This document shows positions 1 through 40,309 of a stretch of 40,309 nucleotides of DNA, piece by piece. The translations under genes were made by a program, and so were the position numbers. The notes under the pieces were generated by a model. It was not told the origin of the DNA. It saw only the letters and a program-made list of their open reading frames with translations, and did no database searches. Each line of letters begins with the position of its first letter. Position 1 is the stretch's first letter. The stretch is from Bacteriovoracaceae bacterium (GTDB lineage Bacteria > Bdellovibrionota > Bacteriovoracia > Bacteriovoracales > Bacteriovoracaceae), in contig JAGLPP010000074.1 of assembly GCA_023137315.1 (NCBI GenBank), forward strand, positions 1 through 40,309. The letters run 5' to 3'.

Positions 1-1
1 C

Positions 2-43
2 ATCATGGAACGACTTGAAAAAGAAGGAGTCGAAAATGACTGA
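2..43 (+). CDS. C-terminal tail of upstream gene, probably lysine 5,6-aminomutase alpha subunit (partial)
   Basis: An open frame enters from the left edge and ends at a TGA at 41-43, encoding only about a dozen visible residues (ending MERLEKEGVEND). It overlaps the kamE start at 36 by 8 bases. The two subunits of lysine 5,6-aminomutase are normally encoded next to each other with the alpha gene (kamD) first, so kamD is the natural guess. The visible tail is too short to prove identity by itself. Confidence 0.45.
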   Translation: MMERLEKEGVEND

Positions 44-779
44 AAAAATGCTGATTAAACCATACGGAGATACCGTAAATGATGGAATCATCCAGATCGC
101 CTTTACGTTGCCTGTGGAAAACGGGGCACGTGCAAAAAAAGCTGCTGAGATATATCTCAATCAGTTAAACCTTGAAGATGTCTCAATTTGCTCCTCAAAA
201 AAAATAGGAGAAAATTTCACCTATTTCGTCGCTTTTGCAAAGGCAGCTCCCTTCATTGACTATAACGAAGTCGAAGCAACGGAGGTCAAGGTCGAGATCA
301 TGGATTTTTACGAAATCAACAAGCTCATCAAGAGTGATCTAAACCGCAAGATTGTTGTGATTGGCGCAAGCATTGGAAGCGATGCCCACACTGTTGGAAT
401 TGACGCCATCATGAATATGAAAGGCCATAACATGGATTACGGTCTTGAACGCTATCCCGAAATCGATGCCTTCAACATGGGAAGCCAGGTTTCAGCGGAA
501 AGATTGTTAAAGAAGGCAATGGAGTTAAACGCAGACGCAATTTTGGTTTCACAAACGGTGACACAAAAAGACGTACACATAAGAAACTTCACCGAGTTCA
601 CAGAACTTCTGGAAGCTGAAAATATGCGAAGTAAATTCGTGCTGATCGCCGGAGGGCCGCGCATCACAAATGATCTGGCAATTGAGCTTGGTTATGATGC
701 AGGATTCGGCCCCGGAACCACTCCATCCCAGGTGGCATCATTTATTGTAACAAGTATTCTTGAAAGACAAGGAGTCTGA
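36..779 (+). CDS. kamE: Lysine 5,6-aminomutase beta subunit (B12-binding, KamE)
   Basis: This 247-residue protein is the adenosylcobalamin-binding subunit of the enzyme that moves the terminal amino group of beta-lysine (or D-lysine) to C5 to give 3,5-diaminohexanoate or its 2,5 isomer. The base-off cobalamin motif DxHxxG is present as SDAHTVG (His118), and a lysine 11 residues later (Lys129, in MNMKGH) matches the spacing of the His133/Lys144 pair of the Clostridium sticklandii enzyme, where the lysine holds PLP as an internal aldimine. A Rossmann-like B12 domain continues to the end (IAGGPR, GPGTTPSQ). The start was taken at ATG 36 because AAGGAG lies 6 bases upstream; a TTG at 15 is also in frame. 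Two bases separate its stop from the next ATG, so it is cotranscribed with the aminotransferase and kce. Substrate is expected to be L-beta-lysine, but lysine 2,3-aminomutase is not in view. Confidence 0.93.
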   Translation: MTEKMLIKPYGDTVNDGIIQIAFTLPVENGARAKKAAEIYLNQLNLEDVSICSSKKIGENFTYFVAFAKAAPFIDYNEVEATEVKVEIMDFYEINKLIKSDLNRKIVVIGASIGSDAHTVGIDAIMNMKGHNMDYGLERYPEIDAFNMGSQVSAERLLKKAMELNADAILVSQTVTQKDVHIRNFTEFTELLEAENMRSKFVLIAGGPRITNDLAIELGYDAGFGPGTTPSQVASFIVTSILERQGV

Positions 780-781
780 AT

Positions 782-2029
782 ATGTCTGAAAAACTGAACC
801 TTGAAAAAACAAACAAGCTCTATGAGGAAGCACTCGAACTTATTCCAGGCGCAATCCTTGGCATTAGGAGGCCTTATAACTTTGTCCCGGGTGAATATCC
901 CATTTTCTTTGATCATGCCAAGGGAGGAATGGTCACAGATGTGGACGGCAACGATTATATCGATATGCTCTGTGCCTATGGCCCGATTATAATCGGCCAC
1001 AGGGAGGAGGAGATAGACAATGCAGTAATAGATCAAATCAGAAACAAGGGTTTTTGCATGTCACTGACCCAGAAAATTCAAAATGATCTGGCAAAAAAGC
1101 TCCGCGATATCATCCCGTCCTGCGAAAAATCAGTCTTCGTAAAAACAGGGTCGGACGGAACCACGGCCGCAGTCAGAATCGCACGTTCCTACACCGGAAA
1201 GAAAAAAATTCTTCGTTGTGGCTATCACGGATGGCATGACTGGTGCGTGGAAGTCAAAGGCGGAATTCCTGAAAAACTTTATGAGGATATTTATGAATTC
1301 CAGTATAACAACATTTCGAGTGCCCAAAAACTGATTGAAGAACACAAGGATGATCTGGCCGGAATTATTGTCACCCCAATCGGACACCCACTTGCCAATG
1401 AAGTACAAATGCCAAAAAATGGTTTTCTGGAAGAGCTTAGAAAAATGGCCGATCATTATGGATTTGTTCTGATTTTTGACGAAATCAGAAGCTGTTTCAG
1501 AGTCAACCTGGGTGGGGCGCAAAAGGAATTCGGAGTAACTCCGGATGTTTCAGTTTTGGGCAAGGCCCTTGGAAACGGTTATCCAATCGGAGCAGTTGTC
1601 GGAAAAAAGGAATTTATGGATGTCTACGTTGACAAGGCCTTCATCAGTTCAACATTTTTTGCAAATTCAATGGCACAAGTGGCGGCCTTGAAGGTGATTG
1701 AAGTCATGGAACGCGACAAGATTCTGGACGTCGTTCGTGACAAGGGAAACCGCTTTGCTGAAAAAATCAAAAAAGTAATCGATGATTCCCCTGTTGACTG
1801 CAGTTTTTCCGGTGGACCGTGGATGCCGTTTATCACGTTCAACAAGGATGAAAAAAAACTATACAAGAAGCTCCGAACTGAATTTTATACAGAAATCATC
1901 CGGCGCAAGATTTTTCTACAACCCTATCATCACGGTTACATCGCATACAGGCATACAGACAAGGATCTTGATTATGTAGCTGACATGGTTGCTGAAACAC
2001 TTGAAGAACTTTCCAAAAAACACCTCTAA
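782..2029 (+). CDS. Class III PLP-dependent aminotransferase of the glutamate-1-semialdehyde aminomutase-like group
   Basis: This is a 415-residue fold-type I PLP enzyme. The cofactor-binding features are visible: a phosphate-contacting GSDG around residues 123-126, the YHGWHD segment at 148-153, the ring-pairing aspartate Asp233 in FDEIRS, and Schiff-base Lys261 in LGKALGNGYPIG. The overall pattern resembles glutamate-1-semialdehyde 2,1-aminomutase, but the setting is catabolic: it sits two bases after kamE and 12 bases before a Kce-type cleavage enzyme. In the classical lysine fermentation this slot is occupied by 3,5-diaminohexanoate dehydrogenase (Kdd), which makes 3-keto-5-aminohexanoate. 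I infer that the aminotransferase removes the C3 amino group by transamination instead, passing it to an unknown keto acid. An alternative is a role on a different omega-amino acid. Class III membership is firm; substrate is not. Confidence 0.85.
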   Translation: MSEKLNLEKTNKLYEEALELIPGAILGIRRPYNFVPGEYPIFFDHAKGGMVTDVDGNDYIDMLCAYGPIIIGHREEEIDNAVIDQIRNKGFCMSLTQKIQNDLAKKLRDIIPSCEKSVFVKTGSDGTTAAVRIARSYTGKKKILRCGYHGWHDWCVEVKGGIPEKLYEDIYEFQYNNISSAQKLIEEHKDDLAGIIVTPIGHPLANEVQMPKNGFLEELRKMADHYGFVLIFDEIRSCFRVNLGGAQKEFGVTPDVSVLGKALGNGYPIGAVVGKKEFMDVYVDKAFISSTFFANSMAQVAALKVIEVMERDKILDVVRDKGNRFAEKIKKVIDDSPVDCSFSGGPWMPFITFNKDEKKLYKKLRTEFYTEIIRRKIFLQPYHHGYIAYRHTDKDLDYVADMVAETLEELSKKHL

Positions 2030-2041
2030 TCTGGAGTCACT

Positions 2042-2857
2042 ATGGCACACAAACCACTGATCATAACCTGCGCGATTGTCGGAGCGGAAATAATGAAGGA
2101 GGATTTTGAACATCTTCCTGTAACTCCTGATGAACTTGCCAGCTCCGCCCATGAGGCCGTAAAGGCCGGTGCCAGCATCATCCATCTTCATGTACGGGAC
2201 GAGAATGGAAAACCATCCCAGAGAAAGGATATTTTTGAAACTGTTACGAAAAAAATCAAAAAACTCTGCAACCCAATCATTCAGTATTCAACAGGTGGTG
2301 CGGTCGGTACTCCTGTCGATGAACGTTGTGCCCCGCTGTCTTTGAAACCTGACATGGCAACACTCTCAATGGGAACCATGAACTTCGGGACGGAGGTTTT
2401 TGAAAACACTGAAGACATCATCAAAAAAATCTCAAATGAAATCCAAAAAAACAACGTCATGCCCGAGCTTGAAATCTTTGATTACGGAATGCTTGATACG
2501 GCCTTTCGATTTCTGGGCAAAGTACTCATACCGGACAAATTCCACATGGACTTTGTTCTCGGTGTGCCAGGAGGAGCAGGCGGCGACGTCAGAAATCTTG
2601 TACATTTGGTGGATCGCCTGCCGGAAAACCAAACATGGACAGTGGCCGGCGTAGGACGACATCAATTACCACTGACAACAGTTGCCATCGCCATGGGTGG
2701 AAACGTCCGTGTTGGATTTGAAGACAATATCTATTATCACAAGGGCGAAACGGCAAAATCAAATGCACAGCTTGTTGAAAGAATCGCACGAATTGCAGGC
2801 GAATTCAAAAGACCTGTGGCATCTTCTGATGAGGCAAGACAAATTCTCGGACTATAG
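2042..2857 (+). CDS. kce: 3-keto-5-aminohexanoate cleavage enzyme (BKACE family)
   Basis: This 271-residue TIM-barrel protein belongs to the beta-keto acid cleavage (DUF849) family. Kce condenses 3-keto-5-aminohexanoate with acetyl-CoA and splits it into acetoacetate and 3-aminobutyryl-CoA. The metal-binding HLHVR motif gives His48 and His50, Glu16 lies at the position of the N-terminal metal ligand, and the RVGFED segment (Arg223, Glu227, Asp228) matches the Arg226/Glu230/Asp231 cluster described for the Cloacamonas enzyme. A YSTGG segment near residue 80 corresponds to its substrate-contacting serine loop. It is the last gene of the kam operon, and no 3-aminobutyryl-CoA ammonia lyase or CoA transferase follows. 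Its 3' end faces glgB only 22 bases away. Because the family covers many beta-keto acids, the assignment to lysine rests on the operon. Confidence 0.88.
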   Translation: MAHKPLIITCAIVGAEIMKEDFEHLPVTPDELASSAHEAVKAGASIIHLHVRDENGKPSQRKDIFETVTKKIKKLCNPIIQYSTGGAVGTPVDERCAPLSLKPDMATLSMGTMNFGTEVFENTEDIIKKISNEIQKNNVMPELEIFDYGMLDTAFRFLGKVLIPDKFHMDFVLGVPGGAGGDVRNLVHLVDRLPENQTWTVAGVGRHQLPLTTVAIAMGGNVRVGFEDNIYYHKGETAKSNAQLVERIARIAGEFKRPVASSDEARQILGL

Positions 2858-2879
2858 GAGATTCCGGCATCCCCCTCTT

Positions 2880-4931
2880 TCAGATTTTTTTTAAAACCAT
2901 TGCCGATCTCGCAGGAAGATACAACGACAGCTTGGATTTTGAACGACCGCCTTCTTCAACAGTAAATGATTGGTAGTGCTGTCCAACCTTAAGCCGGTCA
3001 AAACCACCAAAACGTTTCTCATCAGAATGGAAGACAATTTTATATTCCCCGCTCTCATCGACATTAATCATATAATCCGCATATGACTTATCCGGATGAA
3101 AATTAAACATAAAAATCAGTCCGTTTCTTTCATGGCCCAGAACACGATCATTGAAATGGCTCCATACAAGTTTCGGGTCATCCTTATCAAGAATATCATT
3201 ATCACTAACAAAATTAATCATCTCCCTGTCGAAATCGGCCAGATATTCATAACAGAGATTATGATCATCCAAAAGAGACCATTGACGTCTGGCATAGTGA
3301 AAAGACCAGTCATTCCCCTTCCTTGGAAAATCAATCCACTCTGGATGACCGAATTCATTACCCATGAAATTCAAATACCCACCCCTTCCGCAGGTAATTG
3401 TTATAAATCTGATCATCTTATGAAGGGCAATACCACGATCAACAACGAGGTTTCTTTTGTCCTTGGCAAAATTCCAGTACATATCGGAATCAACCAAATG
3501 AAAGATCAATGTCTTGTCACCAACCAGGGCCTGATCGTGTGATTCAGAGTAGACAATGACATTTTCATCCCTTCTGCGATTTGTAAGCTCCCGCCAGATA
3601 TGATCCACATTCCAATCTTCATCTCTTACTTCCTTCAAAGTCTTGATCCAAAAATCAGGCAACCCCATTGATAGACGGTAATCAAAACCGATACCGCCGT
3701 CCTCAAAGGGGGACGCCAATCCCGGCATACCGGAAACATCTTCGGCAATGCTTATGGCATTTTTGTCAATCTTGTGAATAAGTTTATTGGCAAGTGCCAG
3801 ATAAAAGAGCGCCTCTTCATCCACTTCGTTATTAAAATAATCATCATAACAGGTAAACGCCTTTCCAAGACCGCGATGATGGTAAAGCATGCTGGTCACT
3901 CCATCAAAACGAAACCCGTCAAATTGAAATTCCTCCATCCAATATTTGACGTTGGATAACAGAAAATGAACAACCTGTGATTTTCCGTAATTGAAGCACT
4001 TGGTATCCCACGCATCATGATTTCCGCGCCCACCTTCGTGAAAATACTGATAGCTGGTTCCATCAAAAAGGGAGAGGCCTTCAACCAGGTTTTTCACAGC
4101 GTGTGAATGAACAATATCCATAACTACTTTTAGTCCCATTCCATGGATCTCATCAATCAGACGCCTAAGCTCACACGGGGTTCCTGAACGAGATGAAGGA
4201 GCAAAAAAGCTGGAAACCTGATAGCCAAAAGAGCCGTAATATGGGTGCTCCTGGATGGCCATTATCTGAATGGTGTTGTATCCGGCCTTCTTTATCCGTG
4301 GAAGAACATTTTCACGAAATTCATCGTAGGTACCTACCTTTTCATCTTCCTGCCCCATTCCAATATGAGCTTCATAAATAATCGGTGCTTTTGAATGTTT
4401 GGGGGCGGTATTTTTGAAAACATATTTTTCATCCGGCCCCCAGACGCAGGCACTGAAAATATGCGTCTTTTTATCCTGAACCACATAATTGGCATAAGAG
4501 GGAATTCTTTCTCCATGACCTCCCTGCCAATGAATTATAAGCTTATAAAGCTCTTTATGATTGAGAGCATCCAGCGAAAGTCTTATCTCCCATATACCAT
4601 TTTCATCAATTTTTTTTAGTTTAAAGGTCTCACTTTCCTTCCAATCTGAAAAATCACCAATCAGAAAAACAGATGTCGCATTTGGCGCCCATTCACGAAA
4701 AATCCAGCAATCCTTTTCCCTGCGAAGTCCAAAATACTTATGGCCGTTGGCAAAGTCGGAAAGATCGGCAAAATCCCTGGTCAGTTCCATTTCAAGATCA
4801 TTGATCCTTTTAATTCTGTCCTTGATAACACCACTGAATCCTTCCAGATAAGGATCGTTCACGACAATCTTTGGTATATTGGAATGTTCATCTTTTCCAC
4901 ACAGCTTCATAAAACGTTCAATCAAATTCAT
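2880..4931 (-). CDS. glgB: 1,4-alpha-glucan branching enzyme (GH13)
   Basis: This 683-residue enzyme makes alpha-1,6 branches in glycogen. An N-terminal CBM48-like domain (around residues 65-150) precedes the GH13 barrel. Catalytic residues are Asp343 in DGFRFDGV, Glu397 in SIAEDVSG and Asp466 in SHDQALVGDK; the ELYKL... and YYGSFGYQV segments are typical. The wording of the motifs (FDGVTSMLYHHRG, SFGYQV) is closer to the eukaryotic-type branching enzymes (GH13_8) than to E. coli GlgB. The start was moved to ATG 4931 because GGAGG stands 5 bases before it; an in-frame ATG at 4952 has no such site. It is the last gene of the run from yciO, and 43 bases separate it from the mscS stop. No glycogen synthase or phosphorylase is present in the window. 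Confidence 0.92.
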   Translation of the reverse strand: MNLIERFMKLCGKDEHSNIPKIVVNDPYLEGFSGVIKDRIKRINDLEMELTRDFADLSDFANGHKYFGLRREKDCWIFREWAPNATSVFLIGDFSDWKESETFKLKKIDENGIWEIRLSLDALNHKELYKLIIHWQGGHGERIPSYANYVVQDKKTHIFSACVWGPDEKYVFKNTAPKHSKAPIIYEAHIGMGQEDEKVGTYDEFRENVLPRIKKAGYNTIQIMAIQEHPYYGSFGYQVSSFFAPSSRSGTPCELRRLIDEIHGMGLKVVMDIVHSHAVKNLVEGLSLFDGTSYQYFHEGGRGNHDAWDTKCFNYGKSQVVHFLLSNVKYWMEEFQFDGFRFDGVTSMLYHHRGLGKAFTCYDDYFNNEVDEEALFYLALANKLIHKIDKNAISIAEDVSGMPGLASPFEDGGIGFDYRLSMGLPDFWIKTLKEVRDEDWNVDHIWRELTNRRRDENVIVYSESHDQALVGDKTLIFHLVDSDMYWNFAKDKRNLVVDRGIALHKMIRFITITCGRGGYLNFMGNEFGHPEWIDFPRKGNDWSFHYARRQWSLLDDHNLCYEYLADFDREMINFVSDNDILDKDDPKLVWSHFNDRVLGHERNGLIFMFNFHPDKSYADYMINVDESGEYKIVFHSDEKRFGGFDRLKVGQHYQSFTVEEGGRSKSKLSLYLPARSAMVLKKI

Positions 4932-4974
4932 AAAAACCTCCGCAGTCGCCATGACCGGAATATCAGAACAGATC

Positions 4975-6606
4975 TTAATTCGCCTTATGAATCGTCAACT
5001 GTTCAAACGGAATTGAAAGATTTTCCTCATTACAGATTTCCACAAAACACTCCGACATACAACGTTTGATTTTCTGGTAGTTTCCTGCCAGTAAAGCATC
5101 ACAATCAACTTTCACCCAGAGATTGAGAGAATGTGCGCCGGCACTGTCAAATTCACAAACAACATCGGATATCTTTCCTGAAAATTTCCCGTCGGAAAGA
5201 AATTTTTCCCGAAATTTACTTTGAAAGACCGGAATCGTCGCTTTTAAGATATCTTTCTGAATACCGTAATCCAATCCAAAAACCTGACAAATTCTGAATC
5301 CGCCGGAAAGATTTTGAGGATTCATGTTCAAAAATTCCGATGTCTTGATATACTTTTTGCTTTTACCTTTCAGCCTTATCACAACAAATTCCGGCCCCTG
5401 CCTTTCCACTTTTCCGTAAATTCCACCATCCAACAGCACCCAGTCACCTGTTTCAGTCGGAAACCATTCCTCATTTTTCGAAAATTTTCTCGATTGGCAC
5501 TTCATCAGTTCACCGGCCGGCATCCTGATTGCTCCGCCGGAAAGTCTCTCATTTACCAATTTGGAATAAAAGCCAAGTCTTATCACTTTCCATGGAAGAC
5601 CGTTAAGAACAATTCTTTCACCTTCACGAACGGAACCAAGATTCAAGATAAGCCTGGCCTCACCGACAAATTGCGGTATGAACTGCTTCAAAGACCAGAG
5701 TAATCCGACAAAAATGACAATAATAATCGTCACCAACACCCAGTCATTCATAAGATACAGACATAAAACTGCACCGGAAACGGCAAAAATCAATGCAATT
5801 GTACTGTATACTGCCTTTAACGGTTTCAAGGCAGTATTAAGAGGTCCTTTAAAAACTGAAAGATTGAAAATCTTTTTTCTAAGAAAAATCAAAACCCAAA
5901 AAATGGAAATCAGGCTCGTCAGCGCAAACAGAAGATTTTTTCCCTTTGTCCTGAAAAATGAGCTAAACAGATTTTTAACCATATCAATTACTGAAACCTT
6001 CTCTCCAAGTTCCTTTTTCAAGGCCCTTTCCCTGGAATCCAGTTCGACTTTCATCTCCCTTATTTTCTCATCAAGAAGACTCAAGGAGCGCTTCAGCTCC
6101 TTTTTCACTGGAAAATATTTTTCCTCTGAAACCAGATTTTTTATTTTTTCCGCAGCACTCATTCTTGAACCAAGATTCACACTGATGCTTTCTATCTCGC
6201 TTTTCAGCTTTCCAATCTTTCTCGGTCTCTCACTTGCCCTTCTTACTCCGTCCAAAACCGGCATTAGAAGTTCCTGAACCTCCACGAAAATATCCCTTTT
6301 TACCTTCTCCTTTAAATCATATTCAGCAGGTATATCGACCCCGGAAACAATTTCAATAAACTGATGCCTGACCTTCTGTCTTTTACCGATAAGATCGGCA
6401 AGACGTACCTCGGTCCTGGTACGCATCATTTCCGAAAGATTTCTTTTTAATTTTCTTTTTATTTTTCCAATTTCCTTTTCGTACCAAAAAACATTATCTC
6501 TTACCTGGATAAGTTCCTTTATTTCCGCTGAGGCATGAATATTTTCAACATGAAAAAACAAAACGACCAATGCTGCCGTCACAAATATTGACATGATTCC
6601 TTTCAT
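4975..6606 (-). CDS. MscS-like mechanosensitive channel with an exported coiled-coil N-terminus
   Basis: The 543-residue protein begins with a cleavable-type signal peptide (residues 1-27, ending HASA). A long, charged, probably periplasmic helical region follows (about 30-215), then three hydrophobic segments (about 224-243, 265-285 and 288-310). The last runs into an MscS-type beta domain (EARLILNLGSVREGERI, residues 316-332), and the C-terminal alpha/beta domain ends in IPFEQ, matching the IPFPQ-like closing motif of MscS. It likely releases solutes or senses membrane tension. The architecture resembles the larger MscK/YbdG-like relatives with periplasmic extensions. Its ATG overlaps the stop of the upstream regulator gene (TAATG), so translation is probably coupled. 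Family assignment is good; the ligand or trigger sensed by the N-terminal region is unknown. Confidence 0.78.
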   Translation of the reverse strand: MKGIMSIFVTAALVVLFFHVENIHASAEIKELIQVRDNVFWYEKEIGKIKRKLKRNLSEMMRTRTEVRLADLIGKRQKVRHQFIEIVSGVDIPAEYDLKEKVKRDIFVEVQELLMPVLDGVRRASERPRKIGKLKSEIESISVNLGSRMSAAEKIKNLVSEEKYFPVKKELKRSLSLLDEKIREMKVELDSRERALKKELGEKVSVIDMVKNLFSSFFRTKGKNLLFALTSLISIFWVLIFLRKKIFNLSVFKGPLNTALKPLKAVYSTIALIFAVSGAVLCLYLMNDWVLVTIIIVIFVGLLWSLKQFIPQFVGEARLILNLGSVREGERIVLNGLPWKVIRLGFYSKLVNERLSGGAIRMPAGELMKCQSRKFSKNEEWFPTETGDWVLLDGGIYGKVERQGPEFVVIRLKGKSKKYIKTSEFLNMNPQNLSGGFRICQVFGLDYGIQKDILKATIPVFQSKFREKFLSDGKFSGKISDVVCEFDSAGAHSLNLWVKVDCDALLAGNYQKIKRCMSECFVEICNEENLSIPFEQLTIHKAN

Positions 6607-8405
6607 TATTTCGTCCCTTTTTCCTTTCTTATCTTTTCGGCAATTTCCCTGTTGAGTTCCTCAAATTTCTCCTTCTCATCACTCCTCTTGAGATTCAGGT
6701 CTGAGAAAAAAAGTTTATGGATATATTTTCTAAGATGTATATTTCCAATCTCATCAAGGCCATGAACAAGTGCATGAAATTTTTGCTCCCCACCAGTATC
6801 ACCACCTTCCTTTTTATCTGGAACAACCGTCAAAGTCATCTTTACTGGAACCTTGATATAAAACGTGGTGAACATTGGAATCATTTCTGTGGATTCAAAA
6901 GTAATATCAGTCTCCGAAAGTGATTCGACATTTACAGGTATTTTAAATTCGGCAATACTTTTTGAGTCATATTTACTCAAATAATACCGCTTTTCATCAT
7001 TGCCGGAATTATCTCCAGATTTGTGGGTCATTTCTCTTGCATGTTTTTTCTCATATGAATCGGCCAGTGATTTGATTATCTCAAGATCGGCACCTTCACT
7101 TGAGGCCAACAACCAATCATAGGAAAGTTCCTTTTTCAGCTCATCCTCATTCTCCATACAATTGAATACAAGTATAAACGGATGGTAATCATCGTATGTT
7201 TTTATTTTTTGGATAACATTTTCCAATGCCTGGATATCATTATACTCACCGGAAACAATTTTCTTTTCTTCTTCTTCCTTTTCCTTTTCTTTTTCCTTTT
7301 CTTCTTTTTTTTCTTCTTTTTCTGAATCATCGGTCACGTCAGGATATTCCATGGACCATACGATAATTCCCGGAAAAGTCTGCTCGATAATTCTGGAATC
7401 ATTATCAACTCCGGTAAAGCACCGGATTGAAAACGCATAACTTTCCAAATCCTCCCTGGATTCACTCACAAAAGACAGTTTTCTATCGATAACAAGAAGT
7501 CTTGTACGTTTTGGACGGGATTTTACAAGATTTTTTCCAATCCATTTTTTTATACCTCTGATCCTTTGCACTTGTCGGTTTTTTTCTTCTTCAACAAAAT
7601 CCTCAAGCTTCTTTTTTGCCTCATCAACATCATACTGCATATGCTTGTCATTTTTTTCGGCCATCATTTTGACAGCATCCTCAACATTATCCTCAAGAAA
7701 TTTTCTTTTATTTTCATCGTAATGAACGTATTCCAAATCATACCATATACTAAACTGGGAATAGAGATTGGAGGTGCCCCTTTTTATGACTTTAAAGAAA
7801 CCGGTCAGGCTGACTTTTTCAAAAATTGATGTATTAAGTTCTATTATTTTCCCTTCTTCAAAAATGAAATTGGTTTCAATGTGAATATAATTTTCAGTCA
7901 CATATCCCACATTGAACAAGGACATGGCGATTGCATCAAACTGAACCTTGGCAACGGCAAAATCCAACGATCTGGCCTCCGCCGGAAAGGCCATGGCAAA
8001 CGCATGATGAACAGCACTTGAAAGTTCAATTCCCTTGAAGATATTAATCCTTATACCCAGGGCAAGTGATTTTCTCAGAAGTTCCTTTGAATGAAGCTGA
8101 TCCAACAGACTGATGATTGCCACTTTTTCCGTGGAAATTTCATTTTGAAGATGCAGCATCAGACGAAGCATCTCCTCCGCATGAACTGAAAAATCGATAA
8201 AGATGACATCCACCTTGTCATTTACAATTGAACAAATAAGATTTTTAATCAGCTTTGGATTTTTCTCAAAGTATTCAGAAAATTGAAAACTGTAATCGGA
8301 ATAGAGATCACGAAATTTTCCTTGAAGCTCTCTCCAATAGTTTAAATCCGTTCCCAAATATAAAATCTTTCTTGAAATGTCTTCTCCCATGGGACGATTG
8401 TACAT
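6606..8405 (-). CDS. Multidomain regulator with two receiver-like and two PilZ-like domains
   Basis: The protein has about 599 residues and no predicted export signal. Reading the pattern of strands and helices, I see a receiver-like domain at about 13-125 (KILYLGTD at the start; Asp71 in IFIDFS at the phosphoacceptor place), a PilZ-like beta domain at about 155-230, a charged helical linker, a second receiver-like domain at about 300-450 and a second PilZ-like domain at about 480-575. The second receiver has Trp-Ser instead of the acceptor aspartate (IIVWSME) and is interrupted by a run of Glu and Lys at about 362-382, so it is probably not phosphorylated. Neither PilZ-like domain shows a clear RxxxR c-di-GMP motif. 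The start is uncertain: ATG 8405, TTG 8435 and ATG 8390 are all in frame and none has a good Shine-Dalgarno. It follows yciO closely and is coupled to mscS. Confidence 0.6.
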   Translation of the reverse strand: MYNRPMGEDISRKILYLGTDLNYWRELQGKFRDLYSDYSFQFSEYFEKNPKLIKNLICSIVNDKVDVIFIDFSVHAEEMLRLMLHLQNEISTEKVAIISLLDQLHSKELLRKSLALGIRINIFKGIELSSAVHHAFAMAFPAEARSLDFAVAKVQFDAIAMSLFNVGYVTENYIHIETNFIFEEGKIIELNTSIFEKVSLTGFFKVIKRGTSNLYSQFSIWYDLEYVHYDENKRKFLEDNVEDAVKMMAEKNDKHMQYDVDEAKKKLEDFVEEEKNRQVQRIRGIKKWIGKNLVKSRPKRTRLLVIDRKLSFVSESREDLESYAFSIRCFTGVDNDSRIIEQTFPGIIVWSMEYPDVTDDSEKEEKKEEKEKEKEKEEEEKKIVSGEYNDIQALENVIQKIKTYDDYHPFILVFNCMENEDELKKELSYDWLLASSEGADLEIIKSLADSYEKKHAREMTHKSGDNSGNDEKRYYLSKYDSKSIAEFKIPVNVESLSETDITFESTEMIPMFTTFYIKVPVKMTLTVVPDKKEGGDTGGEQKFHALVHGLDEIGNIHLRKYIHKLFFSDLNLKRSDEKEKFEELNREIAEKIRKEKGTK

Positions 8406-8439
8406 TGAAATGGAATAAAATACAAAATCGGACAACCGG

Positions 8440-9093
8440 TCAAATTACAAAAGAAACATCTCCTGCGCCTTCGCGTATGACAATTGGGATCTCATCGTCA
8501 GAAGAAAAATCCACAACCGAACTCCCACCGATGGCCAGCTCAAATTCTCCCGGATCAATGATCATTTCAACCTGATGGCCAAAAATTTCCTCTATTTGAT
8601 AGCTGTAAATCTCATCCGTTCTCACATCGGAATTCAAGTCATCAAGTATTGAATTCTTGTCGATTGAACCGGTTATTATCGGATAATGGAAGTGGCTGAT
8701 AAGCCTCTCACACAAAACAGATTCTGGAATCCTTATCCCTATCTGTTTTTGTTTTCTGTAATCCCTGATTGAGCGTGGAATATCCCTTGTTGGATTCAGG
8801 ATAAATGTATATGGCCCGGGAACAATCTTATGAATAATCTTGTAGGTAAAATTGGAAACAACCCCATACCGGCTTGCCTGGGAGATATTATTACATAAAA
8901 CAGAAAGATGTCTTTTGCGATCAACACCTTTAATCCTGTAAAGAGCATCAACCCCTTTTTTTGACATAAGACTTGCTGCAAAAACCCAACTGGTATCGGT
9001 TGGAAAAACTATAATCCCGCCACCGGCGAGCTTTTGTGATGCGAGATCAATCACTCTGTCATCCGGATTTTTGGCCACAACATAATGAATCAT
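8440..9093 (-). CDS. YciO/Sua5/YrdC family protein (threonylcarbamoyl-AMP synthase-like)
   Basis: The 217-residue protein matches the Sua5/YrdC/YciO fold, whose best known members make threonylcarbamoyl-adenylate for the tRNA modification t6A. Seen here are the FPTDTSW segment (about 28-34), KGVDRKRHLSVL, PGPYTFIL and IGIRIPE, in the usual order. The SRYGVV...PGPYTFILNPTRDIPRSI region reads more like the YciO branch than the Sua5 or YrdC (TsaC) branch. The canonical PTDTxYG is changed to PTDTSWV, so whether the t6A reaction is retained is open. The start was set at ATG 9093; upstream frame is not family-like and contains a promoter. It is the first gene of the run through glgB. Confidence 0.8.
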   Translation of the reverse strand: MIHYVVAKNPDDRVIDLASQKLAGGGIIVFPTDTSWVFAASLMSKKGVDALYRIKGVDRKRHLSVLCNNISQASRYGVVSNFTYKIIHKIVPGPYTFILNPTRDIPRSIRDYRKQKQIGIRIPESVLCERLISHFHYPIITGSIDKNSILDDLNSDVRTDEIYSYQIEEIFGHQVEMIIDPGEFELAIGGSSVVDFSSDDEIPIVIREGAGDVSFVI

Positions 9094-9103
9094 AATTAAA
9101 ATA

Positions 9104-9131
9104 ATTATAGAGGGTAATTGCCATTTTGCAA
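9104..9131 (-). promoter_or_regulatory. Predicted sigma70-type promoter for the yciO-glgB run
   Basis: On the minus strand TTGCAA (9126-9131) and TATAAT (9104-9109) are 16 bases apart. The -10 box ends only 10 bases before the yciO ATG, which has no Shine-Dalgarno, so the transcript would have almost no leader. Confidence 0.5.
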
Positions 9132-9167
9132 GTTTACGGCGAATATGAGTCACTCTCCGGAGATGAA

Positions 9168-9482
9168 ATGCTAAGAAAACACTTGAAAAACATCGGAAAA
9201 AAAATCGTAAGCTGCCCGTCATGCGGCCAGAAGCTAAGACTTCCTGTTCGTCCTGGAAAAATACTAAATGTCCGTTGCTCAAAATGTCAGATTTACTTCA
9301 ATATTTCATTCAAAACGCCGCTGTCATCCATCTTTGGAAATAAATTGCTGACTCCAAAAAGAATAAAGTGGGGCATGTATGCAGCGTTGATTCTTCTTTT
9401 GCTTTTCGTTTTGAACTATTATCAAGTCCATGACGATACCGATAACATTCCGTTCAAAGAATCCAAACTCTTTATGCAATAA
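9168..9482 (+). CDS. Small zinc-ribbon protein with one membrane segment
   Basis: The 104-residue product has an MJ0042-like zinc ribbon (CPSC at about 16-19 and CSKC at about 38-41) followed by a single hydrophobic helix (about 69-83, GMYAALILLLLFVLNY) and a short acidic tail. Similar ribbons usually sit on the cytoplasmic side of small membrane proteins; no function is known for this one. The start ATG 9168 has GGAG 5 bases upstream; a TTG at 9126 is in frame but lies in the yciO promoter. Its last 11 bases overlap the end of the convergent SHOCT-like gene. It is divergent from yciO and stands alone. Confidence 0.65.
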   Translation: MLRKHLKNIGKKIVSCPSCGQKLRLPVRPGKILNVRCSKCQIYFNISFKTPLSSIFGNKLLTPKRIKWGMYAALILLLLFVLNYYQVHDDTDNIPFKESKLFMQ

Positions 9483-9855
9483 AAATCTTCACCGAAGTAT
9501 TTTTGCCATTTTCCTGTGATTCAATATTAACGAGTTCCCCTTCCGCACCCTCTTCAATCAACTTTACGATATCCTCAATATGTATTCCTTTTTTATCAAT
9601 AATCTCCAACTTCTCCTTGGGGGCCATTTTAAGTCCAATTTCGGCCAGGGCTATCGGCAGATTAACCTTGACCTTTGTACCTTCATCATCAGTAATATTG
9701 ATTCTAAGAAATTTTTTATTTGGATCCTTGTTAATTGCATCAAGCTTGTCTGTTTCTTCGTTATTGTTCAATTGCCACAACAACTTGTCCGCCTCTCCAG
9801 CATTAATTTTTCCATCTTCAAGCATTTTTAAAATCATCTTTCTTTCTTCGTTCAT
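9472..9855 (-). CDS. SHOCT-like domain protein
   Basis: The 127-residue protein opens with a short helical SHOCT-like module (MNEERKMILKMLEDGKINAG...ADKLLWQL), the kind that commonly accompanies DUF2089 and YvlB-like proteins. The remainder (RINITD..GTKVKVNLPIALAEIGLKM, about 46-75) looks like the domain found next to such modules that ends in a short beta repeat. It has a clear AAGGAG site 7 bases before ATG 9855. It is the third gene of an operon behind the DUF2089 regulator and a membrane protein, which suggests a role in envelope-stress or membrane-associated control; the exact role is unknown. Confidence 0.65.
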   Translation of the reverse strand: MNEERKMILKMLEDGKINAGEADKLLWQLNNNEETDKLDAINKDPNKKFLRINITDDEGTKVKVNLPIALAEIGLKMAPKEKLEIIDKKGIHIEDIVKLIEEGAEGELVNIESQENGKNTSVKIFIA

Positions 9856-9887
9856 AATATTCTCCTTTATAACGGTCATTTAAAAAA

Positions 9888-10376
9888 TTAAATTATATGA
9901 AAATAGATATCCGCCTCTTTTGACTGCACTTCAATTAAAAGGCCCTCTCCATTTCTTAGAAGCATATTTATCATCTTTTTGCAGTTCTCACCTTTTTCCC
10001 TGTTAATTTTTCTCAATAATGAATCTGGAAAAAGATTTACAACATTTAGAAAAAAAAGTGGAATAATCAGACCAGCATTAAAATTTTCCTTCTTGGCATT
10101 TAACTTTCCGATCAAACATCGAAAATTGCCACCACTGCGAAATTCTTGCGGATTATGCTGTAGATAAAGCAAAAAAATCCACAAACCAATTAAAATCAAT
10201 GCAAAAAAATTCACATAAAAAGCAAAAATAAAACTATAAAGCAATATAACAACAGCACCTAGAATAGACATCACTGCATAATAAGCAAGTTTCCTAATGG
10301 AGAAGGTTATCCCCAATAGAAAAAGAAATAATAATAATACAAATGGAAAAAAAGAAATTATTTTTAACAAGATCAT
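9888..10376 (-). CDS. Hypothetical membrane protein
   Basis: The 162-residue product starts with two or three hydrophobic helices (about 5-24, 30-55 and 57-72), followed by a soluble C-terminal part of about 85 residues with an ENCKKMINMLLRNGEG segment. I recognise no family. The ATG directly follows the TAG of the DUF2089 gene and is preceded by AAAGGATGTG, so it is translated as part of the same operon, with the SHOCT-like gene 32 bases further on. It may be the membrane partner of the regulator. Confidence 0.6.
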   Translation of the reverse strand: MILLKIISFFPFVLLLFLFLLGITFSIRKLAYYAVMSILGAVVILLYSFIFAFYVNFFALILIGLWIFLLYLQHNPQEFRSGGNFRCLIGKLNAKKENFNAGLIIPLFFLNVVNLFPDSLLRKINREKGENCKKMINMLLRNGEGLLIEVQSKEADIYFHII

Positions 10377-10739
10377 CTACACATCCTTTAATTCTTTCAT
10401 AACTTTATCAAAACTTAACTCTCCATCGGACAGTTTTTTAAGAAGCTCTGTCTTTTTGTTTTTTACAGGGGATTTCTCCTTTTTATAGCCAAGCATTTCA
10501 ATAATTTTATGTAATCGATTTTTTACTGTTGGATAGGAAATCCCCAGCTCTTTTTCCACCAGTTTTATATTGCCCTCCATATTAAGAAAAACCTCAATAA
10601 AGTAGAGTTGCTCACTGGAAAACACATGAAAGCGATTCGTGTTAAATGATCCAGAAATTTCTGTTTCACAAGAAAGACATTTAACCTTTTGAACTTCAAA
10701 ATTTCCCTCGCAATATGGACATTTTGTTAACTGTTTCAA
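10377..10739 (-). CDS. DUF2089 family zinc-ribbon transcriptional regulator
   Basis: This 120-residue protein has an N-terminal zinc ribbon (CPYC at 7-10 and CLSC at about 21-24) and a helix-turn-helix of the DUF2089 type: LVEKELGISYPTVKNRLHKI at about 60-80. DUF2089 proteins are small presumed DNA-binding regulators. The start appears to be TTG 10739, because the zinc ribbon begins immediately behind it and AGGGTGGTGG lies 4 bases upstream. It heads a three-gene operon with a membrane protein and a SHOCT-like protein. The 158 bases in front hold a palindrome plus two repeats of ATTAAC overlapping a TATAAT box, a likely autoregulatory operator. Confidence 0.78.
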   Translation of the reverse strand: MKQLTKCPYCEGNFEVQKVKCLSCETEISGSFNTNRFHVFSSEQLYFIEVFLNMEGNIKLVEKELGISYPTVKNRLHKIIEMLGYKKEKSPVKNKKTELLKKLSDGELSFDKVMKELKDV

Positions 10740-10780
10740 AGAACCACCACCCTCTCAATATTCACATATTTAATTCAATT

Positions 10781-10816
10781 GTTAATTATATTAACGACGA
10801 CATTAACATAATTAAC
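10781..10816. promoter_or_regulatory. Operator candidate: inverted and direct ATTAAC repeats upstream of the DUF2089 gene
   Basis: GTTAAT (10781-10786) and ATTAAC (10790-10795) form a 15-base palindrome with a TAT centre. Two more ATTAAC copies follow at 10802 and 10811. The minus-strand TATAAT (10785-10790) lies inside the palindrome, as expected of a repressor site that blocks RNA polymerase. Binding by the DUF2089 protein is an inference. Confidence 0.45.
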
Positions 10817-10897
10817 AAGCAAGTCAATATTTTTCAAATAGATAATCTTCTGAAATATGAAGAGTATTTGTAAGATGAGTTATATTGGTCCACTTTT

Positions 10898-12010
10898 TTA
10901 CAAAAGATCACCAAACATATCTGTTATGCTGTCTTCATTGGCCTGGCAAACGCCTCTTTCAGTAATGAGTCCGGTAACATACTTTGCGGGAGTCACATCA
11001 AAACCATAATTGGCCGCCGGGGAATTTTCGGGTGTCAAAAGAACCTTCCGTATGAAACCGGAAGATTTTCCCTGAATAAATTTAACCTCTTCGGCACCAC
11101 GTTGTTCGATTGGAATCTCCTTGACTCCGTCCCGAATAGTCATATCAAAAGTGGATGAAGGAAGAGCTACGTAAAAAGGAACATTGTTATCATTGGCAGC
11201 GAGCGCCTTGAGATATGTTCCTATCTTATTGGCCACATCCCCGCATCTTGTGGTGCGGTCACTTCCGACAATACACATATCCACAAGACCATGCTGCATA
11301 AGATGTCCTCCGACATTATCGGAAATCACAGTATGAGCGACACCTTGTTCATTCAATTCCCAGGCCGTAAGACGGGCCCCTTGATTTCTCGGCCTTGTTT
11401 CATCAACCCACACATGAACCTTGATACCTCGTCTGTGCGCCTCGTAAATCGGTGCTGTGGCCGTTCCATAATCAATAAAGGCAAGCCATCCGGCATTGCA
11501 ATGAGTAAGTATATTGACAGTCTCCCCTTTTTTCTTTCTGGAGATATTTTCAATAATCTTCACCCCGTGCTCACCTATGGCACGTGAAAACTCAACATCA
11601 CCATCGGCCAGTTCCCCGGCACCTTCAAGAAGAAGTTTTATTTTCCCATCAACGTTCATATCCCTGTTATGTTCCAAAAGTTCAAGTTGCCTATCCACGG
11701 CCCAGGCCAGATTGACGGCCGTTGGACGTGTTCGCTTCAATTTTTCTGCAACACCACTGATGTATTTTTCAAAATCCACGGTTCTTGAAGCCTCAATGGC
11801 ACCAAGATACATCCCATATCCAGCGGCCACTCCAATAAGTCCTGCTCCCCTGATCCACATCTCACTGATGGAACGGGCCAGTTCGTCTGAGGTTTTCAAG
11901 TCCACAACAATAAATTCATGTGGAAGATTTCTCTGGTCAATAACACAAACAACGGATGGATCATTTTCCTTGATCCAGATGGTACGATAGTGATGGCCTT
12001 GAACTTTCAA
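10898..12010 (-). CDS. mtnA: S-methyl-5-thioribose-1-phosphate isomerase family protein
   Basis: A 370-residue member of the MtnA/eIF2B-like isomerase family, which converts methylthioribose-1-phosphate to the ribulose form in methionine salvage, or 5-deoxyribose-1-phosphate in related detoxification shunts. The active-site cysteine is Cys171 (LTHCNAG) and the aspartate is Asp251 (GSDRTTRCGDVANKIGTY); both are shifted by 11 from Cys160/Asp240 of Bacillus subtilis MtnA, which supports correct alignment. The N-terminal loop reads RGAGLIG rather than the usual RGAPAIG. The start is TTG 12010 with AAAGGAG 6 bases upstream. It lies 15 bases after a DUF1460 gene and no other salvage gene is near, so the physiological substrate is not settled. 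Confidence 0.85.
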   Translation of the reverse strand: MKVQGHHYRTIWIKENDPSVVCVIDQRNLPHEFIVVDLKTSDELARSISEMWIRGAGLIGVAAGYGMYLGAIEASRTVDFEKYISGVAEKLKRTRPTAVNLAWAVDRQLELLEHNRDMNVDGKIKLLLEGAGELADGDVEFSRAIGEHGVKIIENISRKKKGETVNILTHCNAGWLAFIDYGTATAPIYEAHRRGIKVHVWVDETRPRNQGARLTAWELNEQGVAHTVISDNVGGHLMQHGLVDMCIVGSDRTTRCGDVANKIGTYLKALAANDNNVPFYVALPSSTFDMTIRDGVKEIPIEQRGAEEVKFIQGKSSGFIRKVLLTPENSPAANYGFDVTPAKYVTGLITERGVCQANEDSITDMFGDLL

Positions 12011-12025
12011 CTTGAACTCCTTTTC

Positions 12026-12937
12026 CTAATGAACTTTGAGAATATTAAGCCCGGTTGCTGTTGGAGAATTAATGTAGATTCTCATGTACTCCAAAAAATC
12101 ACTGTCTACAACCTTTTTACTTTTTGAACTTGAATGACGAAAATACAAAACCCCGTCCTTCCATATGGCAATGCCCTGATGAGAAATATTGATATTTGTC
12201 CCAATATCAATTTTCAAAAATTTAAATAAATTCCAACCTGGCCTTACAACACTTATCACTGCCCCATGCGGAATTTTGGATAATGTCGTACTGGAATACA
12301 AAGCATCCCATGAAACATATGGTATTAATGCCAATTCAGGTTCAAAACCCTCTCCAAGCATTCTAACCTTCTCCAAGGCATCACTCACACGGTTTTTATA
12401 TTCACCGTCTGTTTCGTCGGAATATCGCTTAAGACGTATTCTTCCCCTGGAAAGTTTTTTATACCATCCGGATTTATTGATAACTCCGCTTCCAAGCCGC
12501 GTACCCAACCCGGCCACCTTTTCCGTTAAATCAAAAAGAAGCCACTCATTGTTCGGAATCCAGTCGAGACTTGGAAAATGATTTCGACTGGCAAAGGAAA
12601 TCACGCCGTCGCGATATCGAATACGAAGAAGATTATCATGAAATTCAAGATTTGTTTTTGATATGGCAAACGCCATGACTGTTTCAACAAATGTTGTACA
12701 GTCAAAAACATCGAGACGATAAAGTGGGAACTGGTCATATTCCCCGTCCGCACCTTCTCCCAACGGACCTGAGGCATATTGGCCCCCTATTAGAAGTTCA
12801 CTGGCCTTTTCAATTCTCGTGGAGGTGTCGTCATAGGATGAAATTTTATCGAGAATTTCTGAAACGGACGTGGCGGAATATGCCTGAAATGGCACTAACA
12901 TTACGGAAATATACAATAAGACCAATATTTTCAACAT
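12026..12937 (-). CDS. DUF1460 exported protein (N-acetylmuramoyl-L-alanine amidase-like)
   Basis: A 303-residue protein with a signal peptide (residues 1-22, ending AYSA). The DUF1460 signature is clear: FDCTTFVETVM with the putative nucleophile Cys80, SRNHFPSLDWIPNN, and SHQGIAIW with His253 near the C-terminus. Members have an NlpC/P60-like catalytic arrangement and cleave muropeptides in the periplasm. The start ATG 12937 was chosen because GGAG lies 7 bases upstream, a signal peptide follows, and a promoter ends about 27 bases before it; an upstream in-frame ATG at 13000 would bury the signal. The mtnA-type gene starts 15 bases after its stop. Confidence 0.82.
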   Translation of the reverse strand: MLKILVLLYISVMLVPFQAYSATSVSEILDKISSYDDTSTRIEKASELLIGGQYASGPLGEGADGEYDQFPLYRLDVFDCTTFVETVMAFAISKTNLEFHDNLLRIRYRDGVISFASRNHFPSLDWIPNNEWLLFDLTEKVAGLGTRLGSGVINKSGWYKKLSRGRIRLKRYSDETDGEYKNRVSDALEKVRMLGEGFEPELALIPYVSWDALYSSTTLSKIPHGAVISVVRPGWNLFKFLKIDIGTNINISHQGIAIWKDGVLYFRHSSSKSKKVVDSDFLEYMRIYINSPTATGLNILKVH

Positions 12938-12964
12938 CGAGGGTCTCCACATTGCCAAAAGAAT

Positions 12965-12993
12965 GATATACTGCATCACAGCAAAAAAATCAA
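12965..12993 (-). promoter_or_regulatory. Predicted promoter for the DUF1460-mtnA pair
   Basis: TTGATT (12988-12993) and TATATC (12965-12970) are 17 bases apart on the minus strand. The expected transcription start falls near 12955-12958, shortly before the DUF1460 ATG at 12937. Confidence 0.45.
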
Positions 12994-13023
12994 GCTTCAT
13001 CTTCCAAATTTATACTGTAATAT

Positions 13024-13719
13024 ATGAAAATGAGAGCGATATTAACAATTTACGAGGAACTTCTAAAGCTCCACAATAGACAGGGTTGGTGGCCTCTAAC
13101 CGGAATTAATGGAAAAAATCCAACAAAAACAGGAAGTCTGAGGGGATATCATCCCGGTGACTACCATCATCCAAAAACAAAAAAGGAAAAATTCGAAATC
13201 TGCCTTGGAGCAATCCTTACCCAGAATACCTCATGGCCGAATGTGGAAAAGGCAATATTGGGGCTTGAAAGAGAAAAAATCCTCGCACCTGAAAAAATTC
13301 TCAAGTCCTTGGATTTAAAATTAATCGAATGCATAAAACCATCCGGTTACTTTAATCAAAAGACTAAAAAAATTCGCATTTTCTCTGAATTTTATATCGG
13401 ATTAAAAAACAAAACTCCTGCAAGGGATGAACTTCTGGCAATCTGGGGCATCGGCCCGGAAACGGCGGATTCCATGCTGCTTTACGCCTGGCATGTACCA
13501 ACCTTTGTCGTTGATGCCTATACCAGACGTATCTTCACACACCTGAAACTTATTAAAGAGAAAAGCTCCTATGAACAAATCAAGGAGATCTTTGAAAAAA
13601 ATCTTCCGAGAAATCATGAGCTTTATAACGAATATCATGCACTCATTGTAGAACATGCCAAACATTTTTATTCGAAAAAACCTTTTGGTATTCAATGTCC
13701 ACTAAAAAAACTAATCTGA
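13024..13719 (+). CDS. HhH-GPD DNA glycosylase of the endonuclease III/MagIII type
   Basis: This 231-residue protein has the core of a base-excision glycosylase: GAILTQNTSWPNVEKA (62-77), the helix-hairpin-helix LLAIWGIGPETADSML (137-152) and the catalytic aspartate Asp164 in VVDAYTRR. The lyase lysine of endonuclease III is replaced by Glu146 (GPETA), so it should be monofunctional. Of the four cysteines that hold the 4Fe-4S cluster in endonuclease III, only Cys225 (CPL) remains in the C-terminal loop. This combination fits 3-methyladenine DNA glycosylase III (MagIII) better than Nth. A 30-residue stretch rich in Gly, His and Tyr follows the GWWP motif. No Shine-Dalgarno is visible; ATG 13024 and 13030 are equivalent choices. 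Its end overlaps the convergent receiver gene by 9 bases. Confidence 0.8.
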   Translation: MKMRAILTIYEELLKLHNRQGWWPLTGINGKNPTKTGSLRGYHPGDYHHPKTKKEKFEICLGAILTQNTSWPNVEKAILGLEREKILAPEKILKSLDLKLIECIKPSGYFNQKTKKIRIFSEFYIGLKNKTPARDELLAIWGIGPETADSMLLYAWHVPTFVVDAYTRRIFTHLKLIKEKSSYEQIKEIFEKNLPRNHELYNEYHALIVEHAKHFYSKKPFGIQCPLKKLI

Positions 13720-14091
13720 AGAAGCACTGGCGATAGTCTTATCTATACAGGAGTAGAAATCCCTGGGAATGATAGGTTTATTAACAAAAAAAACCTTATC
13801 CAATCCCTTTGGATATTGCTGAACCTCATCTGAGTAACCTGTAATAATTAAAATAGGTGTTTGCTGATTGGGACCTGGCCTGCCCCTTAAAAACACAATA
13901 AATTTTCCACCGTTCATTATAGGCATGCGATAATCAGTACAAACAAGATCAAATTTTCTCTGACCCGATTTTAAAAGGGCATCTTCCCCATCAACTGCCA
14001 CTTCCAACTCACAGTCATAATGATCCTTAAGCATTTCACATAAAACTTCAAGAACATCTGGATCATCATCAATAACTAGTATATTATACAT
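13711..14091 (-). CDS. Single-domain response regulator (CheY-like receiver)
   Basis: The 126-residue protein is just a receiver domain: acidic triad Asp8-Asp10 in VIDDDPD, phosphoacceptor Asp53 in CTDYRMP, a threonine in LIITGYS and Lys104 in VNKPI. It has no output domain. It starts at ATG 14091 without a Shine-Dalgarno; TTGAAT and TAAACT spaced 17 bases lie directly upstream and would put the transcript start at or next to the ATG. No kinase lies beside it; the HPt protein at 30468-30818 could be a remote partner. Confidence 0.88.
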   Translation of the reverse strand: MYNILVIDDDPDVLEVLCEMLKDHYDCELEVAVDGEDALLKSGQRKFDLVCTDYRMPIMNGGKFIVFLRGRPGPNQQTPILIITGYSDEVQQYPKGLDKVFFVNKPIIPRDFYSCIDKTIASASSD

Positions 14092-14141
14092 ATCAACAGT
14101 TTAGGCAATAATGCTCAGGAATTCAATCGCTTTTTACAAAT

Positions 14142-14402
14142 ATGAGTAAACTTGAATGCGAAGTATGTAAAATTTTAAAAATTGACTCCCATCTTTTAAA
14201 TGGAAACCGGAACGTTATTCACAAAAACACACTGTATAAAATACTCAAAGGTAAAACCTTGGACATCTACTTGTGTACATTTCACGATATTGAACTTTTT
14301 CAACTTGGAGAATCAAATTTTCTAAAGCAAAACATTGAATTTTCCAAATACATTCACAAAAAATTTACCCCGAAAAAAGACCGTTTTGATGACCTATTAT
14401 AA
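14142..14402 (+). CDS. Small hypothetical protein with N-terminal cysteine pair
   Basis: The 86-residue product begins MSKLECEVC, with a CxxC and a later LCTFHD that could complete a zinc or iron site (Cys6, Cys9, Cys45, His48). I know no named family. The ORF is complete, with codon use like its neighbours, and the agmatinase frame begins at or just after its end, so it could be the first gene of the polyamine operon. It has no evident Shine-Dalgarno. Confidence 0.5.
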   Translation: MSKLECEVCKILKIDSHLLNGNRNVIHKNTLYKILKGKTLDIYLCTFHDIELFQLGESNFLKQNIEFSKYIHKKFTPKKDRFDDLL

Positions 14403-14415
14403 AAACCAGACAGAA

Positions 14416-15306
14416 ATGCCACACTCCAAATTGATATCTCCAAAAAATCTCTTTGATTCAACAATCCCGGGAACAGATATTAATCCAGGGCACATCCACC
14501 TTGTTGGATTTCCCTTTGATGGAACTGCTTGTTTTCGAAAAGGAACAAGTCTTGGCCCGCAAAAAATCAGAGAGGCTTCAGAAAATATCGAAACCTACTC
14601 CCCTTATCTGGACAGGGATACAACTAATACACCTATCATTGACCTTGGAGATCTCCCTATTGGAAAAACAGGTGATGTTGAAAAAGACTGGAATCATGCA
14701 AACCATGTTTTTTTCGAACTCCTAAAAGACCATGACATTAAAAACGAAAACTTCAGGATTCTTACAATGGGAGGAGAACATTCCATTTCCTATGCACCCA
14801 TCAAATACCATCTTGAAAAATTCCCGGATCTCGTTCTTATTCATCTGGATGCCCACGCCGATCTTCGTGACGGTTATGAGGGATATCACTACTCACATGC
14901 CTCCATTATAAGAAGGGTATTGGATCATTTTGGGAATGAACATGAACTAATCCAATACGGAATCCGTTCAGGAACCTGCGAAGAATATAAATGGATAAGA
15001 GAAAACAAAACCCTGATTAAAGATCGCACTACATTTTTGCAAAAAATATCATCAATCGAAGAAAGAAGACCTATTTACCTGACTCTTGACCTTGATTACT
15101 TTGATCCAGCTTTTTTCCCGGGCACCGGAACACCTGAACCCGGAGGAGAGGACTTCTCATCTTTTGTAGAACTGTTAAATATTCTAAATAAAAAATATTT
15201 CGTCGGTGCTGATGTTGTTGAACTGTCACCCAATATTGATTCAACAGGCAACAGTTCAATCTTCGCTGCGAAAATAATTCGCGAACTATTACTTACCCTT
15301 GCCTAA
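14416..15306 (+). CDS. speB: Agmatinase (ureohydrolase family)
   Basis: The product (296 residues from ATG 14416) belongs to the arginase/agmatinase family of binuclear manganese enzymes. All metal ligands are present: His122 in GGEHS, Asp145, His147 and Asp149 in LDAHADLRD, and Asp225 and Asp227 in LDLDYFDP. Agmatinase hydrolyses agmatine to putrescine and urea; arginine decarboxylase, which makes agmatine, is encoded 47 bases downstream. That pairing is the reason to prefer agmatinase to arginase or guanidinobutyrase. An in-frame ATG at 14389 overlaps the previous gene; neither start has a good Shine-Dalgarno. Confidence 0.88.
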   Translation: MPHSKLISPKNLFDSTIPGTDINPGHIHLVGFPFDGTACFRKGTSLGPQKIREASENIETYSPYLDRDTTNTPIIDLGDLPIGKTGDVEKDWNHANHVFFELLKDHDIKNENFRILTMGGEHSISYAPIKYHLEKFPDLVLIHLDAHADLRDGYEGYHYSHASIIRRVLDHFGNEHELIQYGIRSGTCEEYKWIRENKTLIKDRTTFLQKISSIEERRPIYLTLDLDYFDPAFFPGTGTPEPGGEDFSSFVELLNILNKKYFVGADVVELSPNIDSTGNSSIFAAKIIRELLLTLA

Positions 15307-15325
15307 CACACCACTTATATTGTAT

Positions 15326-15349
15326 TAACCTGGAAAAATCAAAAGGTTA
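15326..15349 (+). promoter_or_regulatory. Small hairpin that could hide the speA ribosome-binding site
   Basis: TAACCT (15326-15331) and AGGTTA (15344-15349) can pair as a 6-base stem with a 12-base loop. The right arm includes the AGG of the only Shine-Dalgarno-like sequence before the speA ATG at 15354. Confidence 0.25.
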
Positions 15350-15353
15350 TCCT

Positions 15354-17264
15354 ATGCCGGAAAATAAGTGGACCATTCAATCAGCAAATGAACTTTACCA
15401 CATCGGCAGTTGGGGAAATGGTTATTTTAACATTAACGAACAAGGAAATCTTACCATCCTTCCGGAAAGGGATAGTTCCGGTCCCGTCATTGACATGTCC
15501 CATGTCATTTCAGAAATAAAAAGACAGGGTATCGCCTTTCCATGTGTTATTCGCTTTTACGATATTCTCCGTTCCCAGATCGTTTCATTGAACCGCACAT
15601 TCAGAAAAATCATTGAAGATGCTGACTATAAGGGAAGATACTATGGAGTTTATCCAATAAAGGTAAACCAACTCAGAGAGGTTGTTGAAGAGATCGTTGA
15701 TGCAGGATCTTCGTACGACTACGGACTTGAAGCTGGTTCCAGGCCGGAACTCATTGCTGCACTTGCTTATAATACCAATCAATATTCACTCACCATTCTG
15801 AACGGTTACAAGGACGAGGATTATTTAAGACTTGGATTGCTGGGAAACAAACTTGGCAAAAAAATAATTGTTGTTATTGAAAAACTCACAGAACTTCCGC
15901 TGCTTTTAAAACTTGCCGAAGAAATGAAAGTCACTCCCATTATTGGAATCAGGGCAAAACTGTCAACCAAAGGAACTGGCAAATGGAGCGAATCAAGCGG
16001 AGAGAAGGCAAAGTTCGGACTCTCAATTGCTGAAATCCTTCAAGCGGTAAAAATTCTTAAAGACCACGGAAAGGAAGATTGTTTGAAACTTTTTCATTTT
16101 CACATGGGAAGCCAGATCACAGATATCAGAGCAATCAAGGATGCCCTGACCGAAGGGGCACGAATCTATACCCGTCTTGTAAAAATGAATCTCAATATCG
16201 AATATTTTGACGTTGGTGGCGGACTTGGAATCGACTACGACGGTTCAAAATCAACAAATGATTCCTCCATGAATTATACACAGGAAGATTATATTGAGGA
16301 CGTTGTTTATATCTTAAAACAAATCTGTGATCTTGAAGAGGTGGCGCATCCGCATATAGTTTCAGAATCAGGACGTGCCATAAGTGCCCATCACTCCTGC
16401 GTTATTGCCCAGGTGGTGGATCATATCGACTCCTGCTACACAAAATATCCAACCGATAAATCAATCGGGGAACATATCCTCGTATCCAACATGCGAGAGC
16501 TCAAAAAAGAACTAACAGAAAAAAACATCCAGGAAACCTACAACGATGCCCAGCAATTAAAAGACGAATCAATCAATGCCTTCAAACTTGGAATTCTTTC
16601 CCTTGAAGAAAAGGCAAAAATTGAAACCATGTACTGGAAGATAATGAAAAAAATTCTGAATTTCATGGAAGATAAAAAATTTGTTCCCGAGGAAATGTGG
16701 GATCTAGAAGAACATCTTGCCTCCCAGTATTTATGCAATTTTTCCGTCTTTCAATCCGTTCCTGACCTTTGGGCCATTGATCAGCTTCTTCCTATAATTC
16801 CAATAACCAGACTAAATGAAGAACCTGACCAGCTATGCACCATTGCCGATATCACTTGCGATTCTGACGGCAAAATCAACAAATTTATAAATCCAGAAGA
16901 GGAAAAAAGAACTCTTGATGTTCACAGACTCAGGGATAACGAAGATTATTATCTTGGCATTTTTCTAACTGGTGCTTATCAGGATGTCATGGGAGACATG
17001 CATAACCTCCTGGCCGGTCTCAATGAAGTTCATATTTTCTGTGACGACGAGGATCCTACGGATTTCTACATTGAAGACCATATCCCAGGGACCACCGCTT
17101 CGGAGGCCCTCTCTTTTATGCAATACAACCAACAATATCTCACGCGGACAATAAAAAGAAACATCGAAAAACAGGTTCAAAGAGGAAAAATTTCCCCAAA
17201 AGAGGGAGTTGGTCTCGTCAATTTCTACAACAAATGCCTGGGAAGCTATACCTATCTGAAGTAA
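15354..17264 (+). CDS. speA: Biosynthetic arginine decarboxylase (SpeA)
   Basis: This 636-residue PLP enzyme of the alanine-racemase-like fold decarboxylates arginine to agmatine. The PLP lysine is Lys103 in YPIKVNQ; FHFHMGSQ (about 245-252) and DVGGGLGIDYDG (about 285-296) are the expected cofactor-binding segments, and the SESGRA segment follows. Length and motif order match E. coli-type SpeA (about 630-660 residues). Together with the agmatinase upstream it forms the ADC route to putrescine. The ATG at 15354 follows AAAAGG at 15341-15346 by about 7 bases. Spermidine synthase is not in the window. Confidence 0.95.
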   Translation: MPENKWTIQSANELYHIGSWGNGYFNINEQGNLTILPERDSSGPVIDMSHVISEIKRQGIAFPCVIRFYDILRSQIVSLNRTFRKIIEDADYKGRYYGVYPIKVNQLREVVEEIVDAGSSYDYGLEAGSRPELIAALAYNTNQYSLTILNGYKDEDYLRLGLLGNKLGKKIIVVIEKLTELPLLLKLAEEMKVTPIIGIRAKLSTKGTGKWSESSGEKAKFGLSIAEILQAVKILKDHGKEDCLKLFHFHMGSQITDIRAIKDALTEGARIYTRLVKMNLNIEYFDVGGGLGIDYDGSKSTNDSSMNYTQEDYIEDVVYILKQICDLEEVAHPHIVSESGRAISAHHSCVIAQVVDHIDSCYTKYPTDKSIGEHILVSNMRELKKELTEKNIQETYNDAQQLKDESINAFKLGILSLEEKAKIETMYWKIMKKILNFMEDKKFVPEEMWDLEEHLASQYLCNFSVFQSVPDLWAIDQLLPIIPITRLNEEPDQLCTIADITCDSDGKINKFINPEEEKRTLDVHRLRDNEDYYLGIFLTGAYQDVMGDMHNLLAGLNEVHIFCDDEDPTDFYIEDHIPGTTASEALSFMQYNQQYLTRTIKRNIEKQVQRGKISPKEGVGLVNFYNKCLGSYTYLK

Positions 17265-17347
17265 TTTCCGAAAATTAAGCAATCACCTCTATAAACTTTA
17301 CAACGCTGCGCACAACAAGCATAAAGGATGGTAAATTATCACTTATT

Positions 17348-18196
17348 ATGATGAAAATTACAGTTACCATCCTTATTCTATTTGCATGCATTTCTTGTGG
17401 AAAGAAGAATAAGGCTCCGACACCCATTCTGGGATCACCAACTCATTCTAAGATTGAACAACTGGCAACAGTAACAACAACTGCACCAAATGGGCAAAAT
17501 GGTTTAAGCTACAAAGTATTTGTCCATCATCGTAGTACTCTCAACCCTTTTAAAAATAAAAAAGACTTTGATATAAAATTAGTCAATGATGGCATGGTCA
17601 TCCTCAACAACCCCGAGAAGACAGATATTGGAACTCACCACTGTGACGAATATATCGATGATCAATGCATACATAAAGTCATTGATATTCATATCTCTGA
17701 CGGGCCATATACATCCAAGGCGTTGATTACAATCAGTACTATCCAGAATGAAACATACGATATTACTTATGTTGAACACAAAAAAGAGAATGTTAACAAC
17801 ATAAAAAAGAAATTACCTTTTGGAAAAACCCAGTCTTTTCAAATCAGCACGCACTCCAATGGGAAAACTCATCAATTAAAATGGATTAATGTTAAAGAAT
17901 ATCATTATACAAAAATAAGTAATGAAATTTTTTTCAAGACCTTTCGCGAAGAAGATCTTGAAAGAGAACAAATTATTTTCACCACGAGGTTACCTCGTAA
18001 ATCCGTTAAAAATAAAAAAATCTTTACTAAAATTGACAGAGATGATTTTAGAAGAAGTTATGATGACTTTAGAGGTTCAAACCTTATTGATTCCGATATC
18101 ATATTTGCAGGAAAGGCTGCTGCATCCGAACTTCGCTGGCTTACAGGTCTGTATTCCCGGGACGTAAAACTTTATATGAGTGGGTTCTTTAAATAA
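17348..18196 (+). CDS. Predicted lipoprotein, unknown function
   Basis: The 282-residue product has a short hydrophobic leader and a lipobox-type cysteine (LFAC, Cys14, or CISC, Cys17). The mature part has a Lys-rich central section and an acidic, Arg-rich stretch (about 230-250) before the ending LYSRDVKLYMSGFFK. I recognise no domain. ATG 17348 and 17351 are adjacent choices, neither with a properly spaced Shine-Dalgarno. It stands 83 bases after speA, converging on the S8 protease gene. Confidence 0.55.
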   Translation: MMKITVTILILFACISCGKKNKAPTPILGSPTHSKIEQLATVTTTAPNGQNGLSYKVFVHHRSTLNPFKNKKDFDIKLVNDGMVILNNPEKTDIGTHHCDEYIDDQCIHKVIDIHISDGPYTSKALITISTIQNETYDITYVEHKKENVNNIKKKLPFGKTQSFQISTHSNGKTHQLKWINVKEYHYTKISNEIFFKTFREEDLEREQIIFTTRLPRKSVKNKKIFTKIDRDDFRRSYDDFRGSNLIDSDIIFAGKAAASELRWLTGLYSRDVKLYMSGFFK

Positions 18197-18329
18197 TAGC
18201 TTCAGTTTAAACAGGTCCAAAAATAACCGATGCTCTTTTTTTCATTCCCTCCAAAACCGGTCAAAGCGTTTTACAACAATAACTCTATTTTATACCAAAA
18301 TCAGTATAAGCGCTTGTATTATTGGTAAG

Positions 18330-21300
18330 TTAAATGGACAGATACCTGAAAACGACTTTGTTTCCTTCCTTGCATACAATGGAAAAGGATTCGTTGTCTC
18401 CCACTTTGACAGGATTCATGGCATAACATCCCTGCGGAATAAAAATATTTGTCTTTATCGGAGATATGAGTCCTTCCGGCGTTGCTGCAACCACATAAAC
18501 ATGTCCCGTATAAAGTTCGGTGGCATCAATGTAATAGGCCGGAACAACATTGTCCCCACTATTCATGGTGACAGGCCAATAAAGTTCATTAAATGTATTT
18601 CCCGGAATAAAACTCACCCTGTTCACCGGATGCATATAAGTTGCATCAATACCATCCCCCACAATCTTGAGAACAATATTGCTTTTTGTCTGGAAGAATG
18701 CATAGTTTATATCATCCTTTATAAAGCTTGCCATGACTCCAAGAATATGGTCGGTCTTTCTCTCATGCTCGTAACGAAACCCACGCATAACATCGGTATC
18801 ATGTGGTTTAAGAACCAGATACTGTGCCAATGAATCATTTTGGAGTCCCACAAAAGCTGTTGAAGCAAAGTACTCCACTCCATTTTCGTCAATCCTGATG
18901 ACCGGAACCTTGAAATTCCCCTCAAGCATCACGCCGCCAAAATCAACATTTTCAAGTTTTGATCCAAAATCCTGTTCGACCCGGACAACATGATAGTCAC
19001 GCAAAAACTCCCCTCCACTTGAAATCTGCAGGGAAAGTTTTCCATTCTTAAGATCACGCTGGTTTTGGAAAAGAACTCCAAGAACATCCACAGTATCTGT
19101 CCAGTAAAGATTCAAATCCTCTCTCACCTTCTCAACGAATTTATGATCATCGAAAATCTTGAAAATAAATTCCGGAAGTCCGTGATCGCCATGTTTTATA
19201 TCCGGTGAGAAATAGTAAACGTGCCTCATATTGGAGAGATTTTCATTCTCCCATGGGTCTGGATTTCTGGAAGCTTTAGGTATTGTTCCAACTGCGGCCC
19301 ATATTGGAACCGCCATTTTTCCAAACGGCATGGAAACAGGCAAAAGGCCCATTTGATTTATATCCAAAAAAACCTTCATCTCCGGGGTAAACGCAAAATG
19401 CGCCTCGGAAAAAAGATCCTCCAGATTTTCATCTAGATAGGAATAAAGAATAAATTTTTTGCCGTCCTTGATTCCAACGGAACGGACAAAGTAATCAGGT
19501 TTGCCATCATAGTTGAGGTCATAACGGTGAACGTTCAAAATTCTGGAGGAAAATTCAATTACCCTCTTCTTCGTAACAATACCCCCGTTCTGAAAGTACA
19601 TAATCACCATTTCCTGGCCTTTTTCAGATTTTTTAGCAAGGTAATATTCAGGGGTTTTGTATCTTCCATACCTGTCACCGACCGTAAAAAATTTGGGAAC
19701 AAGTTTTCCATCCCTGATGGACACAAGATCCTTGATCTGGCCGTCATAATTAACAGGTTTTACAATTACATCATCCTCATTTTGCAGTTGTCTGGCAAAA
19801 TAGATGTTATGAACATATTCACCATGAAGTTTATTCTCCACAAAAATTCGAACAGTAAGAAATGCCTCGGAATGTTTTTCAGGAGAAACTATTTGTCCCT
19901 CAACCGGCAATTCCATGATTTCTCCAGACCCAAGTGATGAAATGGAAAATATTTTTTTACCTAGATCGACTCCATCACTATCAAGTTCCAGAACAACCTT
20001 GATATTCGTTGCTTTTTTCCAATAATTTTTCACCGGAAGATCAAAGGTAAAACTACTCTTTCCCATCACAAATGGCACAGAGGAAATTCCCTTGAAAATC
20101 GGCCTGATAAGTGCCCTCGCCGCCACCTTGATGGCATCATTGATTTGAATAAGACCACCCATGAAATGCTTGTCCGTTTCAACAGTTTTTGCCGTACTCC
20201 AAAGTCTGGCAAGAATTTCATCCTTGGAAGTTTCCGGGTTGACTGACCTTAAGATCGCAGCAGCGCCTGAAACATACGGGGCCGCCTGACTTGTTCCATT
20301 TTTAATTTCATACCCTTCCACTGAGAAAAATGACGGGGTGAATTTTGTCGGAAAAGTTGAAAGAATCTTCTCTCCCGGCGCAAGAAGATCAACATTGCCA
20401 CCATAGTTGGAAAAAGTTGCCACCTTGCCGTCTATAGTGGATGCCCCAACGCAGATGACTCCCTTGTAAGAACAAGGATAAATCGGCATCCTGATATTAT
20501 TGTTTCCTGCCGCTGCCACAACAATTATTCCATTATCAATTGCTGTCTGTACGGCCTGGCGGACATGTCCTGTATCAATAGATCTGGGCCATCCAAGGCT
20601 TAAATTAATAACATCCACTTTCATCTTCACAGCGTACAGAATTCCCTTTGATATACGGTCGGTAAAAGACACAAGATCCTTTCCTTTCAGCCTTTCCGAC
20701 TTCTTCATAATTTTAACCGGAAGAATTTTTATCCTGGATGCCATTCCTGAAACACCTGATGCATTTTCAATTTTTGATGACATAATACCTGCAACATGGG
20801 TTCCGTGTCCCTTGTCATCAAGCGGCCTGTTATCACCTTCGCCTTTTGAAGTAAAATTCCATCCCATGCAATCACCCTTGAGACCGTTTTCATCACGATC
20901 ATCTTCAGGTTTAAAACGAAGATTTCCATTCTCATCACATTCAATTGTGTTTCTGAAAATATTATCCTTCAGATCAGGATGTTCAATATCAACCCCGGAA
21001 TCCAAAACTGCGACAACAACATCCTTTTTCATCATGGAATCAAGTTTCCCGAATATCGGTGAAATATTTATGTCCTGTCCGTTTTTACCTGGAATCGTGA
21101 TTGAATGAATATCGTCAATATCCATTATGATCTTTTGTCCGTTATTAAAAAGACCCCACTGATAAGTGGCGAATGGATCATTGCTTAAAACACTCTCTTC
21201 GGTCGGAACAACGCTTAGGGCCCCACTTACCTCGTATATATATTCGATTTTTCTAACCGCAGGATGAGAGGAAAGTTCCGATAATGCCGCATCCTCGACA

Positions 21301-21506
21301 AACACCTCGTACAGGCGGCTGAAATAATCAGTTTCAATATCATCAAACAATTTAATTGATTTGAGCCCTTTGATACTCCTGATTGCACCAAGCTCCGTCT
21401 TTTTCGGTTTATGTTCAAACTCAACCAGAACCTTCACGCTTGCAGCATGAACACTGATAAAAACAAACAATGACAAAAATGCCGCAAATATTTTTTTTAA
21501 ATTCAT
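18330..21506 (-). CDS. Exported subtilisin-like (S8) serine protease with large C-terminal region
   Basis: The 1058-residue precursor has a signal peptide (about 1-21, ending VHA), a propeptide-like segment (about 22-115), and an S8 catalytic domain with Asp169 (VLDSGVD), His234 (GHGTHVAG), oxyanion Asn335 (AAAGNNN) and Ser406 (NGTSQAAP). The domain has a Ca-binding-type insertion rich in Asp and Asn (about 188-215). The final 590 residues are beta-rich, with one FG-GAP/VCBS-like DxNxDGxxD segment (LNYDGKPD) and no obvious C-terminal sorting signal. Its ATG overlaps the stop of the upstream gene (ATGA), so production is translationally coupled to the 1048-residue exported protein; I suspect that protein is its substrate, partner or secretion factor. 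Confidence 0.88.
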   Translation of the reverse strand: MNLKKIFAAFLSLFVFISVHAASVKVLVEFEHKPKKTELGAIRSIKGLKSIKLFDDIETDYFSRLYEVFVEDAALSELSSHPAVRKIEYIYEVSGALSVVPTEESVLSNDPFATYQWGLFNNGQKIIMDIDDIHSITIPGKNGQDINISPIFGKLDSMMKKDVVVAVLDSGVDIEHPDLKDNIFRNTIECDENGNLRFKPEDDRDENGLKGDCMGWNFTSKGEGDNRPLDDKGHGTHVAGIMSSKIENASGVSGMASRIKILPVKIMKKSERLKGKDLVSFTDRISKGILYAVKMKVDVINLSLGWPRSIDTGHVRQAVQTAIDNGIIVVAAAGNNNIRMPIYPCSYKGVICVGASTIDGKVATFSNYGGNVDLLAPGEKILSTFPTKFTPSFFSVEGYEIKNGTSQAAPYVSGAAAILRSVNPETSKDEILARLWSTAKTVETDKHFMGGLIQINDAIKVAARALIRPIFKGISSVPFVMGKSSFTFDLPVKNYWKKATNIKVVLELDSDGVDLGKKIFSISSLGSGEIMELPVEGQIVSPEKHSEAFLTVRIFVENKLHGEYVHNIYFARQLQNEDDVIVKPVNYDGQIKDLVSIRDGKLVPKFFTVGDRYGRYKTPEYYLAKKSEKGQEMVIMYFQNGGIVTKKRVIEFSSRILNVHRYDLNYDGKPDYFVRSVGIKDGKKFILYSYLDENLEDLFSEAHFAFTPEMKVFLDINQMGLLPVSMPFGKMAVPIWAAVGTIPKASRNPDPWENENLSNMRHVYYFSPDIKHGDHGLPEFIFKIFDDHKFVEKVREDLNLYWTDTVDVLGVLFQNQRDLKNGKLSLQISSGGEFLRDYHVVRVEQDFGSKLENVDFGGVMLEGNFKVPVIRIDENGVEYFASTAFVGLQNDSLAQYLVLKPHDTDVMRGFRYEHERKTDHILGVMASFIKDDINYAFFQTKSNIVLKIVGDGIDATYMHPVNRVSFIPGNTFNELYWPVTMNSGDNVVPAYYIDATELYTGHVYVVAATPEGLISPIKTNIFIPQGCYAMNPVKVGDNESFSIVCKEGNKVVFRYLSI

Positions 21507-24500
21507 AATCTGTCCTGAATCCAGTAACCGAAAAACTCCGCTTCGGTCATTCCAATTTTTTCCTGCATGTCAAAAAGAGGTCCTTTAAATCTTTGGGAAC
21601 CAATCTCCCCCACGGAATTGGAAACAAAAGGTCTGTCACCGTTTTCATCTCCTGTCCTGAATCCCTCCATTCTTGAATAGATGTATACATTTTTAGATCC
21701 TCCGGCCATTTTCATAATTCCATCCACATTCATGGTTGATTCAACAAGAGAGACCATTTTTGAGGCATAGGCTGAAATTTTTGACAATTTATTTTTCAAC
21801 AATGCCTTTTTATACTTTTTCTGATACCAGCGAAAAGACCTGACTGTATCGCCCAGAATTTCTTCCGGTTCACGTCCTGTTTCGCTACAACAGCTTGAAT
21901 TATTTTCCGTAAAAACACCATGTTTTCTGAAAAGTTTTTTCACACTTGCGCGGGACAGTTCCGCCATGGTCCTGACTGCATTTTCATAAAAATACAGATT
22001 AAGCTTTATCTGATAAAGTTCAAGTTTTTGTGTTTCGTTCAGGACGGTATCAGGATAAAAATGAGGGCCGTATTTTTTATTCATTTTTTTCAGAATTTTT
22101 TTCGCCTTCTTGTGTGAAATTTTCCATCCCTTCCAACGATGAACAACACTTACAAATGACCTACGCATCGTTCCGTTTGTTCTATAACTTTCACTTTCAG
22201 GATCAACCACCTCACCTTCAAATACCACTGATCTGGAATAGGCCTTGCCATAAAAAGTATCTGCCGGATTCCCACTACCTGAACTTGAAAGATTGATATC
22301 ATCCTGATCGGTAAGCTCCTTTATAAGCGCATTTACAACATCAAGAAATGTTGTCTGAAAATCAATCCCCTCTCTATGCCCCTGTACTCTTCTATAAAAA
22401 TATTTCTTCGCTCCCTCTGGATGTTGTACTGTAACAAAATCACGTGCCTTGAGTCCCTTGGCCTTGAATATCAAAAGGGAAAATCCACCCTTGTTTTCCT
22501 GAAAGCTGTGTTTAAGAAAATACGGTTTGGCAATTGCCTTCACCTGCTCAAGGGAATTTTTAACCAAAAGTGTGCGAAGAGCACCTACCGTTTTAAAAAT
22601 ATCCGGATTAATCTTTATATTGTCATTTATTGAAAGAACGTGAAATTTTGTTTTTGATTTTCCACCATCCGCTTCAGCTGAAATCTTCACAACCGGAATA
22701 AAAGCATTTACCCCAAAATTGATGCCAACCGATGAAACACCACCAAGATCCTTGTAGACATGAACTGTGTCCTCATTTTTTCTAAGAATATGAAGACGTG
22801 AAAGTACAATCTGTTTTGCCCTGAAACCTACATAGGCCTTTAAAAGCGATGTAAATTGATAACCTCCCCTGGCGGAAAAACCGGCACCAATTGTATCCGT
22901 AATCATAAGGGATTCACCGATCTCAAGATTTTCCTTGAAAACATTTAAGATCTCTGTGAGTCTTTTTTGTCGTTGTTCATCGTCTATTTCTGCGTTTTCA
23001 AGATTTTCATCAATTACCCGATCAAGCATTTTTCCGATTTTTCTTTTATGAAGTGGTATCAGGATATTTCTAAATGACGTCTTGAGCGCCTTTTTCATGC
23101 TTTTTATCGGACGAATATGGGAATAAGTTCTTGTCAAATGCCCATTCACACCCCCACTGACAACCCATGGGGCCTGAACCAGGTCCGTTCCCAAAAAAGC
23201 TCCAATGGAAAAACTTGCTCCTATGGAATCAGCAAGCTGGACCACATTATCAGTACCAAGATAGCTTCCAGCGATAATTTCCCTTGAAGCAATGAAATTT
23301 GCACCAAAAGTAGGAATGGCAAAAACTGATACCGGCTCGGGTTGCAATGGACCACCATTCAAAAGGGCATTTCTATAGGCAGAGACGGCCCTATTCATCT
23401 GTCTTTGAATAAGCTCCTGCTGAATATCTGTTTGTGGAATTATCTTTGTATTAAATGCGTGAACCAAATTGGAAATAATATTGGAAATCGTCTTAGACTT
23501 AAAGTATGCGAAAATCTCACTTGAAGACAAGGGTGACTCTGGATCACCGTAAGCATACCTTGAAGCATGGCCTTCCCATGTTTCCTTTTTGAGTTTTCCG
23601 TCAACAAGGAACTCGCCTTCGGTTACCTTTGGATCAAAATCAATTTCTTCCGCTTCAATATCAAAAAACCTTAAAAGCGAATTTCTTCTGGCGATAAGCT
23701 TATGGGCAACCAAAGTCCTTACTTCATGCGGAAATCTCCCTCTGTCTGCAATTTCAAAAAAATCCTTTCTCTTGAGTTTTTTCAATCTTTTTAGTATCCA
23801 TCTTGCATCCTCGTATGGAGTTGAAAACTCAAATGCCGCTTCATAATCAACCTTTACGTGACCACTTATCACAGTTCCGCCATGCCATGGAAAAAGGTTC
23901 ACACTTTCCGGAATATCTGTAAGTGAAAATGGAATTAAAAGCGAATTCATGGCCCTTCTTCCACGTATGATGCTTGCTGGAACGAACCCCAATGCCAGAT
24001 TGTAAATCAGATCATCCGCATTCATGACGATCAGATCCTGCAAAATTATCTCCTTTCCATCTTCGGAATTTTGTATAATCCATCTTGCGGGATCACCAAA
24101 GGTATCCTCGGCCATTCGATTAACAAAATTTTCCTTTTCAAATTTTGAATCAAAGGAAAGTTTGAGTTTGGGAAGATGCTTTACCGGTGGAACAACGTAT
24201 CCAAGCTTTCTTAAAACCGCTGCACGAAGAAGAATATTATGAATCTTCTTTGAAAGCATGAAAGTGAATGCCTTCTCCCCTCCGGCCATTTCCTTAAAGG
24301 CTGAAAAACGAAAATTTCCGCTTCTGGAAATAATCTTTGAAAGATATTTCACTGAATCATTGTTTTGAACTTCCATCTCATCCAATTCATCTGGAAGTTC
24401 AGGAACATTTTCCTGATTTTTCCATATATCACTTTCCTCAGGAGAGATATCGGACAGATCAATTCCACTCTCGTGAAGTTTTACGGCCTCGTGTGGAAGA

Positions 24501-24649
24501 AGAATTTTGCCATGATATTTTAAATCGGTTGCCGGAGGTCTTTTAAAACCAATCGGTATGGAACCTGGAACGTCAGAAAATCCACTGGCAAGAACGACTA
24601 CCGGTAGAAGTAAAAGAAAAACAATAATGGATAAAGACAATTTTTTCAT
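21503..24649 (-). CDS. Large exported protein of unknown function
   Basis: The 1048-residue product begins with a clear signal peptide (MKKLSLSIIVFLLLLP..., cleavage near VLASG). I recognise no family. It is low in cysteine, rich in Lys and aromatic residues, and alternates helical stretches with segments of amphipathic beta pattern with Gly (for example GTVISGHVKVDYEAAFEFS, and SIGASFSIGAFLG, GAGFSARGGYQF and GVNFGVNAFIPVV), which could be membrane-facing strands. A conserved-looking ending reads FFGYWIQDRL. ATG 24649 was chosen, not the longer frame to 24709, because a strong promoter sits 25 bases upstream and the signal peptide begins there. The gene is coupled to the S8 protease by a 4-base overlap. 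Outer-membrane location is inferred. Confidence 0.6.
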   Translation of the reverse strand: MKKLSLSIIVFLLLLPVVVLASGFSDVPGSIPIGFKRPPATDLKYHGKILLPHEAVKLHESGIDLSDISPEESDIWKNQENVPELPDELDEMEVQNNDSVKYLSKIISRSGNFRFSAFKEMAGGEKAFTFMLSKKIHNILLRAAVLRKLGYVVPPVKHLPKLKLSFDSKFEKENFVNRMAEDTFGDPARWIIQNSEDGKEIILQDLIVMNADDLIYNLALGFVPASIIRGRRAMNSLLIPFSLTDIPESVNLFPWHGGTVISGHVKVDYEAAFEFSTPYEDARWILKRLKKLKRKDFFEIADRGRFPHEVRTLVAHKLIARRNSLLRFFDIEAEEIDFDPKVTEGEFLVDGKLKKETWEGHASRYAYGDPESPLSSSEIFAYFKSKTISNIISNLVHAFNTKIIPQTDIQQELIQRQMNRAVSAYRNALLNGGPLQPEPVSVFAIPTFGANFIASREIIAGSYLGTDNVVQLADSIGASFSIGAFLGTDLVQAPWVVSGGVNGHLTRTYSHIRPIKSMKKALKTSFRNILIPLHKRKIGKMLDRVIDENLENAEIDDEQRQKRLTEILNVFKENLEIGESLMITDTIGAGFSARGGYQFTSLLKAYVGFRAKQIVLSRLHILRKNEDTVHVYKDLGGVSSVGINFGVNAFIPVVKISAEADGGKSKTKFHVLSINDNIKINPDIFKTVGALRTLLVKNSLEQVKAIAKPYFLKHSFQENKGGFSLLIFKAKGLKARDFVTVQHPEGAKKYFYRRVQGHREGIDFQTTFLDVVNALIKELTDQDDINLSSSGSGNPADTFYGKAYSRSVVFEGEVVDPESESYRTNGTMRRSFVSVVHRWKGWKISHKKAKKILKKMNKKYGPHFYPDTVLNETQKLELYQIKLNLYFYENAVRTMAELSRASVKKLFRKHGVFTENNSSCCSETGREPEEILGDTVRSFRWYQKKYKKALLKNKLSKISAYASKMVSLVESTMNVDGIMKMAGGSKNVYIYSRMEGFRTGDENGDRPFVSNSVGEIGSQRFKGPLFDMQEKIGMTEAEFFGYWIQDRL

Positions 24650-24673
24650 TGAGTTCCCTGCTTTTGCAGCGCA

Positions 24674-24702
24674 ATAATACGTAATGGATTCATTCATTTC
24701 AA
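24674..24702 (-). promoter_or_regulatory. Sigma70-type promoter for the exported protein/S8 protease operon
   Basis: On the minus strand TTGAAA (24697-24702) and TATTAT (24674-24679) are separated by 17 bases, giving a leader of about 18-20 bases before ATG 24649 and an AGGGA ribosome site. Confidence 0.62.
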
Positions 24703-24791
24703 TCACCAAGGTAAACTACTCCACAAAATAGAAGTTATTCTTTTTATTTCAACTGGTTATCTTGTTCTTGAGATGTGTATTTTTTTTAAAC

Positions 24792-24813
24792 GCGGGCAGT
24801 CAAAACTGCCCGC
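24792..24813 (-). terminator. Probable intrinsic terminator after the lipoprotein gene
   Basis: A perfect 9-base GC-rich stem (24792-24800 with 24805-24813) closes a 4-base loop, and on the minus strand is followed by GTTT then As. It lies 20 bases beyond the lipoprotein stop. The U-tract is short, so efficiency is uncertain. Confidence 0.55.
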
Positions 24814-24832
24814 AGTGTATATAATGATCAGA

Positions 24833-25618
24833 CTATTTAATAAAGGCGTTAACAATGGATTTCATATGCTCGGGGGAAATCTCATTAACTTCAGCGGCAG
24901 CATCAACAAAGCTGTCAAAAGATTCGGTATCACCTTCAACATATTTTTTCATGACAGTTTGAACTTCGGACAGCTCCACACCAATCAATTCCTTGGTAAA
25001 TGCACCGGCATCAGCATCAGTCATGGCCCTGGAACCGGACAGCTTCTTCCACTCACCGGCCATTTTTGCTATCCTGACTCCTCTTTCCTCAGAAAGTCCA
25101 TACTCAGCAGACAACGCATCTGCAATCTTGGAAGTATTGTATGCCTCTTGAAGTGCACCAATCTTTTCAAGATCTTTTCCAGTCATTTCGGTTTCTTCAA
25201 AGAGAAACTCTCCCTGATAGTAGCCGTTGTAGTCATAGGCATCACCAACATAAACAGTGTCTCCCCAGGAATCAACGTACCAGTCATGAATAACCACTGG
25301 ATCATATTCTGTATAGGCCATGTATTCCGACCAATTGTCACCGGCCTGATAATTGGCAAGATCGTACGAATAGTATGCACCCATGTCATCGTCCCATACC
25401 ACAGCAAAACCTTCTGTATAAGTTTCATCGGGATCTTTTACAAGAACAAAATCTCCACCATATGTATCCTCAAGAAGAGTGACAAAGGAATCAACTGTCG
25501 AAGGACCTACATAAATATCTCCCCCACTGCTGCCACTACTACTGCTGCCACCTCCACTACATGCGGCCAAAACAACCAAACTCAGAACCATTAACAAACT
25601 TACAAATTTCTTTTTCAT
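24833..25618 (-). CDS. Predicted lipoprotein with Ser/Gly linker, unknown function
   Basis: The 261-residue product has a textbook lipobox (LAAC, Cys20) followed by a Ser/Gly-rich linker (21-33). The mature part (about 35-145) is rich in Asp, Tyr and Trp and likely beta; the C-terminal third is helical with acidic character. I recognise no named domain. It lies 18 bases after the Cys-repeat protein, so it is probably cotranscribed. The AGGGGAAAGGAA just before its ATG serves as a ribosome site. A hairpin terminator follows. Confidence 0.68.
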   Translation of the reverse strand: MKKKFVSLLMVLSLVVLAACSGGGSSSSGSSGGDIYVGPSTVDSFVTLLEDTYGGDFVLVKDPDETYTEGFAVVWDDDMGAYYSYDLANYQAGDNWSEYMAYTEYDPVVIHDWYVDSWGDTVYVGDAYDYNGYYQGEFLFEETEMTGKDLEKIGALQEAYNTSKIADALSAEYGLSEERGVRIAKMAGEWKKLSGSRAMTDADAGAFTKELIGVELSEVQTVMKKYVEGDTESFDSFVDAAAEVNEISPEHMKSIVNAFIK

Positions 25619-25636
25619 TTCCTTTCCCCTTTTTCC

Positions 25637-26872
25637 TTAAAACATTATATATTGTTTCTTGATCGTTTTTTTGTTGAGAATCAGGTTGTCCATGTTCATT
25701 ACTTTTCCATCAAGTTTAACCACGGCCTCAACAGTAATTTTATAGCTGGTCATCGAACCAAGTTTTTTTCCAATCAGCTTTTTAATATCGAGTTTAACTC
25801 TTGTTCCATTCTCGACATCCTCAAGATTCATATCACCTTCCAGAAGTTCCTTGTTGAGCCATACCTTGTCACTGGATTCAATTTTAACTCTTATCTTCAA
25901 ATTCTCCTGATCAAGAATTTTTCCCATATTGAAGTGAAGCTTTTTTCTTCCAAACTTCTCTATTTCAATTTCACGGGATACCGGTGAAACAGTGCTTTCA
26001 AGATCGACAAAATCAAACCTGAATTTGGCACGCACATGGATATCATCGCCATTTTCATCTTTTTCAATTTTTCTCTTGGCAAGAATAATTACAGGTCTCT
26101 CGCTCGTATCTTTTGCCCTGATTTTCAGCTTCGCATCCTTGGTGAGATTTACAGCAATCTCAGCAAACACATCGGCAAGCTCATTGTTGAAAAGACATTC
26201 AACATCTGCAGTTATATTTCTTGTTACTTCATAAGGAACCTGAACATCTCTCATACATGCATAAGTTTCAGTTCTGTATTTTGTAACTTCACGACAAACA
26301 TATTCTGTATATGCAACCTGTCTGCACTCCTGATGAGCTGGAATCCAATTACACACACGTCTTGGATAATAATCACATTCCGTATCAGTGTAAGGTACTC
26401 GTTCACAAACCCTTCTTCCTGGACGATTAACACAAACCCGGCGTCTTGGCTCATTAGTACAAACCCTTCGCCCATTTATCATGCGGCACCTTTGACCGCC
26501 GCCAACCCAACGGCAACTCTGGCCACCGCCAACCATTCTACAACTTTCACGATAGCGGGTAACTGTACGACATCTTCTTTCGTTCTCTATATGACATTCC
26601 TCACGTCCGGGAACAGTATGACATTCCTGACGGTAGCGTGTTTCATCTCCACACACAGTGTCCTGATATGGAATCTGACGTGTACAGGTACCTTCCTGCT
26701 GTTCTGTCCTGTAGCGAGTTTCCTTGACAAAGTTTTCAAGTTCAAAGGTTTCACCATCCTGCCCTTCATATTTGATCATCCGGGATGATCTAACATCTGA
26801 GGCCTGAACACTGGCAAATGCGCAGGCAGCAATCAAAAGCACAAACAATCTTGTGATCAACATCTTATTCAT
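25637..26872 (-). CDS. Exported protein with a regular cysteine repeat, unknown function
   Basis: The 411-residue precursor has a signal peptide (1-24, ending VQA). Residues 63-206 hold sixteen cysteines; six in the middle (111, 120, 129, 138, 147, 156) are exactly 9 residues apart and the others 8-13 apart. Each unit carries Arg next to the Cys (RRVC, QRC, ESC) and often Gly-Gly or Tyr-Arg. Residues 225-411 are a Cys-free beta-rich domain. I know no family name. ATG 26872 was taken because GGAGG is 4 bases upstream; the longer frame to 26953 lacks a signal at its start. Export implies disulfide bonding or metal binding. A lipoprotein gene follows after 18 bases. Confidence 0.62.
   Translation of the reverse strand: MNKMLITRLFVLLIAACAFASVQASDVRSSRMIKYEGQDGETFELENFVKETRYRTEQQEGTCTRQIPYQDTVCGDETRYRQECHTVPGREECHIENERRCRTVTRYRESCRMVGGGQSCRWVGGGQRCRMINGRRVCTNEPRRRVCVNRPGRRVCERVPYTDTECDYYPRRVCNWIPAHQECRQVAYTEYVCREVTKYRTETYACMRDVQVPYEVTRNITADVECLFNNELADVFAEIAVNLTKDAKLKIRAKDTSERPVIILAKRKIEKDENGDDIHVRAKFRFDFVDLESTVSPVSREIEIEKFGRKKLHFNMGKILDQENLKIRVKIESSDKVWLNKELLEGDMNLEDVENGTRVKLDIKKLIGKKLGSMTSYKITVEAVVKLDGKVMNMDNLILNKKTIKKQYIMF
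26255..26686 (-). repeat. Cys repeats (coding) inside the exported protein gene
   Basis: Sixteen Cys codons with a near-constant spacing of 27 bases. Copies around residues 111-138 also share DNA sequence (GGTGGCGG-like runs for the VGGGQ units), which suggests growth by local duplication. Confidence 0.75.
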
Positions 26873-27056
26873 AAATCCTCCATCTCGTATGAATATTTTT
26901 CTCACTGACAGTTTAAGCAAACTCAATGCCATGACGACGTGCATGAGCGCCACGCATCTAGTGATTGAATTTTAAATGATGCTAAAAATTTTCTTTTAAA
27001 ATACAAATTAATAAATGATACTGGGGCCAAATTGGCCGGTGATAAAGTGCCTGAAT

Positions 27057-28469
27057 TTAAGGGATCATCAAGGCGTGAACCAAATTCGTCTGCACTTTTT
27101 CTTCAAAAGGATATCCGGCGGTAACAATCACATAATCACCGCTGCGCACAAAATTTTCCTCTTTCGCCCGCCGAACACATTCTTTGAGAATATCGCTGAA
27201 ACGATCATGAAAAACCACACCAACAGGATATACGCCAAAATACAGTGACAGTTTTTTCAACGTGTCGTCACTAGGGGAAAAAGCAATAATTGGCAGAGAA
27301 GGTCTTTGACAGGAAAGAAGCTCTGCCGATCTACCGGAAAGAGTGAGGGCAAATACGGCCTTCGCATTCAACGTATTCGCCATGGTTACAGCAGATGTGG
27401 CAACAGAAAACTCCACATTAAAATCATTGTAAATTGCAAGATCACCTGTAGGGGAATATGCCGTCTTTTCCGCTTCCGAAATAATATCCTCCATCAGTTT
27501 CACCACTTTTTGTGGATGTTTACCGATTGCCGTCTCACCGGAAAGCATCACCGCACCGGCACCATCAAAAACCGCACTGGCCACGTCGGTAACTTCCGCC
27601 CGTGTCGGCCTTTCCTCGACTATCATGGATTCAAGCATCTGGGTGGCCACAATAACCGGCCTGTGTGCCCTTCTTGCCTTTTTGATAATCTCTTTTTGAA
27701 TTGCCGGAACTTTTTGAAGTGGAATTTCAATGGCCAGATCACCCCTGGCAATCATCACTCCGTCGGCAATTTCAATAATGGCATCGATTTTCTCGATGGC
27801 CTCCGGTTTTTCAATTTTGGCAATAATAGGAACGATACGTCCGGATTTTTTCATAAAATCACGAAATTGTTCAATATCCTTCGGGTCCCGAACAAAAGAC
27901 AAGGCCATCATATCAACACCAAGCCTGAGTCCAAACTCCACATCTATTTTATCTTTTTCTGTAAGCGAGGGAAGTGACAGTTTTGTCATGGGAAGGTTCA
28001 CACCCTTTTTTGATGTCAACTCACCTCCATCAATCACTTCCGCTTTTACTTCCCCGTTTGAGCTGTCTTTTACCTCCACTTCCAAAAGTCCGTCTGCAAG
28101 AAAAATTCTATCCCCTTTTTTCACCTCATTCGAAAATCCAGGACAACTCACAAAAACACGATTTCCCGAACCATCCGCATTTTCATCACAGGTCATGATA
28201 AGTTCATCACCTTCATCGAGTATCAGAGGTGAAGTTTTTATCTCACCTATTCTGATCTTCGGACCGGAAATATCCTGCATGATACCGATATACTTCCCCG
28301 TTTGAGATGCAACATCCCTGACTTTCTTATACATTTTTTCATGATCATCATGAGAACCATGACTGAAATTCAAGCGAATGACATCCACCCCTTCCCCTAT
28401 AATGGAACGCAACACAGAGGTGCTGCAGGATGCAGGCCCGACAGTGGCAATAATTTTTGTTAGTCCCAT
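27057..28469 (-). CDS. pyk: Pyruvate kinase
   Basis: The 470-residue protein converts phosphoenolpyruvate and ADP to pyruvate and ATP. It shows the family signatures in order: TKIIATVGPAS, RLNFSHGS, ALSFVRDP, IIAKIEKPEAIEKID (active-site lysine), MIARGDLAIEI, ATQMLESM and GAVMLSGETAIG. Length is standard for type I/II bacterial enzymes without the extra C-terminal PEP-utilising domain. The ATG 28469 has GGAG 5 bases upstream. The 145 bases in front are shared with the divergent receiver gene. Confidence 0.97.
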   Translation of the reverse strand: MGLTKIIATVGPASCSTSVLRSIIGEGVDVIRLNFSHGSHDDHEKMYKKVRDVASQTGKYIGIMQDISGPKIRIGEIKTSPLILDEGDELIMTCDENADGSGNRVFVSCPGFSNEVKKGDRIFLADGLLEVEVKDSSNGEVKAEVIDGGELTSKKGVNLPMTKLSLPSLTEKDKIDVEFGLRLGVDMMALSFVRDPKDIEQFRDFMKKSGRIVPIIAKIEKPEAIEKIDAIIEIADGVMIARGDLAIEIPLQKVPAIQKEIIKKARRAHRPVIVATQMLESMIVEERPTRAEVTDVASAVFDGAGAVMLSGETAIGKHPQKVVKLMEDIISEAEKTAYSPTGDLAIYNDFNVEFSVATSAVTMANTLNAKAVFALTLSGRSAELLSCQRPSLPIIAFSPSDDTLKKLSLYFGVYPVGVVFHDRFSDILKECVRRAKEENFVRSGDYVIVTAGYPFEEKVQTNLVHALMIP

Positions 28470-28614
28470 TAACGCTCCAATGTTTCAAATACAAATCAAT
28501 TTATTTTCCGGCAGAAACCATGAACATGCAATAAAATTGATACGGTTTATCCGGGCCAATAATACCCCCCTTTATTTGATTATAAAAAATTGATAACATA
28601 GCATAGGGTATCAA
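28470..28614. other. Divergent intergenic region between pyk and receiver gene
   Basis: AT-rich spacer that must hold promoters for both directions. Minus-strand TATAAT and TATTAT-like boxes occur but none has a convincing -35 partner, so I do not assign a promoter. Confidence 0.4.
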
Positions 28615-29064
28615 ATGGATAGAAATTTACTAAAAAAATTAAAAGAGGAAAAAGAAAAACTTCTGGATTCAATCACCAGATCCGAGATGAAACATCTCGA
28701 CAATAAAAGCATCATGGTTATTGATGACTCCGAGGAAACAATTTTCATGATGTCCACTTTCCTGAAGAAGACCGGCCAATATAATGTCAAAACATTCGTA
28801 AACGAATTTGAGGCGCTTGAAGAAATCGCCAAACAGGCTCCTGATCTTATTGTTCTTGATGTTATGCTAAAGAACACTGACGGAATCAAGTTTGCCAAGG
28901 CAGTCGGAGGCCTGGATGTTTTTCGCGGCCCCATTGTTTTTATTTCTTCCAACGCCAATTTTCATAATGATATTATACAGACTTTCGGTGCCAACACACA
29001 CTTTATGGCAAAGCCACTGGACACAACAAAATTCACGAATCTAATAGTGGAACTTCTTAAATAA
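28615..29064 (+). CDS. Response regulator receiver with N-terminal helix
   Basis: The 149-residue protein starts with a Lys/Glu-rich helix of about 28 residues, followed by a receiver domain with Asp37/Asp38 (VIDDSEE), phosphoacceptor Asp82 (VLDVMLKN), a serine in FISSN and the KPLD lysine. No output domain follows. ATG 28615 follows AGGG by 6 bases. It ends one base before the end of a convergent receiver/PilZ-like gene, placing it in a cluster of phosphorelay genes. Confidence 0.85.
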   Translation: MDRNLLKKLKEEKEKLLDSITRSEMKHLDNKSIMVIDDSEETIFMMSTFLKKTGQYNVKTFVNEFEALEEIAKQAPDLIVLDVMLKNTDGIKFAKAVGGLDVFRGPIVFISSNANFHNDIIQTFGANTHFMAKPLDTTKFTNLIVELLK

Positions 29065-29065
29065 T

Positions 29066-29758
29066 TTATTTCTGAAGCAACAACCAATGTCTTATGGCCA
29101 CATGCTCTTCCACTGACATCTCATTAAATTTTGCAGTGATTTCATATGCCCAATCCCTGTCCTGAATAAGTTGGACGCCTTTAACCTTTAACTTGATCCC
29201 ATTCAAACCAACTTCCTTCAACGTTGGAAACAAGACATCAAAAAGATAGTCCTTGGGAATGATTGCGTTGGAGAAAAAAATAACCTGCTCCTCCGTAATT
29301 TCCTTGAGCTTTATATTAAAATTAAAACTAATTGGTGAAAAATCCGCGGACGGGTTTACAGACAAGACAGGAAGGGAAAGCATACTGCCGGATTTCATAA
29401 CCACATTAATCTTGTCTGAAAGAATATCCATATCAATCGGTTTGGTCACATAGTCATCGGCACCAATCTCCAATGCCTTCAATATCACCTTTTTTTCCTT
29501 CAGTGTTGAAACAACAATAATCCTGACATTATCATGGAAATTGGTGTCACGAATTTCATTGATAAAAAATAATCCATTTCTACCGGGAAAAAGAAGATCC
29601 AGCAAAATAAGACGGAAATCATGCTCCCTCATCAATTCAAGAGCATCCTCTATGGAATAAGCCGACTTACACAGAATATTCCTGCGATTGAAAAATTCAG
29701 TAAGCAAAAATTGTGTTTCTTCACTATCCTCAACGATAAGTATTTCAAACTTTTCCAT
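29066..29758 (-). CDS. Response regulator with PilZ-like C-terminal domain
   Basis: The 230-residue protein has a receiver domain (Asp11, phosphoacceptor Asp54 in LLDLLFP, Thr/Ser in VVST, Lys106 in VTKPID) followed by a domain of about 110 residues whose strand pattern and spacing (SFNFNIKLKEI..., VGLNGIKLKVKGVQL, closing helix HWLLLQK) resemble PilZ without a clear RxxxR c-di-GMP motif. Its first 14 bases lie within the upstream receiver/PilZ-like gene, so the two are translated together. It probably works downstream of the HPt protein. Confidence 0.75.
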   Translation of the reverse strand: MEKFEILIVEDSEETQFLLTEFFNRRNILCKSAYSIEDALELMREHDFRLILLDLLFPGRNGLFFINEIRDTNFHDNVRIIVVSTLKEKKVILKALEIGADDYVTKPIDMDILSDKINVVMKSGSMLSLPVLSVNPSADFSPISFNFNIKLKEITEEQVIFFSNAIIPKDYLFDVLFPTLKEVGLNGIKLKVKGVQLIQDRDWAYEITAKFNEMSVEEHVAIRHWLLLQK

Positions 29759-30464
29759 CTTTCCCCGTCTTCCTCTGGCAGTTTTTATACATCCACTTTC
29801 TCAAATGTTGCAAACAACTTTCAGATACCCCTGGCAATATACATTTTGTCTTGTACCTGTATCTTGAATGCGACAATCCTTGTGAACGTACAGGCTTCAA
29901 CACCCCGGTTCCATAATGGATATCTTCAAGAATGGCAGAGGAATTCACGCTCAACGTAATATTATCATTAAAGGAATAATCGCTGGCAAAAACCAAATTT
30001 GTCTCACCAAGTCCCATCACGGCCCCTGTCCCTGAGACGACTCCTTTTGACTTTTTATCATTACGATTAAATTTATAACAAAGTTCATTTTTTTCAAGAT
30101 CATAAAAAATGATCTTTAATTTATTCAAGAGAACTTTCCAATCCACCGGTTTTAGAACATACCCGGAAACACCTCTATCCATGGCCGTATGGATCACCTC
30201 TTTATCATTTATCCCGGAAAAGACCAGTACTGGAATATTTGCAAGATGTTTGATCTTTCTTATACTTGCCAGAAGTTTGAGTCCGTTGATCTTCGGCATG
30301 AGCATATCAAGCAAAATAACATGTGGTGGATGTTTTATAAGATGATCGCATGCCTGTGTTTCATCCGAAATACAAAAAACCTCGTATCTTTCGCTGCGAA
30401 GAATACGCTCGATCAACATTACCTGCTCTTCACTATCATCAATAACTGTTATATATCTTTTCAT
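29745..30464 (-). CDS. Response regulator with PilZ-like C-terminal domain
   Basis: The 239-residue protein has a receiver domain with Asp9/Asp10 (VIDDSEE), phosphoacceptor Asp53 (LLDMLMP), Ser in VFSG and the LKPVD lysine, then a domain (about 125-225) with the PilZ-like motif pattern GAVMGLGETNLVFASDYSF. The RxxxR motif is not evident, so c-di-GMP binding is doubtful. It starts 3 bases after the HPt stop. A very basic tail (about 205-239, many Lys, Arg and Cys) follows. Confidence 0.75.
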   Translation of the reverse strand: MKRYITVIDDSEEQVMLIERILRSERYEVFCISDETQACDHLIKHPPHVILLDMLMPKINGLKLLASIRKIKHLANIPVLVFSGINDKEVIHTAMDRGVSGYVLKPVDWKVLLNKLKIIFYDLEKNELCYKFNRNDKKSKGVVSGTGAVMGLGETNLVFASDYSFNDNITLSVNSSAILEDIHYGTGVLKPVRSQGLSHSRYRYKTKCILPGVSESCLQHLRKWMYKNCQRKTGKDGKV

Positions 30465-30467
30465 TTT

Positions 30468-30818
30468 TTAGTCTTTTAGAAATTTTTCAATTTCACTTAT
30501 TAGATTTTCAATGTTGGCCTTGAAATCACCATAATGTATTTTAATATCATCCATATTATTTGTTTCTATGGTTTTTTCAAAATCCTCCGCCATTTCAATG
30601 AGTTTCGTTACATGAAAATTCGCAACTGTTCCCTTCAGTGTATGAACAACACGGTACATCTCTTCAAAATCACATCCACCATTTATATTATTTTCAATAC
30701 ACCCAATCCTTTCAGGATAATTTTTCCTGAAAATCTTAAAATATTTTGAAAACAATTCCATGTCTCCACCGAAGGACTCCACTATTTTTTCAACATCAAT
30801 TGATATAACGTCATTCAC
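30468..30818 (-). CDS. Histidine phosphotransfer (HPt) domain protein
   Basis: The 116-residue helical protein carries the phosphorylatable His59 in RVVHTLKGTVANF, the classic HPt motif. It should pass phosphate between a hybrid kinase and receivers such as those in the same operon. The start is GTG 30818, with GAGGAG 5 bases upstream. Two 8-base direct repeats 10 bases apart lie 29 bases upstream (30847-30864). No histidine kinase is in the window, so the donor lies elsewhere. Confidence 0.85.
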   Translation of the reverse strand: MNDVISIDVEKIVESFGGDMELFSKYFKIFRKNYPERIGCIENNINGGCDFEEMYRVVHTLKGTVANFHVTKLIEMAEDFEKTIETNNMDDIKIHYGDFKANIENLISEIEKFLKD

Positions 30819-30846
30819 AATTACTCCTCAATAAAAACATCCTACC

Positions 30847-30864
30847 ATAGATACAAATAGATAC
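30847..30864. repeat. Direct repeat ATAGATAC x2 in front of the HPt operon
   Basis: Two identical 8-base copies (30847-30854 and 30857-30864) are spaced 10 bases, one helical turn, in the only gap before the HPt gene, so they are a possible binding site for an activator. Chance is not excluded. Confidence 0.3.
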
Positions 30865-30905
30865 CACATAACTTTTGCTTGAGCTTTTTCATCAGAAATC
30901 AAAAC

Positions 30906-32684
30906 TCACTGCAAGGCTAAAGCAGGATCACCAAAAAAATTGGCCGTCCAAACAACCCATCTTGCTTCCTGATAATCAATATATCTCAAGATATCCTCCT
31001 TGGACTTTTGGTGGGCCACGCCAAACTCAAGATAATTATCATTCATCAACCTGTTGGTAAAATAACGATGCAGAATTTGTGAAGTGCCAGGGTATTGCAC
31101 CTGTCCATACTCAGGATCTTCAGGCCCCAGTCCGTACGCAGAATTCGCCACTGCCGCAAACGGGCCACCTTTTCCATAAACCATTTTCTCCACTATGGAA
31201 TCATTTTTTGTAAAAGCTGCTGCGAGGCAACCCTGTGAATAATAAAAATACGGCAATGTATTTTCAAAACCAGAATACAAAAAAGAGTTCACCCTCATAT
31301 TCATACTGGATGATGAGTGTCCAAGATGATTCACCACAAGTGGATTTTGTTTTTTTATAAGTGTTTTGGCCTCAGTTCCACTCCAACGCTTGACCTTGTC
31401 GTAAAGCGTATATTTTCTCCAGCTTTCATCAAATCCCCTGGTTACAAATCCATGATCATCAACTTCACCAAATAACTGATTAAGATAATCTCCTCCCCAA
31501 AGATCAAGCTCTCTGAAAAGCATTTCTCCAAGATTAATAACGGACTTTTCCCTTGATGGCGTTCTATATGTTTTAAGTGTTTTTGCCACAACGGATTTTA
31601 ATTCAGTGGTTTTATCCACAGGCCAGCGCCCAACGGTGACTTCACAAAGAAAATCTACATCCCCACCATCTTCACCGTCATTGGATTCGCCCCATTTGTT
31701 ATCATTATCTCCGTTAAAAGTACCGTCAAGACAACCATAATAAAAATCCGCCACAATGTGTTCCTTGATATCTCTCCAGGAACCATTGTATCCACGAATC
31801 TCGGAATAAAGTTTTCTTACCGGTATGGTCGGAGAGCTGCCATCTGAATCACCAGCTATAAGGACATATCTGATACCACTTTGCTCATATTCCCTACGAA
31901 TGAAGTTTCGCAGTTTCTGCGCATTATCCACCCCGCTCCCTGAACCTGTCGCATCAGTGACATTAACAATTTTTACCTTAAGTCCCTTTTCATTTTCAAG
32001 ATAGTCCTTGAAAACATGGAGACTGTTCTCCCCTTTATACGAAATCAATTCTAAAGATGTGATAATCAAATAATCATAACCTGCCATGTTCTTTTCGTTG
32101 GAATAATCATAAGTCGAAAAAATTTCAGGATTGGGATTATCAACAAATTCCAATATTTCATCAAAAAATCTTGCCTTGTGTGTAGTTCCTTTGTCCTCGC
32201 TGTAATTAATAGTGATCTTAATCTCACGAGTCGAAAAGACCTCCTTTTGTGGAGTCACATAAACAGGGAAAATATTGGCCGTAAGAATTCTATGCCCGTG
32301 AAATTTTTGCATTTTTTTTGAGCCAATCACATCCGGCCATGTCTTCTCAAGAATAATATCTTCAAAACGACCTTCCTTAACATCCGTAAATGGATATTTC
32401 GGGGCAAGTTTCAATTTTGCAGCATCTGAAACAATAAATGGATGCGCCCTTTGAACCTTCACCGTCTCAATCCGTGCGTTTGCAGGCAAAAGCATCTTAA
32501 TTGAATCCATGGGAAGCATGGGCATGCCAGGTCTTTGGGACAAGGCAAGTCCTGGTATTTTTATCAACTGATCATCACCGGACTGAACAACAACAGGCCT
32601 TTCAAAACGATAGCGAAAAACCATTTCTGCAGAGAATGTAATTTGGGAAAACAACAAAATCGAAAGCAAACAAATAAGTTTCAT
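30906..32684 (-). CDS. Gingipain-family (C25) cysteine peptidase
   Basis: The 592-residue precursor has a signal peptide (1-19, ending FSA). The N-terminal half (about 20-190) is the propeptide-like beta domain seen in C25 proteins. The catalytic domain shows the DYLIIT start, RYVLIAGDSD, the FYYGCLDG/DNDNKWGE segment, catalytic His456 in NHLGHSS and Cys486 in YYSQGCLAAAF, and it closes with GDPAL. Downstream Ig-like and sorting domains found in Porphyromonas gingipains are absent. The ATG 32684 has AAGGATGG about 5-7 bases upstream; an in-frame ATG at 32753 would precede the signal peptide. It is probably a surface or secreted peptidase supplying peptides to PepT. Confidence 0.85.
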   Translation of the reverse strand: MKLICLLSILLFSQITFSAEMVFRYRFERPVVVQSGDDQLIKIPGLALSQRPGMPMLPMDSIKMLLPANARIETVKVQRAHPFIVSDAAKLKLAPKYPFTDVKEGRFEDIILEKTWPDVIGSKKMQKFHGHRILTANIFPVYVTPQKEVFSTREIKITINYSEDKGTTHKARFFDEILEFVDNPNPEIFSTYDYSNEKNMAGYDYLIITSLELISYKGENSLHVFKDYLENEKGLKVKIVNVTDATGSGSGVDNAQKLRNFIRREYEQSGIRYVLIAGDSDGSSPTIPVRKLYSEIRGYNGSWRDIKEHIVADFYYGCLDGTFNGDNDNKWGESNDGEDGGDVDFLCEVTVGRWPVDKTTELKSVVAKTLKTYRTPSREKSVINLGEMLFRELDLWGGDYLNQLFGEVDDHGFVTRGFDESWRKYTLYDKVKRWSGTEAKTLIKKQNPLVVNHLGHSSSSMNMRVNSFLYSGFENTLPYFYYSQGCLAAAFTKNDSIVEKMVYGKGGPFAAVANSAYGLGPEDPEYGQVQYPGTSQILHRYFTNRLMNDNYLEFGVAHQKSKEDILRYIDYQEARWVVWTANFFGDPALALQ

Positions 32685-32802
32685 AAAACCATCCTTGGTT
32701 AATAACGTAATCATAGTTGAAACTACTAATAGGATACACAAAACCGTGCACAATTTTGAACATTTTTATCTTACAAAATTAAACAGTAAAAAACAGACGT
32801 AT

Positions 32803-35800
32803 CTACTCACTTATTTTTGATATGGTTGAAAAGCTGGGCACATGTCTTTTAGGCACCTGTAGATCATCCAAATCAGTCAGGTAAAACTTCTTACATGATG
32901 TAATGTCGGTTTCAGCACTGACTTTCGCAGTTTCGTTAATACCAACAATTTTCTCATATCCTGGAAAATCACATGCAATTTGACGTCTGATTTCCTCTAA
33001 TGATAATTCCTGCCCCTTAAGATGCTTATATATTCCACCTAAAATCTGATATCCAAAAAGATCAGGACCTTTGAACACCTGGGAAAAATCCTTGATTTTA
33101 TTCTCCTGGGTTGTAACCGATCCGCATGATTCTGCGTAGCTGGTACCTGGAATGGCAACATTAACAAAATCCATGGACATATTCTTATACATGTCAATCA
33201 TGACAGCGAATTTCATTCCAGTAAGAATATTTCCCCATTCCTCGTCATAAAACGGATCTTCCCCGAATATCAAGACACCTTTGATCTTTCCAGTCTTTAA
33301 CATCTCCTTGAGCTGAGCAGCAGTTTTGGCACCTTTAAGATCTCCATACTTCTTTGCTGATTCACCAAAAAATGCGGCCTCTGGATAAACACCAAGATTG
33401 AAGTACCCCTGCATATTTGAGTGTGGATAGGAAAGAAGAAGTCCATTTCCAGGAAGTGATGATCTGCCGATTGCAAACAGAACATTATATATGCTTGGAA
33501 GATCACCATATGCCTTATCCAACCTGCAAAGAGGACTGTAAACAAATACAACTTTTTTATCAGGATCGGAAAACGTATCAACAAGGGAATCAATCTCACT
33601 TGAACTTACCCCTATTGTTTCGTGAATATTCGTTTCCATATCCAGAATCAATGACAGAAACTCATTTCCATTTTCCATTTTTTGCACATTTTCTTCAATT
33701 TGTGCCGGATTTTTTTGGTAAATTCTTCTCAATACCTCATATAAAAGCATTGATGTTGTTCCCCTTCTGTTATTTATCCACTGTGTGGCAAACGTGGCCG
33801 TTTTGTTGGAAACGGAACTTATTGCGACTATCTTTTTGCCGGAGTTATATGCGCTGGCCAGAGAAAAACCTGTAACAGGGTTGTCTTTGTAAATATCGAC
33901 ATTAATCAAAACAATCGTATCGGCATTGTTAAAATCCTCATTATCAGCACTAGGCCCGAGTATTTTCATAAAATCCGGTGACCATTTTGGGTCTCTTGCC
34001 TCAAGATCATAGAGACAAGCAATATTATTTGTCGAAAAAACATCTCTAGCCAGTTTCTGTGCCACAAATAATTCTTCATTTGTTGACTTGGGAGAAATTA
34101 AGACAGCAACGCTTTCCGGGCCGTATGTCCTGGCAATTTCGGAAATCCCATTTGCGGCTTCCTCCATTGCACGATGTACGGAAACCTCTTTAACCTTTGA
34201 ATCATTACGTAAATACGCCTTTTCAAGCCGGTTATCACGGAGATAGTGCCTTTGATTAAATCTTCCATTAACACACAATCTCGATGTCAGATTCCCTTCA
34301 AGCTTCTTGCCGGAAACATACCAATAATCTTCATCTTTTTTATTGTAAACAAGTTCACAACCAACACTACAATTGTTGCAAACTGACTGTTTTTCCACTG
34401 TACCCTTGAACCATGGCAGTTCTTCCGAAACGTTGTATGTAATGGCCCCGGTTGGACAAACATCAATGCAGTTTCCACATCCTATACAATTTGTATCCTC
34501 AAGCTTTCGCCCCATGACCGGCCTTACAATCATTTCATTTCCTCTTCCAACAAGTCCCAAAGCCGCCACTCCGAGAATGCTTTCACAGGTTCGAACACAT
34601 CTTCCGCACAAAATACATTTATTCGGATCAAGTCTGATAAATTGATGACTCTTGTCCTCTTCGTATTTATTTACCTTGCCACCACTGTACCTTGTCTGTT
34701 GTGCACCATATTCAGTGGCATATTTTTTCAACTCGCACGTATATACATCTGTACATCCACAAGTAAGACATCTTTCAACCTCGTCCTTTAAATCATCCTC
34801 ACTTATCCCTGCATCAACTTCATCAAAATTCTGAATCCTCTCATATGGATCCTTTTGTATCATTTTGGCACGCTTGGTTTTTTCAAAGGAATCAAAATAT
34901 GACTGTGGTATTTCCGACAGATTTTCCTTACGACTTATAAATTCATAAAACGGATTTTTCAGTTCTCCGGTCTTTAAATATTCATCAATAACCGCCGCAA
35001 CCTTTCTTCCTGCACCAATGGCATCAACAGCGGCCATCGGTCCTGTTACCGCATCTCCGGCCGCAAAAACCCCCTTTAAATTGGTGGCATATGTTTTTTC
35101 GTCGGCATTGATACTTCTCCATGCAGTTTGTTCCATGGTTCCCAGCGAATCATCCTTAAGAAAATCATTCTCCACATTCTGACCAATGGCAGAGATGATA
35201 TAATTGCATAATATTTCGTATTCACTTCCCTCTATTGGCACAGGTCTTCTTCTACCGGAGGAATCAGGTTCACCCAACATCATCTTCCGACATTTTAGTG
35301 CTTGAAGAACTCCGTCTTTTTCCACCGCTTCAAGTGGGGCAACAAGATAATCAATGATTACCCCCTCTTCAAGCGCATCATTTATTTCAACCTCATCAGC
35401 AGGCATCTCCTGCTTTGTTCTTCGATATAATACCCTGACTTCCGAAGCACCTGTTCTCAGTGCAGTTCTTGCAGCATCAATTGCAGTATTGCCTCCACCA
35501 ACAATCAAAACTGTTCCTTTTGTCTCGGAAATTTTTCCCTTTGTTGTCCGTTCAAGAAAATCTATACCACTTTCAATCTGCTGATTTTCTTCATTCATTA
35601 TTCCCATTTTTTTGGCACCCTGTGCCCCCACAGCAATAAACACTGCCTCAAAACCGGAATCCTTGAGTTTCTTGAGAGTGAAGTCCCTACCCCAGTCTTT
35701 AGCGGTTTCCACTTCAATTCCCAAGTCCAGAATCCTTCCAATCTCCTTGTCCAGGACTTTTTGTGGCAGACGATAATCCGGTATCCCGTATCTAAGCATT

Positions 35801-36492
35801 CCGCCAAGTTTGGGATGACGTTCAAGTATTTTAACACCATAACCTTTTTGAGCGAGAAAACAGGCGGCAGTCAATCCCCCTGGGCCTCCACCAATAACGG
35901 CAACTTTCTTACCGTTGGAATTAACTTTCTCACGGGCCGGGAGCTTGTCAGAAACAAGATCCGCCACATAACGCTTGATAAAATTCGCCGCAACCGGGGA
36001 ATCTATATCATTTCTTCTACAGGACGCCTCACAATACCGAACACATATCCTTCCACATACCGACGGAAACGGATTTGTCTCCGTGATGGTTTTTAACGCC
36101 TCATCGTATTTTCCGTCCTTCGCATAAGTTAAATATCCCTGGACATCCACATCGGCAGGACACTTTTGATAGCATGGCCCGCGACAATCAGCATAATGAT
36201 TTGAAAGCAGCATTTCCAGGGCATTTTTTCTCGCCTGGACGACCTTCTGTGTCCTTGTATGAACGACCATTCCTTCCTGAACCTTGGTCGTACACGACAA
36301 CGGAAGTTTGGACATTTTTTCAATTTCCACAACACATAAAAGACATGATCCAATGGGAGGAAGACTTGGGTCATGGCAAAGAGTTGGAATTTCAATCCCG
36401 TTTTTTTGTGCGGCCTCTAAAATTGTACTGTCACAATCAACTTCAATTTTTTTACCGTCAACCAATAACGTTACTTTCTTTTTCAGTTTCAT
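32803..36492 (-). CDS. NuoG-like/GltD-like fusion: large iron-sulfur flavoprotein subunit of a soluble redox complex
   Basis: The 1229-residue protein has, in order, a 2Fe-2S ferredoxin domain (Cys39, 50, 53, 67), a GltD-type 4Fe-4S segment (Cys103, 107, 111 and Cys146, 150, 154, 158), an FAD domain (GGGPGG at 201-206), an NAD(P)H domain (GGGNTAIDAARTALRTGASEV, YRR at 356-358, as in NADP(H)-using GltD/NfnB), GVFAAGD (474-480), an extra Cys cluster (575, 578, 580, 586), a double ferredoxin (Cys626, 629, 632, 636 and 669, 672, 675, 679) and a molybdopterin-fold domain (about 700-1229) with its 4Fe-4S Cys705, 708, 712, 740. The formate dehydrogenase active-site Sec/Cys-His pair is missing (CLYDLEARD in that region), so that domain is probably an electron conduit as in NuoG. 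It follows nuoF after two bases. Confidence 0.85.
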   Translation of the reverse strand: MKLKKKVTLLVDGKKIEVDCDSTILEAAQKNGIEIPTLCHDPSLPPIGSCLLCVVEIEKMSKLPLSCTTKVQEGMVVHTRTQKVVQARKNALEMLLSNHYADCRGPCYQKCPADVDVQGYLTYAKDGKYDEALKTITETNPFPSVCGRICVRYCEASCRRNDIDSPVAANFIKRYVADLVSDKLPAREKVNSNGKKVAVIGGGPGGLTAACFLAQKGYGVKILERHPKLGGMLRYGIPDYRLPQKVLDKEIGRILDLGIEVETAKDWGRDFTLKKLKDSGFEAVFIAVGAQGAKKMGIMNEENQQIESGIDFLERTTKGKISETKGTVLIVGGGNTAIDAARTALRTGASEVRVLYRRTKQEMPADEVEINDALEEGVIIDYLVAPLEAVEKDGVLQALKCRKMMLGEPDSSGRRRPVPIEGSEYEILCNYIISAIGQNVENDFLKDDSLGTMEQTAWRSINADEKTYATNLKGVFAAGDAVTGPMAAVDAIGAGRKVAAVIDEYLKTGELKNPFYEFISRKENLSEIPQSYFDSFEKTKRAKMIQKDPYERIQNFDEVDAGISEDDLKDEVERCLTCGCTDVYTCELKKYATEYGAQQTRYSGGKVNKYEEDKSHQFIRLDPNKCILCGRCVRTCESILGVAALGLVGRGNEMIVRPVMGRKLEDTNCIGCGNCIDVCPTGAITYNVSEELPWFKGTVEKQSVCNNCSVGCELVYNKKDEDYWYVSGKKLEGNLTSRLCVNGRFNQRHYLRDNRLEKAYLRNDSKVKEVSVHRAMEEAANGISEIARTYGPESVAVLISPKSTNEELFVAQKLARDVFSTNNIACLYDLEARDPKWSPDFMKILGPSADNEDFNNADTIVLINVDIYKDNPVTGFSLASAYNSGKKIVAISSVSNKTATFATQWINNRRGTTSMLLYEVLRRIYQKNPAQIEENVQKMENGNEFLSLILDMETNIHETIGVSSSEIDSLVDTFSDPDKKVVFVYSPLCRLDKAYGDLPSIYNVLFAIGRSSLPGNGLLLSYPHSNMQGYFNLGVYPEAAFFGESAKKYGDLKGAKTAAQLKEMLKTGKIKGVLIFGEDPFYDEEWGNILTGMKFAVMIDMYKNMSMDFVNVAIPGTSYAESCGSVTTQENKIKDFSQVFKGPDLFGYQILGGIYKHLKGQELSLEEIRRQIACDFPGYEKIVGINETAKVSAETDITSCKKFYLTDLDDLQVPKRHVPSFSTISKISE

Positions 36493-36494
36493 TT

Positions 36495-38264
36495 TCAGTC
36501 CTTTAATATCGCTTCAAATCGACAACTTGAATAACATTTTCCGCATTTTATACATTTAAGAGGATCAATTACATGCAACTTCTTTGGCTCTCCACTAATG
36601 GCCCCGACAGGACAACTTTTAATACAAAGTGTGCATCCTTTGCATTTATCGGCATCAATTGTGTAGTCAATCAACTGTTCACAGGAATGTGCCGGACATT
36701 TTTTATCAATGATATGAGAGTCGTATTCATCTCTGAAATATTTGATGGTTGTAAGAACAGGATTTGGTGCAGTTTGTCCAAGTCCACATTGTGCCGTACT
36801 TTTTATGTATTCCCCAAGTTCCTCCATCCTCTCTATGTCACCTTCCTTTCCTTTTCCACTTACAATATTCTCCAAAGTCTCCAACATTCTAAGCGTACCA
36901 ACCCGGCAACTTGTACATTTTCCGCAGGATTCCCTTTGAGTGAATTCAAGGAAAAAACGGGCCAGCTCAACCATGCAGGTCGTCTCATCCACAACAATCA
37001 TTCCACCGGACCCCATAATTGCGCCAGTCATATTGATTTTCTGGTAATCAATCTGAATCTCGCCCATACTGGCCGGAATACATCCACCTGAAGGGCCTCC
37101 CATCTGTACGGCCTTGAAATTCCTGTCATCCTTGATACCTCCACAGATATCAAAAACAATTTCGTTTATCGTAATGCCCATTGGAACTTCAACAAGACCG
37201 CTACGCTTTACCTTGCCTGCCATCGCAAAAACCTTAGTTCCACGACTTTCCTGCGTTCCAAGTTTGGAATATTCCGAAGCACCGTTTCTAATAATCCATG
37301 AAATATTGGCAAATGTTTCAACATTGTTGATATTGGTTGGTTTTCCCCACAGACCGCTAGTGGCCGGAAATGGTGGCCGTATTCTTGGCGTCCCTCTTTG
37401 TCCCTCAATGGAAGCGATTAATGCAGTTTCCTCACCACAAACAAATGCTCCCGCACCTTCTTTAATTTTAATATCGAAGGAAAACGAACTGCCTTGAATA
37501 TTCTCACCAAGAAAGCCGTGCTCCCTGGCTATCTTTATAGCATGTTCAAGTCTGTTAATTGCACGCGGATATTCAGCACGACAATAGATGATTCCAGTCT
37601 GCGCACCAATGGCAAGACCGCAAATTATCATCCCTTCAAGAACCGAATGCGGGTCTCCCTCTAAAACACTTCGATCCATGAACGCACCGGGATCACCTTC
37701 GTCGGCATTACAGACGACATATTTTTCATCACCGACGGCCTTCTGTGCAAAACGCCATTTTTGTCCGGTAAGAAAACCAGCCCCGCCCCTGCCACGAAGT
37801 CCTGAGTTTAAAATTAATTCAATAATTTCATCAGGGGTCATTTTGATGGATTTTTTCAAAGCCTCATAACCGCTGGCATTAATATAATCCTTAATTGAAA
37901 GTGGATCAATTCTTCCGCAATTTCCCAGTACAATGCGCTTTTGCTTTGCAATGAAATCACTTTCAGGGCCTTCACTTTCATTTTTTATTACAATCCATTC
38001 ATCAACAGGTGTGTCGGATAAAATGTGTTTTTCAAAAATTGTACGGGCCATTTCCGGAGTCACATCCCCGTACAGAAACGATCCGTCCTTGCTTAAAACA
38101 TTTACTAAAACTTCCCTGTAGCAAACCCCCATACATCCGGTTTCACCAATTTTAACATTCACCGTCCCCTTGGCATCTTCAACCATGGAATGAAAACACT
38201 CAAGGACCTTGTCAGCACCGGCTGAAATACCACAGGTACCTGTTCCAACAATAATTTCTTTCAC
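36495..38264 (-). CDS. NuoF/HydB-like NADH-binding flavoprotein subunit
   Basis: The 589-residue protein has the extended form seen in bifurcating hydrogenases and formate dehydrogenases: an N-terminal thioredoxin-like 2Fe-2S domain (Cys11, 44, 48), the FMN/NADH region (GLRGRGGAGFLTGQKW at 156-171, CNADEGDPGAFMDRS, FVCGEETALIASIEGQRG), a 4Fe-4S site (Cys447, 450, 453, 493), two cysteines at 523 and 528, and a C-terminal double ferredoxin (Cys541, 544, 547, 551 and 571, 574, 577, 581). It oxidises or reduces NAD(H) with FMN. The start overlaps the end of the nuoE gene by 4 bases (ATGA), and the stop is two bases from the next ATG. Since there is no hydrogenase, this family member is not itself evidence for hydrogen metabolism. 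Confidence 0.92.
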   Translation of the reverse strand: MKEIIVGTGTCGISAGADKVLECFHSMVEDAKGTVNVKIGETGCMGVCYREVLVNVLSKDGSFLYGDVTPEMARTIFEKHILSDTPVDEWIVIKNESEGPESDFIAKQKRIVLGNCGRIDPLSIKDYINASGYEALKKSIKMTPDEIIELILNSGLRGRGGAGFLTGQKWRFAQKAVGDEKYVVCNADEGDPGAFMDRSVLEGDPHSVLEGMIICGLAIGAQTGIIYCRAEYPRAINRLEHAIKIAREHGFLGENIQGSSFSFDIKIKEGAGAFVCGEETALIASIEGQRGTPRIRPPFPATSGLWGKPTNINNVETFANISWIIRNGASEYSKLGTQESRGTKVFAMAGKVKRSGLVEVPMGITINEIVFDICGGIKDDRNFKAVQMGGPSGGCIPASMGEIQIDYQKINMTGAIMGSGGMIVVDETTCMVELARFFLEFTQRESCGKCTSCRVGTLRMLETLENIVSGKGKEGDIERMEELGEYIKSTAQCGLGQTAPNPVLTTIKYFRDEYDSHIIDKKCPAHSCEQLIDYTIDADKCKGCTLCIKSCPVGAISGEPKKLHVIDPLKCIKCGKCYSSCRFEAILKD

Positions 38265-39316
38265 TTCTGTTTTCCTTTTGGTTTGTATTGTTTTAATATT
38301 TTTCTGAGTTTTAACGGAGTCAATCTTCCGTAAGTTTGATCATTAATAGTGATAACAGGCGCAAGACTGCAACAACCCAGACACGCAACAAGCTCCAGCG
38401 TAAATAGCCCATCATCGCTGGTATCACCACCCTCGAATTGAAGCTCATCCTCAATAATATCTTTTAACATTTTGGAATTATTTACGTGACATGCAGTACC
38501 GTCACAAAGCCTTATAAGATACTCTCCCACAGGTTTTAAGCGAAACTGCTTATAAAATGTAACCACTCCATAAATCTGACTTTCAGGTATCCGCGTCACC
38601 CCGCTTATATACCTTATGGCCTTTTCCGAGACATAGCCTGCGTCCTCCTGAGCCTTCTGTAAAAGTGGAATTAACTGACCTGGTTTTTTGTCATACTTCC
38701 ACAACTCATAGTTTATTTTTCCAATCCTTTCATCGGGCGACTCCATTCCCATTTCGAACATTTCAATAATATTAACTTTCCTGGCCCTGATGACACCATC
38801 AATCTGCCAGATTTTATCCTGTATCAATTCGTCGAGACACGGAAAGTCGGTTCCATTAACAAGAAGAACCATACCATACCTGCCAGAGGTGACATCACAG
38901 GAGACAACACCATCCATGAGGTACAGTTGCGAACAAATCCTATCCAATTTTTCTTTTTCGATTTCAAGAAAAACGTAAGCCGATACCGATGATTGTCTTA
39001 AAACCTCTTTCTCTTCCTTGCTGGGACTATGAACCCCTTCATGGATTCGTATCGGCATATAATCAATTTCGGTAATTTCATCCATGGTTTTAAGTTTTCC
39101 ATCAACAAAATTTTGAATATCCTTTTCCATGCAGGCATTTAACAACAGAACGATGTCATATTCCTCCCTTACGGCATCACAATACTGAACACAATCCTGA
39201 AAATAAAGATCCTTGTATACTTTTTGAAAATCAGCATTGCCATCAAGTCTTAAAAATGCGTAAGTGCTGAATGAATGTTTTTCTGTTTGAGCAGTCGTTG
39301 TATTATTTAAATTCAT
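38261..39316 (-). CDS. NuoE-like 2Fe-2S subunit with two N-terminal Lrp/AsnC-type RAM domains
   Basis: The 351-residue protein is a fusion. The C-terminal 160 residues are NuoE-like, with the 2Fe-2S cysteines Cys271, Cys276 (CDGTAC) and Cys312, Cys316 (CLGCC) in their usual spacing. Residues about 15-90 and 110-185 are two copies of one pattern (hydrophobic strand, helix, V..CD...G.YDIVLLLN, helix, strand), which matches the ligand-binding RAM domain of Lrp/AsnC regulators; no DNA-binding helix-turn-helix is present. RAM domains bind amino acids and form dimers or octamers, so an allosteric amino-acid-sensing role is inferred. It follows pepT after 16 bases, with GAGGTGG before the ATG. Confidence 0.85.
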   Translation of the reverse strand: MNLNNTTTAQTEKHSFSTYAFLRLDGNADFQKVYKDLYFQDCVQYCDAVREEYDIVLLLNACMEKDIQNFVDGKLKTMDEITEIDYMPIRIHEGVHSPSKEEKEVLRQSSVSAYVFLEIEKEKLDRICSQLYLMDGVVSCDVTSGRYGMVLLVNGTDFPCLDELIQDKIWQIDGVIRARKVNIIEMFEMGMESPDERIGKINYELWKYDKKPGQLIPLLQKAQEDAGYVSEKAIRYISGVTRIPESQIYGVVTFYKQFRLKPVGEYLIRLCDGTACHVNNSKMLKDIIEDELQFEGGDTSDDGLFTLELVACLGCCSLAPVITINDQTYGRLTPLKLRKILKQYKPKGKQK

Positions 39317-39332
39317 TTTACCACCTCATATC

Positions 39333-40309
39333 CTAATCTGTACTTTTTTCAACCCAAATCTGCGCCAAATTCAAAAGAGTTTCTACGGTTTTTCCCAATG
39401 AGTCAATGGAAACCAACTCCGTTCGTCCATGATAATTGGCACCACCCATAAAAATATTCGGTGTGGGTATCCCCATTGCTGTCAACGTGGCACCGTCTGT
39501 TCCCCCACGTATGGGTTTCCAGACCGCAGTCATCCCAGTTCTATCCACCGCCTCGACAAGATTGTCCAAAACTTCGGGACAGGTCTCCAGTTTTTCCCTC
39601 ATATTCCTGTAAGACGGCTCAATACGCAGTTCCACATTTATCCCCGGATAGGACTGCCTGATATTTTCAATAATTTTTTCCAGCGTATTCATATGTTTTT
39701 TTAATCCAAGCGTGTCAAAATCCCTGAAAAGCAGCTTGATAGTGGCCTTTCCAACAGAAGCGTTCAAGTCACATGGATGAATGAAAGGCTCGTATTCATC
39801 AGTGGTCTCCGGGCACATATCCTTTGGCAGCCATGAGATTAAATCAGAGGCCGCCCTGACGGCATTAATCATTTTGCCTCTGGCCGTCCCCGTATGAATA
39901 TCCCTCCCGAAAATTGTAACAACAGCGGTATCGGCCGAAAAAGTTTCCTTGTTAATAACTCCCGAAGCACCGCCATCAACAGTATAGGCGCATTTAACCT
40001 GGAACATGTCCTTGTTGAGATACTTCATTCCCTTTCCTACTTCCTCGTCGGGATTGAAACATATCATGATATCACCGTGAAGAATTTCAGGTCTGTCCCG
40101 CATTAGTTCCAATGCCATCATAATTGCAGCGATTCCGGCCTTGTCATCCGCACCAAGAAGTGTTTTTCCATCTGTGGTCACAATCGTATGTCCGACACTT
40201 TGAGACAATATTGGATTTTCCAATTCCCTTATGATGATATCTTCAAGGGTTACCGGATCAACCCCTATGGAAATATCACCTCCTTCGTATTTGATAACAT
40301 TCGGAGAAA
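39333..40309 (-). CDS. pepT: Tripeptidase T-like zinc aminopeptidase (5' end beyond window)
   Basis: The reading frame continues without a stop to the right edge (residues reading ...YEGGDISIG... upstream of the visible TTG at 40223), so the N-terminus is not in view. The visible part shows metal ligands of the M20/PepT type: GADDKAG, NPDEEVGKG and the TVDGG aspartate, plus RDIHTGTARGKMINA and ANYHGRTEL near the end, which holds the C-terminal histidine ligand. PepT releases the N-terminal residue of tripeptides. Position directly before the NuoEFG-like genes ties peptide use to their redox function. The assignment to PepT rather than another M20 peptidase rests on these motifs. Confidence 0.87.
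   Translation of the reverse strand, partial: SPNVIKYEGGDISIGVDPVTLEDIIIRELENPILSQSVGHTIVTTDGKTLLGADDKAGIAAIMMALELMRDRPEILHGDIMICFNPDEEVGKGMKYLNKDMFQVKCAYTVDGGASGVINKETFSADTAVVTIFGRDIHTGTARGKMINAVRAASDLISWLPKDMCPETTDEYEPFIHPCDLNASVGKATIKLLFRDFDTLGLKKHMNTLEKIIENIRQSYPGINVELRIEPSYRNMREKLETCPEVLDNLVEAVDRTGMTAVWKPIRGGTDGATLTAMGIPTPNIFMGGANYHGRTELVSIDSLGKTVETLLNLAQIWVEKSTD

What the first reader, a model, noticed from the sequence alone, without database searches (positions are those of the whole stretch)
32803..36492. NuoG-like and GltD/NfnB-like modules fused, with a molybdopterin-fold domain lacking the formate dehydrogenase active site
One polypeptide holds 2Fe-2S, GltD-type 4Fe-4S, FAD, NAD(P)H, ferredoxin and Mo-fold domains. 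The expected Sec/Cys-His of formate dehydrogenase is absent, so electrons probably leave by ferredoxin or NADP(H) and not formate. This suggests a soluble NADH:NADP(H)/ferredoxin complex, perhaps flavin-based bifurcating, built from HydABC-like parts but without a hydrogenase.
Basis: partly seen in the sequence, partly recalled or inferred. Interest (0 to 1): 0.68.

Follow-up and report, generated by a model that had tools for sequence, protein, structure and literature searches.

The report
Stn-type transhydrogenase with fused RAM sensor
The gene encodes the large subunit of a known kind of anaerobic enzyme that swaps electrons between NADH, NADPH and ferredoxin, and its operon carries an apparently undescribed add-on, a pair of amino-acid-sensor-like domains, that sits next to the same enzyme in many little-known bacterial phyla.

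Summary
In detail: 32803-36492 (-) is one 1229-aa protein with [2Fe-2S], GltD-type FAD/NADP(H), ferredoxin and molybdopterin-fold domains and no formate dehydrogenase active site. It is not a new kind. It is StnC, large subunit of the Sporomusa-type electron-bifurcating transhydrogenase StnABC (40% identical to solved StnC 8oh5_C, 43% to 9bov_A). Upstream lie StnB (36495-38264) and StnA (38261-39316). The dead formate dehydrogenase domain is the family rule: none of 78 StnC-like proteins with StnB beside them shows Cys/Sec-His, and all 7 that keep it lack StnB. The genome has no other PF00384 protein and no FdhD hit; it does encode an [FeFe] hydrogenase elsewhere. What I did not find described lies outside the given coordinates: StnA carries a ~190-aa N-terminal extension of two Lrp/AsnC-type RAM domains. 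The same tandem, often behind a response-regulator receiver domain, is a separate gene directly upstream of stnA in 48 of 48 other genomes where I found it (at least six phyla). I infer a dedicated regulatory subunit acting on the gating subunit StnA. The fusion itself rests on one assembly and one codon.

The parts
32803..36492 (-). stnC-like gene, 1229 aa: NuoG-like + GltD/NfnB-like fusion with inactive FdhF-like domain
   Evidence: 40% identical to S. ovata StnC over the 855-aa stretch compared, 43% to 9bov_A
36250..36480 (-). StnC [2Fe-2S] domain (aa 5-81; Cys39, 50, 53, 67)
   Evidence: Fer2_4; Cys shared with both solved StnC chains
35953..36189 (-). StnC GltD-type [4Fe-4S] domain (aa 102-180), with Lys173 = StnC K170 and Val117 = StnC C114
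35008..35910 (-). StnC FAD/NADP(H)-binding domain (aa 195-495), Arg241 = StnC R239
   Evidence: Pyr_redox_2
34438..34641 (-). StnC Nqo3-type double [4Fe-4S] ferredoxin domain (aa 618-685)
   Evidence: Fer4_Nqo3
33064..34392 (-). StnC molybdopterin-fold (FdhF/NuoG-like) domain (aa 701-1143), cluster Cys705/708/712/740 kept
33973..34017 (-). Position of the lost FDH active site (aa 826-840; Glu831-Ala832 align with Cys/Sec-His)
36495..38264 (-). stnB-like gene, 589 aa: Complex1_51K FMN/NAD(H) subunit with GRGGAGF loop (aa 158), DEGDPGAF (aa 188) and C-terminal double [4Fe-4S]
   Evidence: 9bov_B E=2e-245, 8oh5_B E=4e-245
38261..39316 (-). stnA-like gene, 351 aa: tandem RAM domains fused to a NuoE/StnA [2Fe-2S] thioredoxin-like domain
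   Evidence: ribosome-binding-like GAGGTGG 5' of the ATG
39038..39271 (-). First RAM domain (aa 16-93, modelled as beta-alpha-beta-beta-alpha-beta)
   Evidence: Pfam PF01037, two stretches in the extension; AlphaFold2 model pLDDT 84.9
38765..38986 (-). Second RAM domain (aa 111-184)
   Evidence: PF01037 aa 117-178, E=4e-12
38744..38752 (-). Fusion junction ATG GGA ATG (FEM-G-M): GGA stands where relatives ending in FEM have a stop; the second Met is the likely ancestral StnA start
   Evidence: against the alignment
38282..38704 (-). StnA/NuoE [2Fe-2S] domain (aa 205-345; Cys271, 276, 312, 316)
   Evidence: PF01257 E=8e-49

Best explanation
The three genes encode a Stn-type electron-bifurcating transhydrogenase. 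Step 1 (shown for S. ovata, inferred here from conserved residues): NADP(H) exchanges a hydride with FAD in the GltD-like part of StnC. Step 2: electrons pass through the StnC iron-sulfur chain to FMN in StnB. Step 3: the StnAB module splits or joins them between NAD(H) at FMN and ferredoxin at the StnB C-terminus, with the moving [2Fe-2S] domain of StnA as kinetic gate. Physiologically it would make NADPH from NADH plus reduced ferredoxin, or run in reverse. The FdhF-like domain is a structural remnant needed for assembly, not a catalyst. Step 4 (new, inferred): the tandem RAM domains form a regulatory module that binds a small ligand, probably an amino acid, and biases the StnA gate. In many relatives the same module sits on a receiver domain, so there the signal is probably phosphorylation as well. 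Here it is fused directly to StnA and there is no receiver.
For: Best PDB matches of the three subunits are StnABC or its close kin; A-B-C gene order. 27 Cys, covering the cluster motifs, are shared by the window protein and both solved StnC chains. K170 and R239, which matter for activity in S. ovata StnC, are K173 and R241 (PMC10482914). StnB has the FMN loop and the E/D motif. No StnC-like protein with StnB beside it shows the FDH pair, 78 rows. No separate NfnAB was found in the genome (only this gene and a YgfK-like one), as expected if Stn replaces Nfn. RAM module: PF01037; model pLDDT 84.9 with two beta-alpha-beta-beta-alpha-beta units; the stand-alone RAM protein 2djw matches one unit at TM 0.90, rmsd 1.2. 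Whole-genome searches with the RAM profile alone landed directly upstream of stnA, same strand, in 48 of 48 loci. Two clade members whose contigs were cut before stnA were predicted to have it and do (L148, L149). RAM loci fall in one StnC group, SH-aLRT 96.
Against: No activity, ligand or complex has been measured. C114 of S. ovata StnC is Val117 here (C114A halves activity there), although the paper notes Val/Ile in other homologues. The fusion is known from one MAG, and a single T-to-G change (TGA to GGA) would create it. Only this genome among 369 of its phylum has the RAM module. The RAM ligand is unknown, and the glycine/aspartate loop common in relatives is imperfect in the window (REEYD, SGRYG). 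That the module acts on StnA, and not on another partner, follows only from gene order and one fusion.
Confidence: 0.82

Rival explanations
1. A bifurcating or NAD(P)-linked formate dehydrogenase: the molybdopterin-fold domain binds bis-MGD and oxidises formate.
For: Molybdopterin fold and its N-terminal [4Fe-4S] site are kept. True GltD-FDH fusions with Cys-His or TGA(Sec)-His exist, one of them in the same family as the window (L052). The genome has a MoeA-like gene.
Against: Cys/Sec-His, the C-x-K-G Lys and the LRGQNN Arg are all replaced. No FdhD hit. S. ovata Stn shows no formate oxidation (PMC7483475).
Confidence: 0.02
2. The RAM tandem is an assembly or maturation factor for StnABC (NapD-like chaperone role) rather than a ligand-sensing regulator.
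For: Weak NapD matches of the RAM region in some relatives (E=8e-6 in L063, below the cut-off). The FdhF-like domain and its clusters matter for StnABC assembly (PMC10482914). Strict coupling to stnA, often with overlapping or one-stop junctions.
Against: PF01037 scores better in the window (E=4e-12) and in most relatives; a receiver domain with the phosphoacceptor Asp in all but one receiver-bearing relative argues for signalling; a permanent fusion to StnA is unusual for a chaperone.
Confidence: 0.25
3. The RAM proteins are transcriptional regulators that merely share the operon, and the fusion is accidental or an assembly error.
For: Lrp/AsnC RAM domains are best known from transcription factors; the fusion needs one base; L060, L061 and L063 have a sigma-54 response regulator downstream of stnC.
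Against: No DNA-binding domain in any RAM protein scanned. A soluble enzyme subunit carries the module in the window, and 48/48 separate copies sit next to stnA and not next to varied genes.
Confidence: 0.13
4. The enzyme has the same bifurcating core but an unknown third substrate, not NADP(H).
For: Bfu family members use many third substrates (PMC9304861).
Against: The GltD FAD/NADP(H) domain is full length and StnC-like, with K173 and R241 kept.
Confidence: 0.05

Closest known systems
StnABC, Sporomusa-type electron-bifurcating transhydrogenase (PDB 8oh5/8oh9; PMC7483475, PMC10482914)
   Same: Subunits, gene order, domain order, cluster ligands, inactive FdhF-like domain, K170 and R239 equivalents.
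   Different: StnA is 351 aa with a tandem RAM extension; the S. ovata StnA chain is 178 aa. C114 is Val. The window belongs to a separate group of mostly candidate-phylum enzymes.
PDB 9bov/9bp5, 1178-aa StnC homologue (length matches Caldicellulosiruptor StnC in PMC7483475; source organism inferred, paper not found)
   Same: Closest solved chain to StnC (43%); its StnB chain is as close as 8oh5_B.
   Different: StnA chain 176 aa, no RAM extension.
Nfn-Bfu of Thermococcus sibiricus (PMC9304861; probably PDB 9n5u)
   Same: NfnB-like domain on a BfuBC core; bifurcating transhydrogenase.
   Different: Shorter BfuA, lacks the A4 cluster and part of the C-terminal domain.
Bifurcating [FeFe] hydrogenase HydABC
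   Same: HydBC correspond to StnBA.
   Different: No H-cluster domain here; GltD domain instead.
GltD-formate dehydrogenase fusions (L052, L098, L103, L119, L088, L117, L133)
   Same: Same N-terminal [2Fe-2S]-GltD-ferredoxin-Mo-fold order.
   Different: Intact Cys/Sec-His and no StnAB neighbours.
Stand-alone RAM proteins of the Lrp/AsnC family (e.g. TTHA0845, PDB 2djw; Lrp family reviewed in PMC2995911)
   Same: RAM fold without DNA-binding domain.
   Different: Two in tandem, tied to a redox enzyme, often with a receiver domain.

Membership tests
StnABC transhydrogenase | StnC = NuoG-like + GltD/NfnB-like fusion with the cluster ligands | tested here: met
StnABC transhydrogenase | Conserved K170 and R239 of StnC | tested here: met
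   K173 and R241
StnABC transhydrogenase | HydBC-like StnAB module encoded beside StnC | tested here: met
StnABC transhydrogenase | FdhF-like domain without catalytic residues | tested here: met
StnABC transhydrogenase | Ferredoxin- and NAD+-dependent NADPH oxidation | not testable with these tools
   needs an enzyme assay
Formate dehydrogenase (FdhF/FdhA) | Cys/Sec-His at the Mo/W site | tested here: not met
   Glu831-Ala832
Formate dehydrogenase (FdhF/FdhA) | fdhD in the genome | tested here: not met
   PF02634: no match in own genome (95% complete); control rings in 8 of 14
Bifurcating [FeFe] hydrogenase HydABC | H-cluster domain (PF02906) in the large subunit | tested here: not met
   no such match in the protein; HydA lies on contig C24
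NfnAB | NfnA partner beside the NfnB-like protein | tested here: not met
   partners are StnA/B-like; the other GltD-type match in the genome is YgfK-like
Respiratory complex I (NuoG) | Membrane subunits encoded nearby | tested here: inconclusive
   not sought by profile; NuoG equivalog score 263 bits, under its 470 cut-off, and GltD insertion
Lrp/AsnC RAM domain | PF01037 match and beta-alpha-beta-beta-alpha-beta fold | tested here: met
Lrp/AsnC transcription regulator | N-terminal helix-turn-helix domain | tested here: not met
   no HTH match

The most novel reading that the evidence does not exclude
A group of StnABC transhydrogenases spread over at least six bacterial phyla has a fourth, dedicated signal-input subunit: tandem RAM domains, with or without a receiver domain. 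It controls electron bifurcation after translation by acting on the StnA gate in response to an amino acid and/or a histidine kinase. This would be a direct metabolic or two-component control of a HydBC-type bifurcating module.
Probability: 0.5. Interest if true: 0.75.

Novelty: new variant of a known kind. Interest (0 to 1): 0.5.

Why it matters
The core enzyme is a known route to NADPH in anaerobes. How electron-bifurcating enzymes are switched or biased inside the cell is largely open, and I know of no described regulatory subunit of the HydBC-type core. A small soluble module strictly linked to the gating subunit, and fused to it in one case, gives a specific and testable handle on that question. 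The clean split between StnB-linked proteins without, and unlinked fusions with, an intact formate site also documents how a formate dehydrogenase-like scaffold is related to a transhydrogenase subunit.

Tried and rejected
Formate dehydrogenase function: rejected. Absence of Mo-cofactor synthesis as an argument: failed, since a MoeA-like gene is present. 'No hydrogenase in the organism': rejected. A second RAM-StnA fusion in L091 (Myxococcales, 323-aa StnA): its extension is not alignable to the RAM profile (hhalign probability 0.4%) and its model is low-confidence (pLDDT 54; no fold match under E 0.001), although the predicted strand/helix order resembles two RAM units; left open. Aligning full-length StnA with mixed rows for modelling: MAFFT misaligned RAM and NuoE rows, so only the RAM part was modelled. 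Literature for 9bov: not found. Papers linking StnABC or AsnC-type domains with bifurcating enzymes and their regulation: nothing relevant in the held library.
Full report
What is there. The window's own assembly is a 3.15-Mb, 223-contig genome, 95% complete; the window is contig C196. Three genes on the minus strand, overlapping by four bases or 2 bases apart, read from 39316 down to 32803: a 351-aa NuoE-like protein, a 589-aa NuoF-like protein and the 1229-aa protein of the finding. The large protein has [2Fe-2S], GltD-type [4Fe-4S], FAD/NAD(P)-binding, Nqo3-type ferredoxin and molybdopterin-fold domains in that order.

What it is. The best solved relatives are 9bov_A (E=7e-219) and StnC of Sporomusa ovata, 8oh5_C (E=6e-192); for the middle gene 9bov_B and 8oh5_B; for the [2Fe-2S] part of the first gene 9n5u_C, 9bov_C and 8oh5_A. 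Identity of the large subunit is 43% and 40% over the stretches compared. StnABC is a published electron-bifurcating transhydrogenase: StnC is described as a NuoG/GltD fusion whose FdhF domain is catalytically inactive but needed to obtain the complex, and S. ovata Stn does not oxidise formate (PMC10482914; PMC7483475). 27 Cys, covering the cluster motifs, are shared by all three proteins, and so are K170 and R239, whose mutation lowers activity; C114 is replaced by Val.

The missing formate site. The Cys/Sec-His pair aligns with Glu831-Ala832; the Lys of C-x-K-G and the Arg of LRGQNN in the aligned formate dehydrogenases are also replaced. A scan of 84,980 species genomes gave 80 related loci. 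Together with same-phylum loci, none of the 78 rows with a StnB gene beside them shows the pair (8 end before the domain, and a few more are cut by contig ends), and the 7 rows with Cys-His or an in-frame TGA-His have no StnB gene. So the absence is a rule of the family. The sample is the best 80 of at least 593, hence biased to close relatives. The PF00384 and FdhD searches found no second formate-type enzyme; a MoeA-like gene is present.

Rest of the redox set. PF02906 places an [FeFe] hydrogenase with NuoE- and NuoF-like partners on contig C24. C27 reads as an Rnf cluster (my reading of the ORFs). The only other GltD-type match is a 1056-aa YgfK-like protein (the YgfK reading is mine). No separate NfnAB was found, which fits the report that Stn and Nfn are nearly mutually exclusive in acetogens (PMC7483475).

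What is unusual. StnA has a ~190-aa N-terminal extension matching the Lrp/AsnC ligand-binding (RAM) domain twice. A 9-sequence AlphaFold2 model has mean pLDDT 84.9 and two beta-alpha-beta-beta-alpha-beta units; Foldseek matches one unit to the stand-alone RAM protein 2djw at TM 0.90, rmsd 1.2, and to Lrp/AsnC proteins, and the whole more loosely to tandem alpha/beta-barrel proteins. No DNA-binding domain is seen. The nearest StnC loci have the same tandem as a separate gene just upstream of stnA, mostly 330-380 aa with an N-terminal receiver domain; the phosphoacceptor Asp is kept in all receiver-bearing copies aligned except L148.

How strict the link is. The StnC tree puts the window in a 12-member group, SH-aLRT 96, whose other members come from Coatesbacteria, Aminicenantes, Aegiribacteria/Fermentibacterales, Elusimicrobia, Fibrobacterota, Holophagae, Myxococcales, Zixiibacteriota and an unnamed bacterium (a quick tree, midpoint-rooted, with several long branches). 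Ten of the twelve had been labelled as having a RAM-type gene or an extension. The other two, L064 and L123, had contigs cut before stnA; a whole-genome search then found the full tandem beside a stnA gene in both. That search found the full tandem in 10 of the 11 other group members and in none of 30 genomes outside the group, where only weak single-domain matches appeared. The one miss is L091, whose StnA has an extension that I could not align. Searching with the RAM profile alone, blind to neighbours, in 396 genomes of the phylum of L061 and 132 of the phylum of L070 gave 38 further genomes with a hit. Over all three searches 48 of 48 loci have stnA immediately downstream on the same strand. 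In Zixiibacteriota the module lacks the receiver and often overlaps stnA by a few bases or is parted from it by one stop.

The fusion. In the window the codons run ATG TTC GAA ATG GGA ATG: several relatives end FEM-stop, so GGA stands for a stop and the following Met is the likely old StnA start. None of the 48 other loci is fused. The fusion could be a real event or a one-base error; the gene-order evidence does not depend on it.

How it most likely works. Core chemistry: inferred from a characterised relative with conserved residues; probability about 0.93 that it is a Stn-type transhydrogenase. Role of the RAM tandem: inferred from strict linkage and one fusion. StnA carries the mobile [2Fe-2S] domain proposed as the kinetic gate of bifurcation (PMC10482914), so a ligand- or phosphorylation-responsive module on it is well placed to bias NADPH production. 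I give about 0.5 to direct regulation of the enzyme and about 0.25 to an assembly role. The PepT-like peptidase 16 bp upstream of stnA on the same strand would fit an amino-acid signal, but that is speculation.

Verdict. The finding as given is a correct reading of a known family. The RAM module is a new variant on it, with no description found in the held papers, which leave out most subscription journals.

Noticed in passing
window 39333-40223 (-): M20/PepT-like peptidase 16 bp upstream of stnA on the same strand, perhaps the same operon; would fit amino-acid sensing by the RAM domains.
   Followed up: no
window 28615-30818: Cluster of three response-regulator receiver proteins and an Hpt-like protein (by reading), about 2 kb downstream of stnC beyond a C25 peptidase.
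   Followed up: no
window 30906-32753 (-): Gingipain-like C25 peptidase (PF01364, E=1e-38) about 50 bp downstream of stnC.
   Followed up: partly
L088, L117, L133: GltD-formate dehydrogenase fusions with an in-frame TGA at the Sec position followed by His, with no StnAB beside them.
   Followed up: partly
L052 (G086, same family as the window genome): GltD-formate dehydrogenase fusion with intact CARLCHAS motif in an open frame of 1645 aa that continues past the enzyme.
   Followed up: partly
L055 95-2797 (+) (own genome, contig C162): NuoE and NuoF fused in one 901-aa frame, followed by a 678-aa NuoG/HydA-like protein and a ThiF-like protein.
   Followed up: no
L054 (own genome, contig C24): [FeFe] hydrogenase cluster with a second HydA-domain protein (709 aa) and signalling-like neighbours.
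   Followed up: no
L060, L061, L063: Sigma-54-type response regulator downstream of stnC, with a PAS histidine kinase before it in L060 and L061; possible partner of the receiver-RAM protein.
   Followed up: partly
window StnA Cys46 and Cys140 (A2 alignment): Both RAM domains carry a Cys-Asp motif conserved in most relatives; a redox or metal role is possible.
   Followed up: no
L091 4251-5219 (+): Myxococcales StnA with an unrelated-looking ~150-aa N-terminal extension whose predicted strand/helix order resembles two RAM domains.
   Followed up: partly
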